Positions 1 to 64,000 of a stretch of DNA of 64,000 nucleotides are shown piece after piece. Under the pieces are notes generated by a model. That model had not been told where the DNA came from and searched no databases. It saw nothing but the letters and a program-made list of their open reading frames with translations. Made by a program: the position numbers and the translations under genes. The stretch covers positions 1 through 64,000 of the forward strand of contig WGMW01000005.1 of NCBI GenBank assembly GCA_016124845.1, in the 5' to 3' direction. Origin of the DNA: Flavobacteriales bacterium (GTDB lineage Bacteria; Bacteroidota; Bacteroidia; UBA10329). Each line of letters starts with the position of its first letter. Position 1 is the first letter of the stretch.

Positions 1-432
1 CCTGTCGCTCCGTCTACTCCGTTGGTTCCAGCTGCGCCCGTTGGGCCCGTTGGACCTGTCGCTCCGTCAACTCCATTGCTTCCTGCCGCACCTGCCGGTC
101 CTGTCGGGCCTGTAGCTCCGTCTACTCCGTTCGTTCCCGCGGCTCCCGTTGGGCCTGTCGGGCCTGTCGCTCCGTCTACTCCGTTGGTTCCGGCTGCTCC
201 AGTTGGGCCTGTCGGACCTGTCGCCCCGTCTACTCCGTTGGTTCCAGCTGCACCCGTTGGGCCTGTCGGGCCTGTCGCTCCGTCTACTCCGTTGGTTCCG
301 GCTGCTCCAGTTGGGCCTGTTGGACCTGTCGCTCCGTCTACTCCGTTGGTTCCGGCTGCTCCAGTTGGGCCTGTCGCTCCGTCTACTCCGTTGGTTCCGG
401 ATGCACCCGTTGGGCCTGTTGGACCTGTGGCC
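1..432 (-). repeat. 54-bp tandem repeats encoding Gly-X-Y triplets
   Basis: About eight head-to-tail units, mostly 54 bp (18 codons, six Gly-X-Y triplets). At least one unit is a 45-bp version that lacks three codons. Neighbouring units are nearly identical at DNA level, which points to recent expansion or gene conversion. The array continues beyond the window edge. Confidence 0.9.
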
Positions 433-848
433 CCTTGACTGCCACCACCTGCAGTTTCAGCATATAAGGCATAAGGCACACTAAGCATCTGAGAAACACC
501 CATGGAAGTGTAAGATGTACCACCTGTTGGATCTAAGCTAACTTCAATGTAGTACGGACCAGCAGACCAATCAATAGCAGAAATGGTCCCCGTGACAATT
601 GAACCAGCACCAATATGAATGTTGAACAATCCAAAGGTGTTGGTGGAAACAGCATGGGTTTCTTCGTAAACGATTATTCCTGAAGAAGTGGTCTGGCGAA
701 TATCGATCTTGAGACCGATCGGCTGATTCGCCAAAATATTGCCAGAATTATCTCGGGCCACGCCCTGATAATTGATCAGAGCAGGTGATTGTGCAAAGAC
801 GAATGTTGAAACAAAAAGAGCTACGGCAAGCAGTAAAGACCTCCTCAT
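1..848 (-). CDS. Secreted collagen-like (Gly-X-Y) repeat protein, partial
   Basis: The minus-strand frame opens with ATG at 848 and runs off the left window edge, so only the N-terminal 282 or so residues are visible. It begins with a signal peptide ([20 protein letters not shown]). About 120 residues follow of the kind found ahead of collagen-like repeats in Bacteroidota surface proteins ([12 protein letters not shown] near the start, [15 protein letters not shown] just before the repeats). From about position 430 to the edge the protein is pure Gly-X-Y, in 18-residue units such as [16 protein letters not shown]. The repeats predict a triple-helical stalk exported to the surface. No C-terminal sorting domain can be seen because the gene is cut. 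The function is unknown; an extracellular fibre is an inference. Confidence 0.8.
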
Positions 849-878
849 GATGTTGGATATGGTGGTTCGTGAAGTCCC

Positions 879-886
879 CAAAAATA
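879..886 (-). promoter_or_regulatory. Candidate -7 box TATTTTTG for the collagen-like gene
   Basis: The minus strand reads TATTTTTG, an exact match to the Bacteroidota -7 consensus TAnnTTTG, 30 bases upstream of the ATG at 848. No convincing -33 TTG at the usual distance was found, so support is partial. Confidence 0.35.
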
Positions 887-1043
887 GCCCTTGAGTTTGA
901 GACTATCTTTATAAAACCCAAACTAATTTTAACAAAATTTTAAGGCTTGAAGTTCGGACCATCGATATGGTAGATGTTGTTTCAAGTTCAAACACCACTA
1001 AAAATCGGTTTCCCAATTCAGCGCTAATTTCGCGGAGGATCCG

Positions 1044-2090
1044 ATGAATGACCTCAACCTTTTCTTTCTGCTTGTTATGAGTTTTCCAATCCTGTTGCTC
1101 TTCGTCCTTATCGGGCTGAAGACGCAGGGCGCTTGGCTCCGATCATCGAAAACTGGCTTAGTGATCTGGAATGCTGTGTTCCTGCTGTTTCTGACCTCCA
1201 CCATATTTCTTGCGGGGGAAACCTACTATCGGTTTTTCGTGGACACCACTGACAGTTTCGCCTTGAACAAGACAACCCGAAGGTGGGCAATGCGGCATTA
1301 CGAGAAAAACAACATGGGCGTTCGTGACAACGTGGATTACAATTATCTAATTGGTTCAGGGAAGCGCAGACTGACCATTATTGGAGATTCGTTCACCGCT
1401 GGACATGGCGTGAAAGATGTGAATGACCGCTTTGGCAATCTGTTGAAGGTGCGGTTTCCAAACACAGAGGTTCATGTTTTGGGAACAAATGGCTTTGAGA
1501 CCATTGATGAACTGGAAAGGTTCAGAAAAATCCTATCTGAGGGTTACGAACCTGATTTTGTTATGCTCACCTATTGTCTTAATGACATTTCCTATCTGAT
1601 TCCTGAAGCTCAGGAAGTTTACAGGGAGATGGCTGAGTTCGATAGGAACCTGAATTACATCGAGCGCGAGAGTTATCTGGTTAACACCTTGGTTTTCAGG
1701 ATCATGGCAAATCGGAATCCGAATGTCACCAACTACTACGCTTTTCTGAAAGACAGATATAGCGGAGAAACCTGGAAGCAACAGAAGTCTGTTCTAAAAC
1801 AACTGAAAGCGCTGGTTGAGGAAAACGGAGGTCATTTGGTTGTGGCCACCATTCCGTTTTTGCATCAACTGGAAGATTATCAGTTCCAATCCGTTCACGA
1901 TTCGTTGGTCTTGTTCTGGCACGACAGCGAGGTTCCCTATTTGAATCTGCTACCCGTATTCGAGAGTGAATCTTCAGAAAGTGTGGTCGTAAACCGATTT
2001 GATGCTCATCCGAACGAACACGCGCATCGAATAATTGCAGATGCGCTGGAGCCTTTCATCAGATCTCAGTTCAAGAGCACGCCAAAATGA
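1044..2090 (+). CDS. Membrane-anchored SGNH/GDSL hydrolase-like protein
   Basis: 348 residues. Two N-terminal hydrophobic segments (about 5-25 and 40-58) anchor it. The remaining ~290 residues carry SGNH hydrolase blocks: GDSFTAG at 114-120 (nucleophile Ser116), a Gly in block II near 150, Asn180-Asp181 in block III, and DAH at 320-322 for the catalytic Asp/His. Family members are esterases or O-acyl hydrolases/transferases acting on polysaccharides or lipids; the substrate here is unknown. The start is supported by a GGAGG at 1034-1038, which is unusual in this phylum. It converges on a second SGNH gene 60 bp away; the two are not close copies. Confidence 0.8.
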   Translation: MNDLNLFFLLVMSFPILLLFVLIGLKTQGAWLRSSKTGLVIWNAVFLLFLTSTIFLAGETYYRFFVDTTDSFALNKTTRRWAMRHYEKNNMGVRDNVDYNYLIGSGKRRLTIIGDSFTAGHGVKDVNDRFGNLLKVRFPNTEVHVLGTNGFETIDELERFRKILSEGYEPDFVMLTYCLNDISYLIPEAQEVYREMAEFDRNLNYIERESYLVNTLVFRIMANRNPNVTNYYAFLKDRYSGETWKQQKSVLKQLKALVEENGGHLVVATIPFLHQLEDYQFQSVHDSLVLFWHDSEVPYLNLLPVFESESSESVVVNRFDAHPNEHAHRIIADALEPFIRSQFKSTPK

Positions 2091-2150
2091 GCTTCCGATT
2101 TCCATGCGATGATGGCTTTCTTACAAACGGTTATCCTGAAACCATGGTGC

Positions 2151-3314
2151 TCAATCTTGACCCGTGTGGACGAAAAACTGATAAATCTCTTCAGCAACCA
2201 GTTCGGTTCCTTTTTCATTCAGATGTCCGTCATAATTCCAGTAGAGGTGATTGCCACGGTTTTCTTCTGCTCGGATGACGTTTGAAAGGTTGACAAAAGG
2301 AAGATTGTAATCTGCGCAGACCTTTTCCAATTGAACCTGATTCTGATTGTAAATGGAGTCTGTCAAGCTCAGTCTGCTATCACAGGTCTTGCAAAGCTGA
2401 AACTCATATTGCAGGTAATGATCAGTTATCTGGTTGCGTGATGGAATGTAAACCACCAAGGGCTCGAATTGAAACTTGGCAGCGTAGAATCTAAAGTAAT
2501 CCATCGGTAAGCGAAGATCGTGCTGTTTTTTCAGATACAGGGCTTCCCGTTTAATCTCATTGAGGCGATGGTGATTGAAAGTCCCCGCTTTCATCGCATC
2601 AGCCAGAAAGGGTTCAGCATGGACTTCCATTTTATCCAACGCCCCATTCCAAACAAAACCATTCTCGCCTGCCTTGGCAAACAAGGGTTTGGCTTCGACA
2701 CCCCAACGGAAAGGTACAGGTGTTCCGCGTTTCCATTGCTCAAGTAATTCTACGACCCGAGGTTTCCACCATTCATAATAGATGGGTGTGGCATAATTCG
2801 TTGGAACGGTGATCTTATCATCCATGAAATCATTTGCATAAACGACCATCACCACAACATCAGGTCGGAAAATTGGAACCATATCCGTCAGTAACCTCAG
2901 GTAGCGAGTGAACCCAATCCCGAGCATTCCCGCATTCATCACTTCTACAGCATCGGAATTGGCCATATTATGGAAGTATTCCGTCATCGTGCTGTCGGAC
3001 ATGACGCTTTCCACGTAGCTGTCTCCAATGAATAGGACGCGGGGTTTGTCCGCGCCTTTTTCAACCTTCCATTCCTTATCCCGAAAGCCGTACCTATTAT
3101 AATGATGTACAAACTTGTGACTGGTGTCAACAGAACTTTCCCAGTAATAGCTTCGGTTTCTCACATAACCTTTGGCGAGTTTCTCGTCCTTTTCGGTATA
3201 GAAGCCTCGGTCGAAGTTGCTCAGCTCAGGGATTGGGAAGCACACGCGGAACAATATCTCCTGCAAAATGAGCAGAACAATAAAGTACAAACTAAGTTTG
3301 AGCACCTTCCGCAT
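2151..3314 (-). CDS. Membrane-anchored SGNH hydrolase-like protein
   Basis: 387 residues with one N-terminal membrane anchor (about 5-25). SGNH blocks are visible: GDSYVES at 97-103 (Ser99), Gly129/Gly132 in block II, Asn161-Asp162 in block III, and DGH at 362-364 followed by LNEKG, the usual C-terminal Asp-x-His layout. It is probably an envelope esterase or acyl-transfer enzyme with its catalytic domain outside the cytoplasm. It is divergent from the haloperoxidase-like gene, and their promoters share about 80 bp. The specific substrate cannot be read from sequence. Confidence 0.8.
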   Translation of the reverse strand: MRKVLKLSLYFIVLLILQEILFRVCFPIPELSNFDRGFYTEKDEKLAKGYVRNRSYYWESSVDTSHKFVHHYNRYGFRDKEWKVEKGADKPRVLFIGDSYVESVMSDSTMTEYFHNMANSDAVEVMNAGMLGIGFTRYLRLLTDMVPIFRPDVVVMVVYANDFMDDKITVPTNYATPIYYEWWKPRVVELLEQWKRGTPVPFRWGVEAKPLFAKAGENGFVWNGALDKMEVHAEPFLADAMKAGTFNHHRLNEIKREALYLKKQHDLRLPMDYFRFYAAKFQFEPLVVYIPSRNQITDHYLQYEFQLCKTCDSRLSLTDSIYNQNQVQLEKVCADYNLPFVNLSNVIRAEENRGNHLYWNYDGHLNEKGTELVAEEIYQFFVHTGQD

Positions 3315-3318
3315 CTTA

Positions 3319-3348
3319 CAAACCTAAACCATTGTACCAGGTTGACAA
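3319..3348 (-). promoter_or_regulatory. Bacteroidota-type promoter, TTG-N19-TAGGTTTG
   Basis: On the minus strand TTG (3348-3346), 19 bases, then TAGGTTTG (3326-3319). This fits the -33/-7 consensus of the phylum. The predicted transcription start falls almost on the ATG at 3314, so the message would be leaderless or nearly so. Confidence 0.5.
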
Positions 3349-3367
3349 TCGAATCAGATGGTTCAAC

Positions 3368-3375
3368 TACTTTTG
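3368..3375 (+). promoter_or_regulatory. Candidate -7 box TACTTTTG for the haloperoxidase-like gene
   Basis: Exact TAnnTTTG match 19 bases before the ATG at 3395. The nearest TTG (3342-3344) is 23 bases upstream, slightly long for a -33 box. Confidence 0.45.
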
Positions 3376-3394
3376 AGCAAACTTTACAAGGTTT

Positions 3395-5401
3395 ATGAGA
3401 GTCCCCCAACGTTTGTTGAGACCAACGTTCTCCAAACTTCTATTTCTGATGATGTTAGTTGCGAATTCGCTGCATTGTCAATCTGCTTTGGTACAACCCA
3501 AAAAGCACGAAAAGAGTGAACTGACCGTAGCCAGACAATGGATAGACGCTGCTTTGCACGCAGTGAAACAGGACGGCCAAGGGCCGACCGTTCATGCCAG
3601 AAACCTGTTCCACCTTACGGCAGCCATGTATGATGCTTGGGCGGTTTATGAACCAGATGCCAAACCGTATTTCCTGGGCAACACGGTCGGTGAGTTCCAT
3701 GTCGATTTCGATGGATTTGAATATTCCGGTACAAACATTGACAGTGCGCAGAAGGTCACTATTTGCTACGCAGCGTACCGATTTCTGGAACTCCGGTTCG
3801 GATTGTATGGCTCAAAGAACAGAACCTTCGATCGCTTCCATGAGATTTGCGATGCCAATAATGTGAACTTGAGCGACCGTTCTACGGACTATTCCAATGG
3901 TTCACCATCAGCCTTGGGAAATTATATTGGAGCGATCATATTTGAGTTCGGACAGCAGGATGGATCTGGAGAGGGCAATGGATATGAGCCTCAACAGTAT
4001 CAACCCGTCAACGGCACCATGGACCCCAGCAAACGCGGGGTCGGTTCATTGAGAAATCCCAACCGCTGGCAACCTCTTGATGTGAATGAATACGTAAAGG
4101 AAAAAGGGTCTGATAAGACACTTCCTTTCTGGAACTACCTTTTCGTTGCAGACCAAACTGTTTTCACAACCCCCGAATGGGGAAATGTAGTTCCATTTTC
4201 CTTGACCGAGGAAGATATGGTCATCAAGGAGCGGGACGGAGAATGGAAGGTCTATCTGGACCCTGGTTCTCCCCCTCTTATTACCGATGACCCAAATGCC
4301 TCATCTTCAAAAAATTATAAATGGGGATTTACACTCAATGCCATTTGGTCTGGTCTTCTTGACCCGGCAGATTCGGTGAGGATAGATATTTCACCAGGCT
4401 CCATTGGTTCCGTAACGGCACTTCCAAATTCGTTTGACGATTTTGACCAATTCTACAATGTGGAGCAAGGTGGTGTGCTGAAAACGAAACCCATTGAGAA
4501 AAACCCATTCACGGGTAAACCATACGAGGAGAATGTCGTTCTGCGGGCAGATTATCTACGGGTGATTGCTGAATACTGGGTAGATGCCATCAACACATAC
4601 TCCCCGCCTGGCCATTGGATAGACCTGCTGAGCATGACCAGCTACGACCCGAATTTTGAACGAAAGTGGCAAGGAAAGGGAGAATCATTGTCTCAACTCG
4701 ACTGGGATATAAAGGCCTACTTCACCATGGCGGGTGCCATGCACGATGCAGGAATTGCATGCTGGGGAATCAAAGGGTACTACGATTATGTCAGGCCATT
4801 CACGGCCATTCGTTACATGGCTGGTAAAGGCCAATCATCAGATTCACTTCTGCCGAACTACCACCCACACGGAATTCCGTTGGTAAAAGGACACATTGAA
4901 CTTGTAAAAAACGATGACCCTTTGGTAGGAGAGAATTTAGAAAACCTGAATGCCATTAAAATCCTTGCTTGGCGTGGACCCGATGTGGTCAATGATCCAT
5001 TTGAAGAATCGGCAGGAGTTGGTTGGATATTGGGAGAGAACTGGTGGCCGTATCAGCGCTATTCGTTTGCTACACCAACGTTTGCCGGCTATGTTTCGGG
5101 CCACTCAACCTTTTCTCCATGCGGTGCAGAAGTGCTGACCCAAATTACGGGAAGTCCGTTTTTCCCTGGAGGCTTGCACACATTCACGGCCAAGAAAAAT
5201 GAGTTTTTGGAATTTGAAAACGGCCCGACCGAAGATGTGACGCTTCAATGGGCCAAGTACCATGACGCGGCAGCCGAGACATGCCTGTCTCGCATTCACG
5301 GTGGAATACATCCTCCTTGCGATGACATACCGGCTCGCAAAATCGGAATTGAAGTAGCTCACAAAGCCATAAAAAAGGCGGAATCTTATTTTGTGGAATG
5401 A
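3395..5401 (+). CDS. Vanadium-dependent haloperoxidase-like PAP2 family protein
   Basis: 668 residues, exported (hydrophobic N-terminal segment ending near VANSLHCQ). The C-terminal half has the vanadate/phosphate pocket of the haloperoxidase/PAP2 superfamily: Arg467-Pro468 in YDYVRPF, Ser568-Gly569-His570 in SGHS, and Ser632-Arg633 followed by His639 and Asp643 in SRIHGGIHPPCDD. Haloperoxidases oxidise halides with peroxide; related bacterial proteins are phosphatases. Its length and the SRxxxGxHxxxD layout favour the haloperoxidase-like branch. Activity and halide preference are not predictable. It is expressed alone and converges on the tail-fibre-like gene. Confidence 0.8.
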   Translation: MRVPQRLLRPTFSKLLFLMMLVANSLHCQSALVQPKKHEKSELTVARQWIDAALHAVKQDGQGPTVHARNLFHLTAAMYDAWAVYEPDAKPYFLGNTVGEFHVDFDGFEYSGTNIDSAQKVTICYAAYRFLELRFGLYGSKNRTFDRFHEICDANNVNLSDRSTDYSNGSPSALGNYIGAIIFEFGQQDGSGEGNGYEPQQYQPVNGTMDPSKRGVGSLRNPNRWQPLDVNEYVKEKGSDKTLPFWNYLFVADQTVFTTPEWGNVVPFSLTEEDMVIKERDGEWKVYLDPGSPPLITDDPNASSSKNYKWGFTLNAIWSGLLDPADSVRIDISPGSIGSVTALPNSFDDFDQFYNVEQGGVLKTKPIEKNPFTGKPYEENVVLRADYLRVIAEYWVDAINTYSPPGHWIDLLSMTSYDPNFERKWQGKGESLSQLDWDIKAYFTMAGAMHDAGIACWGIKGYYDYVRPFTAIRYMAGKGQSSDSLLPNYHPHGIPLVKGHIELVKNDDPLVGENLENLNAIKILAWRGPDVVNDPFEESAGVGWILGENWWPYQRYSFATPTFAGYVSGHSTFSPCGAEVLTQITGSPFFPGGLHTFTAKKNEFLEFENGPTEDVTLQWAKYHDAAAETCLSRIHGGIHPPCDDIPARKIGIEVAHKAIKKAESYFVE

Positions 5402-5469
5402 ATGGTGGCTCTTTCCGAATGCCTCTTCATTCCCAGAAGGGACATTTCAAAGAAGGGATCCGATCCACC

Positions 5470-7164
5470 TTATTCGGTCACTACCATTTCAACCTTCAGT
5501 TCCGGATCCAGCTCTGACATGGGAATGTCCAGTTTTGAACTGAGCGCTTGGAACATATTCTCGTACCGTTGCAGCATGGCCTGCTGGGTGTCGATGACCT
5601 TTTGTTGCGCCTGTACCTTCTCGTTCAGTTCTTGGGTGGCCTTGACCAATGGCACCACGAATTCTGCATAACGCAGACCGTACGGGTCGCACTCGTTCTG
5701 TGGCATGTCCACACCGCTGAAATCGAAGTTGACCGAACGGGCAGCCTCCAACACATCCTGCGCCAGAAAACCCGAATACCGGATCTGTTCCTTCGCATCG
5801 GCCGCTTCTCTAAGAGATTCGGAGACAGCCCTTCCACTAAACGCCTCAATGGCGTCTACATCGTAGTTGTAGGTTACAGGGCGCAGGCGGGTGATGAATT
5901 CCAGACCGATGACATCTTCCTGCACATTCTCCTTCAGACGCTTATCAGACAGTGCCGTCCAGTTTACATAGCCGCCAATCTTCTGAATGCTACTGTTTCC
6001 TAAAACGATCTGATTATTTGATGATGTAGTAGCATTATATCCTATGGCAACCGAATTGCTGTTGCTTACCGATGAACTTGGCCCGATGGCCACGCTCTGA
6101 GTTCCAGTTACCTGGACACTATCGCCAACACCCACCACCTGATCGGCCGAGATGTAGCTGGAGGCACCGATGATAACTGCATGGTTCTTGGTTGCTCCGA
6201 TAGTTGCCTTGTAACCGATACCGATGTTGTAGTTGTTGGCCGTTTTTGCCTGTCCGGTGGAGCGACTGCCAGGGGATTGAAAATCGGCCTTGTAGCCCAT
6301 TAATACGTTGTATTCTCCTACGCGGTTGGTAAAACCTGTTTCACATCCCACGTAGGTATTACCGTTCGAATCATCCGTATTGTTCAGCCGGTTGTTGTCC
6401 CAACCTGCGTAATCCCCAACAAATGTGTTATGATCGGCATACTCGGTAGCCGCACCAGTGGCATGGCCTAAAAATGTGTTCCGAATACCGATGCTGCAAT
6501 CGATGCCTGCTGAATCTCCCAAAGCTGTATTCCAATATCCGGTGGTATTGTCATTTCCCGCGTATCTGCCGATAAATGTATTCTGGTAACCTGTTGTGTT
6601 GTTCCAACCCGCATAATATCCCATGAAGGAATTAGCATTCCCAGTAGTGTTTTGAGACCCCGATCTGGAACCTATGAACGTATTTGAACTCCCATAAGTA
6701 TTCTTGTGTCCTGAGGAAAAACCGATACAAGTATTATTAGACGCTGTGGTGCTGCTTTCACCTGAATGCGTCCCAATGAATGTGTTGTTTGACCCATAGG
6801 TGTTGCTCCATCCGGAGAGTGTCCCAATAAAGACGTTGCTCAATCCTGAACTGGTCTTATATCCTGCGCCCTGTCCAATGAAAATATTCCCAGCAGCTGG
6901 AGGATATGTATAACCGGTAAGATCGGTGTAATGCCAAACGGTCGAATTTCCAGATGTTGTCAAGCTCATTCCTGCACCTGCACCAATAATGGTATGTCCA
7001 ATACCGGAAGTTAACCTATACCCTGCCGAATCACCATAGATGGAGTTGAAATCACCCGTGGTGATGCTGGTACCTGCGGCAGTACCCTGAACCTCGTTCA
7101 TGACCTGAGAACTTACCGAACCCGCCACCAGCAGGAACGATAAAAGGGTGAAGATCTTTTTCAT
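5470..7164 (-). CDS. Secreted NTFIG-repeat shaft protein with C-terminal S74 tail-fibre chaperone domain
   Basis: 564 residues from the ATG at 7164, chosen because a signal peptide (MKKIFTLLSFLLVAGSVSSQ) starts there; an upstream in-frame start at 7197 would spoil it. Residues ~30-390 are about 16-residue repeats of the form NTFIGxxAGxxNTTG, like the left-handed beta-helix head repeats of trimeric adhesins. A collagen-free neck leads to SDKRLKENV at 406-414 and GFLAQDV, the hallmark of the intramolecular chaperone (peptidase S74) domain, which trimerises and may self-cleave. A coiled coil (EKVQAQQKVIDTQQ) closes the protein. It is probably a trimeric surface fibre. No T9SS sorting domain is visible. 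Confidence 0.85.
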   Translation of the reverse strand: MKKIFTLLSFLLVAGSVSSQVMNEVQGTAAGTSITTGDFNSIYGDSAGYRLTSGIGHTIIGAGAGMSLTTSGNSTVWHYTDLTGYTYPPAAGNIFIGQGAGYKTSSGLSNVFIGTLSGWSNTYGSNNTFIGTHSGESSTTASNNTCIGFSSGHKNTYGSSNTFIGSRSGSQNTTGNANSFMGYYAGWNNTTGYQNTFIGRYAGNDNTTGYWNTALGDSAGIDCSIGIRNTFLGHATGAATEYADHNTFVGDYAGWDNNRLNNTDDSNGNTYVGCETGFTNRVGEYNVLMGYKADFQSPGSRSTGQAKTANNYNIGIGYKATIGATKNHAVIIGASSYISADQVVGVGDSVQVTGTQSVAIGPSSSVSNSNSVAIGYNATTSSNNQIVLGNSSIQKIGGYVNWTALSDKRLKENVQEDVIGLEFITRLRPVTYNYDVDAIEAFSGRAVSESLREAADAKEQIRYSGFLAQDVLEAARSVNFDFSGVDMPQNECDPYGLRYAEFVVPLVKATQELNEKVQAQQKVIDTQQAMLQRYENMFQALSSKLDIPMSELDPELKVEMVVTE

Positions 7165-7675
7165 AGGATTAGGAATCGTGTAGCAAAGGAAACCCAAATG
7201 TGGTGTATATGCAACCCACCCAAGACGTGTTGGTATAAGAACTTTGGGGAATGCTCAAGGTAGTTGGAACTGACCTGTCCAAGCCCAAAACACCAACTCC
7301 AATGCTACTGCATACCGATGGAATCTTACTTCAGCTTCCTCTGAAACAATTGAAATGTCGAACCGCTTGGATCAACTCGGCCCTCCTTCTGTGTCTGGCT
7401 ATTGACGCGGGTTTCTGCCAAAAAAAACCGGACACTGCCTGATAAATTGGTAGTGTCCGGTCGGGTGGAGCCAACCGGAGAAATATCGAACCGTTTTTGG
7501 AAGGATGTGGAACATCTGAGTAGGACAGCCCAACAGGATCTGGTGTACAACAAATAGGTTGGAGTCGCATCACCAAGGAGAGAGGTTACGGAGGTATTTC
7601 CAGTACTTGCTTCACTTGAAAATCCCATTACAATAGGACAAGAAAGTCGGTTTTCGGGTTACAATGAGACTCTTA
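7165..7675. other. Intergenic region without a convincing gene
   Basis: About 510 bp between the end of the secretion operon and the start of the tail-fibre-like gene. Short open frames exist on both strands but show no family motif, signal peptide or sensible composition. The only clear element is the minus-strand terminator at 7420-7460. Confidence 0.6.
7420..7460 (-). terminator. Rho-independent terminator of the secretion operon
   Basis: On the minus strand a 12-bp stem (CCGGACACTACC / GGCAGTGTCCGG, one G-T pair) with a 9-base loop is followed directly by eight T. It lies about 215 bp past the stop of the last operon gene, and no gene intervenes. Confidence 0.8.
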
Positions 7676-8827
7676 TCAAAACGCAGAATTCATCTGGAAA
7701 AGAGGCAGATACATGGACACCAGAATGATTCCGACCAAGACACCAAGAAAGCCGATCATGATGGGTTCGATGAATGTGCTGAGAAGTTTGGTCTTACGCT
7801 GTACCTGTTCACTGTACTGACCGGACATGTGTTGAAACACCTCACCCAAGCGGTTCACTTCCTCTCCTACCTTAACCATGGCCACGAACCGTGGATCAAA
7901 GATCGGTGAGCTGCGCATCAGGTCGGTAATGGACTCCCCGCGGATGAGCCCCTTTTCAATCTGACCTACGGCCTTAATGATCGGACTGAACTCGGTAATG
8001 TCGGCAGCGAGGTTCATCGAACGGAGAAGGTTCACATTTGTTCCCAACATGAACGCCATCGACCCTGTGAACCGTGCCAGTTTGGAGGCTTTCAGGATGT
8101 CCCCAAGAATCGGAATACGCAACAGAAGACGGTCACGATAATCCTTGAACCAATCCTTTTCCCTCCAAATAACGATTGGAAGGACAGCTCCAACAATTGC
8201 GAGAAACACCAACCACCAGTTGGCAACAAGCGCATCCGAGAAGCCGATGACCTGCCGTGTCAACCACGGAAGTTCACGCCCCATGCGGCTGAAAAAATCC
8301 GTGAATATCGGCACAACGAAGACCAACATGAATGTTACCGCCCCAAAGGCGATAACGGTCACCATTACCGGATAGCTGAATGCGGAGATCAGTTCCCGTT
8401 TTAGTCGTATCCGATCCGAATAGTCCTTGGCAAGATCGGCCAGTACTACAGCTAAAGAACCTGTTTCCTCCCCGATCTTCAACGTATGGACCTCATACTC
8501 CGAAAACCCCTCGGAGTCCATCAGCACGCTGGAAAGCGGTCTTCCAGCAAAAACACCCTTTTTCACGGATGCCAGCACATTCCTGGTCTTTTCATTTCCC
8601 CCTTCCTCAACCATCAGTTCCAACGCGGAGCGAAGATCGAGTCCGGAGGACACCAGCACATGAAGATCGGAATAAAAGGTCTCTTTATCCGAATCTGAAA
8701 GGGTTTTGGAACCGAACAGTTGAAAGTCCCGATTAAGAAGTTCACTCAGTCTCTGTGACCAAGGAATCTCCGTGCTCTTTTCTATATGTCCTCCAAGGTC
8801 AATCTTGGCCATTGCGTGTCCGTTCAT
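7676..8827 (-). CDS. gspF: Type II secretion / type IV pilus inner-membrane platform protein GspF
   Basis: 383 residues. It contains the duplicated T2SSF fold: a first domain around 45-175 (FYSDLHVLVSSGLDLRSALE, GEETGSLAVVLADLA) and a second around 250-375 (FTGSMAFMLGTNVNLLRSM, VGEEVNRLGEVFQHM). Three membrane helices lie near 150-175, 200-225 and 355-378. This is the polytopic platform that couples the GspE ATPase to pseudopilus assembly. It is the last gene of the operon and its start overlaps the preceding pseudopilin gene by 29 bp, so the two are translationally coupled. Confidence 0.9.
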   Translation of the reverse strand: MNGHAMAKIDLGGHIEKSTEIPWSQRLSELLNRDFQLFGSKTLSDSDKETFYSDLHVLVSSGLDLRSALELMVEEGGNEKTRNVLASVKKGVFAGRPLSSVLMDSEGFSEYEVHTLKIGEETGSLAVVLADLAKDYSDRIRLKRELISAFSYPVMVTVIAFGAVTFMLVFVVPIFTDFFSRMGRELPWLTRQVIGFSDALVANWWLVFLAIVGAVLPIVIWREKDWFKDYRDRLLLRIPILGDILKASKLARFTGSMAFMLGTNVNLLRSMNLAADITEFSPIIKAVGQIEKGLIRGESITDLMRSSPIFDPRFVAMVKVGEEVNRLGEVFQHMSGQYSEQVQRKTKLLSTFIEPIMIGFLGVLVGIILVSMYLPLFQMNSAF

Positions 8828-9266
8828 TCATCCAAAGTGCAAGGTCTCCGGAACCTTTTAGCACAAATACGGTCGAGTCTGCTTGAAATACCAGCTCACT
8901 GATCAGTCCTTCCGCTTCACTTTTCTCCTCGATCAATTTTGGTTCGGAGATGACCGAAGGAAACGTATCAATTCTACCTTCCTGTCTACGAAGGGTCGTT
9001 TCAACCCCAAATTCAAAAAGCACATCATCCAATTGAATATCATTGAAATGTTTGGTCAAAACCCGGTTCCGTTTAAACTGCTGTTCCACATTCGATAGTA
9101 TCAAATAATTGGACTCTGAGCGTTCAAGCTCTGACCGGATTCTCCGGGACACTTCCGTTACGGTACGGAATCCGTATGCGGCCATCATAAGCACCACGGT
9201 GACGATCAGCATGGAGACCATCATTTCCACCAATGTGAATGCCCTTAGCTTACCGTTCGTCTTCAT
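8799..9266 (-). CDS. Prepilin-type minor pseudopilin, GspJ-like
   Basis: 155 residues with a class III signal: charged MKTNGKLRA, then FTLVEMMVSMLIVTVVLMMAAYGF. Processing between Ala and Phe leaves Glu at position +5 of the mature protein, as needed for pseudopilus assembly. The remaining globular part has no further motif. The position before gspF, and an N-terminus more GspJ-like than GspG-like, support a minor-pseudopilin role. It overlaps its upstream neighbour by 17 bp. Confidence 0.75.
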   Translation of the reverse strand: MKTNGKLRAFTLVEMMVSMLIVTVVLMMAAYGFRTVTEVSRRIRSELERSESNYLILSNVEQQFKRNRVLTKHFNDIQLDDVLFEFGVETTLRRQEGRIDTFPSVISEPKLIEEKSEAEGLISELVFQADSTVFVLKGSGDLALWMNERTRNGQD

Positions 9267-9573
9267 GTCTGATGAGTTTGCGGACCTTCAAAAGAACTCT
9301 TCCCCCTCGGTCTCGCGCTACAATCGTCAGTACATCCAGACCCTGTGAGTAAGATGTGACCTGGCGTTCAACCATGTAAGTTCCCTCAGCGATCTCCATT
9401 GGTTGTGACAGGCGTGTGTTCTCCACTTGATTGACTGCAAGATAGACCGCACCCATGTCTGTCCGTGACCAGGATGCCAACCGCCCTATCTGAAACAGGG
9501 ATGCAGCTATCACAAAGGCGAGTATGCTCAGCGCAGCAGTTGTTTCCAATAGACCGGATGCCTTCAGTTTCAT
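9250..9573 (-). CDS. Prepilin-type minor pseudopilin, GspI/GspH-like
   Basis: 107 residues. The N-terminus KLKASGLLETTAALSILAFV is an atypical class III signal: cleavage after Ala would give Ser1-Gly-Leu-Leu-Glu5. It lacks the usual Phe at +1. A short C-terminal domain (about 75 residues) fits a small minor pseudopilin of the I type. It is in the operon with a 4-bp overlap upstream and 17 bp downstream. Assignment to I rather than H is by size and order only. Confidence 0.65.
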   Translation of the reverse strand: MKLKASGLLETTAALSILAFVIAASLFQIGRLASWSRTDMGAVYLAVNQVENTRLSQPMEIAEGTYMVERQVTSYSQGLDVLTIVARDRGGRVLLKVRKLIRHEDER

Positions 9574-10787
9574 TGCAATCGGGTTATCTGTGACAGGTTA
9601 CCATTAGCCCGAATATACGAGACGAAAGGTCGGGGAAGGTGTTCCATGCCAATGACCACATCCAACAGATGATTCTCATAGGTGGCGGAAGGTGTGCGAA
9701 GTACAAAACCGCCCGTTTGTAACTGCCCGTACACCTTTCCCTTCAATTCCGTGATACCGGGATTGACCACTTCACCATAAATCCCCGAATTCGACCCAAT
9801 GCTTACAAGTGGAGCCTCCATGCTGGATACGAGAATCTGACCCAAAACCGTACAATCCTCGCCAATGCTTACCACCGCATTTTTTATCTCAGAGATGTAA
9901 ATTCCGGAAGGATAGTCCAACCGGACATTCGGTTCCACGATGACCGAATCCCCGTACACTTGCAGGTCTCCCTCAAAACCGGATTCGATGGTGACCTTGG
10001 GAGCACTGACCATACAGCGGCTCAAATGACTGTTCCAACCGATAATGATCTCCGTATCCGATCGCACCAAGATGTTTCCGGACCAATTGACGCCATTCAG
10101 CAGCATCGGTTCAGAAGAACCGATCAACAAAGAAGGGGTTGAAAAAGACCGTTCAACGGTCAGGACATCCAGATCTTCGAAATCGATCGTTTCCAAATTT
10201 GAACTAATGTGGTCTGAAAAATCTGGGACCTGGACTTGACCAATGCTGGAGGGCGACTGAAGTTGACGGCCGTAGATCAATTCCCTTCCAACATAGTTCT
10301 TGCCTTCGATATAAGCCCGTTTCACCCCGGATTTCGGCAGCAAGCAATCTCCGGATATTCGGGTTTCCCCGCACAGCGACAATGGTTTCCCCTTGTCGGC
10401 AAGGATCAATGAGGGAACTGAATCATTCACCATACTTCCCGCAAGCACCATCAAATCAGCCGTTTGAATGCCACAGGTTGCAGTACTCCTTAAAACCTGA
10501 AAAGCACCCCATGTCCTACGTTCCAATCTGACAGAATCTGCCCGGTCCCCATAAAGGTCTTTGTGCAGAACGGACGTGGATGCTACCGTTGGGTCGGATA
10601 GCAATAACAACAGCCCTGACTCGGCATTCCTCACCGAACGATGCATGTCTGTAATGTCAGCTATACGGCTGCTGTGCAGTTGGAATGCCATCATCAGTGC
10701 CAATGTTATCAATGTGAGAACCAAGGAGATGAGAACAGCATAGGCCAACGCACTTGCCGACAACCGTCCCCGTGCATCAAAGCGCAT
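9570..10787 (-). CDS. Operon-embedded single-span protein with beta-solenoid-like domain; GspK/PilX position
   Basis: 405 residues. After a short basic N-terminus comes one membrane helix (about 10-33, ASALAYAVLISLVLTLITLA). Its position and length suggest a GspK/PilX-like minor component, but it lacks Glu5, so this is tentative. Residues ~210-370 are rich in short alternating turns (IIIGWNS, VTIESGFEGDLQVYGDSVIV, VSIGEDCTVLGQILVS), resembling a bactofilin- or beta-helix-type fold. It overlaps the MORN gene by 11 bp and the next pseudopilin by 4 bp. It may cap the pseudopilus or bind cargo; this is inference. Confidence 0.55.
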   Translation of the reverse strand: MRFDARGRLSASALAYAVLISLVLTLITLALMMAFQLHSSRIADITDMHRSVRNAESGLLLLLSDPTVASTSVLHKDLYGDRADSVRLERRTWGAFQVLRSTATCGIQTADLMVLAGSMVNDSVPSLILADKGKPLSLCGETRISGDCLLPKSGVKRAYIEGKNYVGRELIYGRQLQSPSSIGQVQVPDFSDHISSNLETIDFEDLDVLTVERSFSTPSLLIGSSEPMLLNGVNWSGNILVRSDTEIIIGWNSHLSRCMVSAPKVTIESGFEGDLQVYGDSVIVEPNVRLDYPSGIYISEIKNAVVSIGEDCTVLGQILVSSMEAPLVSIGSNSGIYGEVVNPGITELKGKVYGQLQTGGFVLRTPSATYENHLLDVVIGMEHLPRPFVSYIRANGNLSQITRLQ

Positions 10788-11331
10788 CCTGTGGGTTTCT
10801 CATCTTTTTGAATGTGATGAAGTCCACAAACTGTTTCCAAGCCGATTTCTTGAGCCCGGCATAGGTCCCTCGTTTGAAAACCCCCTGTATCATCACATTC
10901 CCTTTCGGATCATAGGAAGTATAATCTCCGTGTTTCTCACCCTTTCGGAACTCGGCCACTTCTTTCAATTGCCCATTCTCATACCACATCATCCATTCCC
11001 CATGTTTGAGTCCCTTTTTGAACTCGCCCTTTTCCTTCAGGGATCCATCTGGGTAAAAAGAATCGTAGTCGCCATCCAACAAACGGCCAGAAAAATTACC
11101 GGCCGTCACATGCAGTTCATGCGGATGATACCAGTAATACCACCGGCTGACCTTCGGCCTGACGTTCGGAGTAAGGTCATTCGTGGTCCGGAACTGTTTT
11201 TTCCCTTCACTCGAATTGATGGTGATATTCTGGGTTTTGACCTTTGAAGGGTCTTTTTGGGCAAAGCCATTGAACACGAGAAATATCGGAAACAGCCAAA
11301 CAATCGCACGAAGTATCTTAAAGTCATTCAT
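10777..11331 (-). CDS. MORN-repeat (YwqK-type) protein inside the secretion operon
   Basis: 184 residues. The start at 11331 is chosen because its ATG overlaps the stop of the upstream gene as ATGA, and it gives a signal-like N-terminus ending FNGFAQ. Residues ~85-165 hold three MORN-like units: DGDYDSFYPDGSLKEKGEF, HGEWMMWYENGQLKEVAEF and HGDYTSYDPKGNVMIQGVF. Such repeats form curved beta sheets for protein or lipid contact. There is no known T2SS homologue; its tight position between the GspC-like gene and the GspK-position gene suggests a structural accessory role. Confidence 0.7.
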   Translation of the reverse strand: MNDFKILRAIVWLFPIFLVFNGFAQKDPSKVKTQNITINSSEGKKQFRTTNDLTPNVRPKVSRWYYWYHPHELHVTAGNFSGRLLDGDYDSFYPDGSLKEKGEFKKGLKHGEWMMWYENGQLKEVAEFRKGEKHGDYTSYDPKGNVMIQGVFKRGTYAGLKKSAWKQFVDFITFKKMRNPQDAL

Positions 11332-11810
11332 CTTTTCACATATATGGTCTCCTTGTTCCAACGGAACTGAACGGAGTCGGTGAATACCTTTTGCAGCGTG
11401 ACCTCATCCACCAGCTCATTCAGTGCCACGATATGCGGATTGCCGTTGATGGAGATGAGGTGCCTTTCCTCATTCGAGGTCCTGTTCTCAACACGACCAT
11501 TGTATCGCAGTTTGGGAGCGGGAGTCTCCCTGACCTTCCGCTGCACAGGTTTTTTCTGAGGCTTTGTAGAGGATTTTTTCACATCCTTCACCACCGCCTT
11601 TCTGATCTCGGCCTTCAAAAATGGATCGGGATAGTCAAGCTGAAGTGCATAAGTGATGTGTTCCGACTCAACGGGGGCTTCGGTTCGGGCAAAAATTTCC
11701 ACGGTAGGGTCATCTTCGCTGAAGGTCTCCACCAGCCGATAGATGATCATTCCCCAAACAATGATCAATGCCGGGATCAGTACCACCAATGTTTTCTTGT
11801 CCTTCATCAA
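11328..11810 (-). CDS. GspC/PilP-like inner-membrane linker protein
   Basis: 160 residues: one N-terminal membrane helix (about 7-26), a basic/proline-rich spacer (KKSSTKPQKKPVQRKVRETPAPK around 80-100), then a small beta domain (LRYNGRVENRTSNEERHLISINGN, VTLQKVFTDSVQFRWNKETIYVKR). The layout is that of GspC/PilP, which bridge the inner-membrane assembly to the secretin N0 domain. Sequence similarity is weak; the call rests on architecture and operon context. Four-base overlaps (ATGA) occur at both ends. Confidence 0.65.
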   Translation of the reverse strand: MMKDKKTLVVLIPALIIVWGMIIYRLVETFSEDDPTVEIFARTEAPVESEHITYALQLDYPDPFLKAEIRKAVVKDVKKSSTKPQKKPVQRKVRETPAPKLRYNGRVENRTSNEERHLISINGNPHIVALNELVDEVTLQKVFTDSVQFRWNKETIYVKR

Positions 11811-12751
11811 AACACCAGAAATCTTCGAGCCTCTGAATAATCACCGACATTCCCCGCCTCATCCGATGTCCTGACCCTCCAATAATAGGTTCCAGCAGCC
11901 ACCGAATCGGTCACGCTTCCTTGGACACCTTCATACGACCTGAAAAGCGTGACCAGCGAATCCGAATACACAAAAAGGGAATCTGTCAGAGGGGACCCCG
12001 CATCTGTAAGGGTCTGCCAGGCAAACTCGAACGTCTGCGACTGGAAGGTGGCATTATCTGCCGGCAACCACAGCGTTACCGTTCCCGGTGATGTGGTATC
12101 CACATCCACACTCCAAATGGAGGAATAGGTGGATACCGAGGATCCGGTTTCAGCCCTTACTCTCCAAGAATACTGGATATCCTGATTGAACGTTACACTT
12201 ACGCTGTTGGTCAAAACGGTCGTGTCAAGCACATTTGCTCCAGAACTGAATCCATCATCACTTACCTGAAAACGGTAACTCTCGGCCACCGAAAGATCCT
12301 GCCATGAAAAATCCTGAGTGAGGCTGTTGCTATAACTTCCGTTGGCGGGAGACTCAAGGACAACGGTCTGACCGGTCAGACTGGACGATGTATCAACGGT
12401 CAGGGAATAGGTGGTATAGGCACTCTCACTTGACCCGTTCACCGCCCGTACCCTCCACTCGAACTGTCCGGCCCATAGCGTTTGCTGAAACTGGTTTCCG
12501 GTCACATTGGTGTCCACGACCAATTGCAGAATGGAATCGAAACGGCCTGACACGACCTGAAGCTCATATTTGAGCGCACCGTCCACTTCATTCCACCAGA
12601 ATGTCTGGACACTTATCTCTGTGACAACGCCATCTGACGGGGCTACCAACGTGACCGAGCTACCCGAAAGATCCTTTTCTATGAGGTCATCACAACCGAC
12701 CCCAATGATCAGGAGAAGTAAGAAGATCCAAATGATATGACTGCGTTTCAT
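11807..12751 (-). CDS. Fn3-like three-module lipoprotein inside the secretion operon
   Basis: 314 residues. A lipoprotein signal peptide ends in the lipobox IIGVGC, with Asp-Asp at +2/+3 of the mature protein. Three similar modules of about 95 residues follow, each with a VxLxSPAnG-type opening and a YxWRVRA-type closing strand (FEWRVRAVNGSS, YSWRVRAETGSS, YYWRVRTSDEAG), typical of fibronectin type III-like beta sandwiches. No standard T2SS part has this shape. It could be an outer-membrane pilotin-like or cargo-receptor component. ATGA overlaps on both sides tie it to the operon. Confidence 0.75.
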   Translation of the reverse strand: MKRSHIIWIFLLLLIIGVGCDDLIEKDLSGSSVTLVAPSDGVVTEISVQTFWWNEVDGALKYELQVVSGRFDSILQLVVDTNVTGNQFQQTLWAGQFEWRVRAVNGSSESAYTTYSLTVDTSSSLTGQTVVLESPANGSYSNSLTQDFSWQDLSVAESYRFQVSDDGFSSGANVLDTTVLTNSVSVTFNQDIQYSWRVRAETGSSVSTYSSIWSVDVDTTSPGTVTLWLPADNATFQSQTFEFAWQTLTDAGSPLTDSLFVYSDSLVTLFRSYEGVQGSVTDSVAAGTYYWRVRTSDEAGNVGDYSEARRFLVF

Positions 12752-13284
12752 TGTCCTTTGCTTATGTTCTGTACATGAATGGTCGTTCTCAATGCTTCTT
12801 TCTTGGTTCTTCCCGCTTTCACCAATTTGAATTCGGTGGATATCAGCCGTCCAACTTTGGCCTCCGTTTCAAGGTAATGAATCAAACATATGGTTGCACC
12901 GAACCCCCCTTCAACAGTTACGGGAATCGTTTCCATGCGCATTCCGTCCTCGACAAATATCTCTGACCCCGAAAAATCCACCAATTCCAATCCGACCTCC
13001 TTAGCGTACCGACTGACCGCAGACAGGAGGCCTGATTGGAACGCGGATGCGTCTCCCTCCACCATTCCCAGCTCCAACACGGCCTTTTGGACCTGTGACC
13101 GCAGCGACATCAGCCGTTCATCCACCTGGTCGATCTGCTCATACTGCCCTCCGAGTTCAGAACAGGCCATGGCTGCTTCGACCGTATCTGAAATGGCGAT
13201 GGAATAGATGATGAACGGAGAAAGCACCAACAGGCCGACAAGCAACTGAAACTTCCGTTTATGGCCTAAACTTGAAAACATCAA
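12748..13284 (-). CDS. GspM/PilO-like inner-membrane protein
   Basis: 178 residues: one N-terminal membrane helix (about 10-30), a helical or coiled segment (EQIDQVDERLMSLRSQVQKAV), then a ferredoxin-like region (VTVEGGFGATICLIHYLETEAKVGRL) that matches the PilO pattern in which a conserved F/Y-x-x-x-x-x-F/L-x-x-L-E helix follows a strand. It probably pairs with the upstream GspL/PilN-like protein. It overlaps neighbours by 4 bp on each side. Confidence 0.7.
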   Translation of the reverse strand: MMFSSLGHKRKFQLLVGLLVLSPFIIYSIAISDTVEAAMACSELGGQYEQIDQVDERLMSLRSQVQKAVLELGMVEGDASAFQSGLLSAVSRYAKEVGLELVDFSGSEIFVEDGMRMETIPVTVEGGFGATICLIHYLETEAKVGRLISTEFKLVKAGRTKKEALRTTIHVQNISKGQ

Positions 13285-14501
13285 TCGTCCAATTTGATTG
13301 CCAGTTCAAACTCGTTCCTATCGTTCCCTTCCTTTTTCTCAAACCCCTCGATCTGAAGTTCTTTCACAACATCAAGGGTATCAAGCGTTCGCATCCAACC
13401 ATTAAGTTCCTCACTTTCCTTGCAGACACCTTCAATCTCAACCAGATTGCTCCTGACCTCCATCCGTTCCCCCAAGCGGTCACGCTTCATGATCGGGTTC
13501 AACGTCATGCGTGTCAATCGAATTGCAGAAGGAACCGTTGCCCCCAGCCTGTCAGCGTAATAGGCGAATTTTCCATTGGTTCCCGTGCCGGAAACAGATG
13601 CGACATGCTTCTTTCGTTCCAGTTCCTTTTTCAAGGATTCCACTTCATCCAGCTTCCCGCGATATTCCACCATGGCGGTTTCCAATTCAAGTTTGCGCTC
13701 ATGGAAATGTGTGAACAGCAAGGTATTGGTGAGAAGAAGAACGAACAGAACACCGACCCCGGCCATACCGACCTTCTTGAAAGCACTTCCATAGTAGACC
13801 GCCTCCCACTGACCGGACGTTTCCTTGGGTGGTGGCACACCTTTCTCTGCGGCTGACAGCATGGAAAGGATCGCAGCATATGGTATCAGATACATCCCAT
13901 CGACCGCATCTCCTACAACCGAGTACTTCTCCGATGGGTGGTCGTCCAATTCCATGGAGGCAACTCCCAACGCATCATAACCGACCCTGTAAATACCGGT
14001 ATACACCTCAGCATCTGCACTTTCCGTAAATCGCAATACATCCCAAATGGCCGGAACTCCCACTTGAATTTGGACAGGATTTATGCTCTGCTCTTCCAAC
14101 TCCTGCAACAAATCCTGTAAGACCTCTGAACGGAGAACGCTGATATGTATCCAGTTTTCCTGAATCGAAACAGCGTGAAAAACAGGTGTACTTCCATATT
14201 CGGCAAGCATCTGTTTTACTTGTTCCTGTTCTCCACCTTTTGTTCTTGGCAACCGCTTGGAAATGACCCCTTTCCCTGTGATGACCAATGCCGTAGGAAC
14301 GTCTTTCTGAACGAATCTTTTCAGTTCCTCAAGTGAATTCCCGGTAGGAAAACTGTCCGAAATGATGATCTCATCCTTTTTCCGCTCAAGTACCAGTCCC
14401 GTCACGGAAACCTGTTCTCCCTCAAGCAAGTGCAGGTGAACCGCTTGAAAGCGTGTTCCCCAGACCCAGCGGTTCCATTTCGATCTGACCCTGTCCAACA
14501 T
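13281..14501 (-). CDS. GspL/PilN-like inner-membrane protein with actin-like cytoplasmic part
   Basis: 406 residues. Residues 1-235 form a cytoplasmic domain with PilM/GspL-like pieces (ALVITGKGVISKRLP, then a helix-rich part and GVPAIWDVL). A membrane helix at 245-265 is followed by a coiled coil at 266-300 and a periplasmic ferredoxin-like domain. The order matches GspL (fused PilM-PilN), which recruits the GspE ATPase to the membrane. It starts 2 bp after the secretin stop and overlaps the PilO-like gene by 4 bp. Sequence conservation is low. Confidence 0.7.
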   Translation of the reverse strand: MLDRVRSKWNRWVWGTRFQAVHLHLLEGEQVSVTGLVLERKKDEIIISDSFPTGNSLEELKRFVQKDVPTALVITGKGVISKRLPRTKGGEQEQVKQMLAEYGSTPVFHAVSIQENWIHISVLRSEVLQDLLQELEEQSINPVQIQVGVPAIWDVLRFTESADAEVYTGIYRVGYDALGVASMELDDHPSEKYSVVGDAVDGMYLIPYAAILSMLSAAEKGVPPPKETSGQWEAVYYGSAFKKVGMAGVGVLFVLLLTNTLLFTHFHERKLELETAMVEYRGKLDEVESLKKELERKKHVASVSGTGTNGKFAYYADRLGATVPSAIRLTRMTLNPIMKRDRLGERMEVRSNLVEIEGVCKESEELNGWMRTLDTLDVVKELQIEGFEKKEGNDRNEFELAIKLDD

Positions 14502-14503
14502 GA

Positions 14504-16417
14504 TCAGAATACAATGGTCGGTTTGATGAAGATGTTCAGTTGTGTTTTATCCTTCTTCCGTGACCGTGTACTGAACAGCCATTTCAGCACAGGAATGCGT
14601 GATAGCAATGGCCATCCCTTACCTGTGTCATTGATGCTCTTTTCCTCAAGCCCACCAAGCATGATCATTTCCTGGTCTTTCACTCGGATAAGAGAACGGA
14701 AATCACGGGTCACCTGTCCAGGAGGGGCAGAAGGGGAAATTCTTGAGGTGAAATCGGACTGCGTTACGCTGATGTCCATGGTCACCTGACCGTCTCCTGA
14801 AACAATAGGTACGATATTCAAGGTCAAAGCGGCATTCACCGATTTATAGTTCTGTGTAACGGCATTCTGAGGGTTCTGAGAACCGATGATGTTGTTCGTG
14901 GTTTCGAGGTAATATTCCTGATTTCCAATGGTCATGGTGGCCTTATTGCCGTTCAACGTTGAAAGCATTGGTTTGGAGCGCGAGCGGAGATAGCCCTGAC
15001 TCTCCAAAGCCTTCAGACTGACATAAAAATTCGGGGTGACCTTACCGAGGTTGAAGGTGCCAAGCCCGCTAAGTGCTGCCAGAACGTTATTGACTGAACT
15101 TGAATTGAGGGTGAAGTCCAATCCCGACAGCAGCGTTCCTCCAGTTGTTGCCGGTGCCTGGCCCAGTCCCATATCAATACCAGCCTCATCTGTTCGTGTA
15201 CGGTTGACATCGACAATGATGACCTCGATCATCACCATCGGTACCACCTGGTCCATATCCTTCAGAAATGCTTCGATTTCCCGTATCTGCGGCCGAGACC
15301 CACTAAGAATGATGCTGTTGGTCTCCAAATGGATCTTCAGCGTCACGCCCTGTTTCATGTCTGAAGGGATGTACTCATCGATCTTCTCGACTGTACGGTT
15401 CTGCAGCTTGACAATGCTTGTCTCTCTGAGCCCCTCCAAGTTTCGTTTACCGATCAGGTAAATGCTTCCCTCCTTCTTAAAGGTCATATCGGTGCCGTTG
15501 AGCAGGTAACTGAGAAACTGTTCATAGGTCACATTCTCTACTTGAAGTGTAGTGGCCTCCTGCATCTCGGAGAACAGATAGTAGTTCTTACCCAACTCAT
15601 TCGAAACGGCTTTGATGATCTCTCCGCCTTTCACACCGACCCCGTCAACCGTCAGCAGCGAATCCGGAGAAAGTTCGATGTACATGCCCGCAGGCAGGTC
15701 CTTGGCCCCTTTTTTCGAACGGTTGTTTCTACGATTACTGTTCTTCTGACCAGCATCCGCATTGTCCTTTTCAGCTGCTACCAACATAAACGAACCATCC
15801 TCCCCTGATTCCACCGAAAGTCCGTTCGAAAAGGCCAACTTGTCCATCGCGTCCGCGAAGGCCAGCTTCTGCACGAATCCCGAGACCATTTTATCCGTCA
15901 GTTCTGGTGCCAGTACCACATTGCGGTCTGATATGCGGGTGATCTCCTTGGCCACAAGGAAAAGACTGTCGTTCTTGAGATTGTAGCTGAGTTCGCCCTT
16001 TTTTCCGTCATAGCTGATATCCAGCTTCTTCGGAACGTACTTTTTCGGTTCCGTGGGAGGTGGTTCAAATGCCGTGATCGACATGATGTTTCCCACGAAC
16101 TCGATCTTCAGGTTGTATTCCTTGCACAGAAAGACCAGTACATCCACCACCGAGACATTCGTAAAAGTGTTGACCACCGTGATCTTCAGGTCTGGGGCCA
16201 CGCTGATGTTCAACCCATTGGTCATGGCAATGGCCCTTACGAATTCCTGGATCGGCACTTCACTTACCGATACGTCCACGGTTGCTTCCAATCCTGGGTT
16301 GTCGGCCACCATGCTCTTGAGATGGTTCTCGATGGAACGGATGCGGTCCTGCCCGAATGAATTCAGCGTGAGGAAAACACAGATGATTATGATGATTCTT
16401 GTTCTGATCACGGTCAA
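14504..16417 (-). CDS. gspD: Secretin, GspD/PilQ family
   Basis: 637 residues with a signal peptide (cleavage near LTLNSFGQ). N-terminal N0/N1-type domains include VSEVPIQEFVRAIAMTNGLNI and a second similar stretch around 265-310. A linker rich in Asn/Lys (~215-235) precedes further N domains (VKLQNRTVEKI, IILSGSRPQIREIEAFL). The C-terminal secretin domain from about 390 has VPMVMIEVIIVDV and ends GWPLLSRIPVLKWLFSTRSR, typical of the outer-membrane gate. It forms the multimeric channel through which folded cargo or a pilus passes. No pilotin S-domain is evident. Confidence 0.9.
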   Translation of the reverse strand: MTVIRTRIIIIICVFLTLNSFGQDRIRSIENHLKSMVADNPGLEATVDVSVSEVPIQEFVRAIAMTNGLNISVAPDLKITVVNTFTNVSVVDVLVFLCKEYNLKIEFVGNIMSITAFEPPPTEPKKYVPKKLDISYDGKKGELSYNLKNDSLFLVAKEITRISDRNVVLAPELTDKMVSGFVQKLAFADAMDKLAFSNGLSVESGEDGSFMLVAAEKDNADAGQKNSNRRNNRSKKGAKDLPAGMYIELSPDSLLTVDGVGVKGGEIIKAVSNELGKNYYLFSEMQEATTLQVENVTYEQFLSYLLNGTDMTFKKEGSIYLIGKRNLEGLRETSIVKLQNRTVEKIDEYIPSDMKQGVTLKIHLETNSIILSGSRPQIREIEAFLKDMDQVVPMVMIEVIIVDVNRTRTDEAGIDMGLGQAPATTGGTLLSGLDFTLNSSSVNNVLAALSGLGTFNLGKVTPNFYVSLKALESQGYLRSRSKPMLSTLNGNKATMTIGNQEYYLETTNNIIGSQNPQNAVTQNYKSVNAALTLNIVPIVSGDGQVTMDISVTQSDFTSRISPSAPPGQVTRDFRSLIRVKDQEMIMLGGLEEKSINDTGKGWPLLSRIPVLKWLFSTRSRKKDKTQLNIFIKPTIVF

Positions 16418-16420
16418 TTA

Positions 16421-17857
16421 TTAAACGTTAAGTAAGAGTGAATAGACCTCATCCACGGAGGTCTCTCCCAATTGCAGCAGGCTCATCGCCTGATCGGGAA
16501 TGGAACGTATTGCCCGCTGCTGAAGAAGGTCTCTCACCTCCATGTTACCGATACGCACCTCGGCAGCAAGGTCATGGTCCATGGGAATGACCTCATAAAG
16601 GGCTTTCCGGCCGCTGTAGCCTGTGTAAAAACAGCTTTCGCAACCGATCGGCTCGAAGTGATCCATTCCCACATACCGCTTGCCGAATTCTCCGGGCAGT
16701 TGGCCTTCTTCGATCTGTGCCGGTCCCTTGCACTTCGGACAGAGTTTCCGAACCAGTCGCTGCGCCACGGAAAGGTTCAAGGTTCCGGCAATGAGGTAGG
16801 AAGGAACACCCATGTCCACCAGACGGCTGACCGTTCCCCAAGCGGAATTCGTATGCACCGTGGATAGTACCAAGTGACCTGTGAGCGCAGCCCGGACCGC
16901 CATCTTTGCAGTTTCCGCGTCACGGATCTCCCCAAGCATGATCACATCCGGGTCCTGACGGAGGAATGTCCGCAGTGCTTTAGAGAAATCCAAGCCGATG
17001 CGTTCGTTCAACTGAACCTGATTGATGCCTTCAAGCGTGTATTCGATCGGATCCTCAATGGTCAGCACGTTGCGACTCTCCTCATTCAGGATTTTGAGCG
17101 TGGCGTAAAGTGTGGTGGTCTTTCCCGAACCTGTTGGTCCGCTGATGAGAATGATACCGTGCGGCTTCCGGGCGCTCTCTAAATAAGTTTTGAGCTGACT
17201 TTGTTCAAAACCGAGACGGTCTATCTGAATGTCCGTAGCATCCTTGCTCAACAGACGAAGTACCGCCTTTTCCCCATGCAGAGTGGGAACAATGGAAACA
17301 CGGATGTCGAAACTGTACTGATCTGTGTTCACCATGATACGGCCGTCCTGCGGCAGTCGCTTCTCTGCAATATCCAGATTGGCTTTGATCTTAATTCGGT
17401 TGATTAACGAAGGGTATTCGGTAACAGGTACCGCATAGCGCTCCATCAAGTGTCCATCTATGCGAAACCGGATGCGCGCCCTTTCCTCATACACCTCGAA
17501 ATGAATATCAGAGGCATTCATATCCTTGGCCTCCTTCAACATGTCCTGAAGCACATCCCGGTCTTCCGAAAAGTGGTAGGTCTTCTCCTTCGGGCCAGAC
17601 TGTCTGTAAAACCGCGTCAGTACCCGCTCTACCTGCACATGCGCTATCGGAACCAACGTCACTCGTTTACCTGTGATGAGTTCCAGTTCATCTGCATGTG
17701 ACGGTTGCAGCTTCTCGGTGGAAACGTATGTGCTTAAAACACCATCTTCTTCTCGGAACGGAACCGCTCCCAACCGCATGGCCTGATCAGCTGTAAGTAG
17801 TTGTTGCAGCTTCGGATTGATCTGAATGTCTTTCACTTCCACACTCATGGTAGCCAT
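16421..17857 (-). CDS. gspE: GspE/PulE-type secretion ATPase
   Basis: 478 residues. It has an N-terminal N1E-like domain (1-90), then the core: DIHFE at 117-121, Walker A GPTGSGKTTT at 240-249, Asp box and Walker B through DPDVIMLGEIRD at 302-313, and a His box LTGHLVLSTVHTN at 326-338. A four-cysteine zinc motif (Cys373, Cys376, Cys406, Cys409) is present, typical of GspE rather than PilT. It powers pseudopilus extension from the cytoplasmic face. No retraction ATPase (PilT) is seen in the operon, which favours secretion over twitching. Confidence 0.93.
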   Translation of the reverse strand: MATMSVEVKDIQINPKLQQLLTADQAMRLGAVPFREEDGVLSTYVSTEKLQPSHADELELITGKRVTLVPIAHVQVERVLTRFYRQSGPKEKTYHFSEDRDVLQDMLKEAKDMNASDIHFEVYEERARIRFRIDGHLMERYAVPVTEYPSLINRIKIKANLDIAEKRLPQDGRIMVNTDQYSFDIRVSIVPTLHGEKAVLRLLSKDATDIQIDRLGFEQSQLKTYLESARKPHGIILISGPTGSGKTTTLYATLKILNEESRNVLTIEDPIEYTLEGINQVQLNERIGLDFSKALRTFLRQDPDVIMLGEIRDAETAKMAVRAALTGHLVLSTVHTNSAWGTVSRLVDMGVPSYLIAGTLNLSVAQRLVRKLCPKCKGPAQIEEGQLPGEFGKRYVGMDHFEPIGCESCFYTGYSGRKALYEVIPMDHDLAAEVRIGNMEVRDLLQQRAIRSIPDQAMSLLQLGETSVDEVYSLLLNV

Positions 17858-18369
17858 TGGTAAAGGGGAAGTTCATCCCAGGGTTCATAGCCCAAATAAT
17901 ACAAGGCTGGCACAAACGCCATCAGACAAATGGAAATGGCACCTGCCAATGGAATGGTCACGCCTTCTTTCCGTGAAAAAAGGCGGTACGTGCCAAAACC
18001 AATAAGCGTCAACACCAACGAAGTGCAGTAAAACACCAGAAAAGCAGATGTGGAAAACAATGCCGAAAGTGCCAGTAGGAACAGAATATCTCCCCAACCG
18101 ATCAGATGGTCAAAGAAATTCCATTTTCGCCTACCAAGTGCGAACATGACGGCAACAAGCCCAAACTGAAACACCAGAATGAGTACATTGATACTCCATG
18201 TTGTAAACGCAGGCTTGAATCCAACAGAGAGTGTTGGAAGCATTACGGCTGCCACCACCAGCAGAAGTACCGTCCACCAGCTGATGGCGCGTTCGCGAAG
18301 ATCCTGATATGCAATGGTAATGGATGCTGCCGCCATGAGTAGCCACATGATGCCTTGAACGACTGACAT
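17845..18369 (-). CDS. Prepilin peptidase (A24, catalytic domain only)
   Basis: 174 residues with about six membrane helices. The two catalytic aspartates of the aspartic prepilin peptidase are visible: Asp23 in YQDLRERAI and Asp94 in GWGD (91-94), the GxGD motif. The N-terminal methylation domain with the four-cysteine motif of full-length GspO/PilD is absent, as in short archaeal-like enzymes. It would cleave the four prepilin-like proteins of this operon. It overlaps gspE by 13 bp. Confidence 0.85.
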   Translation of the reverse strand: MSVVQGIMWLLMAAASITIAYQDLRERAISWWTVLLLVVAAVMLPTLSVGFKPAFTTWSINVLILVFQFGLVAVMFALGRRKWNFFDHLIGWGDILFLLALSALFSTSAFLVFYCTSLVLTLIGFGTYRLFSRKEGVTIPLAGAISICLMAFVPALYYLGYEPWDELPLYQWLP

Positions 18370-18376
18370 TGCGCGG

Positions 18377-18775
18377 TCAGTCCTTTACGGTCTCTTTGAG
18401 TTTCTTGTCCTGGTCGATCTGCCACACATTGAAGGTGCCATCCTGATCGAAATCGGTGATGGAGGTGGCCGTTGCCACATAGCCCGCATCACCCGCCTCG
18501 GTCACTTCAATAATGTAGTTGGCCGCACCATCTTCGGTAACCAGCTTCTGCTGTTCGAAACCGATCTCACCGAGGTCGCTTGTGTATTTGGAATGCGCAT
18601 AGAAATAGTTCTTTTCCAGCATGTGCAAGTGATTCAACTGCAGCTGGGCCTCGGTGCTTTTGGCCTTGGTGACCAATGACATCAGGTCCGGGTAGGCCAA
18701 TAGGATAAGAATACCCAGAATAAGGAAGGCAACGACCAGTTCGGTGAGAGTGAAGGCTTTGAGTTTTCTGTCCAT
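18377..18775 (-). CDS. Major pseudopilin, GspG/type IV pilin-like
   Basis: 132 residues from ATG at 18775 (an in-frame GTG lies six bases upstream). The class III signal MDRKLKA is followed by FTLTELVVAFLILGILILLAYP, with Glu at +5 after cleavage behind Ala. The rest is a long helix then a short beta region (YFYAHSKYTSDLGEIGFEQQ, ending in FDQDGTFNVWQIDQDKKL) similar to GspG/PilE, where the C-terminal acidic loop binds calcium. First gene of the operon and so likely the most abundant product. Confidence 0.8.
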   Translation of the reverse strand: MDRKLKAFTLTELVVAFLILGILILLAYPDLMSLVTKAKSTEAQLQLNHLHMLEKNYFYAHSKYTSDLGEIGFEQQKLVTEDGAANYIIEVTEAGDAGYVATATSITDFDQDGTFNVWQIDQDKKLKETVKD

Positions 18776-18797
18776 TTGCACAATGAGTTTGGACAGA

Positions 18798-18828
18798 CCA
18801 ATGTAGGGATTGCCTTCTCTACAAGCAA
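18798..18828 (-). promoter_or_regulatory. Candidate promoter of the secretion operon, TTG-N20-TACATTGG
   Basis: On the minus strand TTG (18828-18826) and TACATTGG (18805-18798), one base off the TAnnTTTG -7 consensus, with 20-base spacing. The predicted transcript start would leave a leader of about 15 bases before the ATG at 18775. The transposase element begins about 40 bp further upstream. Confidence 0.4.
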
Positions 18829-18934
18829 TGTGCAGTTATCAACAATTTGACACGAGTTGTTAATTCTGTTGAAAAAAGTACTCGGCAAATACTTCATAAC
18901 CGATTTTCAAACTGCCACATTGCAAATGTGAGTC

Positions 18935-19279
18935 ATGAAAATCAGCTTGTTACCGATGAAGAACCGTAGATCCTATGACACCGCCCTGAAACACCTTATC
19001 AGGCTTGAGCTTGAGAACAGCATTCCCCAAGAGCTTCTGGCCTCCGTTCCAAGAACCAACATCCATCGATGGAAAAATGAATGCGCTTCGAAATATGAAG
19101 GTCATGTCCTGAATGATATTGCCAAGGAACAGTTGGAACTCCTAAAGCAGTTCAATGAACACCGAGTGGCAAAACGAACATTCTCCGCCTATCTCAGAAT
19201 CCTATGCACTTGCAGATCAATTGTTCGGAAAGGAAAAGAACTGAAAATGCTGTTTTCCATGCTCGCGAGGAACTGGTAG
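18935..19279 (+). CDS. Transposase OrfA (HTH protein)
   Basis: 114 residues, basic and helical. RRSYDTALKHLIRLELENSIPQ and VPRTNIHRWKNECA resemble the helix-turn-helix DNA-binding part of two-frame transposases. Its last 75 bases overlap the downstream frame, which lies in -1. In such elements the product alone regulates transposition and a frameshift product is the active enzyme. No canonical A-rich slippery heptamer is present in the overlap, so coupling by re-initiation at 19204 is an alternative. Confidence 0.7.
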   Translation: MKISLLPMKNRRSYDTALKHLIRLELENSIPQELLASVPRTNIHRWKNECASKYEGHVLNDIAKEQLELLKQFNEHRVAKRTFSAYLRILCTCRSIVRKGKELKMLFSMLARNW

Positions 19280-20217
19280 ATGTTGTTCAGCGAGTTCGGT
19301 CTTCGATCGGTATCGCCAAGGCGGTCAGAGCGCTCGGAATATCCAGAACCACCTTTCAGAATTGGCTACTGGAAACCAAAGTGAAATGCAACCACAGTTA
19401 TTTCGGGTGGTGCAACCGTATCAGACCATATCAGTTATCCCACCCAGAGGTGGCGGCTATTAGAAAACTGGTAACCGATGAGCGGTTTCAGTATTGGCCA
19501 CTTTCGTCCATCTTCCATCATGGCTTGCGGGAAAAAACCGTGAGCATGTGTCTTTCCACATTCTACAGATATGTCAGGCTTTTAGGCATCAAACGTGTCA
19601 AATACAAAAAGCCTCCTCCCAAGAAAGGGCTGAGGGCAGAAAGACCACACGACCTGTGGCACACGGATGTGACCATTCTAAAAATGAACGGGCAAAAGCG
19701 CTACCTCCATCTTTTGATGGACAATTATTCAAGATACATTCTCAACTGGAAATTGCAGGAAAGGCTGTTTGGAACAACGGTCAGAACCATGCTTGTTGAA
19801 GCATTGGAAAATTACAGACCGAATGATGTCCGACTGATGGTTGACGGTGGTTCTGAGAACAATAACCTTGAAGTGGATGACCTGATAAAACACTCGGGAG
19901 GAACTATCAGAAAGCTCATTGCTCAAAAGGAGATCGACTTCTCCAACTCCATGGTGGAATCGGTAAACAACCTGATCAAGAACGGCTACCTGAGACCGAT
20001 GGGAACCGATGACCCGAAACAACTACCAGATAGCCTTGAAGGCATCATAAATGACATCAACAATATCAGACCTCACAACGCCATTGGTGGACTCATTCCC
20101 TTTGAGGCTTTGAACGGAATTACCATCAATACGGCAGAAACAAAGCGGCAATTGCAGAAGGCCAGGGCCAAAAGGCTGGAATACAACAGGAAAAATACCT
20201 GCAACAAGTGCATCTGA
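19204..20217 (+). CDS. Transposase OrfB with rve (DDE) catalytic domain
   Basis: 337 residues. An N-terminal helical region includes GIAKAVRALGISRTTFQNW (HTH-like), then HTH_21-like residues, then the integrase core: Asp155 in WHTDVTIL, Asp214 in MVDGGSEN and Glu252 in NSMVESVN. Asp214 and Glu252 are separated by 37 residues, slightly more than the 35 usual for IS3. The catalytic triad and length look intact, so the element may be active. Natural C-terminus with a short basic tail. Confidence 0.85.
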   Translation: MHLQINCSERKRTENAVFHAREELVDVVQRVRSSIGIAKAVRALGISRTTFQNWLLETKVKCNHSYFGWCNRIRPYQLSHPEVAAIRKLVTDERFQYWPLSSIFHHGLREKTVSMCLSTFYRYVRLLGIKRVKYKKPPPKKGLRAERPHDLWHTDVTILKMNGQKRYLHLLMDNYSRYILNWKLQERLFGTTVRTMLVEALENYRPNDVRLMVDGGSENNNLEVDDLIKHSGGTIRKLIAQKEIDFSNSMVESVNNLIKNGYLRPMGTDDPKQLPDSLEGIINDINNIRPHNAIGGLIPFEALNGITINTAETKRQLQKARAKRLEYNRKNTCNKCI

Positions 20218-20358
20218 TACGGAAAACGGATGACCAAGGAAACCGTTAAACCTTAGAGACCAACAGTTCTTTGGAAATACTGGAACCTGAACCCGATGTT
20301 CCTTATATGGAACACTTTTTTCAAATACCTTCTTGCTATGTGCAGTGGTCAAAAAAGA

Positions 20359-20859
20359 TCATCTTTCAGAATCTATAGGCTTCCTTGATTGCACGCCAAC
20401 AATAATGGGGAATCCAAATAGTCCGTCATAAACGCTCACTTCTACAACATCGTTAACCTTCAGGTTTTCATACTCTTCTTTGCTGACGATATACGATTCG
20501 CACCTATCTGAGTCGAGTTTCAAAATGTATGTTCTAATGCTTTTATCCTTAGGGAAAACAGAAATTGTTTTCCCTATGACTTTCGCTTGACTAATGTCCA
20601 AATCACCGAACTTATAATTCAGAAAGTAAGTGAATGCAACGAGAGAGCTTAAAAAAAGAGTAAAAAAAGAAAGTACAACCAACTTATTATCCCTGAATCC
20701 CCGCCACTTTATAACAACAAGAATTCCAATTATCAATGCAATCATGAAATCCGCAAGCAACAACAGGTTTTCATCATCAGTATCAGATATAAGAGTTGAT
20801 GATTGTTGAAGGACCATAAACGCAATGGAAATGCAAATTAATACTGCAATGTGCTTCAT
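20359..20859 (-). CDS. Hypothetical three-helix membrane protein; possible RHS partner
   Basis: 166 residues. Hydrophobic helices lie near 3-20, 35-52 and 62-82, then a soluble beta-rich domain (AKVIGKTISVFPKDKSIRTYILKLDSD, VNDVVEVSVYDGLFGFPIIVGV). No family recognised. It lies 25 bp behind the RHS-tip gene on the same strand and is more AT-rich than its surroundings. Small genes directly 3' of RHS tips are often immunity proteins; that role here is inference from position only. The C-terminal part could instead be a structural OB-like domain. Confidence 0.6.
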   Translation of the reverse strand: MKHIAVLICISIAFMVLQQSSTLISDTDDENLLLLADFMIALIIGILVVIKWRGFRDNKLVVLSFFTLFLSSLVAFTYFLNYKFGDLDISQAKVIGKTISVFPKDKSIRTYILKLDSDRCESYIVSKEEYENLKVNDVVEVSVYDGLFGFPIIVGVQSRKPIDSER

Positions 20860-20884
20860 TTTTCACTATATTATAAAACGAGAC

Positions 20885-21895
20885 TCAATTCTTTTTGGTG
20901 TCTGTTTCCGTTTCCTTAAGAGTCTCCATCATTTTTCCAAACGCGTCATCCATAACCTTGTCGAATTCCTTGCTTTCACCGTGCCACACCTTTTTTGCTA
21001 ACTCCTTGAATTCATTAAACTGCTGCTTAAATGACGGATCCCCTTCTTCTTGCGGAATGATAAAATAATAATCTAACCTTCCGGCAAAACTTGCATTTGG
21101 AACTCCTTCACTTGCAATCATTGCTGCCAAATCACCAGCATTAAATGTAATAGACTTTGCATCTGCACCACCTGGCCAGTAGCAGTAGGCCCCACCAAAT
21201 CCAGAAATATCGGCACTATAATCTGCAAATGCCCCTCTGTAATCGCCAGCTTCATTAAAATTACCCCCTACCAGACCCAAAGAAACTGTCGGAACAGCAT
21301 CTGAACCTGAAGACCCAACATTCAACCCTACTCCCAGACCTATATGGGGCAATACTCCGCCTTTTTTCTTATCTCCACCAATGTTTCGAAGAAACGAAAC
21401 CCCCGCAGTCACTTGAACTTCCGGAGAAATACTTTTGGAAAGTTTAGGGTGTATTGGTTTTGACCATGAAACATCCACCACGATTGTTTGCTCTTTAACT
21501 TTTTTCTCAGTATAATCCTTGGCATCTTTTGCAAGTGATATAGTTGCATTATAAGCCACATCTGTGCCAACATCCCATGCTTTTTGAAGAAGTATTTGAG
21601 TTCCTTCCTTTATTAGGTCGTTCAAATAATTGCGATCCTCCAATCCATCCATATCAATACATGCAATCGGTCTATTAGCCGCGTATTGATACGGTGTATA
21701 CCATGGGTAAGAGTTGGTCAGGGGATCTACGCTCAAAAACCTCCCTAACCGCGGATTATATATCCTGAACCCGTAGTCATAGCTGTTCCCGGATGAGGCG
21801 TACATCTCATTATCCATTTCCTTACCGTTGAAGCCGAATCTGTAGCCCTCATTGTAATGAATAAGAAGGCCAGGGGCTATGGTTGAGGTCGTCAT
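20885..21895 (-). CDS. Orphan RHS-repeat C-terminal fragment with variable tip
   Basis: 336 residues. Residues ~15-85 are an RHS-associated core end: YRFGFNGKEMDNE, YDYGFRIYNPRLGRFLSVDPL, YPWYTPYQYAANRPI and DMDGLE. Full RHS proteins have thousands of residues of YD repeats before this, all absent here. From ~90 on is a variable tip with no family I recognise: a helical opening, a Gly-rich beta region (GVLPHIGLGVGLNVGSSGSD), and a charged helical tail. It may be a displaced toxin tip or a silent cassette that recombines with a full-length RHS gene elsewhere. Translation starts 9 bp after the upstream small gene. Confidence 0.7.
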   Translation of the reverse strand: MTTSTIAPGLLIHYNEGYRFGFNGKEMDNEMYASSGNSYDYGFRIYNPRLGRFLSVDPLTNSYPWYTPYQYAANRPIACIDMDGLEDRNYLNDLIKEGTQILLQKAWDVGTDVAYNATISLAKDAKDYTEKKVKEQTIVVDVSWSKPIHPKLSKSISPEVQVTAGVSFLRNIGGDKKKGGVLPHIGLGVGLNVGSSGSDAVPTVSLGLVGGNFNEAGDYRGAFADYSADISGFGGAYCYWPGGADAKSITFNAGDLAAMIASEGVPNASFAGRLDYYFIIPQEEGDPSFKQQFNEFKELAKKVWHGESKEFDKVMDDAFGKMMETLKETETDTKKN

Positions 21896-21904
21896 GCCCT
21901 AAAA

Positions 21905-22159
21905 TTACTCCACCCTGTCTATAAACCAGCCGCTGCCATCGGCCGCCTCGGTCAAAACGAATTTCTTCTCGCCCTTCTTGTTCTCTTTGATGACGTAGAT
22001 GTTGGGCGTTTTACCAAGGCGGTTCCATTCTGCACGGTAAATCCGTATGGTGTCTCCCACCTTCATGTTGTCCATGAGCTTTACCACCCAGTGTTTTCTG
22101 CCGGGTGGTAGTTTGCCAATGCGGTCGGCATCCTTCGGGTCTATCGGTCCTAATCTCAT
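21905..22159 (-). CDS. Small hypothetical protein upstream of the RHS tip
   Basis: 84 residues, basic, soluble and probably beta-rich (VGDTIRIYRAEWNRLG, NIYVIKENKKGEKKFVLTE, WFIDRVE). No signal peptide or recognised domain. It is on the same strand and only 9 bp from the RHS-tip gene, so likely co-transcribed. Its coding character rests on sensible composition and tight spacing. Confidence 0.5.
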   Translation of the reverse strand: MRLGPIDPKDADRIGKLPPGRKHWVVKLMDNMKVGDTIRIYRAEWNRLGKTPNIYVIKENKKGEKKFVLTEAADGSGWFIDRVE

Positions 22160-22649
22160 TTGTTGGTATTGTAGGTTGAACGTGTTACGGTATTTCTGTT
22201 CCTGTTTATTTACACAATGTATTCACATATTTTCAATTACACAACGGTTATATGCTATAATAGTGCGGAACGAGGCGTAATAGACCGTTCTATTGCTTTG
22301 CATTGCCAACAGCTTGCTTTGCAATGCTTTTCGGTTGCTTTGCATTGCCATCAGGTCGCCTGGTAATTCCGTTTCATTGCTTTTTCATTCCGCTATATTC
22401 CGTAGTAATGCCGTAATGTTCCGTTGCAGACCGCTTTGTTTCCATGGCATTCCGCTTTGTTTCCATGGCAGGTCGTTCTGTTGCCATGGCAGACCGCTTC
22501 GGGGAGCCGAAAGGAGCTGCTAAGGCGCCACCTGCCGCAGCAAGGCCCACATTGTCCGTTGCTTGCCGCCCGTGGCCCACTATGCCGTTGCGGGCACCTG
22601 TTGCCAGCAATAGTTTTGACCTCCACAGAAACTCTAAACCCTTTACACA
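22160..22649. other. Gene-free region holding a 21-bp repeat array
   Basis: About 490 bp between divergent genes. Its middle is the 22293-22502 repeat array. The flanks are unremarkable: AT-rich before the array, GC-rich after it up to the ATG at 22650. A plus-strand frame stays open across the array but has an implausible Cys/Phe/Leu/His composition. Confidence 0.6.
22293..22502. repeat. Ten degenerate 21-bp tandem units
   Basis: Units start every 21 bases without slippage for exactly ten copies. Early units read TTGCTTTGCATTGCC..., later ones TTCCATGGCATTCCGCTTTG. Adjacent units are most alike (22440-22460 and 22461-22481 share their first ten bases), showing local duplication and then drift. 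The period is seven codons, but all three minus frames hit stops within the array. Confidence 0.8.
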
Positions 22650-23594
22650 ATGGCAAAAGCAATTAAACGGGCGTATGGCATGGCAGACGATGACATGCTG
22701 GAACGCTCTGAGCTGTTCTATGACGCCTTGAATGCGGAACAGGCCGATTTCGTGGCCCGTTTCCCTTGGATGGATGCGGTGTGGCTCACGGCATTTCAGA
22801 ACGACATTAACGATGCGGACGCATTCCCGACCGATGACAGCGTGGTGCTGGACATCAAGGTGCTGACGGCCGATGTGGGCTCGGCCATGCGGCAGGGCTA
22901 CGCGGCCCTGCAGACCCTTGGCCTCTACGCCAAACTGGCCTGGCCCAAGGATGTGGCACGCCAGCGGGTGTTTGGGCAGGATGGTTGGGAAGAGGCCTAC
23001 AACAACACCCTTAAACTACAGGAGGCATTGGAACTGGCCCATGCCAAGGCCGATGGGGCCAGCTACAAGCCCGACCTGCTTGCCAAGGGCTACACGCAGG
23101 CGGAAATTGACATGCTTGAAACGCTCTCTGATGAGATAAAACTGAAGAACCGCCTACAGGAGGCCGCCAAATCGGGGCGGTCGGTCAGCTCGCACGACCG
23201 CATTGCCCTGCTCAACGTGGTGTGGGGGCACATGCAGACCATCAACACCTGCGCTGCGGTGGTATGGGCCAATGATGCGGAAAGGTTGAAGCAGTACCAA
23301 CTGTACCCATCGCAAGGCGGTGGTGCCACCGTTACCACGGTGAACATTCGGGTGCAGAGAACGGACGGCACTCCGATAGAGAATGTAACGATAACGCTTA
23401 CCAACACGGCCTTGGACCTGAAAGTGACGGATGTGGCCGGGGAGGTGTCGTGGACGGACAGCTCCCTTCCGGAAACGTTGGATGTGCATTTGGAGAACCC
23501 GGACGGTGCTGCGGATTTTCCCGATCAGCCCATCCTGTTGGGCGAGGTGAACGACCTGTTGTTCTCGTTCGGTGATGCACCGCCCGCGCCTTGA
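22650..23594 (+). CDS. Unrecognised protein: helical N-terminal domain plus beta-sandwich C-terminus
   Basis: 314 residues, acidic, no signal peptide or membrane segment. Residues 1-220 are helix-rich with many Ala/Asp/Leu (DVGSAMRQGYAALQTLGLYAKLAW, LKLQEALELAHAKADG, AEIDMLETLSDEIKLKNRLQEAAK). Residues ~228-305 resemble a carboxypeptidase-regulatory / Cna-B-like sandwich (VNIRVQRTDGTPIENVTITLTNT, DVAGEVSWTDSSLPETLDV). The gene is richer in G and C than its neighbours. It stands alone, with the 21-bp array upstream and palindromic repeats starting within 40 bp of its stop. I cannot assign a family or function. Confidence 0.65.
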   Translation: MAKAIKRAYGMADDDMLERSELFYDALNAEQADFVARFPWMDAVWLTAFQNDINDADAFPTDDSVVLDIKVLTADVGSAMRQGYAALQTLGLYAKLAWPKDVARQRVFGQDGWEEAYNNTLKLQEALELAHAKADGASYKPDLLAKGYTQAEIDMLETLSDEIKLKNRLQEAAKSGRSVSSHDRIALLNVVWGHMQTINTCAAVVWANDAERLKQYQLYPSQGGGATVTTVNIRVQRTDGTPIENVTITLTNTALDLKVTDVAGEVSWTDSSLPETLDVHLENPDGAADFPDQPILLGEVNDLLFSFGDAPPAP

Positions 23595-23631
23595 TGGTCA
23601 TCGGATTGCGCGAGGGGGGAGGCGCTTCCCG

Positions 23632-24099
23632 CAATCCTTTGATACGTCCGCTTGAGGCGGACACGCAGTGTGGCCCCAACCTGCATCCTTCGATACGTTG
23701 CTTCGCAACACTCAGGATGACCCAACGCACCATCCGTTCGTCACAGTGCTTCGCTGCACTCAGGATGACCCCCCCCCGTGTCATCGCGGTGGGGGTCATG
23801 GTGAGTGATCCGACCGAAGGGAGGAGTGTATCGAACCATGGAAGGGAACGGAAGCATGAGGGAAATAGTCGAGTTGATGCCTCCAACATACCATCCTTCG
23901 ATACGTCCGCTTGAGGCGGACACTCAGGATGACCCCGCTCCGTGCCATCGCGGGTGGGTCATGGTGAGTGATCCGACCGAAGGGAGGATCGTATCGAACC
24001 ATGGAAGGGAACGGAAGCATGAGGGGAAATAGTCGAGTTGATGCCTCCAACATACCATCCTTCGATACGTCCGCTTGAGGCGGACACTCAGGATGACCC
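23632..24099. repeat. Palindromic repeat cluster, left flank of the GIY-YIG gene
   Basis: Five copies of a 36-40 bp imperfect hairpin (about 23632, then 23684, 23731, 23892 and 24056). On the minus strand most read CATCCTGAGTG - inner stem - CGTATCGAAGGATG; the 23731 copy differs in its right arm. Inner stems vary with pairing kept: TCCGC/GCGGA, TTGC/GCAA and GTGC/GCAC. Two ~120-bp blocks (23771-23890 and 23936-24055), nearly identical, separate the last three hairpins. The section 23684-23935 recurs at 24459-24710. Confidence 0.85.
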
Positions 24100-24108
24100 A
24101 GCGCACCT

Positions 24109-24411
24109 TCAAGAACCTTTACCAAAATCTTTCTTCGCAAGACCCGGCAGGTCACCGAACCGACCTTCTATCAAAGCCAGTTTCTTCTTCCGATTCCAAC
24201 CTTTTACCCGTTTTTCAAATGCTATGGCATCATTGGCATCTAAAAATTGCTGGTGATAGACCAGTTTGACGGGGCGTTTGTTCCAAGTGTAGGCCCTTGG
24301 GTCGTTTCCTGCCTGATGTTGTGCGATACGCCTGTCAACGTCATTGGTAATACCCGTATAGTAGCTTCCATCAGCACACTCAAGAATATAGACATAGAAG
24401 AATCTGACCAT
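24109..24411 (-). CDS. Solo GIY-YIG nuclease-domain protein
   Basis: 100 residues, from ATG at 24411. The motif YVYILECADGSYYTGIT (6-22) covers the GIY and YIG strands, Arg27 is the catalytic arginine, and Glu66 in AFEKRVKGW is the metal-binding glutamate. This is the short, single-domain form (UPF0213-like) with no extra DNA-binding domain. Both sides carry long, nearly identical palindromic repeats (see 23632-24099 and 24459-24710), and the stop codon lies within 10 bp of the left cluster. The nuclease may process or mobilise these repeats; this is inference. Confidence 0.85.
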   Translation of the reverse strand: MVRFFYVYILECADGSYYTGITNDVDRRIAQHQAGNDPRAYTWNKRPVKLVYHQQFLDANDAIAFEKRVKGWNRKKKLALIEGRFGDLPGLAKKDFGKGS

Positions 24412-24458
24412 GGTGGACCTGATGATGATTAAAGGTATGGAATTGCAACGCCTGCGCG

Positions 24459-24710
24459 CATCCTTCGATACGTTGCTTCGCAACACTCAGGATGACCCAA
24501 CGCACCATCCGTTCGTCACAGTGCTTCGCTGCACTCAGGATGACCCCCCCCGTGCCATCGCGGTGGGGGTCATGGTGAGTGATCCGACCGAAGGGAGGAG
24601 TGTATCGAACCATGGAGGGGAACGGAAGCATGAGGGGAAATAGTCGAGTTGATGCCTCCCGCACAACATCCTTCGATACGTCCGCTTGAGGCGGACACTC
24701 AGGATGACCC
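24459..24710. repeat. Palindromic repeat cluster, right flank of the GIY-YIG gene
   Basis: Three hairpin units (24459-24494, 24506-24542, 24667-24706) with one ~120-bp spacer block between the last two, in the same order and orientation as 23684-23935. The two copies differ at only a few scattered bases, so the nuclease gene is bracketed by ~250-bp direct repeats. Confidence 0.85.
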
Positions 24711-24734
24711 AGCGCACTAAGACCACAAGAATCA

Positions 24735-25133
24735 TCAAAACCGGCCTTGGTTTTGCAACATCTTCAATATCCACCCAGCGTTAAACAGAATAAATGCTGC
24801 CAAAGCGAATAAAATCGCTCCAAAACTGCTTTTGTATTTAGCATTGCCCCTCTTCAACACCTCCTTGTACTTTCCTTTGCGAATCAAGAGAAAGTACAAA
24901 ACAGCAATCAAAACAAAGGAAGGTCCAATAGAAAACCACGCAATAAACCGACTATTAGCTATCAGATTATTCTTAGGGAAAAGGATTGTCAGAAACAACA
25001 AAATTGAAATGCAATAGACATAACAAGTTAATCCAATGAACATTATTGCGCCAAAAGGCGCAACAATCGCATTACCAATATTCCCTTGGAAATGGTAATA
25101 CTTGCAGTACAGGTATTCTAATATTCCCCTCAC
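24735..25133 (-). CDS. Hypothetical membrane protein
   Basis: 132 residues with about four hydrophobic stretches (roughly 20-45, 45-52, 65-83, 103-122) and a basic loop (RKGKYKEVLKRGNAKYKSS). No family recognised. It lies between the right repeat cluster and murI on the same strand, 89 bp after murI's stop. It is AT-rich compared with murI, which fits the island rather than the conserved cluster. Confidence 0.5.
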   Translation of the reverse strand: MRGILEYLYCKYYHFQGNIGNAIVAPFGAIMFIGLTCYVYCISILLFLTILFPKNNLIANSRFIAWFSIGPSFVLIAVLYFLLIRKGKYKEVLKRGNAKYKSSFGAILFALAAFILFNAGWILKMLQNQGRF

Positions 25134-25222
25134 GGTTTAAAGTTATCCATAAACCAGTTCAGCTATTCTTCCTTTTGCCAAATGATCATCACTGTCAGAC
25201 ACCAATTCTCCTCATAGATTTC

Positions 25223-26056
25223 CTAAGAAACATGCGGAATGGTGCAGTGCTCCGACCGCACCTCGCTGCCGAAGAAGATGGAGGCATGCGCATCGAAATT
25301 GGCGGTGTCATCGGTGGTGAGGAACCTGCGGGTGCCGTTCTTGCTCCACAGTTGGTCCATTTCGGGGTGGCGGTGCAGGTAGTCTTTCAGGCTTTCGGCC
25401 ACAATTTCTCCCTGCGAGATGACGCGCACCTGCGGTGGGAGGTGCTGTTGGATCTTGTCCGTCAGTAGCGGATAGTGCGTACACCCGAGCAGAATGCTGT
25501 CGATGTCGGGTGCCTGTTGCATCAGTTGGTCCACGTATTCCTTCACAAAGAAGTCGGCACCTGCGCCATGGTGCTCGTTATTCTCGATAAGCGGCACCCA
25601 CATGGGGCATGCCTGCTGGTACACCTCCACCTGCGGGAAGGTCTTGGCAATCTCGATAGGATAGGATTCTGAAAGGACGGTGCCCGATGTGCCAAGCACA
25701 CCCACTTTGCCTGAGGTGGAGTAGTTGCCAATGACCTCTGCCGTTGGGCGGATGACCCCCAGCACGCGCAGTTTGGGGTCCATTTTGGGAAGGTCTTTCT
25801 GTTGGATGGTTCGCAACGCTTTGGCCGAGGCCGTATTGCACGCCAATATGACCAGCGGACACCCCGCATCGAACAGTTTGAAGACGCATTCCCGCGTGTA
25901 TTCGTACACGGTCTGAAACGAGCGCGTTCCATACGGAGAGCGTGCGTTATCGCCCAGATAGAGGTAATCGTACTGCGGAAGAAGGGCCGCTACTTCGCGC
26001 AGCACGGTAAGGCCTCCGTAGCCCGAATCGAATATGCCTATGGGGTGGTTGTCCAT
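25223..26056 (-). CDS. murI: Glutamate racemase
   Basis: 277 residues from the ATG at 26056, chosen because homologues begin just before IGIFDSGYGGLTVL; a longer start at 26077 would reach towards a repeat. Interconverts L- and D-glutamate in the cytoplasm, supplying D-Glu for peptidoglycan. Both catalytic cysteines are present, in ILACNTASAKAL and LLGCTHYPLL, plus DNARSPYG. Same strand as the Skp/BamA cluster, but separated from it by a repeat and a strong terminator, so probably transcribed from its own promoter. Confidence 0.93.
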   Translation of the reverse strand: MDNHPIGIFDSGYGGLTVLREVAALLPQYDYLYLGDNARSPYGTRSFQTVYEYTRECVFKLFDAGCPLVILACNTASAKALRTIQQKDLPKMDPKLRVLGVIRPTAEVIGNYSTSGKVGVLGTSGTVLSESYPIEIAKTFPQVEVYQQACPMWVPLIENNEHHGAGADFFVKEYVDQLMQQAPDIDSILLGCTHYPLLTDKIQQHLPPQVRVISQGEIVAESLKDYLHRHPEMDQLWSKNGTRRFLTTDDTANFDAHASIFFGSEVRSEHCTIPHVS

Positions 26057-26072
26057 TTGTCTGTTTAAACAC

Positions 26073-26130
26073 GTCACCCTGAACTTGTTTCAGGGTCTAT
26101 TACCAGATGCTGAAACAAGTTCAGCATGAC
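26073..26130. repeat. 58-bp inverted-repeat element upstream of murI
   Basis: Two 21-base arms (26073-26093 and 26110-26130) are reverse complements with two mismatches. Their cores are CTGAACTTGTTTCAG and CTGAAACAAGTTCAG, and each arm can also fold on itself (CCCTGAA/TTCAGGG; GCTGAA/TTCAGC). It resembles a dispersed intergenic repeat rather than a terminator, as no T-run follows. Confidence 0.75.
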
Positions 26131-26151
26131 CTCCGATCTGAACGTGCGGGC

Positions 26152-26181
26152 AAAAAAAGACCCGCCTGAAAAGACGGGTCT
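26152..26181 (-). terminator. Rho-independent terminator of the bamA-skp operon
   Basis: Minus strand: AGACCCG stem, 10-base loop, CGGGTCT, then a run of T (complement of A at 26152-26158). It lies 27 bp after the stop of the second Skp gene. Confidence 0.85.
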
Positions 26182-26207
26182 AAATATGCTCAAATGTTCT
26201 GAGGTTC

Positions 26208-26705
26208 TCAGAGACCCAACTTGGTCTTTACATCGGCCATCAGGTCGTCTGTATCCTTGTGGAACAGCAATACGCCCAATGAGCTATCGAACACGTAGGT
26301 GTATCCTTTGGCCTCGGCCACTTCGTCAATGGCCTTACGCGCCTTGTCGATAACTGGAGTAAGAACCTCCTGCTCTTTCTTGGAGATCTCGTCCTGCGCC
26401 TGCTGCTGGAACTCTTGGATCCTTCTTTCAAGATCCGCGATCTCACGCATTTTGGTGTTACGCACGGTAGGGATCATGTCCTTCTCTCCCGCTTGGAATG
26501 TTTGCACTTTTCCTTCGTATTCTTTGGCCATGGCCTCCAATGCAGTTTGGAATTCCTTGGCGAACTCTTCGAGGTCTTTTTCGGCCTGTGCCTTTTCTGG
26601 CATCAGCTCCAACAATGCAGCCGAATCGATGTGTCCGAACTTCTGCTGGGCAAACGTTGGAAATGCAAATGCCAACGCTGCAATTATCACTACTAACTTT
26701 TTCAT
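26208..26705 (-). CDS. OmpH/Skp-family periplasmic chaperone
   Basis: 165 residues: signal peptide MKKLVVIIAALAFAFPTFAQ, then FGHIDSAALLELMPE, a long charged coiled coil (about 45-120) forming the tentacle arms, and a closing KGYTYVFDSSLGVLLF strand region. Skp trimers hold unfolded outer-membrane proteins on their way to BamA. It is the second of two tandem skp genes directly behind bamA, as usual in Bacteroidota. Confidence 0.9.
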   Translation of the reverse strand: MKKLVVIIAALAFAFPTFAQQKFGHIDSAALLELMPEKAQAEKDLEEFAKEFQTALEAMAKEYEGKVQTFQAGEKDMIPTVRNTKMREIADLERRIQEFQQQAQDEISKKEQEVLTPVIDKARKAIDEVAEAKGYTYVFDSSLGVLLFHKDTDDLMADVKTKLGL

Positions 26706-26741
26706 ATTCTGTGTTTTACGGGGCGCGAAAATAGCTATAAT

Positions 26742-27269
26742 TTACTTCTTCTCTGTCTTGACGGAATAGCCCAGTTCGTCAAGCACATCTTCACTCAGAT
26801 CGTATTTATCTGAGGTGTAAAGCATGGTCAGAGTACCGGCCTTATCAAAGATAACGGCATAGCCTCTGGCATCCGCTATCTGCTTGATGGCGTTATAGAC
26901 CTTGTCCTGAATAGGCTTGGTGAACTCCTGACGCTTCTGGAACAGGTCGCCCTGATAACCGAAACGCTGCTTCTGCTTCTCCTTGGCCTCCTTCTCCTTC
27001 TCAATGATCTGCTCTTCGCGCTTGCGCTTCATGTCATCGGTAAGCAGGATCTGCTCGGCCTGAAAATCCTTGTACATGCGGTCGATCTCCGCGTACATCT
27101 TCTCGATCTCCGACTGCCATTGCACCGAGATCTCGTTGAGTTCCTGCTGTTTCTGTTGGTACTCTGGAATACTTTCGAGAATGTAATCGGTATCCACGTA
27201 GCCGAAGCGTTGCGCATTGGCCGAAAGGACGAACCCGAAAACGACAAGTGTTAAAAATGCTCTTTTCAT
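26742..27269 (-). CDS. OmpH/Skp-family periplasmic chaperone
   Basis: 175 residues: signal peptide ending NAQ, then FGYVDTDYILESIPEYQQKQQEL, a very charged central coiled coil (MKRKREEQIIEKEKEAKEKQKQ) and a conserved C-terminal region (IADARGYAVIFDKAG). Paralogue of the next gene, with the same fold order but a more basic arm. It starts 11 bp after the bamA stop, so it is translated from the same message. Confidence 0.9.
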   Translation of the reverse strand: MKRAFLTLVVFGFVLSANAQRFGYVDTDYILESIPEYQQKQQELNEISVQWQSEIEKMYAEIDRMYKDFQAEQILLTDDMKRKREEQIIEKEKEAKEKQKQRFGYQGDLFQKRQEFTKPIQDKVYNAIKQIADARGYAVIFDKAGTLTMLYTSDKYDLSEDVLDELGYSVKTEKK

Positions 27270-27280
27270 GCTATGATAGA

Positions 27281-29809
27281 TTAAAAGTTCTGTCCGATAG
27301 AGAAATGGAATTGCCCCGGTGCCATGTTCGGATATCCGGGTACGTTATCAAACCTCCAACCGTAATCCAGTCCCAATAGCCCGAACATGGGCAGGAAGAT
27401 ACGAACTCCAACCCCAGCTGATTTCTTGAGTTGGAAAGGTTTGAACTGTCCGAAGTTGAGCCATGAATCTCCAGCCTCGGCAAACGCCAACACATAGATG
27501 GTTGCCTGCGGATTGGGAGAGATTCGGTAACGGAGTTCTGCACTATACTTCGTAAAGATGGTTCCTCCGAAACTTGGTGAGAGTGAGTTGTTGTCGTAAC
27601 CACGTAGGGCAAATATCTCTCGCCCGTCCAATGAGTAACCGCTAAGTCCGCTACCACCGAGGTAGAAGCGTTCGAATGGCGAAATGCCGAGTTTTCTGTT
27701 GTAAAGTCCAAGGAATCCATACTGCAACTTGGTGGCCAACACCAAATTCTTTGCCAAACCGAGGTACCACCTCACATCAAACTTCCATTTGTGGTATTCG
27801 ATGAGCTTGTAACGTTCGGATGCCGTTGCCGTCTCAAAGTCAATGTTCCTGAAGAGTGAGAATGGTGGGGTTATTTCCACACTTCCAGTAATGGTGGAAC
27901 CATACGTTGGGAAGATCGGGTCGCCAACAGAATTTCTCGACACGGTAAGTGTATAACTCACGGTATTTGAGTTTCCGTTGTTGAAACCAGAGATCAACTG
28001 ATAATTCTCCAGCTGATAGTTCTGGTAGCTGATCTGCTGCTGAATGAGGAAATAGTCATCTGGCCACTTCAACCGCTGCCCCAGCCCAACCGTTACACCC
28101 GTAATTCGGATGGCCTGACGGTTGTCCTGCCCCTTCTGAATACCATTGGACTGCACCGAATGGTAGGCTGAAATACTCAATGCATTCGGCTTCTTTCCGC
28201 CCAACCATGGCTCCATAAAGGAGAAATTGTACGATTGGAAGTAAAGACCGTTCGATTGCGCCCTCACACTCAACTGCTGTCCATCACCCGAAGGCAATGG
28301 TCTCCAAGCGCTTTTCTTGGCCATGTTGCGCAGCGAGAAGTTGTTGAATTTCACACCCAAGGTTCCCACAATACGGCCAGCACCCCAACCACCTGAGAGC
28401 TCGATCTGGTCGGAAGGTTTCTCTTCCACGGTGTAAACGATATCCACGGTTCCATCCACAGGATTCGGTTTCGGTTCCACGCCAAGTGTCTCGTTATTGA
28501 AGTAGCCCAACTGCGAAAGTTCGCGCTGTGAACGGATAATATCTGCACGGCTGAACAACTGACCAGGCTTGGTACGAATCTCCCGCATGATCACGTGGTC
28601 GTTGGTCTTGGTGTTGCCGACAACGGTCACCTTATTGATGGTGGCCTGCTTGCCCTCGCGGATGCGCATCTCCAGATCGATACTGTCATTCACCACCAAA
28701 ACCTCCACAGGATCTACATTGAAGAACAGGTAACCGTCATCCAAATAGAGCGAACTCACATCACGTCCGTTCGGGTTCATCAGCAGGTTGGCCTCCAACC
28801 TCGCCTGATCGTAAACATCGCCCTTCTTAATGCCGAGGATCTTGTCCAACAGTTCTGATGGATATTTCGTGTTTCCTGTCCACGTGATGTTTCGGAAGTA
28901 GTATTTGCGACCTTCCTCCATGTTGATCTCCACGTTGATGGAACCATCCTTGTTGTTGTAGATCGTATCGCTGAGGATGCGCGCATCGCGATAGCCCATC
29001 TGGTTGTATTTGGCAATAACCGCCTTCTTATCGGCCTCGTATTCTGCTTCCAAAAACTTGGAGGCTTTCCATACCCGATACCATTGTCGCTGCTTGGTCT
29101 CCTTCATGGCACGGATCAACTTTCCTGTCTTCACTTCCTCGTTCCCTCGGAAAATGATCTTCCCGATCTTCACCTTTTTGTGTCTGTTCACCTTGAAGTT
29201 GAGAACCACGCTGTTCGGAAGCATGGTATCAGGCTCCGTTTCCGTCACCACTTCCACATTCAGATAGCCCTTGTCTATGTAGTGGTCTTTGATGATGTTC
29301 TCGGTGGATACGATCAGGTTGTCGTTCACCACTTTTCCTTTGATGAGCCTGATCGCATCGCGGATGTCATTCGCATCTCCCTTTTTCACGCCTTTCAGCG
29401 CATATTTGCTCAATCGGGGGCGTTCCTGCAACCAGATGTCCAAGTAGATCGTTTCTCCATCGATCTTGGTGGCGGTAATATTAATGTCGCTGAAAAGTCC
29501 TTGATCCCACAGCTTGTGAATGGCCTCGGTAATGTCTTCACCAGGCACTTGGACCGTCTGACCCTTGGTCAGGCCAGAAAGCAGAATCAGTACCTTTTTA
29601 TCGAGATACTTGGTGCCCGAAACGGTTATATCTCCAATGGTGTAAGGCTTCGGGGCCGAATAATCGATCTTCGTATCCTGCCCACCAATGACAATTGGGG
29701 TGTTACCGTTCTGTGCCTTTGACGGAACTGAGGTTAAAACCAGCACCGCAAGCAACAGAAGCATTGTATAAATGCCCTTAAGCGCTGACCTGCTCACTGA
29801 TCTTTCCAA
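27281..29809 (-). CDS. bamA: Outer-membrane assembly factor BamA
   Basis: 842 residues. Signal peptide (basic MERSVSRSALKGIY then LLLLAVLVLTSV); the start at 29809 keeps the positive N-region, although an ATG at 29764 is possible. Five POTRA domains cover roughly 50-450 (GDITVSGTKYLDKKVLIL, ISFRGNEE-like, ITWTGNTKYPSELLDKI, VTVVGNTKTNDHVIMREI). The rest is the 16-strand barrel, with YRISPNP and a C-terminal FHFSIGQNF strand. Inserts outer-membrane proteins. It overlaps uppS by 32 bp and is followed by two skp genes. Confidence 0.95.
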   Translation of the reverse strand: MERSVSRSALKGIYTMLLLLAVLVLTSVPSKAQNGNTPIVIGGQDTKIDYSAPKPYTIGDITVSGTKYLDKKVLILLSGLTKGQTVQVPGEDITEAIHKLWDQGLFSDINITATKIDGETIYLDIWLQERPRLSKYALKGVKKGDANDIRDAIRLIKGKVVNDNLIVSTENIIKDHYIDKGYLNVEVVTETEPDTMLPNSVVLNFKVNRHKKVKIGKIIFRGNEEVKTGKLIRAMKETKQRQWYRVWKASKFLEAEYEADKKAVIAKYNQMGYRDARILSDTIYNNKDGSINVEINMEEGRKYYFRNITWTGNTKYPSELLDKILGIKKGDVYDQARLEANLLMNPNGRDVSSLYLDDGYLFFNVDPVEVLVVNDSIDLEMRIREGKQATINKVTVVGNTKTNDHVIMREIRTKPGQLFSRADIIRSQRELSQLGYFNNETLGVEPKPNPVDGTVDIVYTVEEKPSDQIELSGGWGAGRIVGTLGVKFNNFSLRNMAKKSAWRPLPSGDGQQLSVRAQSNGLYFQSYNFSFMEPWLGGKKPNALSISAYHSVQSNGIQKGQDNRQAIRITGVTVGLGQRLKWPDDYFLIQQQISYQNYQLENYQLISGFNNGNSNTVSYTLTVSRNSVGDPIFPTYGSTITGSVEITPPFSLFRNIDFETATASERYKLIEYHKWKFDVRWYLGLAKNLVLATKLQYGFLGLYNRKLGISPFERFYLGGSGLSGYSLDGREIFALRGYDNNSLSPSFGGTIFTKYSAELRYRISPNPQATIYVLAFAEAGDSWLNFGQFKPFQLKKSAGVGVRIFLPMFGLLGLDYGWRFDNVPGYPNMAPGQFHFSIGQNF

Positions 29810-30521
29810 ATCTTCTTTCTCGTCCTTGATAGTCGATTATCGCCTTTTCAAAATCTGTCCTGTCAAAATCAGGCCAGAGTTTGTCGGTAAAATAGAGTTC
29901 GGCATAGGCGATCTGCCACAACAGGAAATTGGAGATCCGCTGCTCTCCACTGGTACGAATAAGTAGTTCAGGGTCTGGGATTCCAAGCGTGCAAAGATGC
30001 TCATCGATGGTCGATTCATCAATTGCATCCGCATCCAATTTCCCTGATTTAACATTTTTTGCAATGGCCTTTATCGCTCTCACCAATTCCCATTTGGATG
30101 AATAGCTCAGCGCCAACGTCAAGGTCATGCGCTTATTGTCCTTGGTCTTTTCAATGGCCTCCAACAACTCGCGGTAGCAACCTTTGGGCAGCGATTCCAT
30201 GTCTCCGATGGCATTCAGGCGAATGTCGTTGTCCATCAATGTCTTTGTTTCCTTATTGATGGTTTTCACCAACAGGGTCATCAACGCGTTCACCTCCACC
30301 TGTGGTCGGCTCCAGTTTTCTGTAGAGAAAGCGTAAAGCGTCAAGTACCCGATTCCCATTTCTGCGGCACATTCCACCGTTTCCCGAACAGCCTTCACGC
30401 CTTTGTTGTGCCCAAAGGTGCGGAGTTTACCGCGCTGCTTGGCCCAACGACCATTACCGTCCATGATAACCGCCACGTGTTTTGGCAGTCTGGTCGGGTC
30501 TATGCGTTTGTCTATGGCCAT
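29778..30521 (-). CDS. uppS: Isoprenyl transferase / undecaprenyl diphosphate synthase
   Basis: 247 residues. It makes the C55 lipid carrier for cell-wall and polysaccharide synthesis by cis-addition of isopentenyl diphosphate. Signatures: HVAVIMDGNGRWAKQRG near residues 15-31 (catalytic Asp21), YAFSTENWSRP, and RTSGEQRISNFLLWQIAYAEL with the conserved Arg pair. Full length for the family. Cytoplasmic. It lies directly before bamA with a 32-bp overlap. Confidence 0.95.
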   Translation of the reverse strand: MAIDKRIDPTRLPKHVAVIMDGNGRWAKQRGKLRTFGHNKGVKAVRETVECAAEMGIGYLTLYAFSTENWSRPQVEVNALMTLLVKTINKETKTLMDNDIRLNAIGDMESLPKGCYRELLEAIEKTKDNKRMTLTLALSYSSKWELVRAIKAIAKNVKSGKLDADAIDESTIDEHLCTLGIPDPELLIRTSGEQRISNFLLWQIAYAELYFTDKLWPDFDRTDFEKAIIDYQGRERRFGKISEQVSA

Positions 30522-30577
30522 CTATAAAATGAAAATCGCCCCGAAAGGCGATGCAAATGTACTCTACTGAACGAGAC

Positions 30578-31402
30578 TTATTGATAGGCGGGACATTTCT
30601 GCGGTCGTGCCTCGATATTAATAGAAACAGTAACGAGCGCAAACGAATACCAATCGTTGGTTTTCGAGTTGCCGCGCTGCCTACCTGTCAACTGCTCGTC
30701 CGTCAGGTCAGAACGATTGGCAAGCTCGTAAGCGATCGGTCCGCGCTCGGATTTTATTACGTCTGGATCGGCATACGTTCCACTCACATCATCCAAATAA
30801 TCGGTAAAGGTGTAGCGCATTCCCCATTCCAAACCAACCGAAAGTCGTTTTGAAAGATTTGCCTTTACACCCAGACCAAAAGGAATTGCCCCATTGGTAA
30901 GTGAGTATTTTTTTCGGGTAGGATAATAGGTGGTTCCCTGTCCTTCGGTGCCCAGCGGTTGCAGATCGTACATATTCCCATCTTTGGCCTGCGCCCGTGG
31001 ATTGAACTTGAACAGCGCAATGCCCCCGAACAGGAATGGGGTGATCGGATGCTCCATGTCTCCTGGAGCGTATTTGAAGAAGTTGAACTCGCCCGTGATG
31101 GCAAACTCGAACACCCAGGATTCGAAACGGAGATTCCTTTCCCGCTGTGCGGCCACTTTCGATTTGGAATCATCGCCCATCAGGTAACCCGTAGTGAACG
31201 TGCCCCGCATCGAAAATCTGTCGTTGAAATTGTATCGGTAGAACAATCCTCCCGCAGGAAGCACTTTCTTGAATGGTGTGCTTGGGTTCAGGTCGCCCAT
31301 ATAGTATGAAACCCCTCCCATCACGCCAACCTCCGAATACTGTGCTTTTAACTGCGAAAACCCTACCGTCAGTAAAAGAACAAGAACAACTACCCTTTTC
31401 AT
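30578..31402 (-). CDS. DUF6089-type outer-membrane barrel protein
   Basis: 274 residues from ATG at 31402, which begins a signal peptide (MKRVVVLVLLLTVGFSQLKAQ). It has alternating hydrophobic/aromatic beta strands (GGVSYYMGDLNPS, RFESWVFEFAITGEFNFF, FTDYLDDVSGTY). It shares several blocks with the neighbouring upstream gene (TEGQG, AIPFGLGVKANLSKRLSVGLEWG), so the two are a tandem duplication. Between uppS and nadK, as in many Flavobacteriia. Function unknown; probably a small porin-like barrel. Confidence 0.8.
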   Translation of the reverse strand: MKRVVVLVLLLTVGFSQLKAQYSEVGVMGGVSYYMGDLNPSTPFKKVLPAGGLFYRYNFNDRFSMRGTFTTGYLMGDDSKSKVAAQRERNLRFESWVFEFAITGEFNFFKYAPGDMEHPITPFLFGGIALFKFNPRAQAKDGNMYDLQPLGTEGQGTTYYPTRKKYSLTNGAIPFGLGVKANLSKRLSVGLEWGMRYTFTDYLDDVSGTYADPDVIKSERGPIAYELANRSDLTDEQLTGRQRGNSKTNDWYSFALVTVSINIEARPQKCPAYQ

Positions 31403-31421
31403 TACTTCTCTCCTCAGCACA

Positions 31422-32369
31422 TTAGAACTTCGGAAGTCCCTTTCTTGTTGTGCGGATCTTTCTTTGATATGTTATCATCAAGAACATGTATGAGTCCAGA
31501 TCGCTTGGATCCCCACGTTGTTGCCCTGGACATACGGAACATGCTCCTTGAAACGAATCGACATTGTCTGGAACCCTACTTAAAGACGGGTCTGCAAGCG
31601 CTGCAGCCACATTATCATACCCCATGGCCGATTTGATGCTTGCCGCATTCGGTGCCCATTGAGAATAAACATACGTTGTACTTACGTCATCCATGTAGTC
31701 GGTGAATGTTTTACGAAGACCGTACTCCAAACCGATGCTGCTCTTTTTATCCAGCGCATACTTCATCCCCACACCGAAAGGAATGGCAAATTGCCAATTT
31801 GAATAAACCTTGCGAGATGGAACAAAGCCTTGGCCTTCGGTGTGCAACTTTCGCAGCGAGTACCACTTGCCATCGTACTTGGCCATTGGGTTCATGTAAA
31901 GCAGAGAAACGCCAGCAAATCCGTAAACATACACTTGACTGCCTTTTCTTCCTCTACCGCGTACACGCCTGATCTTGTAACGGCTACCGATGGATTCGCG
32001 CATCCACGAGACCTCCATCTGTGTGGCCCACTCAACGATAGGTGAGCGGAAACTGAGATTTCTGTTGTGACGGAACGGTTCCTGCGTGTACTTGTCGTTA
32101 CCAGAAAGCTCACCAAAACTGAAGCCCGTTTTTGCAGATACGTACTGCGAGATCTTGTATCTGAATCCGACATTGGCCACATAGCGCGTAGAAGCCGCAT
32201 CAAGGTCAAAGAACCAGTCGGAACCAATCTGGTTACGACCTCCCAGGTCGCCAAGGAACTGCGTTGCTCCAAGACCTGCAACCCACTCATAGCGCTGACG
32301 CTTCCAACGCTGGGCATTGACCAACGTTGGCAGAACAATCAGTACAAGAAGAAAAAACTTTGGACGCAT
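31422..32369 (-). CDS. DUF6089-type outer-membrane barrel protein
   Basis: 315 residues from ATG at 32369, where a signal peptide (MRPKFFLLVLIVLPTLVNAQ) begins. Beta-strand pattern with WVAGLGATQFLGDLGGRNQ and FTDYMDDVSTTYVY. Longer than its paralogue by an insertion near the C-terminus (DSFQGACSVCPGQQRGDPSD) with two cysteines that could form a disulphide. 19 bp ahead of its paralogue. Function unknown. Confidence 0.8.
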   Translation of the reverse strand: MRPKFFLLVLIVLPTLVNAQRWKRQRYEWVAGLGATQFLGDLGGRNQIGSDWFFDLDAASTRYVANVGFRYKISQYVSAKTGFSFGELSGNDKYTQEPFRHNRNLSFRSPIVEWATQMEVSWMRESIGSRYKIRRVRGRGRKGSQVYVYGFAGVSLLYMNPMAKYDGKWYSLRKLHTEGQGFVPSRKVYSNWQFAIPFGVGMKYALDKKSSIGLEYGLRKTFTDYMDDVSTTYVYSQWAPNAASIKSAMGYDNVAAALADPSLSRVPDNVDSFQGACSVCPGQQRGDPSDLDSYMFLMITYQRKIRTTRKGLPKF

Positions 32370-32444
32370 GAGAAAACCAGCACTTCTCGTGTAAGGATGC
32401 AAATATAGCTATATAATCACGGAACGTGCAGAAACAACTGAGTT

Positions 32445-33308
32445 TCAATTACGTCTGTCGTGACCCCACATCAATTTGCTGCGAAGTGTGTCGAAATAAT
32501 CGTTCGGCCCAAAGCGGACCAGCCCGACCTTAAAATCGGCTTTCGTAACGCGTATTTCCACATCAGAACTGACTATTTCCGATCGCGAATCCAGCGAAGC
32601 CAAAAAATTGGGTTCGGAGGTATCTACCTTGAGCGTGATCTTCCGATGGTCGCTTATCACCAACGGGCGCACATTGAGATTGTGCGGGGCAATGGGCGTT
32701 ATGATGAAATTGCTGGTTCCTGGAGCAACGATCGGGCCTCCAGTGCTCAACGAATAACCCGTAGATCCTGTAGGTGTTGAGATAATGAGGCCATCTGCCC
32801 AATACGTGTTCAGGAAGAAATCATCCAAATAAGCGTTTACGACCAACATGGAAGAGGTAGCACTTTTATGCACGCTTACCTCATTCAGCGCATAATTGTC
32901 GGTTCCGAAAAGAGCTGAATTCGTATCGGCCTGCACCAACGTGCGATCATCCACCTGAAAGTCGCCATCGGCAAGTCTGTCCAATGCCTGACCGAACTCT
33001 TCGAACGGGGTGCTGGCCAAAAATCCCAATCTGCCTGCGTTCACTCCCAAAATGGGAATTTCTGAGCGGCCTACTTTCAGTACAGATTCCAAAATGGTTC
33101 CATCGCCACCGATGCTTACCAAGACATCGAACTCACCTTTTCGGAATCGGTCTCCTCCGATGATCTGCTCTGCCCTAATGCCGCCAAGCGTGGCAAGATC
33201 CTGTGTAAATGACACCGATTCGAACTTGGTGATCAATTTCTGGAGGATGGCTTCTAAGCGCGGCCGATCGGTCTCATACCGCAACCTGCCGTGTACTGCA
33301 ATTCGCAT
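32445..33308 (-). CDS. nadK: NAD kinase
   Basis: 287 residues. Phosphorylates NAD to NADP in the cytoplasm. GGDGT at 67-71 is the metal/phosphate loop, Asn142-Glu143 in NYALNEVSV the NE motif, and DGLIISTPTGSTGYSLS around 170-187 the conserved catalytic segment. Normal family length. Three bases separate its start from the stop of the upstream BamA-like gene. Confidence 0.95.
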   Translation of the reverse strand: MRIAVHGRLRYETDRPRLEAILQKLITKFESVSFTQDLATLGGIRAEQIIGGDRFRKGEFDVLVSIGGDGTILESVLKVGRSEIPILGVNAGRLGFLASTPFEEFGQALDRLADGDFQVDDRTLVQADTNSALFGTDNYALNEVSVHKSATSSMLVVNAYLDDFFLNTYWADGLIISTPTGSTGYSLSTGGPIVAPGTSNFIITPIAPHNLNVRPLVISDHRKITLKVDTSEPNFLASLDSRSEIVSSDVEIRVTKADFKVGLVRFGPNDYFDTLRSKLMWGHDRRN

Positions 33309-33311
33309 AGG

Positions 33312-34703
33312 CTAAATGTGCTTGGTGAAATGTACAAAAAAACCGTGCTGCAGGTTTTTGTTCACGGAATATTCAAATCGCCAGGCAATGTCGTAAAACG
33401 TGACCATGTCGATTCCGATGCCGCCACCGAGAAGCAAACTTCCCGCCAACGGATTGCCTTTATTGAACTGTGTGTCGATCACGTAACCCATGTCGTAGTT
33501 CAGGTTGAGATAGAAGGCCAACGGCAGCGTATTGAATTTGTTCGATTTCAGGAATTTCAACCGCACTTTGCGGAATGGCAGGGCGGCCCAGCGCAGACTG
33601 GTCTTGAGCAGCCCATATTGCTGACCATCGATCACGTAAAGTTCATATCCACGGACAAAATCCTCCTCATAACCGAGCCCTTGCTGTAGGTAGTACGGTT
33701 GCTGATTGGTTGAGGACAGCTTGATCTTCTGCCCGTGCGCAAAATACCAGCGTTTGTGCAGCTGCCAGTATTTGCTGTACTCCGCCTCCAATGTCCACAT
33801 GTCAATTGGGCTATCGAGAATATGGAACCCGTCTTTCCGTAAGGTGAATTCGAACCGATAGCCTTTGAGCGGGTAAACGCTGAAATCTGTCATGTTCCGT
33901 TTCACGTTGTACTCAATGGAAAAGAACCTGCTCAAGTGTTCTCCCGCCCCAAAATATTGTGGCTGCAATTTGGCCACCGTGTCGGCCACCCACGAGTTGG
34001 TGTACATGATCTCCAACTTGTGGACGTTATAGAGATTGGGGCGCCAACGTGGCGTAATGGATGCATATACCTCTTTGCGGATGTGGCGACTGTTATCCTT
34101 GTAGAACAGACGTTTGTTACCCTCTGCCATGTAGGCCACCTGATGGTTCTGCTCGTAACCCGCCTTGAACTCGATGCCCCACTTCTGCGCCTTGTCGAGG
34201 TACGGAATCTCATAGCGAAGCTGATAGCGGTTATTGAACCCGAAACGCAGCTGGAACACGAGATCCTGATTCAGTCCCAGAAAGTTGTGCCAGAAAATAT
34301 GGGTTCCGAAGTCGAGACGGTCCCATCGTTTGTTCTCCCACCAAGCACGGAAATTCCTATCGGCAAACTCAACGAACGGAACGGGCCAAACATACCAGCG
34401 TTCGGTTACACGCACCACCACATCCATCCGATCCCTACCGAACCAACAGGTGTCAATGTCCACAAAGTTGAAGAGCTCCAGATTCCAAACATTGCTGCGC
34501 GATCGGTGCAAATGGTAGGCAACGCTGTCTCTCGGAATGGTCTCTCCTTCCTTGAAGGTCATTTCGCGAAGCAGAATGCGCTCCTTTGTGATCTTATTGC
34601 CCTCAAACGCCACCGAACCAATGGTTACGCGTTCCTGCGCCACCGTGGCCAGATGAAACAATAAAGCGGGTAAAAAAAGTAAACGGAAGTACGTATGCGC
34701 CAC
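33312..34703 (-). CDS. BamA/TamA-family outer-membrane protein with one POTRA domain
   Basis: 463 residues: signal peptide ending LATVAQ, a single POTRA-like domain (VTIGSVAFEGNKITKERILLREM ... NVWNLELFNFVDIDTCW), then a beta-barrel region of about 330 residues with many aromatic strands and a C-terminal NLQHGFFVHFTKHI. Much shorter than BamA at 842 residues and lacking four of five POTRAs. It may assist insertion of selected proteins or secrete a partner. Abuts the CBS gene (no gap) and nadK (3 bp). Confidence 0.8.
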   Translation of the reverse strand: MAHTYFRLLFLPALLFHLATVAQERVTIGSVAFEGNKITKERILLREMTFKEGETIPRDSVAYHLHRSRSNVWNLELFNFVDIDTCWFGRDRMDVVVRVTERWYVWPVPFVEFADRNFRAWWENKRWDRLDFGTHIFWHNFLGLNQDLVFQLRFGFNNRYQLRYEIPYLDKAQKWGIEFKAGYEQNHQVAYMAEGNKRLFYKDNSRHIRKEVYASITPRWRPNLYNVHKLEIMYTNSWVADTVAKLQPQYFGAGEHLSRFFSIEYNVKRNMTDFSVYPLKGYRFEFTLRKDGFHILDSPIDMWTLEAEYSKYWQLHKRWYFAHGQKIKLSSTNQQPYYLQQGLGYEEDFVRGYELYVIDGQQYGLLKTSLRWAALPFRKVRLKFLKSNKFNTLPLAFYLNLNYDMGYVIDTQFNKGNPLAGSLLLGGGIGIDMVTFYDIAWRFEYSVNKNLQHGFFVHFTKHI

Positions 34704-35363
34704 TTAGATATTGATGTACCGCATCAATTCGTCATAGCGGCCTTTAAGGTCTTCAAGATGCGTACTTTCTTGGAAATAGGCAATCACATCGTAATCATGT
34801 CGCGTAAGGCTTTGCACAATGGCGCTTACTTCCTCACGGTTCACCTTCAGCGTAAGCTCCAATTTTCCTGTTTCAGGACGCTCGAAAACGTAGCTGCTGA
34901 GGATCTTGGCATTGTTCGATTCGACCACATGCGCCACCTGCGCCAACGAATAATCGTTCTTGTTGAGGTTGAGAACAATGATGCCGCCAGGCTGGTTGAT
35001 CACGGCCAACTCATCGAACTTGGTGACCACATCGGCAAGGGTGATGCAGCCCAGATATTGCTCGTTGGCATCGAGCACGGCCACAACCGAAAGATCGGTG
35101 GCAGCCAATTTCCGTATCACGTAGTAGATGTGTTCCGATTCGAGCACGTACGCACGGTTGAACGCATCCTTGGAAGCAATAACGGTATCTTCCTTCTCAC
35201 CATCGAGAATGTTGTCTTCGCTGATAAGTCCGAGAAACTGATGTCCATCGACAACTGGTAAATGCGAAACCTTGAACTCATCCATCCATGCCAAGGCACG
35301 CGCCACCTCATCATTGGGTCTGAGTGGTGGGACGATCTTCGATATGAGTTCTCGTGCTAACAT
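34704..35363 (-). CDS. CBS-pair protein with ACT-like C-terminal region
   Basis: 219 residues. Two CBS domains lie in residues 1-125 (MLARELISKIVPPLRPNDEVARAL; VSHLPVVDGHQFLGLISEDNIL; VVAVLDANEQYLGCITLADV). An ACT-like sequence follows (GGIIVLNLNKNDYSLAQVAHVVESNNAKIL, then a beta-alpha-beta repeat to YDVIAYF). CBS pairs sense adenine nucleotides. First gene of the envelope cluster and divergent from pdxJ. The regulated target is unknown. Confidence 0.85.
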   Translation of the reverse strand: MLARELISKIVPPLRPNDEVARALAWMDEFKVSHLPVVDGHQFLGLISEDNILDGEKEDTVIASKDAFNRAYVLESEHIYYVIRKLAATDLSVVAVLDANEQYLGCITLADVVTKFDELAVINQPGGIIVLNLNKNDYSLAQVAHVVESNNAKILSSYVFERPETGKLELTLKVNREEVSAIVQSLTRHDYDVIAYFQESTHLEDLKGRYDELMRYINI

Positions 35364-35455
35364 TTGCTTGAGTTCGCTTGCAAAGTAAACGCAAAGTATT
35401 ACGGTTTTGTTATCCTTTGCGGCATTTGGTCAACATCAATTTGTTGGCCTAACTC

Positions 35456-35463
35456 TACTTTTG
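35456..35463 (+). promoter_or_regulatory. Candidate -7 box TACTTTTG for pdxJ
   Basis: Exact TAnnTTTG. A transcript starting about seven bases later would begin near 35470, which makes the ATG at 35489 a better start than 35474. A TTG at the ideal -33 spacing was not found. Confidence 0.4.
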
Positions 35464-35488
35464 GTGGCAATAAATGCAATTTCTTTCG

Positions 35489-36334
35489 ATGAAGGGCACC
35501 AAACTGAGCGTGAATATCAACAAGATCGCCACCTTGCGCAACAGCCGAGGCGGCACCAATCCGAGTGTGGTGGAAGCCGCCATCAAAGCGCAACGGTTCG
35601 GTGCTGATGGCATTACGGTCCATCCGCGACCAGACGAGCGGCACATCCGCTATCAGGACGTGTACGACCTGAAACCTGTCGTCCACACAGAGTTCAATAT
35701 TGAGGGTTACCCGAACGGGAAGTTTATGCAATTGGTGCTTGATGTGAAACCGACACAGGTAACGCTTGTTCCCGATCCGCCAGGCGCTCTGACCTCCAAC
35801 GCGGGTTGGGACACCATTAAAAACCGATCGTTCTTGCAAGACATCATCGCGCAGCTGACAGATGCTGGAATCCGTTCTTCCATTTTCATTGAGACAGATG
35901 CCCAAATGATCCGCGCAGCGAAAGAAACTGGAACCGACAGAATTGAACTCTACACAGAAAGTTATGCTGTTGGCTATCCTTCTGACCCAAAGTCAGCCAT
36001 TGCTCCATTTGTAGAAGCTGCCCAAGTTGCCAACGAGGTCGGCCTCGGTATCAATGCAGGACACGACCTGAGCTTGGAAAACCTCGCATACTTTGCAGCG
36101 AACATTCCGAACCTGTTGGAAGTTTCGATAGGACATGCGCTCATTTCCGATGCCATCTACTACGGGCTGAGCAACACGGTGAAAATGTATAAGAACTGCT
36201 TGAGCGTAACCTCCCCTAACCTCTCCTTTCCAGAAGGGGAACCGCCTCGCCAAACTGAGGTTGGGAACGCGCACCAACTCTCCCCCAGGAAAGGGGGAGT
36301 GGCCGAAGGCCGAGGGGGTCAATTCTCCAAATAA
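35489..36334 (+). CDS. pdxJ: Pyridoxine 5'-phosphate synthase with repeat-derived C-terminal extension
   Basis: 281 residues from ATG 35489 (an in-frame ATG lies at 35474). Condenses 1-deoxyxylulose-5-phosphate and 3-amino-1-phosphohydroxyacetone to pyridoxine phosphate in the cytoplasm. KLSVNINKIATLRN, HPRPDERHI, FIETD, ELYTESYA, INAGHDL and ISIGHAL-like segments are present and in order. The enzyme fold ends around residue 239 (VKMYKNCLS). The last ~42 residues (starting VTSPNLSFPEGEPPRQ) are translated from a palindromic DNA repeat and match nothing in the family, whose members are about 240 long. Confidence 0.92.
   Translation: MKGTKLSVNINKIATLRNSRGGTNPSVVEAAIKAQRFGADGITVHPRPDERHIRYQDVYDLKPVVHTEFNIEGYPNGKFMQLVLDVKPTQVTLVPDPPGALTSNAGWDTIKNRSFLQDIIAQLTDAGIRSSIFIETDAQMIRAAKETGTDRIELYTESYAVGYPSDPKSAIAPFVEAAQVANEVGLGINAGHDLSLENLAYFAANIPNLLEVSIGHALISDAIYYGLSNTVKMYKNCLSVTSPNLSFPEGEPPRQTEVGNAHQLSPRKGGVAEGRGGQFSK
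36207..36321. repeat. Compound palindromic repeat at the 3' end of pdxJ
   Basis: About 115 bp holding nested dyads: CCTC/GAGG (36245-36260), CTCCCCC/GGGGGAG (36279-36299) and GGCC-GAA-GGCC (36301-36311). It has the pyrimidine-rich then purine-rich character of dispersed intergenic repeats common in Bacteroidota. It lies inside the pdxJ reading frame and before the start of the next gene. Confidence 0.75.
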
Positions 36335-36359
36335 ATACTCGCATCTACAACCACAAGCC

Positions 36360-37127
36360 ATGCAATTGAATTTTAAGGATTACGGAGAAGGGAAACCGCT
36401 GGTGATCCTGCACGGGCTTTTTGGTTCGTTGGATAATTGGTTCTCGTTGGCCAAAGCGTTTGCCGACAGGCATCATGTTTACCTGGTGGATCAACGGAAC
36501 CACGGACAATCGCCTCATACTGACACGCACACATACGAGGAAATGGCAGACGACCTGTTCGAGTTCTTCCAGCAGCACGGATTGAAGGATGCCGTCCTGC
36601 TCGGGCATTCCATGGGCGGAAAAACAGCCATGACGTTTGCTGCCGACCATGCCGATCTGCTTGAAAAACTGGTGGTGGTTGACATGGGCGTGAAACAGTA
36701 TCCCGTGCATCACGACCTTATTATCCGCGCCATGCAGGCACTTGACGTTGAAAACATTTCATCGCGGAGCGAGGCCGAAGAAGAACTGAAAAACCTCTTG
36801 AACGAGCATGAAAGCGTGATCCAATTTCTACTGAAGAACATCTACCGAAAAAAAACGGATGATGGTTCTGCACATTACGCTTGGCGATTCAATTTGGATG
36901 TGCTGGCCAACGACATTGAAGAAATGGGGCTGCCCATTCTGAAGGGCTCGGAAGTGGAAACGCTTTTTCTATATGGAACACATTCGAAGTATGTGCAGGA
37001 AGCCGATAAACCAGAGATCCTATCCCTTTTTCCGAACACGATATTCAAACATCTGAACACGGGACATTGGGTACACGCAGAAGACCCGAAAGGGTTTGTG
37101 CATGCCGTTAAAGACTTCATAGATTGA
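36360..37127 (+). CDS. Alpha/beta-fold hydrolase (YbfF-like esterase)
   Basis: 255 residues from ATG 36360; a longer frame from 36261 would be translated from the repeat and is rejected. HGLFGS at 18-23 forms the oxyanion hole, GHSMGGK at 82-88 holds nucleophile Ser84, DQRNHGQS lies at 44-51, and His236 in TGHWVHAE is the catalytic histidine. Length and motif spacing match the YbfF/acyl-CoA esterase group. Substrate unknown. It follows pdxJ on the same strand, an arrangement common in the phylum. Confidence 0.88.
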   Translation: MQLNFKDYGEGKPLVILHGLFGSLDNWFSLAKAFADRHHVYLVDQRNHGQSPHTDTHTYEEMADDLFEFFQQHGLKDAVLLGHSMGGKTAMTFAADHADLLEKLVVVDMGVKQYPVHHDLIIRAMQALDVENISSRSEAEEELKNLLNEHESVIQFLLKNIYRKKTDDGSAHYAWRFNLDVLANDIEEMGLPILKGSEVETLFLYGTHSKYVQEADKPEILSLFPNTIFKHLNTGHWVHAEDPKGFVHAVKDFID

Positions 37128-37156
37128 AAAAACCGCTGCTCAATCTTGGGCAGCGG
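37127..37156 (-). terminator. Terminator between convergent genes
   Basis: Stem CCGCTGC (37133-37139) / GCAGCGG (37150-37156). On the minus strand it is followed by six T, so it ends the endonuclease operon. In the plus direction the hairpin is followed only by CTTTCTC, a weaker tail, so it may act both ways. Confidence 0.7.
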
Positions 37157-37209
37157 CTTTCTCAATCCTTAAATAAACTTACGTTCGGGCTTGATGCATC
37201 AAGCTCGAA

Positions 37210-39432
37210 CTACTGCAATACAACTTTCAACGCAGTTCTTCCATTTGCTACGCGCAAAATCACGTGGTAAACACCTGCATCCAAGCTGGTCAGATCGAAC
37301 ATTTCGCGTGAAACGCCCACGTTAAAATTTCGTGTTCTCGTAGCGACCGTTCTTCCTGTAATGTCCATCACATCAATGGAGAGTTGTTGCGCTTCTTTCA
37401 GATTAAGATTCAGCGCTGCAATGCCGTTGGTCGGGTTCGGTGAAATGGAGAAATCGCCTTCAAGCGCTTCCGCAATTCCCTCTGGTGTAACCGTGCAAGG
37501 TGTGGTCTGCTCTCCGATGTACGTGAAGTTCTCAAAATCGATGTAGCACACCCAGTTCACGCTATCAACAAACGGGTTTCTATCGCCCTGCTCACTTTCA
37601 ACGAAGTCGTTGCGGGCAATTTCCCACGCATCCGGTGGATCTTGCCAATGCCATTGCTTCAGCACATCCTGATCCTGCCCATACGAAATGAGGAAATCGA
37701 TCGGATTCGGGAATTCCCACGTTCCACCTGTGCCATTCCACTTGGCTGCCATGTAGAAAATGGCGCGAGCGGCATCTCCTTTGTGCTGATCGCGCGGCTC
37801 ATAAACCCGATTGCCGTTCGCATCATCACCATATTTGGCACCCATGAATGAACTGACCTCGTTGACAACCACACCCAGCGGGTAATTGCTACGCACCGCG
37901 TTGGCGCTGTTCTGATGTACCGGGAAAAGATTGTGCAGATCGGAGTATTCCATTCCCTGGTCGTCAGGATAGGTTGGCATCCAACTGTGGCACCAAGAGT
38001 GCTCGCGGCTCAAGACATCGAAGAAGAACGGACCCGTGTACAGATATTGGTAACCTGAGTAAACGCCCGTGATCACCGTCTGTCCGCCTGTTGTATCGCG
38101 TGAAGCGAATTTTTCCAGCATTACAGGCGCGTAATTGCTGTAGTAGATCTGGTTGTAATTCTGTCCGAGTTTGGTCTGAAGATCCGTGAGGAAAGTGGTC
38201 GCATTCGCATCAATGCCATCGTAATAATTGCCGACCATGGAGCCGCTGGAAGTGATGTTTCCGATCAACGGGGAAGCGGTCAGATAGTTCTCGTAACCAG
38301 AAGGGCCATTGACGGAGAAAGCAGCAAAATGATAGTCGGTTCCTGCCACCACATATTTTGGTCTGAAAGAACCTGCATCGCCCACATAAACCACCTGCGA
38401 ACCGTTGATGTAATCGCCTTTCACATACGTTTGGCCATCAACGGGAACATCGGGGACCGCGCTTCCAATGTTGCGCAGTACGATGTATTTCTCAGGAACA
38501 GAAGTAGCGTCATCAAACGATACATCGTACTTGTACGAAGTAACGTTGGTAAATGAAAAGTTGGTCGGCTGAGCAGTTGGCTCAGTTGCATAATCTCCCC
38601 CGATCCCGTAGAGATCGATCATGTAAGAGGTCTCATCTCCGTTCGCGTCATCGTTGGTGATGGTAAGTGTTGCGAAACGCGAACCCATCTGAGCTGTACT
38701 GAAATTGATGTCAACGTTCTGCGAAGCCTGTGCGCCTATCCCAAATGGAGCAGAAACCCCGGAAACCGTGAATTCCGAAGCATTCGGACCCGAAACCTGA
38801 ATGTCTGAAACATGAAGTGTGTCACCTCCAGCCAAATTCACATTCTCAATTGTAAATGTAGTAGTGGCCACATTTCCAATTATGTAGGTCGAGTTGTTCA
38901 CAACAGGAGTTCCCGCAACATTGATGGCGATCTCTTGCGCGGCTGTGGCCACTTGCGGCTCCAGATCGATCTCATCCAATGCAATGTTTCTGCCTGTCTG
39001 CTTATTGGTGAAATACCAACGGATGAAACGGCTTGCTGCGTTCGGCATATCCGTAAACTGCACGTAAGCATTCACCGTAGCATCAATATCAGACTGGTTC
39101 AGTACACGAAGGTCTGTCCACGTGTTCCCATCCACCGATTCCTGAATGGAGAACACGTCATTGGTGGCCGTTCCTTGTCCTTTGATGTAGTATGAAACGC
39201 TTCCGCACACATCACTGAAATTCACCAGCACATACTCATGGTCGCCATCCAATTTGCAGGCTGCGCCCGATTGTCCGTTCACGTACCGTGTGAGACCCGG
39301 ATTGTTGTCCAAGCTTTCCACCCAACCTGTGGGTGTAGGGTCATCAAAGTTCCATCCGGTGGGCAACACAGCCTGACCGAAAACTGTACCGACCAATAGA
39401 AGTCCGGCAGCGGTGGTTAAAATATTCTTCAT
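37210..39432 (-). CDS. Secreted endonuclease I-family protein with T9SS type A sorting domain
   Basis: 740 residues from ATG 39432, where the signal peptide MKNILTTAAGLLLVGTVFGQ begins. Domains in order: a discoidin-like beta sandwich (~30-150), an Ig-like choice-of-anchor region (~155-290, EIAINVAGTPVVNN ... FATLTITNDD), an Fn3-like segment (~300-400), and endonuclease I (~420-640) with REHSWCHSWMP, DLHNLFPVHQNSANAVRSNYP and YEPRDQHKGDAARAIFYMA. The end (FSISPNPTNGIAALNLNL ... GVYHVILRVANGRTALKVVLQ) is a T9SS sorting signal. Predicted to cut nucleic acid outside the cell. It starts 10 bp after the TonB receptor. Confidence 0.9.
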   Translation of the reverse strand: MKNILTTAAGLLLVGTVFGQAVLPTGWNFDDPTPTGWVESLDNNPGLTRYVNGQSGAACKLDGDHEYVLVNFSDVCGSVSYYIKGQGTATNDVFSIQESVDGNTWTDLRVLNQSDIDATVNAYVQFTDMPNAASRFIRWYFTNKQTGRNIALDEIDLEPQVATAAQEIAINVAGTPVVNNSTYIIGNVATTTFTIENVNLAGGDTLHVSDIQVSGPNASEFTVSGVSAPFGIGAQASQNVDINFSTAQMGSRFATLTITNDDANGDETSYMIDLYGIGGDYATEPTAQPTNFSFTNVTSYKYDVSFDDATSVPEKYIVLRNIGSAVPDVPVDGQTYVKGDYINGSQVVYVGDAGSFRPKYVVAGTDYHFAAFSVNGPSGYENYLTASPLIGNITSSGSMVGNYYDGIDANATTFLTDLQTKLGQNYNQIYYSNYAPVMLEKFASRDTTGGQTVITGVYSGYQYLYTGPFFFDVLSREHSWCHSWMPTYPDDQGMEYSDLHNLFPVHQNSANAVRSNYPLGVVVNEVSSFMGAKYGDDANGNRVYEPRDQHKGDAARAIFYMAAKWNGTGGTWEFPNPIDFLISYGQDQDVLKQWHWQDPPDAWEIARNDFVESEQGDRNPFVDSVNWVCYIDFENFTYIGEQTTPCTVTPEGIAEALEGDFSISPNPTNGIAALNLNLKEAQQLSIDVMDITGRTVATRTRNFNVGVSREMFDLTSLDAGVYHVILRVANGRTALKVVLQ

Positions 39433-39442
39433 GTTCATGTTT

Positions 39443-42202
39443 TTAAAATTTGACCCCGACCGTAGCCGTCCAGCGTCTTCCCTGCCCCATGAAAACCTGT
39501 GCCGAGGTGGCATCGAAATTCTGAGAACCGGAAACCGCATTGTTCTGCGCATCGGATATATAGATCGTATTGAGGACATTCAGCACGCTGGCGCGGATGA
39601 AAACATCCATTTTTTTGAGTTTGATGGTCCAGCCTGCATGCACATCGAACAAGTAATAGGCTGGCACTTTCCATGAATCCCGGCCTCGGTTATCGCCTTG
39701 AAGGTCCAACGGATTGAAATTAGAATAATAGTTTCCGAAATAAGTGATCTGACCTTTGATGTAGGCATCTTTTACAGGCTTGATCTTGATGCTTCCTGCC
39801 ACTTGAAACTGAGCCGCATCACCGATATGTACACCATCTGCATCTACATCAATGGAATCGACAGGATTGTTCGAGCCTTGCTGATAGAAATAAGCCAACG
39901 CCTTGCCTTTCCACCGCCAATCTCCGTACGAAACAAGCCCTTCCACATCGAAGAACCAAGGCGTTTTATAAACCGCGTCCACCTCAATTCCTTGGTGCAC
40001 GGAGCCAATATTCGGTACGTTGATGGTTGTCTGTGTTCCTCCAATGGAAACACTTGTACTCACAGGACGGTTTTCCCAAGTTGTTCTGTAGAGATTGATG
40101 TTGGCCGCCCAACGCGGGTATTTGATGGAATAACCCAACTCAACACCCCAAGTGACCATGGTTTTGATTCCCCGCACCAAGTTGAAGGAGGTTCCTGCAT
40201 ACACATCCGCGATATACGGAGGACGGAAGAACACCCCACCGTTAGCAAAGATGTTCATGTGGTCGGTGATGTTATAGTTGAGTCCCAACTTGGCCGTTCC
40301 GCCCTGAAATTGAACCCAATCGGTGGTAGCGGTGCGCGCCTCTTTGCTATTGGCCGTGTAGGTTTTTCCGTTGTAAACGATGGTGTCGTTAATGCCAAGC
40401 ACCTGGCGCATGGTGGTGTCGCTCAGCACAAGGTCGCGTTTACGGTACTGGTCCGATCTGCGATACCAGTTGTTGCCACCCGAAACGCTAACAAACCCGG
40501 AAAACTTCTTCTTCGAATATTCCACCTGCGCAAAAACACCGGCCGTGTAAACATTGGTGTTGGCACGATATCCGGCCACGTCTCCCACCCGCTTCACGTT
40601 ATCATTCGGGTCGAAAAGGCTGTTCTGCTGCGTAGTGGAATTGATCACCGCGTAATCGCCACCCAAAAGGTCGTAAGGCGTGCTGTAATGCTCTACCCAG
40701 AATGAGCGGAAATCGACACCGGCCGCCAGATCCCACGAATCATTGAACTTGTGGTCAACGGTGGAAAGCAGACCATACCAATAATGGTTATTCATGTTCG
40801 CCAGAATGTAATTCCGCGATTTGTACTGACTGGTATCGTTGACCTCCGTTGTATCATAAGGTGGTACAAAAACGGTTCCTGTAATATTCTCCTGATAAAG
40901 TCCTGAGAGGTCATACTGACCGTAAGGATCGAACAGTCCGCCATTTCCGCGCAGTTGAGTTCCACCTCCTTTTCCGAAAGAACCATAAAGAATGTTGGAA
41001 ACGGCCCATTTGTCCTTAGCCCAGAAATGCTTCAGGCTGAAAATCGGTTTGTGGTAAAAATTCTCCGCCACGCTCTGCAATTGAGATTGCGCATTTGGGT
41101 CGTATCGATTGCGAATCAGATTTCCCCATTGCTGATTGTAACGCAACCCATAGTTGCCAAAAAGCGGATAAGAGGTGACCGAGGCACTGTTCAGATCCAC
41201 ACCGATCTTCTCGGCATAAGCTCTATCGTAGAGAAATACAGGCTGCATATAACTGCGCTGACCGCGCGTTTGTGGCGCGCCCATTCCCGAAATGCTAAAG
41301 GTGTGGTTCCCGATCTGTTTCTGAATCTTCAGAAAATAGAAGTAGCGGCTTGCATAGGTTCCTTGCACCCAACCGTTCTGATGATCATAAGCAAAGGCAG
41401 CGGTCACACCCCAGCCTTTCTCCAAACGACCCGAATTGAAGCTCACATTCGTTCGGATCAGACCATTATTCCCAACCGTTGCGGAAATTTCGGTGGAACG
41501 CTTAGACGTGATTCCGGTAGTAAGAATATTCATACTTCCCCCAACAGAAGGAATGGCCAGTTTACTGGCGCCCAAACCACGTTGTACCTGAATACGCTGT
41601 GTCACACCATCCAACCCGAACCAGTTGCTCCAATATACCCAACCGCTTTCCATATCATTCATCGGCACACCATCTATCTGCACCGAAATGTTGCGCTGCG
41701 AGAAACCGCGAATGGTCACACGTGCATCACCCGCTCCACCACCTTGCTGCGTAGCGTAAACGCCTGGGGTGCTGTTGAGCAGCATAGGAAGCGGTTGAGA
41801 GGAAACTTCCTCCTTGATCTTGATCGGATCGATATTCGTGAATGCAACAGGTGTTTCCCTATCCAAGGCAATGTCGGCCACCACTTTCACCTCGTTCAAC
41901 GTCATGGTTGAAAGTGAGAAGTTCAGTTCCAACTGACCACCATTTGCCTTTACGGTTTTCGAAAAGCTCTCGTAACCGATGTAGGTGACCTGAATGGTGT
42001 ATTCTCCATTCGGGACATCAAAGGAATAGTTCCCGTCAAAATCCGTGACAACGCCTTTCCCCTCTCCATACACCACATTTGCAGAGATGAGTGGTTCGGC
42101 CGAATTCGCATCTTTCACCACACCGTAAATGCGCGTCTTCTGAGCGTAGGTCGAAACCACGACCAAGAAAGCCGATAAAAAGACTCCAAGAAACTTCCTC
42201 AT
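39443..42202 (-). CDS. TonB-dependent receptor with carboxypeptidase-regulatory N-terminus
   Basis: 919 residues: signal peptide (MRKFLGVFLSAFLVVVSTYAQ), regulatory-like domain ~22-105 (RIYGVVKDANSAEPLISANV, VTDFDGNYSFDVPNGEYTIQVTYIGY), plug ~120-235 (LLNSTPGVYATQQGG, VTIRGFSQRNISVQIDGVPM, SVGGSMNILTTG) and a large barrel to the C-terminus. No SusD partner is adjacent. It moves substrate across the outer membrane using TonB energy; the neighbouring secreted nuclease and lamin-tail protein suggest a nucleic-acid- or phosphate-related ligand. It starts 13 bp after the lamin-tail gene. Confidence 0.9.
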   Translation of the reverse strand: MRKFLGVFLSAFLVVVSTYAQKTRIYGVVKDANSAEPLISANVVYGEGKGVVTDFDGNYSFDVPNGEYTIQVTYIGYESFSKTVKANGGQLELNFSLSTMTLNEVKVVADIALDRETPVAFTNIDPIKIKEEVSSQPLPMLLNSTPGVYATQQGGGAGDARVTIRGFSQRNISVQIDGVPMNDMESGWVYWSNWFGLDGVTQRIQVQRGLGASKLAIPSVGGSMNILTTGITSKRSTEISATVGNNGLIRTNVSFNSGRLEKGWGVTAAFAYDHQNGWVQGTYASRYFYFLKIQKQIGNHTFSISGMGAPQTRGQRSYMQPVFLYDRAYAEKIGVDLNSASVTSYPLFGNYGLRYNQQWGNLIRNRYDPNAQSQLQSVAENFYHKPIFSLKHFWAKDKWAVSNILYGSFGKGGGTQLRGNGGLFDPYGQYDLSGLYQENITGTVFVPPYDTTEVNDTSQYKSRNYILANMNNHYWYGLLSTVDHKFNDSWDLAAGVDFRSFWVEHYSTPYDLLGGDYAVINSTTQQNSLFDPNDNVKRVGDVAGYRANTNVYTAGVFAQVEYSKKKFSGFVSVSGGNNWYRRSDQYRKRDLVLSDTTMRQVLGINDTIVYNGKTYTANSKEARTATTDWVQFQGGTAKLGLNYNITDHMNIFANGGVFFRPPYIADVYAGTSFNLVRGIKTMVTWGVELGYSIKYPRWAANINLYRTTWENRPVSTSVSIGGTQTTINVPNIGSVHQGIEVDAVYKTPWFFDVEGLVSYGDWRWKGKALAYFYQQGSNNPVDSIDVDADGVHIGDAAQFQVAGSIKIKPVKDAYIKGQITYFGNYYSNFNPLDLQGDNRGRDSWKVPAYYLFDVHAGWTIKLKKMDVFIRASVLNVLNTIYISDAQNNAVSGSQNFDATSAQVFMGQGRRWTATVGVKF

Positions 42203-42215
42203 GTACTGGAACGGC

Positions 42216-43130
42216 CTATTTTCCGAGCATCACCTTGCGCGAAAGCACAGCTCCATTACGAAGCGATACACGAACGATGTAAACGCCTGTTGAAAGGTGC
42301 TGAAGTTTGAGTTTGTGCGTAGTGGTATTCTTTCCGTTGAAGGAAACACGGTGAGATTCCTGTCCGAGAATGTTGTACACCTGAATCATGTTCAATTCCT
42401 GCGCAGCAGATACCATAAGGTCCTTATCTGCCGATGGATTCGGATATACATTGAATTTGTTCTGATCGACCTCGCTCACGCCCATTGTCTGGCAATCGCA
42501 CGTGTGCCATCCCAATTCCGTGAATGTGTCTTCTGGAAGGCTATCCCATTCTGTCTGTACCATGAACTCTAACGGGTTCGTGGTCACACCATGCAATACC
42601 GTATGTTTTCTGATCAATGTATGATTGGTTGTCCACCAAGTACCAGAAGTATCACTCCAAGCCGTTCCTGGATCTTCACCGATCTTTCCAATCAAGTCGA
42701 CAAGGGTTGTTCCATCGGCTTTAGTCAACGGAACCGCATCATCACCGTTAAAGTAGAATGGAGAATCAGACTGCACGTAGACCGGATTCACAAACGTATC
42801 GGCCACAGCCTGCAATGCCATATCAACCGGTGCTTCGAAACCTGTTCCGTTCGGGTCTCTTTTATCAACTACCACTACGTAAGTGCTGTACGGTTGAATC
42901 ATCCCGGCAAGACCAAGCAACATCGGTGTTCCAGCGCCATCACGGAAACGGCCCACTTTGTAGCCACTCAGGTCGATGGCAGCATCGGTAGGATTGTAAA
43001 TTTCAAGGGCTCGGTTGTTATAGGAACCGACCACGTATTCTGAAATGAAAAGGTCGGAACAATCCTGTGTTTGGGCATTGGCTCCAACGGCAAACATCGC
43101 TGAAGCAAGAATGAGTACAAGTTTTTTCAT
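42216..43130 (-). CDS. Lamin-tail-domain protein with T9SS type A sorting domain
   Basis: 304 residues from ATG 43130, which opens the signal peptide MKKLVLILASAMFAVGANAQ. Residues ~22-135 form a lamin-tail domain (DLFISEYVVGSYNNRALEIYNPTDAAIDLSGYKV, STYVVVVDKRD), often found beside extracellular nucleases. The C-terminal ~80 residues (FNVYPNPSADKDLMVSAAQE ... VYIVRVSLRNGAVLSRKVMLGK) are a T9SS sorting signal. First gene of the operon with the TonB receptor and endonuclease I. May bind DNA or tether the nuclease; this is inference. Confidence 0.85.
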   Translation of the reverse strand: MKKLVLILASAMFAVGANAQTQDCSDLFISEYVVGSYNNRALEIYNPTDAAIDLSGYKVGRFRDGAGTPMLLGLAGMIQPYSTYVVVVDKRDPNGTGFEAPVDMALQAVADTFVNPVYVQSDSPFYFNGDDAVPLTKADGTTLVDLIGKIGEDPGTAWSDTSGTWWTTNHTLIRKHTVLHGVTTNPLEFMVQTEWDSLPEDTFTELGWHTCDCQTMGVSEVDQNKFNVYPNPSADKDLMVSAAQELNMIQVYNILGQESHRVSFNGKNTTTHKLKLQHLSTGVYIVRVSLRNGAVLSRKVMLGK

Positions 43131-43152
43131 GTTGTAGGTGCTGAATTTTCGG

Positions 43153-43184
43153 CAAATGTAGGCCTTCCATTTAGCCCCTCCCAA
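43153..43184 (-). promoter_or_regulatory. Promoter TTG-N21-TACATTTG of the lamin-tail/TonB/endonuclease operon
   Basis: Minus strand: TTG (43184-43182), 21 bases, then TACATTTG (43160-43153), a full match to TAnnTTTG. The predicted transcript starts near 43146, about 15 bases before the ATG at 43130. Confidence 0.6.
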
Positions 43185-43333
43185 TCAACAAAATGTGGTA
43201 ACCCATTTTTAACGATTCCTTCAAAATGACCCACACCGCAAGCAATATTAGACTGTTAGAAACGTAAGAATGTCCTGATCTTTTGTTTGCATCATGTTGA
43301 TAGATCTCTTTATTTCGAATAAAACCTGCGGAA

Positions 43334-46300
43334 ATGAAACCTCCAATACTAACCATTCTACTGTCGTTTTTATTCTTTAATTCCCTTGGCCAGAACTGGT
43401 TGAAAGGGGTTGGAGGTGCTGGAAATGATGAAGCACTGGACATCACATTGGATGATCAGGGAAACTACCTTGTTTCCGGATTTTTCTCGTACAATGTGGA
43501 TTTCGATGGTACCATTTTAAATTCCGTAGGAGAAATTGATGCGTTTATTGCGCAAACAAATTCGCAAGGGAATATTAGTTGGGTTAAACAGTTCGGTGGA
43601 ACTGGAAGTGACGCAGCTTACGCGAATGATCGCGATGCCAATGGCAACATCTTCGTGTCCGGCTACTTCTCAGGAACAATGACCGTGGATGGAACCACAC
43701 TTGTTTCGAACAACAGTTCCCAAGACGTATTCCTTGCCAAGCTCGACCCGACCGGAAACCTTATTTGGATAAGAACATTTGGCGGTGTTGACCACGATTT
43801 CGTTTACGATCTGGCGGTTGATCAGGCCGGAAATGCCATCATAACCGGAAATTTCAAGGGAACCATTACCGTAGGTCCTGATACGTACAGTTCCGTCATT
43901 GACCCGGAAGACAACCAACCATCATACGACATTTTCGTGGTGAAATACGATACTGATGGCAATGTCCTTTGGTCAAAACATGGGCAAGCCGACCATGATG
44001 ACCGTGGAACTGGTCTGGCCGTAAATGGAAGCAACCAAATTGCGCTCATCGGGCAGTTCTCAGACACACTAACGTTGGCCAACACATATCCCAATCAAGT
44101 GTACAATACTGGTTTTGTCATGATGTTCGATTCGGATGGTGATGAGCTCTGGATGCGTAAGATGAGCGCAAGCATGTGCATTCCGTACGATATCGTTTTC
44201 TATCAGGATTCGTTGATGTACATAACCGGAGATTTTACCGGTCAACTTGCCATTTTCACCACACCGCTTACCACTACCACCTCCCAATATCTGAGCAAGG
44301 TCTTTCTAACCAAAATGAACACCGAAGGTGATGTGCTGTGGCTTGAGAATGACGGATCCGAAACACAGGTCAGTTCGCGCGCTGTAGATGTGGATGCAAA
44401 TGGGAATGCCTACATGGCCGGCTATTTCAAGTGTCGCATGGACGAGTATTCCCAACAGTATGGCGATGGCGTGTTCTACTCGGCCGATCGTAGGGATGTA
44501 TTTGTGACACAATATTCCGCAACAGGAACTCGGAATTGGGAGCGACAGTTCGGTGGACCTGGAGACGATGTGGCCTGGGACATGGTCCTTCAAGGGTCAC
44601 AACCGATAGTTGTAGGTGCATTCTCAAAATACTTCCACGCTCCGGATGGAGGCAATTTTCTGCCGACCGGTTGGACAACGGACCAATTGCTCTTCTTGCC
44701 CAACCCACCATCAATGAACTATTGTTCAGACTCTGATTATGGCTCATTTGCTACGATAGAAAGCACTGGTCATCAGGATATTCTCATCGCGAAACCTGTC
44801 GATCTTAGCCGTGAGCCTTATGACTATTTCAGCAGGAGTGGCAACAACTGTGTCCGAGACTTCCTTACACCATGCATTAACGGCAGCTGCCCAGATACGA
44901 TTCAAAGCTGCGAAGTTGTCGACCTCCAGTATGAGTCGGTTTCGGGAACAAATGGATTCATTGGTCCTATCTACGACCTCTTATGGTCCACCGGTAGCAC
45001 CGAGACGTCCATCGAGGGACTTGGCACCGGAGCCTATTGGCTTCAGGTAAGTCGGGATGACAACTGTTACTCGTCCTCCGACACGGTAGTGGTCATTGTA
45101 GATGATACACCAGACCCACCACTCATATCTGATGATGTGATCGTGAACACAACGACTGCCTCACCAGAGAGGATCTTCGTCTGCTTCCCAGACACCGTTC
45201 AGTTGACAATGAGTGGCATTGACACGGTCAATAATCTCTATGGTTGGTCTTGGTCATCAAGTCAGATACAACATCCGTTCTTAGATACAACCGTTACCAC
45301 ATCGGGTCTTTACACGGCTCATCAACTATCGCCAGCGGGATGTGAAAGCACGACCGATGTTCTGGTTCACATTGATGATTGGGCCAATGAAGACACGCTT
45401 GATCCATACATTCTCATCGGAACAAGTGCACTCGGTCTGTCTCAAACGGACACATTGACCGTTTGTCAGGGAGACCTGATTCAGTACTTGGTCATCGACA
45501 GCTCACATTATCAAACAGTAGGGCTTTCCATGCCATATTTCTCCTCCGATTGGAGCATCAGTTTTCCCAACATTCCTTCATCCCTCACGCATTTTGATTG
45601 GTATGAGAATGAACCCGGTGACCTTGATACTTGGATGATGGGCAACTCTTTCATTGCAACACAATCAACCTGGGTTATTCTTGATGTGGAACTTATGGAC
45701 CATTGCAATACGGACACTTCCACATACATCCTTCATCATGAGTTCTATCTCGATGTAACCCATTTCAGTACGCAGGAATCCGGTAATCACAGAATGTGTC
45801 CTGGAGACACGGTTCAAATTGAGGTCAGCGGGGGAGATTTCTATCATTGGGCAGGACCTGGAATAATCAGCCCGGATACGTTGAGTTCCGTGCTTGCGAA
45901 TAGCGCAGGAACTTATCAATGGACAGCATCTGTGCTCACGCCATCCGGAAGCACGTGCAGCAAGTCGGATACATTTCTTATTCGCAATCTCGAGGCTCCG
46001 GACATCACCATGATTCCTTCAAACGGTGTCATTTGTCCCGGAGATTCTGTTCAGATGATCGCGCCTGCGGGAAGCAATTATCAATGGATCGGTCCGAACA
46101 ATGCCGTGGTCGGTTCCACGCAGATCATCTGGGCCACCACTCCGGGTTTTTATTTCTGCGAGATGGTGAATCCCGGAGGATGCTTCCTCATATCGAATGA
46201 GGTGGAGGTTCGCGGGTTCAATACCCCGTATTTGTCAGCCGAACCACAGCAGACCATTTGCGAGGGAGGGACCGTAACGCTTACCGTATTTGCGAATGAG

Positions 46301-48565
46301 GGTTCCATTTTAGACTGGCCTTCGCCATTGGTGGACAGCCTCTTTGAACAGGAGATCCATCAGGCCGGGTACTACGAAGTGACGGCAACCTTTTGCGGAA
46401 TCACAGACACACTTGGAATTACGGTCATCGATGTATCACCGGAAGTGGATCTGAACATTGCGGGTTATGACACCATCTGCGCCAGCGAAGTGCTGGAGGT
46501 TCAAGCTCCACAGGGTTACTATTCGTATGAGTGGAATAACGGATCGCAGGACGTGGAAATTGAGGTCACTCAATCTGGAATGTATTTCCTTACAGCAGAA
46601 AACTTTGATGGATGTATCGGACACTCAGATACACTTTTTGTTGATGTTCTTCCTGCCCCAGACCCACCGGTCTTGTCAGACACCACCGTATGCCTCAATG
46701 GGAGCGCCACCTCCTATACACTGACGAATGCGCAGCCTACCTACTGGTTTACCGAACAGATGGATTCACTCGGTATCCTTCCTTCCATCTCTTCAGATTC
46801 TGTTGCTGCTGACCTCATGTTCTTTGGTGCCCATTTTAACGGAGAGTGCTTCAGCGTACTCGATACCGCCTCCGTCAACTTGTTCGAAGGGGTGGAACCA
46901 CCTCTAATTTCGGGGTCTACCACACTTTGCCCGGGGGATTCGTTGAATCTGAGTACAGACTCCACCCAAAGCATCAGCTATTATTGGCGACTGCCCGATT
47001 CAACATTGGTAAATGGAACGATGCTAAGTCTGATGGCACCGGATTCTGGATCTTACACTCTTTTTGCACAGCATCCCGTTTGCGGAGTACAGTCTGTAAG
47101 CGAAACTGTTCAGATGGTAGCTCCTTCCGATTTTTCCATTCTGTTTTTGACTGGCGACTCTCTGAACTGCCTCGGAGATTCGGTTTGGCTGAATGTTTCA
47201 GGTTCTTTCTCCCAACTTACGTGGCTCCCCTCTCAATCTAACTTAGATTCCATTCTGATCGTTGACGATGAAGCATTATGGGCATCCGTAACCGACACCA
47301 ACGGCTGCGTTTTAAGTACCGATACCCTTCAGATACAATTTGAAACCCCACCTTCCGCACTGGTCTTGCCTACTGACACGATCTGCGAAGGAGAAACTGC
47401 CATCCTGGATCTTATATCAAGTGGTACACTTTTGCTGGACAACGGACTGATCCAGGATTCGATCGCCATTCCTTTCGTATCAGAAATCCTATCCGCAGAC
47501 ACAGAATTCGTCTTTCTACTTGAAAGTTCGTTCGGATGCCTGTCTCCTCCGATGAACTGGCAGATCATCGTGACCCAGACCCCTGAATCGCTGGATATCT
47601 CAGGTGTAACTCCACTTTGCGAAGGAGACCAGCTTCAATTGAGCGTTTCTCCTTCTGGTATCGGAACAGTTGTCTTTTTCGATGAATTGTCAGACACCTT
47701 GGGAATCGCCACCAACGGGCAGTTACAGATAGACAGTGTTTCGGAAGGAAGCCTTTACGGAGGTGTTTACGCCACGCTCAATATTGCGGGCTGCATGGTT
47801 CAATCAGACCTCTTGGAAATAGACATCCTTCCGATTCCCGACAATCCAAATCTGATCATGTCAGGTAATGGTTGTCCTGAAGACACCGTTCTTCTGTACG
47901 CATCCGACACGATAGGTCTCACCTTCCATTGGACCGGAACCAACGGATTCAGTTCAGACACAAGTGTATTGGTATTCGATCCGATCCAGCCCAACGAGCA
48001 AGGAGTCTATTCACTTCAGGTCGGGCAGGACGGGTGTTTTTCTGACACTACTTCCATTGACATCTCCATTGCTCCTGTTCCCGATGTAGAGTTGATTCCC
48101 GACACGATCATTTGTTTCAATGATGAGATAGAACTGATACTGAACCAGTCTTACGACCAAATACTGTGGTCAACCAATGAAACGACTGAGATCATTTCAG
48201 TTTCAGATTCCGGTGTTTACTGGGTAACTGTTACCAACGAGTTCGGGTGTTCCGACTCGGACACAACGGTTGTTGAAACCGTTATTTGTAACGTGGTCAC
48301 CACCAACATCATTACACCTAACGGAGATGGATTCAACGATGTATTTAAACTGGATGCGAATGGGCTTACGCAATTACACGTTCAAATATTCACTCGGTTC
48401 GGAAAACTGATCTACGAATGGAGAACACTTGACGGTGCTTGGGACGGGACCACACAGGACACGCGGCTCAGTGTTTCTGAAGGCACCTATTATTTTGTCG
48501 GAAACTACTTGGATGTTTCTGGAGAAACTGGCACGAAAAAGGGTTTTATCCAAGTAATACGCTGA
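43334..48565 (+). CDS. Giant secreted adhesin-like protein with SBBP repeats, Ig-like modules and T9SS type B sorting domain
   Basis: 1743 residues. Short signal (PPILTILLSFLFFNSLGQ), then about eight SBBP-type repeats to ~430, each near DxxGNxxVSGxFxGT (DDQGNYLVSGFF, DANGNIFVSGYFSGT, DQAGNAIITGNFKGT), predicted to form a beta-propeller. From ~490 to ~1640 come about a dozen Ig/PKD-like modules marked by CPGDSVQ, CEGGTVTL, CEGDQLQL-type sequences. The last ~90 residues (ITPNGDGFNDVFKL ... GTYYFVGNYLDVSG ... KKGFIQVIR) are the gliding-motility-associated C-terminal domain used as the type B sorting signal. Monocistronic. Confidence 0.9.
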   Translation: MKPPILTILLSFLFFNSLGQNWLKGVGGAGNDEALDITLDDQGNYLVSGFFSYNVDFDGTILNSVGEIDAFIAQTNSQGNISWVKQFGGTGSDAAYANDRDANGNIFVSGYFSGTMTVDGTTLVSNNSSQDVFLAKLDPTGNLIWIRTFGGVDHDFVYDLAVDQAGNAIITGNFKGTITVGPDTYSSVIDPEDNQPSYDIFVVKYDTDGNVLWSKHGQADHDDRGTGLAVNGSNQIALIGQFSDTLTLANTYPNQVYNTGFVMMFDSDGDELWMRKMSASMCIPYDIVFYQDSLMYITGDFTGQLAIFTTPLTTTTSQYLSKVFLTKMNTEGDVLWLENDGSETQVSSRAVDVDANGNAYMAGYFKCRMDEYSQQYGDGVFYSADRRDVFVTQYSATGTRNWERQFGGPGDDVAWDMVLQGSQPIVVGAFSKYFHAPDGGNFLPTGWTTDQLLFLPNPPSMNYCSDSDYGSFATIESTGHQDILIAKPVDLSREPYDYFSRSGNNCVRDFLTPCINGSCPDTIQSCEVVDLQYESVSGTNGFIGPIYDLLWSTGSTETSIEGLGTGAYWLQVSRDDNCYSSSDTVVVIVDDTPDPPLISDDVIVNTTTASPERIFVCFPDTVQLTMSGIDTVNNLYGWSWSSSQIQHPFLDTTVTTSGLYTAHQLSPAGCESTTDVLVHIDDWANEDTLDPYILIGTSALGLSQTDTLTVCQGDLIQYLVIDSSHYQTVGLSMPYFSSDWSISFPNIPSSLTHFDWYENEPGDLDTWMMGNSFIATQSTWVILDVELMDHCNTDTSTYILHHEFYLDVTHFSTQESGNHRMCPGDTVQIEVSGGDFYHWAGPGIISPDTLSSVLANSAGTYQWTASVLTPSGSTCSKSDTFLIRNLEAPDITMIPSNGVICPGDSVQMIAPAGSNYQWIGPNNAVVGSTQIIWATTPGFYFCEMVNPGGCFLISNEVEVRGFNTPYLSAEPQQTICEGGTVTLTVFANEGSILDWPSPLVDSLFEQEIHQAGYYEVTATFCGITDTLGITVIDVSPEVDLNIAGYDTICASEVLEVQAPQGYYSYEWNNGSQDVEIEVTQSGMYFLTAENFDGCIGHSDTLFVDVLPAPDPPVLSDTTVCLNGSATSYTLTNAQPTYWFTEQMDSLGILPSISSDSVAADLMFFGAHFNGECFSVLDTASVNLFEGVEPPLISGSTTLCPGDSLNLSTDSTQSISYYWRLPDSTLVNGTMLSLMAPDSGSYTLFAQHPVCGVQSVSETVQMVAPSDFSILFLTGDSLNCLGDSVWLNVSGSFSQLTWLPSQSNLDSILIVDDEALWASVTDTNGCVLSTDTLQIQFETPPSALVLPTDTICEGETAILDLISSGTLLLDNGLIQDSIAIPFVSEILSADTEFVFLLESSFGCLSPPMNWQIIVTQTPESLDISGVTPLCEGDQLQLSVSPSGIGTVVFFDELSDTLGIATNGQLQIDSVSEGSLYGGVYATLNIAGCMVQSDLLEIDILPIPDNPNLIMSGNGCPEDTVLLYASDTIGLTFHWTGTNGFSSDTSVLVFDPIQPNEQGVYSLQVGQDGCFSDTTSIDISIAPVPDVELIPDTIICFNDEIELILNQSYDQILWSTNETTEIISVSDSGVYWVTVTNEFGCSDSDTTVVETVICNVVTTNIITPNGDGFNDVFKLDANGLTQLHVQIFTRFGKLIYEWRTLDGAWDGTTQDTRLSVSEGTYYFVGNYLDVSGETGTKKGFIQVIR

Positions 48566-48600
48566 TTATTATTTGCTGTAAATCGGATCAACCACAACAT

Positions 48601-48608
48601 TACCTTTG
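48601..48608 (+). promoter_or_regulatory. -7 box TACCTTTG of the tRNA-Leu gene
   Basis: Exact TAnnTTTG ending nine bases before the mature tRNA 5' end. The nearest TTG (48573-48575) is 25 bases upstream, somewhat long for a -33 box. Confidence 0.55.
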
Positions 48609-48616
48609 CACCGCAG

Positions 48617-48698
48617 GCCCTGGTGGCGGAATTGGTAGACGCGCACGTTTCAGGTGCGTGTGCCGCAAGGCGTGTGGGTTCGACTCCCACCTCGGGCA
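48617..48698 (+). tRNA. tRNA-Leu (anticodon CAG)
   Basis: A cloverleaf can be drawn with a long class II variable arm (TGCC-GCAA-GGCG). The D-arm is GGCGGAATTGGTAGACGC, the anticodon loop TTCAGGT sits on a CACGT/GCGTG stem, and the T-arm is GTGGG-TTCGACT-CCCAC. The acceptor stem GCCCTGG/CTCGGGC has one mismatch and one G-T pair. CCA is not encoded. It decodes CUG. A terminator follows 13 bases later. Confidence 0.95.
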
Positions 48699-48711
48699 CT
48701 TGTGAACAACG

Positions 48712-48745
48712 CAATGGGGACTTCTGGTCCCCATTGTCCGTTTTT
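48712..48745 (+). terminator. Terminator after tRNA-Leu
   Basis: Perfect 9-bp stem CAATGGGGA / TCCCCATTG with a 7-base loop, followed by TCCG and five T. Confidence 0.8.
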
Positions 48746-48818
48746 GGCTTTCCGTAACTTTATAATATCGAAACCCGGAAATCGTTCTATCTGGCGGTTT
48801 TGCCAAAAACATCCGAGA

Positions 48819-49487
48819 ATGAAAAAATCACTTGTCATACTCATAATGATAGCGTTCGTCAGTAATGCTGTCTTTGCTCAGGATAAGAAGGATAAAAGCG
48901 GGTTTAAACTCGTGCGCTTCAATAACATCACGGAAATAACGGCCGGTTTTCAGATCGGTAAAACGTCAAGGGTCACTTCGTTTGATGGTGGAACTTCCGA
49001 AACCAATGTGGCCGGCTACAAGATCCCTGCTCCGCGGTTGGCCAGTTCATTTGGAATCCTCATCGGTGAAATATTTTACATGGGAGCAGGAGCCGCGTAC
49101 ACATTTCAGGCTCAGGAAGGCAACAATCCGCAAGGACAGCAGGTTTCCGTTTTCGGGCAATCGCGCCTCAACTTTGCACGCGGTCGCATACGGCCATTTG
49201 CCGATTTCAAGGGCGGTTACCAATTCGCCTCCTTCAAAGAAGCCAGCCAAGCGCTGGATCCCGATTGGTACAAATGGGATGGCTTTTTCCTGGAGCCTTC
49301 TCTCGGGCTTTCCTTCAAATTAGGCGGGCACGCCCTGCTGAACACATCGCTCGGCTACCAGTTCGTCAATGCCGGAAATCGCATTGAGCAGACCATTCAG
49401 GACGAAAATGGGAATACGCTCGTCAATGCGGTACTCCAAGAAAAATATCACCGCTTTCTATTGTCGGTCGGATTCACGTTTCAGTAA
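48819..49487 (+). CDS. Outer-membrane beta-barrel protein
   Basis: 222 residues from ATG 48819, which begins a signal peptide (MKKSLVILIMIAFVSNAVFAQ); a longer frame from 48654 runs through the tRNA and is rejected. Alternating strands (ITEITAGFQIGKTSRVTSF, FGILIGEIFYMGAGAAYTF, NFARGRIRPFADFKGGYQF, HRFLLSVGFTFQ) end in an aromatic residue, as in OmpA/OmpW-like small barrels. No specific family recognised. It converges on the metallophosphoesterase gene with 3 bp between stops. Confidence 0.8.
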   Translation: MKKSLVILIMIAFVSNAVFAQDKKDKSGFKLVRFNNITEITAGFQIGKTSRVTSFDGGTSETNVAGYKIPAPRLASSFGILIGEIFYMGAGAAYTFQAQEGNNPQGQQVSVFGQSRLNFARGRIRPFADFKGGYQFASFKEASQALDPDWYKWDGFFLEPSLGLSFKLGGHALLNTSLGYQFVNAGNRIEQTIQDENGNTLVNAVLQEKYHRFLLSVGFTFQ

Positions 49488-49490
49488 GGC

Positions 49491-50201
49491 CTAATCAATA
49501 TTCCTTTGTTTGAAAAGCTGCCCGCTATCAAGGTCATAGCATAATAACCGACCATATTCCTTGCCGAGGTAGGCGTGCGAACAGCCATTGTCCAAACAGA
49601 TGGATTTTGCACCCGCAGCAACTGCTTCCTTTATCTTAGAAAACTTGGTGGGTGTGTGTCCGAAAAAGACGCGTCTCTTATTGAATTTCTTCGCCAAATT
49701 GAAGTTGCGCATCCATGCCATAGCATGCGTATCGGTCAACGGTTTGTCAATATTGAGATTGAAACCTGCGTGCACCAGATAGAAATCATCCAATTCGTAA
49801 TAGTAAGGTAGCGAACGGATAAAGCGGAACACGCGCTTTCGGATCCGTTTGTTCTTGTTCAGAAGATCCAACGAGTTTCGCGACCTGAGCAGCAACTTCA
49901 ATTGTTCAGGCCGCTCGCGCAGAATATGCAACACGGTTTCCTCATGGTTTCCCATCAACGGGAAAACGTTGTAGCCGTCTTCCTGCAATTGCAGCACATG
50001 ATCGATCACCTCTTTACTTCGCGGGCCGCGATTGATGAAATCGCCCAGCAGAAACAACTGGTCGTCTTTTGTGAGTTTGACCTTTTCGAGCAGTTTTTTG
50101 AACGTGATGGCGCAGCCGTGAATGTCTGTGATCACCAACCTGCGTCCACCGTTCTCTGGTGACCTCACCTTTCTTCCTACCATCTTCGATGTCTTCGCCA
50201 T
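49491..50201 (-). CDS. Metallophosphoesterase (Ser/Thr phosphatase-1-like)
   Basis: 236 residues, no signal peptide. Metal ligands are visible: Asp26 and His28 in DIHG, Asp54 in GDFINRG (53-59), Asn85-His86 in GNHE (84-87), and later His residues in DDFYLVHAGFNLN and VFFGHTPTKF. This is the bacterial PrpA/ApaH-like group acting on phosphoproteins or nucleotides. Its ATG overlaps the stop of the DUF5686 gene by one base (TGATG), so the two are translationally coupled. Confidence 0.9.
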   Translation of the reverse strand: MAKTSKMVGRKVRSPENGGRRLVITDIHGCAITFKKLLEKVKLTKDDQLFLLGDFINRGPRSKEVIDHVLQLQEDGYNVFPLMGNHEETVLHILRERPEQLKLLLRSRNSLDLLNKNKRIRKRVFRFIRSLPYYYELDDFYLVHAGFNLNIDKPLTDTHAMAWMRNFNLAKKFNKRRVFFGHTPTKFSKIKEAVAAGAKSICLDNGCSHAYLGKEYGRLLCYDLDSGQLFKQRNID

Positions 50202-52600
50202 CAGAAGCCGATCTTCATGCTGAGTTTGAACGCAAGATTGTCAAATTGATTCGAAAATGAATACGCTCCGTAGCGGTAAAACACGCCACCACCAATTCCG
50301 AGAAAGTTCACTTTTATCAGGTCTTCGATCATGATTCCCGTCTCAAAAAAACCTTTGTGCATGTCCTGAATTTTGAGTCCGGTGTGAAGCTGTGGCTTTG
50401 TGAGCCAACCGATACCGAACGAGTTGACCCAATGGAATTCGGGACGGATCCAGTTGATGCCCGTTTTGACAGACCCGAAATTGTGTCGTTGATGCAATGC
50501 CACTTGGTACTGGTTCAGGAACTCGTTGGATCGCATGGTCTGAAATGAGTTGGGCGAGAAAACCGAGAAATCCTGAAAGTTGAACTGAGGCGTGTACATT
50601 TTCAAGTATGGAACCGCCTGTGAGATCCAGCCTGCACTGAGTTGCCAATGCTCCATCCCGACTTTTCGGATGCGGAATTTGCCTTGCAATTTGAGGTCGG
50701 CTTTCCAGTAATCGTAATCGGACGACAGAATTCCTTTCAGCCCTTTGGTGGCCGAAACCCAAAGAACGACTGCGCCTCTATCCTGCACAATTTCTCTTCC
50801 GCCCAAGCGCATCTTCTTCTCAAATGGCGCAAATCGGAAGCCGACCCGCACCTCCGCAAACTGATACTTGTTAATGCTGTCCGTGGAATTCTCCGGAACA
50901 TAACGGTAATTGTGCCTGCTCTGTGCATCCTGATGGCGGAACTGCGCCTCGAAATGCCAACCGCGCAACGGATTGATGCGCACGCCAGCATTCCAACCGT
51001 TCATCAGATCCATGCGCTCCACCACAAGGTCGCGGTACATCTGGTTCAACGCCTTCGCGTCATCCACCAGAAATTCCTGCGCACCGATCTCGCGCACATC
51101 ATGGTAATATGCTCCGCGAAGCTGAAGACCGAGATTCTGGTGAAGTGTAAAAACCGCATCGCCTCCATATTTCGCTTCCTTGTCTCGAAAACCATAAGCC
51201 ACATACGCCCCGAAATTGGCCCATTTTATCAGATTGGGAGCCGTGTGCAGTCCCACGCCCAAGCGGAATCCCTCATACTCGTTGTAATCGATGATCTTAT
51301 CGAGATCCAATTCAACCGGTCCAATTGGAAAACGGCCTGTTGCTGCCGCGATCAGCAAACGGATGCGCCTGTCGAGTTTCATCTCCTTGCCGATGCTATC
51401 GATGACATGATAGGTGCGCAATTCCTTGTCCGATAAAGGCGTTTCGCGTTCCGCATTCCAGAAGGCCGAATCCTTCTTGTGCGCCATCGCTTGCAGCTCC
51501 AACGTGTTGCTGCTTATGTCAACCGCACGCACCTTATCGGTCAGGTCAATGTCCTTGTTGAAAGTGGTACTCACACCTTTGATGTGAAACCCACCGAGGT
51601 TAAGTCCCAGCATTTTCAGGTCGGTATTCAACTGCGTGGGGAACCACGTTTCGCCATTCAGTTTCTCGTATTTGTGTTGCACCTTGACCTCCACGCCCTG
51701 CGCATCCACCACGGTAGCGGTGGCGTTCATCAATGCAAAATCGCTCATGTTCACATGCAGCATTCCGCGCAGCGCATCGAACTTCTTTCCCTTTTTTGGT
51801 TGGTAACTCAGAATGATGACCGTGTCCTGCGCCTCCATCAGCGTGTCTTCGATATTGAAGAAATAGCGGTTCCAACTGTTCGGACTGATCGGTCCGAGAT
51901 ACGCCTGTTCGCCCAGCGAGAAATAATCCTTGTAAAAACTGAACGATTGCATCTGGCTGATGAGCATGGCAAACTGCGGATTCTTCATGCCCGAAAACCG
52001 CGTGGCCTCCACGTTATCGGTGTATTTGCCGTTGCGAAATTTCCGCTCGTACACGTTCTCCGACATCATGATGTGCTGGCGGTCCATCAGCTTGCGAATG
52101 GCCACAACCATGGTGTCTTCCGCGCTACGTTTATTGGTCACGGCCGTGTCCTCATCCAACGTGAAAATGGTCTTCTCGTAAGCCGTGTAGGTGAAATAAG
52201 GAAGGTTGCCGGGGTCGTTCTTCTTTCGGTTTTCCACTACGTGGCGAATGATCCGATCAGCAGGATTTTCACCTGGATAAACGGTCACTTCCTGTAGTTG
52301 CGTATTGCTTCGCGGAAGTTTGAAAACCAGCGTATCGGAAGTATGCCCGACTGGAAAGTTCCGCATTTCATACCCGATGTATTTGATGCGAACATGCGTC
52401 ACCTTTCCATTCGTTTCCACCTTGAAAAACCCGTTGAGGTCGGTGGTTGTGCCGCGCGGGCCATCATTCAGAACCACATGCGCAAACACCAACGGTTCGT
52501 TGGTCAAACTGTCTCGCACAAACCCCGAAATGGTCTGGGCAAAGCCTGAATGAACGCAGAGCAGCAAAAGCACAATGATGGTCGGCAGGCGCATGGCCAC
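50201..52600 (-). CDS. DUF5686 / carboxypeptidase-regulatory-like outer-membrane protein
   Basis: 799 residues: signal peptide ending HSGFAQ, a regulatory-like beta sandwich ~22-105 (ISGFVRDSLTNEPLVFAHVVLND, TTTDLNGFFKVETNG, VRIKYIGYEM), then a large domain with YPGENPADRIIRHVVENRKKND near 108-130, typical of DUF5686. A long barrel-like C-terminal half ends KLSMKIGF. Common in Bacteroidota and of unknown function; probably in the outer membrane. A short in-frame start (MRLP) two codons on is equally possible. Confidence 0.85.
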   Translation of the reverse strand: MAMRLPTIIVLLLLCVHSGFAQTISGFVRDSLTNEPLVFAHVVLNDGPRGTTTDLNGFFKVETNGKVTHVRIKYIGYEMRNFPVGHTSDTLVFKLPRSNTQLQEVTVYPGENPADRIIRHVVENRKKNDPGNLPYFTYTAYEKTIFTLDEDTAVTNKRSAEDTMVVAIRKLMDRQHIMMSENVYERKFRNGKYTDNVEATRFSGMKNPQFAMLISQMQSFSFYKDYFSLGEQAYLGPISPNSWNRYFFNIEDTLMEAQDTVIILSYQPKKGKKFDALRGMLHVNMSDFALMNATATVVDAQGVEVKVQHKYEKLNGETWFPTQLNTDLKMLGLNLGGFHIKGVSTTFNKDIDLTDKVRAVDISSNTLELQAMAHKKDSAFWNAERETPLSDKELRTYHVIDSIGKEMKLDRRIRLLIAAATGRFPIGPVELDLDKIIDYNEYEGFRLGVGLHTAPNLIKWANFGAYVAYGFRDKEAKYGGDAVFTLHQNLGLQLRGAYYHDVREIGAQEFLVDDAKALNQMYRDLVVERMDLMNGWNAGVRINPLRGWHFEAQFRHQDAQSRHNYRYVPENSTDSINKYQFAEVRVGFRFAPFEKKMRLGGREIVQDRGAVVLWVSATKGLKGILSSDYDYWKADLKLQGKFRIRKVGMEHWQLSAGWISQAVPYLKMYTPQFNFQDFSVFSPNSFQTMRSNEFLNQYQVALHQRHNFGSVKTGINWIRPEFHWVNSFGIGWLTKPQLHTGLKIQDMHKGFFETGIMIEDLIKVNFLGIGGGVFYRYGAYSFSNQFDNLAFKLSMKIGF

Positions 52601-52670
52601 AAAGAAAAGAATGATGCAGATGCGTTAGCTTTATGTCCTTGAAATCAGCCGCACCAATTTTCGAAGAGGC

Positions 52671-53939
52671 ATGACATCGCAACGTAAAAGACGATTCCCT
52701 TTCATGGCTGTCATCTTTTTTGCGCTGGCAGTTTTCTTCTGTCCACTTGTTCGGCCAGTTTTCGGGTTAGATGCAACTACAGAAACCGCTGCTCTGCACC
52801 TTTATTATTGGAGCGGAAGCATCCTTTTTCTGCTCCTGGCCATTTTGGAGCTTCCCAAACTTTCACGGGCATTGAAACGATTGGCGCAATACGCGCTGAT
52901 GTTCCTGATCACGCTGATGACAATCGAGGCCGCCAGCGCAATAGTTTACAAATGGAAGTGGGGATATTGGAGCCATCTGGACAACACCAACCTGAACCGA
53001 CATCTGTTTGAGAAACACCCGTACTTGGTGGGGTCGCCAATTGCAAACGCACGCCTACAGCGAGACAGCCTGCTTTATGCGCACAACAGCCACGGTTTTC
53101 GCGGAGCGGAATTCGACCTGAAGAAACCTGCGGGCAAGACCCGAATTGTCACATTGGGCGGTTCCACGACCTACGGAGTCGGTGTGAACAATGAGGAAAC
53201 CTGGCCTTACCTACTGCAGCAACAGTTGGGTTCAGACTTTGAGGTCATCAATATGGGAGTTCCAGGCTACTCGAGTGCCGAAAATCTCATCCAAACGGCA
53301 TTGCTGCTTTCTGATTTCGATGCCGACCTTGTCATTTATCACGTAGGCCTTAACGATCTGCGAAATATGAACGTCCACGATCTGAAAGCCGACTACAGCG
53401 ATTTTCACGCGCCAACGATGTTCAATTCAATGGGACTTTGCCATCTTCAGAATGCACCCATGTTGGCTTCGATACGGCTTCTGCTTATCGGTTTTCAAAA
53501 TATGGGTGTGTTGGAATTCTGTCCAGGGCAAGAACTGACCATCGGCATACAGAAGCACAATGGCGTGGACAAGCATGCACAGGCTATCTACAAACGGAAT
53601 CTGAAAAACATTACCGCGCTTTGCGCTGTTCAAAAGCTCAACGTGCTGTTTGTGCCACAGATCATGTTGGAAGATGTGCTGAAAACAGGCAACTATAGTT
53701 GGTGGATCCCATACGTTCCGAACGACCAGATTGACGATATGATGGCCGCATACAATCAAACGCTGAAAGACGTTGCCGACAGTTCGGAAGCCGCCTTCGC
53801 GTCTTCTGTCCTCGATCACCCTTGGAAAAAAGAAGATTTCGTGGACATGTCGCATTTCAATGGCGAAGCCAATCGGCAATTTGCCAAACTGCTTGTGCCA
53901 GAAGTTATTGCCACCTTACAACCCGATACCATCCAATAA
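52671..53939 (+). CDS. Membrane-anchored SGNH hydrolase-like protein
   Basis: 422 residues. Three hydrophobic helices near 10-30, 44-62 and 70-92, then an extracytoplasmic SGNH domain: GGSTTYG at 163-169 (Ser165), Gly196/Gly199 in NMGVPGY, Asn228-Asp229 in VGLNDL, and DMSH at 392-395 with the catalytic Asp and His. The anchor layout and catalytic spacing differ from the two SGNH proteins at the start of the window. Possible acyl hydrolase or transferase on surface glycans. It ends 11 bp before the oxidoreductase gene. Confidence 0.8.
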   Translation: MTSQRKRRFPFMAVIFFALAVFFCPLVRPVFGLDATTETAALHLYYWSGSILFLLLAILELPKLSRALKRLAQYALMFLITLMTIEAASAIVYKWKWGYWSHLDNTNLNRHLFEKHPYLVGSPIANARLQRDSLLYAHNSHGFRGAEFDLKKPAGKTRIVTLGGSTTYGVGVNNEETWPYLLQQQLGSDFEVINMGVPGYSSAENLIQTALLLSDFDADLVIYHVGLNDLRNMNVHDLKADYSDFHAPTMFNSMGLCHLQNAPMLASIRLLLIGFQNMGVLEFCPGQELTIGIQKHNGVDKHAQAIYKRNLKNITALCAVQKLNVLFVPQIMLEDVLKTGNYSWWIPYVPNDQIDDMMAAYNQTLKDVADSSEAAFASSVLDHPWKKEDFVDMSHFNGEANRQFAKLLVPEVIATLQPDTIQ

Positions 53940-53950
53940 ACCATCATCCC

Positions 53951-54985
53951 ATGGAAAAGAAACGCTCGTATTACATCACCAAACACGGCTCGGCCAGAAC
54001 AGCCTTTCAGCTTCGCGAAGAGGAAATACCTCAACCGCAAACTGGATTTATCCGCGTAGAGGTTGAGGGCTTCGGCATCAACTTCGCAGACATCATGGCG
54101 CGGAAAGGACTCTACCAAGATGCACCACCAACGCCTTGTGTGGTCGGTTATGAGGCAGTTGGAAGAACCATGGATGATTGTACCATCGGAAATGAACGCA
54201 TTAAAGCAGGAACACGTGTTCTGGCCTTCACACGTTTCGGAAGTTATTCAACACATGTGTTGGCCGATGAAAGAGCTGTTCAGCCGATACCCGAAGAAAT
54301 GCCTCTGGGCGAAGCATTGGCGTTGGCCGTTCAGTATTGCACAGCCTACCATTGCGCAGAGGAACGTGTTTCTGTTTTTCCCGAAGATCATGTGTTGGTT
54401 CAGGCCGCAGCTGGAGGTGTTGGAACTGCTTTGGTTCAATTGCTGAAACGAAAAGGCTGCACCATTTACGGAACCGCAGGCTCCGAAGAAAAACTGAAGT
54501 ACATTCAAGAGCAGGGCGTGCATGTTCCCATCAATTACCGCAAGCAGGATTTTGCGAAGGTGGTAAAAGAGAAACTCGGTAAGCGCGGATTGGATGTAGT
54601 GTTCGATTCGTTGGGAGGCAAGAGCTTTTCAGACGGGTTCAAGGCACTTGGAAAAGGAGGCAGAATTATCGGTTATGGGACCGCAGAGTCGGTTGCGGGA
54701 GGATTGGCAGCCATCAATCTTCTGAAACTTGCCACCAACTTCGGGTTATACAGTCCGATACAGCTTTTGCTCGGCTCCAAAGGAATGATCGGGGTGAACA
54801 TGCTTTATGTGGCAGACGAGCGGCCGGAAGCACTTTCACGCGCAATGAAGGCGGTCGTTGACCTGTGGAAGGTTGGCGAGATAAAACCTGTGGTCAGTGC
54901 CGAATTCAAAGCCGACCAATTGGCCGAGGCCCACGAATTTGTGGAAAACCGAAAATCGATGGGAAAAGTGGCAGTGAAGTGGTGA
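53951..54985 (+). CDS. Quinone oxidoreductase-like MDR family protein
   Basis: 344 residues from ATG 53951; an upstream frame overlapping the previous gene is rejected. Medium-chain dehydrogenase/reductase fold: EVEGFGINFADIMARKGLYQDAP and PCVVGYEAVG in the GroES-like half, then VLVQAAAGGVGTALVQLLKRKG (NADP-binding GxxGxG, ~153-175) and DVVFDSLGG. It lacks the structural and catalytic zinc cysteines of alcohol dehydrogenases, which fits the VAT-1/Zeta-crystallin-like quinone reductases. Cytoplasmic; substrate unknown. Confidence 0.85.
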   Translation: MEKKRSYYITKHGSARTAFQLREEEIPQPQTGFIRVEVEGFGINFADIMARKGLYQDAPPTPCVVGYEAVGRTMDDCTIGNERIKAGTRVLAFTRFGSYSTHVLADERAVQPIPEEMPLGEALALAVQYCTAYHCAEERVSVFPEDHVLVQAAAGGVGTALVQLLKRKGCTIYGTAGSEEKLKYIQEQGVHVPINYRKQDFAKVVKEKLGKRGLDVVFDSLGGKSFSDGFKALGKGGRIIGYGTAESVAGGLAAINLLKLATNFGLYSPIQLLLGSKGMIGVNMLYVADERPEALSRAMKAVVDLWKVGEIKPVVSAEFKADQLAEAHEFVENRKSMGKVAVKW

Positions 54986-55002
54986 TCCTGTAATTTTGAA
55001 GC

Positions 55003-55803
55003 ATGGAATGGCAGGCCTACATCGATAAGTTCATCAACAACTTCTCGCGCGATATGATGCGATACGTCCTGTTCGCTGGTGTGCCGTACGTTCTCTTCTA
55101 CCTGCTTTTCAAGAACCGAACGTTCAGAATGAAAATTCAGCAGCGATACCCAAAGCTGAAGGATGTGCGCAGAGAAGTGCTGTATTCCATTTCTTCGGTG
55201 GCCGTTTTCGCCATGGTAAGTGTTTTTCTTCTTTATCTGAAGAAACACGATTTCACCAAGATCTACATGGACATGGATGCGTTCGGTGGTATCTATTTCG
55301 GTTTTTCAATCGTGTTATTGATCGTGCTGCATGATACTTGGTTCTATTGGACGCACCGATTGATGCATTGGAAACCCATCTTCAAATACGTGCATCTGGT
55401 GCATCACAAAAGCACCGACCCGACACCGTGGGCGGCATTTTCATTCCACCCGACCGAAGCGTTCATTCAAATAGCCTATGTTCCCATCATGGTCTGTCTG
55501 GTGCCTTTGCATCCCATTGCCATTCTTACGTGGGCGCTCTATCAGTTCACCTTGAACATGCTCGGCCATCTGGGATTTGAACTGTTGCCGAAAGGGTTCA
55601 CCAAAAGCAAATGGACGTTTTGGCACAACACCAGCACGCATCATAACATGCATCACAAGTATTTCAGCTGCAACTACAGCCTCTACTTCAATGTGTGGGA
55701 CCGCCTAATGGGCACCAACCACAAGAAGTATGATGAGATGTTTGAGGAAGTCTGTGAAAGGCGTGCGGGCAAAGCTCTTAATGAAGAAAGAGCTATTGCT
55801 TAA
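55003..55803 (+). CDS. Sterol desaturase / fatty acid hydroxylase family protein
   Basis: 266 residues, about four membrane helices. The three histidine clusters of the di-iron centre are HDTWFYWTHRLMH (His110, 118, 122), HLVHH (131, 134, 135) and HNTSTHHNMHH (208, 213, 214, 217, 218). Such enzymes hydroxylate or desaturate lipids at the membrane. The C-terminal tail LMGTNHKKYDEMFEEVCERRA recurs in a diverged copy at 56353-56454. It starts 17 bp after the oxidoreductase. Confidence 0.9.
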   Translation: MEWQAYIDKFINNFSRDMMRYVLFAGVPYVLFYLLFKNRTFRMKIQQRYPKLKDVRREVLYSISSVAVFAMVSVFLLYLKKHDFTKIYMDMDAFGGIYFGFSIVLLIVLHDTWFYWTHRLMHWKPIFKYVHLVHHKSTDPTPWAAFSFHPTEAFIQIAYVPIMVCLVPLHPIAILTWALYQFTLNMLGHLGFELLPKGFTKSKWTFWHNTSTHHNMHHKYFSCNYSLYFNVWDRLMGTNHKKYDEMFEEVCERRAGKALNEERAIA

Positions 55804-55851
55804 ATCTCTTTTGCTGATTGAATTGTTTCTGTAAGCACAGATGACCGAGCA

Positions 55852-55906
55852 GCTAAAATATTAGCCAAATAATCTTTTTTCGACTACATTTAGCTAATAT
55901 TTTAGC
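55852..55906 (+). promoter_or_regulatory. Paired operators flanking a -7 box upstream of the HipB-like gene
   Basis: Two copies of GCTAA-N4-TTAGC, at 55852-55865 and 55893-55906, in opposite orientation; the 14-base cores are perfect reverse complements. Between them is TACATTTA (55885-55892), close to TAnnTTTG. The arrangement suits autorepression by the XRE protein encoded 4 bases downstream. Confidence 0.65.
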
Positions 55907-55909
55907 TAC

Positions 55910-56170
55910 ATGTTCAGCTCAACTTCTCAGGTTGCGAAAGACCTCGCTTCTCGCTGTAGGAAGATCCGTACACAGAAAAACCTGACCCAGCAACAACTGG
56001 CAGACCAATCGGGAGTGTCGCTTGGCAGCCTCAAAAGGTTCGAGTCCTCAGGGAAGATCTCGTTGGAATCGCTGCTGAAAATTGTATTGGTACTGGGTCG
56101 ACTCAGCGAATTTGAACAGTTGCTGAAAGCCAGCGATTTGCCACGATCCATTAACGACCTTTTCAAATAG
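55910..56170 (+). CDS. XRE-family regulator, HipB-like
   Basis: 86 residues. A Cro/CI-type helix-turn-helix covers ~10-65: VAKDLASRCRKIRTQKNLTQQQLADQSGVSLGSLKRFESSGKISLESLLKIVLVLG, here read as KIRTQKNLTQQQLA, GVSLGSLKRFE and ISLESLLKI. The tail (LSEFEQLLKASDLPRSINDLF) matches the C-terminal region of HipB-type antitoxins. The operators just upstream suggest autoregulation. The usual hipA partner is missing except for a remnant 5 bases downstream, so it is likely a solo antitoxin or transcription factor. Confidence 0.8.
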   Translation: MFSSTSQVAKDLASRCRKIRTQKNLTQQQLADQSGVSLGSLKRFESSGKISLESLLKIVLVLGRLSEFEQLLKASDLPRSINDLFK

Positions 56171-56175
56171 GAAAT

Positions 56176-56286
56176 ATGGAATTTGAGCTGAAAAAGGCTT
56201 CCGAGACAATCAATGAAGTACGATCTGCCATAGCTGACTCGCCTATGATCGCTGACGAACTTGAGGTAACCAATTCATCGATATAA
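56176..56286 (+). pseudogene. Remnant of a hipA toxin gene (C-terminal end only)
   Basis: A 36-codon frame following the HipB-like gene: MEFELKKASETINEVR, then SAIADSPMIADELEVTNSSI. The pattern (helix with Ile-x-Glu-Val, x-x-x-A-x-x-x-P-x-x-A-x-E) resembles the closing helices of HipA-family kinases. The other ~400 residues are absent, so a large internal deletion is inferred. It could also be an unrelated short protein. Confidence 0.4.
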
Positions 56287-56352
56287 TTAATTGCAAAGCA
56301 TTTGGCTTTTAAGTAACTATACGCAACTACTACCTTCAATTTGCAGAGTGGC

Positions 56353-56454
56353 CTGCTGGGGACCAACCACGAGAAGTACAGCGAGACGTTTGAGAGGGTT
56401 TGCGAGCGGAGAGCAAATAGTCCAGAAAAGCTTTCTTCGCGGGTCGCAGCTTAG
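56353..56454 (+). pseudogene. Diverged duplicate of the sterol desaturase 3' end
   Basis: Frame LLGTNHEKYSETFERVCERR ends RVAA and stop. It aligns without gaps to the desaturase tail LMGTNHKKYDEMFEEVCERR at 55691-55760. It has no start codon or upstream domain, so it is a gene fragment, left by an old duplication or by insertion of the hipB module at the desaturase 3' end. Confidence 0.75.
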
Positions 56455-56464
56455 TAGTTGTTAA

Positions 56465-57949
56465 TTATTTGAACTTCACTTTAATAATCCGACCTTTTTT
56501 GTTCCCTTCTCTAACATAACGATAGTAGTTGCTCCCGAACTGCGTCATATAATTTACCCAGTTTGGAGCGTAACCCTCCAGTTTACGTAAGGGATACATT
56601 ACCTCTCGCTGTCCTTCTTCAATATCTGAGATGCTCCAAGAAGCGAGCATACCAACCTCCACATCTCCTCTTTCTGGCTCGTATGTTTCTGGCGCCCTAT
56701 TGATCCAAATATCTCCTGCATTTTTCTCGAAATCTTGATATACCGCGTAGCATTTATCACCTGAAACGTACATATTGACATAATACATTCCAGGGTGGTA
56801 GCCAAGGTCTATGTTCCATCTTCTCTTCAAATCCCGTCCCAAATAGACCATTCCCCTGTCCGAAACTCGGACAATCATAGAACCATCGGCACGATGTGTG
56901 ACTTTTCCTCGAAAAAGAGAAACGTCCGCCTCAGTCAGCTCGTGCTCATTTGACTTATTTACTATCGACGCAGCGGTCAAGTTTTCTTCTTCTACCTTGG
57001 TGAGTAAACCTCCAATGAGAAGACAGCCCTCTGGTCTTTGAACAAGTCCAAAATCGTTGCGAGGCAGGTAATGGCCGTTTTGAAGATTCACTATAGACAT
57101 CGTAATACCATCTTGGTTTATCACCAGTGTTTTCACTGGAAACCTTTCCTCAACTTCAACCCCTCTACCCAAATCGAAATGGGCCCAAGTATAAACCACC
57201 CCTGAGTTGTCTATGCACATTTCTGTGGTAATGTATTCGTAGTTGAGATGTGTAGCATCAGGCTTGCCGACCCACTGTTCTCCAAATGATCGCCCTTGTA
57301 GCAATGGAATTGCCCCTCCTTTTTGATGAAGATCAAAGCTCTGCTGCCACTTTACAGAAAGGTCGTCTCCAGATAGAACCACAACGCTGAACTGCACGTC
57401 TACTCTTTCTTCCTCTGGCAGTAAATGTGAAACCAGTACGTGTGAAGAATCTAGCGAATACTTGAAACCAACCCAAGAGTTATGAAAATCGTCAAAGTAC
57501 TTTCCTTCCACTTTTGACACTTCAACCCAATTGGACATCTGTAATGTCTCCATATCGAAATCCACAACATACAGCGTGTTTGATTTGGTCTTTTTACTAG
57601 TCGCTCCGACAAGCCTTTTCACCATACTCTTAGACTTACCGACCAGAAAACCGTGGTTTGAAATAGTGGATTTTCCATCAAGCAAAGAAGAATGTTCGAT
57701 ACTATTGGACTTGACGAGCTTTAAATCTTTATCGTACCGCTGAAACAGGTCAGTTCCTTTATGGGAAATCAGCGTAACTACACCCCCTTCCCATTCACCA
57801 ACGAATTGAGTTAAACCTTCACCGAATTTGTGATCTATTATCTCACCCATTTGAACAGTGGCGTTTTCGAGTTCTTTTTGATAAGCCACTTGGCCAGATA
57901 CTGGCAATGTGATTACAGCTACCAAGGCGATTAAAAATGTGCTTCTCAT
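56465..57949 (-). CDS. Hypothetical secreted protein, propeller-like
   Basis: 494 residues: signal peptide (MRSTFLIALVAVITLPVSGQ), then repeated blocks of four-strand character (GEWEGGVVTLISHKGTDLFQRYDKDLKL, NTLYVVDFDMETLQMSNWVEVSKVEG, FSVVVLSGDDLSVKWQQSF, IMVRVSDRGMVYLGRDLKRRW) suggestive of a beta-propeller. No family recognised and no T9SS sorting domain at the C-terminus (YRYVREGNKKGRIIKVKFK). It stands alone. Confidence 0.7.
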   Translation of the reverse strand: MRSTFLIALVAVITLPVSGQVAYQKELENATVQMGEIIDHKFGEGLTQFVGEWEGGVVTLISHKGTDLFQRYDKDLKLVKSNSIEHSSLLDGKSTISNHGFLVGKSKSMVKRLVGATSKKTKSNTLYVVDFDMETLQMSNWVEVSKVEGKYFDDFHNSWVGFKYSLDSSHVLVSHLLPEEERVDVQFSVVVLSGDDLSVKWQQSFDLHQKGGAIPLLQGRSFGEQWVGKPDATHLNYEYITTEMCIDNSGVVYTWAHFDLGRGVEVEERFPVKTLVINQDGITMSIVNLQNGHYLPRNDFGLVQRPEGCLLIGGLLTKVEEENLTAASIVNKSNEHELTEADVSLFRGKVTHRADGSMIVRVSDRGMVYLGRDLKRRWNIDLGYHPGMYYVNMYVSGDKCYAVYQDFEKNAGDIWINRAPETYEPERGDVEVGMLASWSISDIEEGQREVMYPLRKLEGYAPNWVNYMTQFGSNYYRYVREGNKKGRIIKVKFK

Positions 57950-57991
57950 AATTACAGTTAATTGTATGACGTGAACTTTACAATAATCAAT

Positions 57992-60124
57992 CTACCTAAC
58001 CACAGGCAACTCCACCCTGCTCGGATACTTGAACGAGCGGTAGAACGTGTACTGTGGCTCATCGTTGGTCATGTTGCGGAACTGGTCGGCATCAGCACCA
58101 GCGATGGCAATTCTTACACGATGACCTTTTTTGAACAGATACGAGATCGGCAGCATGCTGAATTTCATTTCTGCCACTTCGCCTGGTTTCAGCGGTTGGC
58201 CGTCTTCCCGTAGGAAGGAATGATACGGCCCCACCTGTTTGTATGGTGCTTTCTCTGGGCTGACCTTACGATGCAGCGCGCGCAGTTCGCCTTCGGTAAC
58301 GTATTCCACGTGTCCATTCTCATCCACGTCTTCGAGGTAAACGAAAACCTGCGCATCGTTTGTATTTGAACTCACAAAAATGTCAACCAACGCATGGCCG
58401 GTTACTTCCATGTCTGCTTCCAGTGGTTCTGAATCGTAAACCAAAAGCAGCGTATCAGCTTCGGTTCTATTCGGATAAGTGTGCGGAGTGTGCAACTGTC
58501 CGGATACCGAACGGAATTTCACAAACCGTCCCATTGTGGTGGTCGAATCAACCTGGTATTGATCCGCTCCACCTTCCGTCTGTCGCCACGCTTTCACCTT
58601 CGGAGCCTCTTCGTTGAGTTTCTGCAACGCTTGGTCATACTTTCTCTCCACTTCGCGATACGCAGCGAGCCGTTTTTCATCTTCTTCAGAAACCGTTCCT
58701 TCACCTTCCAGTTTCTCTAAGATCTCGTTCAGCCCTGTACTTTTCAGGTGGTTGAGCGAGTCGCCCCAGAGTTTCAACTCTGCCTTCTTGGCCTCATGGT
58801 CCGAAAAGTCATTTCGCCACGTCAGCGTATTTCCTTTATCCAAATAAACCGAACGATATTCCGTGTTCTTTGGTGGCCACGTATCGGCCGACTTCCACTT
58901 TTCCTCCACCATCGTGAAGTAATTTACTGGTTTGTCCTTCTTCAGACCCGTGTCCCAACCTTTCAGGTGATGGTCGAAGAATTTCAGAATTTCACCCAAG
59001 TGATCGAAACCGGAATGCCCCGGATTGGTGTGGCCACAGTTGAATTTGCCGCCATGTTCCCACGGGCCGAGGATGAGTTTATTCTCTGGATTGGTGAGCG
59101 TCATGTAGCGTTTCGTTGCCGCGTTATTGTACGAACCATCGAACCAACCGCTCCAACTGTAAATGGCCGCTCCGCTTGCATCTTCCTTCTTCCAGTAATT
59201 GTGCGGACTGAACACTTCTGAGGAAACCGCGGCCTTGCTCTTCGCCTTATCGTCACGATAGGTGATGGTCAACGCGCCATCGTTCACATTTGCATTGTTC
59301 TTGTGGTCTTCCTGCGCCTGCTCAACAACCCCTTTGGCACTTCTTCCATCAAAGTATTTCTTGGGAACCGAAACGCCTTTTACAAACTTCTTGGCCTTCC
59401 CTGCTTTTGGCGGTAGTTCGTTTCGGTCCAACGCTTCGTTGGCCTCGCCCCAAACTTCCGTAAAACCGATGTTGTGGATCCCACCGGGAAAAGCATTGTC
59501 TGGATAGACATCGAAAAGCGAATACATGTTCACCACGGCCTTTACGGCAGGGTGCTGCTGAATGGCGGCAAACTCAGAGGTGGTTCCGCTGTACGAAACG
59601 CCCGCCACGCCCACTTTGCCATCGCTCCAAGGTTGTGCAATGATGTGGTCGATGATCTCGGTCATGTCATCACGCTCTTCCTGCGTCCACGGATACGCCC
59701 GCGAACCTGTGGAAGCTCCCGAACCGCGCGAATCGACACTCACCAACACATAGCCGTTTGCTATGATCTGCTTGAAAAACTTTCCCAGCGGACCGTTCGG
59801 TGGTTTGCTCAACCAACTGTACGGCCATTTCAGATCAAAATCGCGCCAGTAGCGCCATTGGTGCAAGATGGTGGGAAACTTACCGTGATGCCCCTTTTTC
59901 GCCTTCGGGATGTAAACATCGATGGCAATCTTCACGCTGTCGCGCATCACCAGGTAATAACTCTCGCGCTTGTATTTCTTGAATGTGGCGTTCCGTTCCC
60001 AATCATATTTGATCGGCACTTCCTGGTTCACATCGCTGGGCTTGTAACCTTTCGGGTCTTTGTATTGCGCGTTCGCGAAGAAAAACGAGAAAAGGAAAAA
60101 CGAGAAAAGGGTTGTTCTGAACAT
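57992..60124 (-). CDS. CocE/NonD-family alpha/beta hydrolase (X-Pro dipeptidyl-peptidase S15-like)
   Basis: 710 residues from ATG 60124 (signal peptide MFRTTLFSFFLFSFFFANAQ); an upstream in-frame ATG at 60145 is less likely. The S15 catalytic domain spans ~50-390 with VSVDSRGSGASTGSRAYP, the nucleophile elbow GVAGVSYSGTTSEFAAIQ (Ser in SYSG), and HGGKFNCGHTNPGHSGFDHL. The C-terminal jelly-roll is at ~480-705 (GRFVKFRSVSGQLHTPHTYPNR, YLEDVDENGHVEYVTEGELRALHR). Periplasmic or exported peptidase or acyl-esterase; substrate not predictable. Confidence 0.9.
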   Translation of the reverse strand: MFRTTLFSFFLFSFFFANAQYKDPKGYKPSDVNQEVPIKYDWERNATFKKYKRESYYLVMRDSVKIAIDVYIPKAKKGHHGKFPTILHQWRYWRDFDLKWPYSWLSKPPNGPLGKFFKQIIANGYVLVSVDSRGSGASTGSRAYPWTQEERDDMTEIIDHIIAQPWSDGKVGVAGVSYSGTTSEFAAIQQHPAVKAVVNMYSLFDVYPDNAFPGGIHNIGFTEVWGEANEALDRNELPPKAGKAKKFVKGVSVPKKYFDGRSAKGVVEQAQEDHKNNANVNDGALTITYRDDKAKSKAAVSSEVFSPHNYWKKEDASGAAIYSWSGWFDGSYNNAATKRYMTLTNPENKLILGPWEHGGKFNCGHTNPGHSGFDHLGEILKFFDHHLKGWDTGLKKDKPVNYFTMVEEKWKSADTWPPKNTEYRSVYLDKGNTLTWRNDFSDHEAKKAELKLWGDSLNHLKSTGLNEILEKLEGEGTVSEEDEKRLAAYREVERKYDQALQKLNEEAPKVKAWRQTEGGADQYQVDSTTTMGRFVKFRSVSGQLHTPHTYPNRTEADTLLLVYDSEPLEADMEVTGHALVDIFVSSNTNDAQVFVYLEDVDENGHVEYVTEGELRALHRKVSPEKAPYKQVGPYHSFLREDGQPLKPGEVAEMKFSMLPISYLFKKGHRVRIAIAGADADQFRNMTNDEPQYTFYRSFKYPSRVELPVVR

Positions 60125-60239
60125 ACTTGGGGATTGAGGCCGCAAAGATACCTGTTGCGTTTGCAGAAGCGGGGTCTATTGTTGCATTAACTTTTACGAT
60201 TGGGAATTCACAAAGCATCGTTCACTAACTTTCGGACGG

Positions 60240-60629
60240 ATGTCTTTGAACGATCATCGGTTTTACAGGCTCACGGGAGTACTCATTGCATTGGTTTGGT
60301 TTGCGAACGGACTCCTCTGCAAAGTTTTGGGACTTGTACCACGGCATGAGATGATCGTGGGGCGGATTCTTGGGATGGAATATGCGCATCCGATCACGGT
60401 TGCTATCGGGATTTCGGAGATTCTGATGGGCATTTGGGTTTTGAGCAACATTGCTCCGAAACTGAATGCAATTGCACAGATCGCAATCGTTCTAACGATG
60501 AATATCCTTGAATTCATGCTCGTACCCGACCTGTTGCTTTGGGGCAGATTCAATGCGCTGTTCGCATTCATGTTTGTGCTATTCGTTTACTTCCGTGAAT
60601 TCAAACTGAACCCAAAAAGGTATGCTTGA
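60240..60629 (+). CDS. DoxX-like small membrane protein
   Basis: 129 residues with four hydrophobic helices (roughly 12-30, 48-66, 70-92, 98-118). GILGMEY-like and ISEILMGIWVLS segments resemble DoxX-like proteins. The last 8 bases overlap the DUF2071 gene, the start of a tight plus-strand run of five genes. Function unknown. Confidence 0.7.
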   Translation: MSLNDHRFYRLTGVLIALVWFANGLLCKVLGLVPRHEMIVGRILGMEYAHPITVAIGISEILMGIWVLSNIAPKLNAIAQIAIVLTMNILEFMLVPDLLLWGRFNALFAFMFVLFVYFREFKLNPKRYA

Positions 60630-61362
60630 TTTTCTGAAAGACCATCCGTTTGCAGTTGATGCCTACTTCGATAGCTCCATCGTTCTCACGTTTGCTTTTC
60701 CAAAGGATCAACTGCAACCTCACATTCCCGAATGCTTGGAACTGGACACATTCGAAGATAAATGGGCGTTTGTAGCGGTTGCGATGGTCCAGACCAGAAA
60801 CCTCCGACCGAAAGGTTTCCCTAAATTCTTCGGGAACGATTTCTTTCTTATCGGCTACCGAATCTTCGTTCGGTATACCACACAGGCAGGTAAAAATCTA
60901 CGCGGCCTTTACATCATCAGGTCAGAAACAGACCAGAAGAAAATGGAATTCTTCGGCAACCTGTTCACACATTACAATTACACAACCACCGACATAGAAC
61001 TTGAGAATGCAGATGATCTCCTGAAAATCCATTCAGAAAAATCAAGGTTCCATCTTGAAGTAAGTATTTCGAAAGAAGATGTTGAACTACCATCTGACTC
61101 ACCTTTCAAAGACTGGAAAGAGGCCAGACGTTTTGCTGGCCCGCTTCCGTTCACGTTTACGTATGATGAAAGGAAAAAGGAAGTCCTGATCATTGAAGGG
61201 GTTCGGCAAAATTGGAAGCCGAAACCGATAGAAGTGGTGAACCAACGGTTCGGTTACATTGATGGATTGGGGCTGAACGGAAAGCAATTGGCAAATGCCT
61301 TCATCATTACCGAGATTCCCTATTCTTGGAAAAAGGGGCGAAAGGAGAAATGGAACGGATGA
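60622..61362 (+). CDS. DUF2071-family protein
   Basis: 246 residues. Matches the YqjF/DUF2071 pattern: FDSSIVLTFAFPKDQLQPHIPECLELDTFEDKWAFVAVAMVQT, RNLRPKGFPKFFGNDFFLIGYRIFVRY and LRGLYIIRSETD, ending GPLPFTFTYDERKKEVLIIEGVRQNW. Soluble and beta-rich, unknown function. It overlaps its upstream neighbour by 8 bp and the next gene by 4 bp (ATGA). Confidence 0.8.
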   Translation: MLDFLKDHPFAVDAYFDSSIVLTFAFPKDQLQPHIPECLELDTFEDKWAFVAVAMVQTRNLRPKGFPKFFGNDFFLIGYRIFVRYTTQAGKNLRGLYIIRSETDQKKMEFFGNLFTHYNYTTTDIELENADDLLKIHSEKSRFHLEVSISKEDVELPSDSPFKDWKEARRFAGPLPFTFTYDERKKEVLIIEGVRQNWKPKPIEVVNQRFGYIDGLGLNGKQLANAFIITEIPYSWKKGRKEKWNG

Positions 61363-62126
61363 GAAGACCATTTCAAGGTGTTTGGACGGTTGTACGATTC
61401 AACTGGCACTTTTTCGTGCTTTCGTTTGGCATGGTCATTTTGCTTCTTGCTGTAGCTGATCAATTGGGCCGTTTTTCATCCTTGGCAACTGTTCTCGCCA
61501 TATTGATTTCGGCCACTACATTAATTTCATTGACTACATTAATTTCATTGCTGGTTACGTTTTACGTTTACGATGCGTCAGAACTTTATTCGCTGAACTG
61601 GTTGGATGGTTTTGAGGAAACCCCGAAAACGATCGTTAACATCCATGCTGGATTTGATGAAACCAGCGAGCTCCTCCAACAGCGGTTTCCTGATGCACGG
61701 CTGCTTGTATTCGATTTCTACGACCCCGTAAAGCACACCGAAATTTCCATTAAAAGAGCTCGAAAGGTTACCGATCCATTTTCTGGTACACAATCCATCT
61801 CGACCGCGGAAATTCCAATGGATGATGAGGCTGCCGACTTTGCGATGGTTTTCATGTCTGCCCATGAAATTCGAAATGACATTGAGCGTGTGCAATTTTT
61901 CCAAGAGTTGAACAGAATAATGTGCTCAACTGGACAGGTCATTGTGGTGGAACATGTTAGAAACGTCATGAATTTCTTGGCTTACACACTCGGTTTTCTT
62001 CATTTTCATTCTCGAAAAACATGGTTGAGGACATTTGCAGAAGCCCGATTTTCGCTCCGATCTGAAAAGAGTTTAACACCTTTCGTTACCGTTTTTATAT
62101 TAACAAAAAATGGAGTTACAGCTTAA
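61359..62126 (+). CDS. Class I SAM-dependent methyltransferase-like membrane protein
   Basis: 255 residues from ATG 61359, whose ATGA overlaps the previous stop (an ATG at 61350 is also possible). Two N-terminal membrane helices (~10-30, ~38-68) precede a Rossmann-like domain: TIVNIHAGFDETSELLQQRFPDARLLVFDFYDP, IPMDDEAADFAMVFMSAHEIRN and SFRCST-like GQVIVVEHVRN. The canonical GxGxG is degraded (NIHAGFDE), so methyltransferase activity is uncertain. The second helix carries an 18-bp in-frame tandem duplication. It overlaps the next gene by 17 bp. Confidence 0.65.
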   Translation: MRRPFQGVWTVVRFNWHFFVLSFGMVILLLAVADQLGRFSSLATVLAILISATTLISLTTLISLLVTFYVYDASELYSLNWLDGFEETPKTIVNIHAGFDETSELLQQRFPDARLLVFDFYDPVKHTEISIKRARKVTDPFSGTQSISTAEIPMDDEAADFAMVFMSAHEIRNDIERVQFFQELNRIMCSTGQVIVVEHVRNVMNFLAYTLGFLHFHSRKTWLRTFAEARFSLRSEKSLTPFVTVFILTKNGVTA

Positions 62127-62511
62127 GATCATCGGCTGGCTGTTCGTTGTGCTGGCACTTGTTCATGTGGTTTTCCCAAAGTATTTCAACTGGAAAGAAG
62201 AGTTGGCTCCCCTCAGCCTCATTAACCGCCAACTCATGTATGTGCATTCCTTCTTCATAGCTTTTGTGGTTCTTTTGATGGGCATTCTCTGCATTACATC
62301 AAGCTACGAATTGACAGGCACCAAATTGGGTAGAACAGTATCTCTCGGTCTCAGCATTTTTTGGGGTGTGCGCCTCGTGTTTCAGTTTTTCGGTTATTCT
62401 CCCAAAGTTTGGAAAGGAAAAAGCTTTGAAACGTTTGTGCATATCGTATTCTCCATTTTTTGGATCTACGTGACCGCGGTTTTCACCCTCACATTTCTTG
62501 GAAACAATTGA
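62110..62511 (+). CDS. Hypothetical four-helix membrane protein
   Basis: 133 residues with hydrophobic helices at about 5-22, 45-66, 77-96 and 107-128. No catalytic motif or family recognised. A 17-bp overlap with the methyltransferase-like gene implies a shared message and possibly function. Confidence 0.65.
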   Translation: MELQLKIIGWLFVVLALVHVVFPKYFNWKEELAPLSLINRQLMYVHSFFIAFVVLLMGILCITSSYELTGTKLGRTVSLGLSIFWGVRLVFQFFGYSPKVWKGKSFETFVHIVFSIFWIYVTAVFTLTFLGNN

Positions 62512-62520
62512 TTCAGAATC

Positions 62521-62853
62521 GTGGCCGTATCAGAACGAACCATTCAGTATGCAGTTGACCAACTTTCCGAGTTCGGAGAAGTGACAACACGGAAAATGTT
62601 CGGAGGTGTGGGCATTTACCGCAATGGGATCATGTTCGGACTCATCACATCCAAAAACGAGTTCATGCTGCGTGTGGGAGATGAAACCCGGAACGACTAT
62701 GAAAACCGTGGTTCCAAACCGCTGACACACGCCAAAATGAAGCACGCTATGCCATACTGGGAAGTTCCCGCAGAAATTGCCGAAGACAGGAATGAACTGA
62801 GAATCTGGGCAGAAAAAGCCTACGAAATTGCAGCTGCCGCCAAGAAGAAGTGA
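62521..62853 (+). CDS. TfoX/Sxy N-terminal domain protein
   Basis: 110 residues, starting at a GTG 9 bp after the previous stop. Matches TfoX_N: QLSEFGEVTTRKMFGGVGIYRNGIMFGLI, FMLRVGDETRNDYE and MPYWEVPAEIAEDRNELRIWAEKAYEIA. TfoX/Sxy is a competence regulator in Gammaproteobacteria; here only the N-terminal domain is present, and the role is unknown. Soluble. Confidence 0.85.
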   Translation: MAVSERTIQYAVDQLSEFGEVTTRKMFGGVGIYRNGIMFGLITSKNEFMLRVGDETRNDYENRGSKPLTHAKMKHAMPYWEVPAEIAEDRNELRIWAEKAYEIAAAAKKK

Positions 62854-62855
62854 AT

Positions 62856-63050
62856 CTACGAACCGTGCTCTGCCAGCAGGTCTTTCAGCGTTTGCAGATA
62901 TTCCGTCAGCTCGTCATCCGTTGCACCATGGCCGTTTGCCATTTTTAACGTGATCGGATTCTCGTCCAACTGCTTGTACACCTCAGGATGGGTCGTTCTC
63001 AACCTCATGGTCAGATCCGTTATCTCTTGTATGAGTTGTGTTTTTGACAT
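62856..63050 (-). CDS. Small hypothetical protein
   Basis: 64 residues, helical and acidic (IQEITDLTMRLRTTHPEVYKQLDENPITL, DELTEYLQTLKDLLAEHGS). It converges on the TfoX-like gene with 2 bp between stops and lies ahead of the AlkD-like gene. Composition and tight placement favour a real gene; no family recognised. Confidence 0.6.
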   Translation of the reverse strand: MSKTQLIQEITDLTMRLRTTHPEVYKQLDENPITLKMANGHGATDDELTEYLQTLKDLLAEHGS

Positions 63051-63088
63051 GCCTTCAAGTTATAAAACCCACAGGTTGATTCCAAAGT

Positions 63089-63760
63089 TCAAGGCAGGTT
63101 TCTTGTGGCTTCCCGAATACTGAGCGGATGCATCTTCAACCGATTCTTCTCCACATGATCGCTCACGAATTCAGGGTCTGTGCCGCTATACGTCCGAAGC
63201 GCCCAACCTATGGCCTTGTTGATGAAGAACTCCTTGGAGCCGAGATTCTTCTCAATATGGTCGGTCAGCACCTTCACATCTGTTTTCTCCTTGTAACCCA
63301 GCTGAAAGATGATGCTTGCCCTGCGCAGCCATAAGTTCTCAGAAATGGCCCAAGCATCGGTCACAGGTCGCATCTTCTCAGGAAATTTCTGGAAGTAAGG
63401 ACCGCACACCCAAGAGGAAAGTCCATCTACCGTGTCCCACCAACTTTTGGTGATGATGAGTTCCTCGATGAGTGATAAATCGTTTTCCTGAACCTTCTTC
63501 GCCTGTTTTCGCAACAGATCCAGACCGAACATCTGAAATTCGCGTCTATCGGCTTTCCAGAGTGCGCTGAAAACCGCTGGATCGAACGGTTGCGGCAGAC
63601 CATGTTCCGCCAGAAACTGCTTTTGCAGCTCTCGCCTTTCGGGCGATTTGATGCCGTAATATTCGAACCTGTCTTTCATGTAAGCCTTCATCGCCTTGGC
63701 ATTCTCCGCGTTGGCGTTGGCCGAAAAAAGTGCTTCAATTGGTCGTAGATATGGTAGCAT
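63089..63760 (-). CDS. DNA alkylation repair protein (AlkD-like HEAT repeats)
   Basis: 223 residues from ATG 63760; the longer frame from 63856 lacks family-like sequence before MLPYLRPIEALF. HEAT-like helical repeats include MKAYMKDRFEYYGIKSPERRELQKQF, WKADRREFQMFGLDLL, IEELIITKSWWDTVDGLSSWVCGPYF and WLRRASIIFQLGY. Removes alkylated bases without base flipping in studied members. Length typical for the family. Short spacing to the upstream small gene suggests no direct coupling. Confidence 0.85.
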   Translation of the reverse strand: MLPYLRPIEALFSANANAENAKAMKAYMKDRFEYYGIKSPERRELQKQFLAEHGLPQPFDPAVFSALWKADRREFQMFGLDLLRKQAKKVQENDLSLIEELIITKSWWDTVDGLSSWVCGPYFQKFPEKMRPVTDAWAISENLWLRRASIIFQLGYKEKTDVKVLTDHIEKNLGSKEFFINKAIGWALRTYSGTDPEFVSDHVEKNRLKMHPLSIREATRNLP

Positions 63761-63892
63761 ATATCCAGGTCGGTTGGTTTGTGACCGTTCAAAATTATCG
63801 TTCTGTCGTAAACCGATTCCAAACAAACCTGTCTTTGACACCGATGGCAAGTTCAATACAATATCTCAAGTGGAAATACGTAAATTTGACTT

Positions 63893-64000
63893 ATGGCTTT
63901 GAACGTGCAGAACACCAAGATCGAACTGATTCAATGGCTCACCACCATCGAAGATGCGCGCTTGCTCAAAAAGCTTTTGGATTTCCGTGATGCCACCACC
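63893..64000 (+). CDS. Partial N-terminus of a small hypothetical protein
   Basis: 36 codons from ATG 63893 to the window edge: MALNVQNTKIELIQWLTTIE then DARLLKKLLDFRDATT. The opening resembles small addiction-module-like proteins of Bacteroidota that begin with an ELIxWLxxI motif, but too little is visible to assign a family. Confidence 0.5.
   Translation, partial: MALNVQNTKIELIQWLTTIEDARLLKKLLDFRDATT

Follow-up and report, generated by a model that had tools for sequence, protein, structure and literature searches.

The window analysed here (64,000 nucleotides, positions 1 to 64,000 of contig WGMW01000005.1, assembly GCA_016124845.1, from a Flavobacteriales bacterium) carries a gene for a stand-alone ("solo") GIY-YIG nuclease that is enclosed by long direct repeats, which are themselves built of tagged hairpins. 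A preliminary description had placed this gene, at 24109-24411, between two direct repeats of ~250 bp, and our alignment of the two copies (254 columns, 96.9% identical) bears this out. The repeat inventory was however incomplete, since a third, partial copy (about 23921-24099) and a second hairpin type, with the stem ATGGT, had been missed. The features of the locus are as follows.

24109-24411, minus strand: solo GIY-YIG nuclease gene, 100 aa, Slx1/UPF0213-like (Pfam PF01541); the frame is open to 24486
23683-23935, plus strand: first long direct repeat, on the downstream side of the gene, 96.9% identical to 24458-24710 over 254 columns
24458-24710, plus strand: second long direct repeat, on the upstream side of the gene (96.9% identity, 254 columns)
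About 23921-24099, plus strand: third, partial copy of the direct repeat, 95.6% identical to the first over 180 columns
23685-23721, minus strand: tagged hairpin, stem ATCCT, inner stem GTTGC (half-motif search and fold)
23795-23839, plus strand: tagged hairpin, stem ATGGT (half-motif search)
23893-23933, minus strand: tagged hairpin, stem ATCCT, inner stem GTCCGC (half-motif search and fold)
23958-24002, plus strand: tagged hairpin, stem ATGGT (half-motif search)
24057-24097, minus strand: tagged hairpin, stem ATCCT, ~12 bp from the 3' end of the gene (half-motif search and fold)
24460-24496, minus strand: tagged hairpin, stem ATCCT, ~49 bp upstream of the gene (half-motif search)
24569-24613, plus strand: tagged hairpin, stem ATGGT (half-motif search)
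24668-24708, minus strand: tagged hairpin, stem ATCCT, inner stem GTCCGC (half-motif search and fold)
23731-23769, minus strand: degenerate hairpin with a decayed left side, and a second copy at about 24506-24544 (sequence and fold)
23634-23677, minus strand: further degraded copy, 86-89% identical to the other copies, with the inner stem GTCCGC/GCGGAC intact

The first hairpin type, GTCATCCTGA-[inner stem]-TCGAAGGAT, is present in five copies on the minus strand, the second, GTCATGGTGA..TCGAACCAT, in three copies on the plus strand (23795, 23958 and 24569), and the two types alternate in orientation. The outer arms CATCCT/AGGATG are constant while the inner stems vary (GTTGC/GCAAC, GTCCGC/GCGGAC and AGTGC/GCACT), all of them paired, and intact hairpins of the first type fold better as single-stranded DNA than shuffled sequences (z of -3.2 and -4.4). 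In its strict form the hairpin has 5 copies in the 4.36-Mb genome (65 contigs), all of them at this locus; relaxing the form raises the count to 12, again with 5 at the locus, and to 27 in a class looser still. No Rfam family matched here. Synteny with relatives ends with murI, downstream of which the region varies among them, and a clean empty site for the unit, sought via murI, was not found. At 19204-20217, some 4 kb away from the unit, is an open reading frame that we read as an IS3-like integrase/transposase.

The identification of the gene product as a solo GIY-YIG enzyme is confirmed by the Pfam GIY-YIG profile (PF01541), the only domain matched, with 65 bits against a cut-off of 22.6. 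Residues Y8, Y18, G20, R28, H32 and E66 are invariant among 25 homologues, and they fit an active GIY-YIG site as judged from the alignment. When an AF2 model of the protein (pLDDT 79, with a poorly defined C-terminal tail) was compared with known structures by Foldseek, the UPF0213 members 1zg2 and 1ywl came first, followed by Slx1 chains including those of a flap-DNA complex, all above UvrC; a sequence-profile search of structures matched only 1zg2 and 1ywl. Since Slx1 is a nuclease of branched DNA, a folded hairpin would be a natural substrate for such an enzyme. Stand-alone bacterial GIY-YIG domains have been placed in the Slx1 cluster, and the prokaryotic Slx1 relatives were predicted to act in repair (Dunin-Horkawicz et al., PMC1564403). 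A role in defence is not suggested, because PADLOC matched no defence system.

The arrangement recurs within the same genome. Different hairpins, TTCTCGATACG..ACTCGAACTGAC, surround a second solo GIY-YIG gene (C15:121926), and a third (C15:243374) has yet other hairpins around it. Among loci of the genus, repeats were found on both sides in most cases, the exceptions being locus L031 and two contig-end fragments. L031 also contains a perfect 38-bp palindrome at 2476-2513 (CAACCCTGAAGGTTGGCCGCGGCCAACCTTCAGGGTTG). A further solo gene of the window's genome (L020, G000:C51:1-3000, positions 1-400) lies between two apparent tRNA 3' ends (ggggcttcgtagcgagagggagatttgaactcccg) and adjoins an apparent tyrosine integrase gene; it is apparently carried by an integrated element, not by hairpins.

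A search profile built from nine solo GIY-YIG genes matched 93 of 148 Bacteroidota genomes. Our sample consisted of 60 loci of up to 20 kb from Bacteroidota and 80 from named genomes, at least two of the latter duplicating loci of the first set. The proteobacterial examples were drawn from a plasmid collection, in which NZ_CP119142.1 and NZ_AP026896.1 (N. gonorrhoeae and Aeromonas caviae, 2-5 Mb) are labelled plasmids and are probably chromosomes. Up to 300 bp from the gene, direct repeats stand on both sides of 36 of 57 solo genes in the Bacteroidota sample and of 41 of 76 in the named genomes, as against 2 of 1549 and 12 of 1944 control positions taken in the same regions at more than 2.5 kb from the gene. 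A generic hairpin search with exact 6-bp arms proved too noisy and was disturbed by runs of N. An unbiased search for k-mers enriched near solo genes (TGTCAT.., CGAAGAATC and GAGGAATCT among them) gave the same motif, and the hairpin model derived from it reads GTC-[5-bp stem]-GA-(inner part)-GA-[stem']-C, in which the two GA motifs lie opposite each other and, once the strand folds, may pair as tandem G.A. This model occurs 4.5-4.8 times per kb at up to 250 bp from the gene and only 0.05-0.06 times per kb at distances of 4-10 kb, and with scrambled tags or GA motifs almost nothing is found near solo genes. The proposed enrichment of the gene next to the repeats was thus observed: 88 of 140 solo genes have tagged hairpins both upstream and downstream at up to 300 bp, compared with 6 of 1412 control ORFs and 2 of 335 small ORFs, although this share (63%) may be biased upward since most genes in the alignment with which loci were found are themselves flanked by repeats. 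The remaining 37% of the 140 genes lack hairpins on one or both sides.

Some single loci deserve mention. On Planktothrix agardhii plasmid p1 (L246, 4675-5591) a GIY-YIG unit has an MmeI-type restriction-modification gene on one side and the DISARM gene drmA on the other. At L029 (157-393, genome G004) a short tandem array of CAGTTTCTTTAAAG-type units lies ~1 kb from the GIY-YIG gene. At L190 (about 9420-9479) the 3' hairpin is translated as the C-terminus of the GIY-YIG protein (..VIKDPSLRSG), and such hairpins may yield many spurious or extended ORFs in annotations; phage records gave no match to the GIY-YIG protein of this locus.

At least 17 different hairpin stems occur near solo genes across genomes. 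Because our first stem search demanded pairing, the pairing test was redone with hairpin halves located without any pairing rule. All three variable stem positions were complementary in 123 of 148 hairpins near solo genes, whereas 2000 shuffles gave a mean of 17.5 and a maximum of 31, so that the pattern of constant outer arms and varying but paired inner stems, first recognised in the window, emerges more strongly across genomes. Furthermore, the stem follows the protein. It was common to a protein and its nearest homologue elsewhere (below 90% identity) in 91 of 155 cases (shuffled mean 24, maximum 46 of 5000), and stem sharing climbed from about 0.1 at 30-50% protein identity to 0.62 above 70%. 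For the 47 proteins with paralogues in their own genome, the stem was shared with the nearest foreign homologue in 68% and with the genome's own paralogues in 20% (Wilcoxon p = 5e-6), which argues against a pure genome effect, species relatedness being only partly modelled. Some nearest pairs that cross phyla have unlike stems. The link between nuclease and repeat, at first deduced from position, now has strong support from an independent sample with controls, from stems that vary together with the protein, and from its recurrence in several phyla.

Copy number follows the gene to some extent. For one stem class, the median was 5 copies in genomes with a solo gene and 1 in those without, among 148 Bacteroidota genomes (Mann-Whitney p = 4e-5, Spearman 0.34). 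The suggestion that copy number tracks the gene accordingly holds as a trend, but it fails for part of the gene-less genomes: 12 of 55 hold at least 10 repeats, and up to 242. An abundance of repeats in genomes that never had the gene family had been named beforehand as evidence against the link, and these genomes partly touch on it; since they hold so many copies, the repeats must persist or spread without the gene at present. The idea that the repeat-rich genomes contain a diverged solo gene was rejected, as Pfam GIY-YIG domains were found in them only in frames of 324-759 aa, which from their size we read as UvrC and other multidomain kinds. In the genome with 242 copies and no solo gene (G010; loci L333, L336, L339 and L342), ATTGC-type pairs carry an ATGCT/ATCCT-type pair inserted in the spacer.

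Genome-wide, gene-free hairpins are arranged as inverted pairs with spacers of mostly 10-55 nt and the GTC ends outward; hairpin neighbours in relatives comprised 153 in +/-, 112 in -/+ and 56 in parallel orientation. Of the 89 loci with hairpins on both sides, 49 have the gene enclosed in an inverted hairpin pair, in units down to ~400 bp, and this was seen in Bacteroidota as well as on contigs labelled Alphaproteobacteria, Neomarinimicrobiota, Anaerolineales, Melainabacteria and Clostridia. Gene-bearing and gene-free pairs thereby resemble autonomous and gene-free forms of one element. The unit in the window is not of this minimal kind, as the nearest hairpins on either side of the gene share one direction. 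Target-site duplications were looked for around gene-free hairpin pairs and none were seen; at L190 a direct repeat of 20-27 bp lies outside the hairpins, an isolated case. In one Bacteroidota genome two near-identical gene units lie 6.4 kb apart, with identity that stops at the hairpin on one side. At L358 (G100:C3:125400-128400) and L359 (G074:C86:43800-47400) the whole gene-plus-repeat unit is tandemly duplicated, with periods of about 0.4-0.55 kb and 89-96% identity.

Presence and absence of the unit at orthologous sites was found in proteobacteria. In A. lipoferum the solo gene, with REP dimers on both sides, lies between sufB and sufC. Gene and REP are both absent from this place in A. 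ramasamyi, A. oryzae and Azospirillum sp. B510, whose flanks are 95.5-96.6% identical; with several gene-free relatives, the comparison favours gain rather than loss. In several strains, Sphingobium plasmids carry REP-gene-REP between fnrL and a response regulator gene. At this site TomTYG64 and TYG74 have one solo REP and no gene; the one in TomTYG64 looks like a fusion whose left half corresponds to that of the 5' REP and whose right half to that of the 3' REP. TYG72 and TYG65 have no REP and no gene, and in TomTYG73 the gene is frameshifted. Shinella H4-D48 lacks a unit found in HZN7 and WSC3-e.

The REPs at these sites belong to a known class. CGTC REPs, described in several of the taxa that carry solo genes, "apparently lack a dedicated transposase" (Di Nocera et al. 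2013, PMC3733652), and the repeats that flank solo genes in Azospirillum, Sinorhizobium, Novosphingobium, Sphingobium and Neisseria are CGTC-tagged REPs. The N. gonorrhoeae gene is flanked by dRS3 (11 copies within 800 bp), that of A. lipoferum 4B by GTCATCCCCGCGAAGGCGGGGATCCAG, those of S. meliloti (on the upstream side) and Shinella by GTCATCCTCGGGCTTGACCCGAGGATCC, and that of Sphingobium by GTCACCCCGGGCTTGACCCGGGGT, while CGTCGCCCCGTGCTTGACACGGGGC was read directly in the flanks of the N. aromaticivorans gene; 2 of 12 loci on named replicons (R. tumorigenes and M. bullatum) were not clearly flanked. The likeness to REP sequences and their RAYT transposases that had been remarked on in the window is strengthened by these cases and by the genes within inverted hairpin pairs. 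The window hairpins share with CGTC REPs the paired A-T at the start of the stem (ATCCT and ATGGT) and the predominance of inverted dimers; the tag of the ATCCT type reads GGTC, and CGTC or TGTC in the pairs of relatives. The continuous stem of 8-9 bp with a 4-5 nt loop, present beside the gene in Neisseria and Azospirillum, is replaced in the window by a 5-bp outer stem, GA/GA and a separate inner stem. In place of the CCA tail the window has GG, GC and GT and most relatives C(T), and the proteobacterial gene-flanking repeats end mostly in CCA, CCG or CTA. Because of stem layout and tail we do not class the window hairpins as CGTC REPs. No link between GIY-YIG and REP, RAYT, palindromic elements, dRS3 or REPtron was reported in the literature searched, in which subscription papers were few and preprints lay outside the scope. 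A term search did not find GIY-YIG in PMC6006769 and PMC12306157, both of which cite PMC3733652, and repeat strings gave only unrelated matches in the texts of papers.

We propose, with a probability of roughly two in three, that gene and hairpins are two halves of one REP-like unit, in which the nuclease recognises its own stem type, cuts, and drives spread by way of host repair. The proposal builds on the two-sided flanking, the recurrence across phyla, the co-variation of stem and protein, the position of genes inside hairpin pairs, the presence or absence of the unit at given sites, the catalytic residues and the predicted Slx1-like fold. The enzyme would recognise the folded hairpin, either as a cruciform or as single-stranded DNA on the lagging strand, and would cut at or near its base; repair of the cut by the host could then spread both the hairpin pairs and the gene-bearing pair. 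To our knowledge GIY-YIG nucleases are hydrolytic and do not rejoin DNA, so host repair would have to complete the process.

The same hydrolytic chemistry would suit a homing parasite that cuts gene-free repeat sites into which repair then copies the gene, the repeats themselves being spread by something else. This alternative is unlikely, but it is the most serious of those considered. A match of stem and protein is equally expected if the stem is the target site, repeats are abundant in some gene-less genomes, and the single solo REP of TomTYG64 and TYG74, in TomTYG64 made of the joined outer halves, fits a gene that interrupts its own site. The gene-free Azospirillum sites do not fit, however, since three close species have no REP there and the REP dimers on both sides come with the insertion; moreover copy number rises with the gene, and no other enzyme is known for CGTC REPs (PMC3733652). 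We therefore favour a nuclease that takes part in the spread, together with host repair, over one that homes into repeats. A domesticated nuclease that clears cruciforms or stalled forks at hairpins and moves nothing is improbable, in spite of the Slx1-like predicted fold and the predicted repair role of prokaryotic Slx1 relatives (PMC1564403): it should keep a stable orthologous position and descend vertically, whereas presence and absence at orthologous sites was seen, and patchy occurrence, paralogues with several stems per genome, the frameshifted TomTYG73 copy, tandem duplicates and gene-free sites are traits of a mobile unit. Very improbable, finally, is a passive neighbourhood, in which gene and repeats gather in tolerant intergenic sites such as the variable region downstream of murI, or in which the gene is cargo of another transposase such as the IS3-like frame 4 kb away, as same-size control ORFs of the same regions were flanked on both sides in only 2 of 335 cases and chance leaves the agreement of stem and protein unexplained.

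For a large class of hairpin repeats in bacteria, the reading of gene and hairpins as one unit makes the GIY-YIG nuclease a strong candidate for the responsible enzyme. CGTC REPs, including Neisseria dRS3 and Rickettsia RPE-4/RPE-6, were described in 2013 without a dedicated enzyme and now have a candidate partner. The wider claim, that a minimal Slx1-like nuclease mobilises the GA/GA hairpins as well as CGTC REPs and is their only enzyme, in a system devoid of transposases, recombinases and reverse transcriptases, is tentative and we give it somewhat less than even odds. With stem-matched pairs available, a single small protein and short oligonucleotides would suffice to put the enzyme question to a direct test in vitro. 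If the proposal is true, it suggests a function for many small genes annotated merely as "GIY-YIG nuclease family protein", and it would mean that a REP lifestyle has been achieved in a second, independent manner.

Among known systems, an integron gene cassette, with a single gene between hairpins, was considered and is argued against by the link to one gene family. Transposons with MITEs likewise combine gene-bearing and shorter gene-free units with common inverted ends; they differ in that no DDE or other known transposase is found here and no target-site duplication was seen. As with GIY-YIG homing endonucleases such as I-TevI, the gene is enclosed by a possible target and is polymorphic in presence, but there is no intron, the single domain of 100 aa leaves out a NUMOD-type DNA-binding domain, and many dispersed repeats take the place of one site. 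The solved stand-alone nucleases of the Slx1-like/UPF0213 group (BH0048 and EF2693) agree in family, single-domain size, fold and catalytic residues, while here, unlike in these, the gene is embedded in hairpins; we know of no link of the solved members to repeats. CGTC REPs (Neisseria dRS3, Rickettsia RPE-4/RPE-6) share the GTC tag, the A-T stem start and the inverted dimers, and they flank the same GIY-YIG family in Neisseria, Azospirillum, Sinorhizobium and Novosphingobium; the window hairpins depart from them in the GGTC-like tag, the 5-bp outer stem with GA/GA internal loop and variable inner stem, and the absence of a CCA tail. Finally, the GTAG REPs with their RAYT (TnpA-REP), known as REPtrons, have the same short, tagged, imperfect hairpins, the same genome-wide REPIN-like inverted pairs and the same enzyme gene flanked by repeats. 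Their tag is GTAG, in contrast to the GTC of the hairpins here, and their enzyme is a HUH/Y1 tyrosine transposase, in contrast to the GIY-YIG nuclease, for which only PF01541 was matched. The closest reading is a REP system in which a GIY-YIG nuclease stands in place of the RAYT and would, by analogy, mobilise the repeats.
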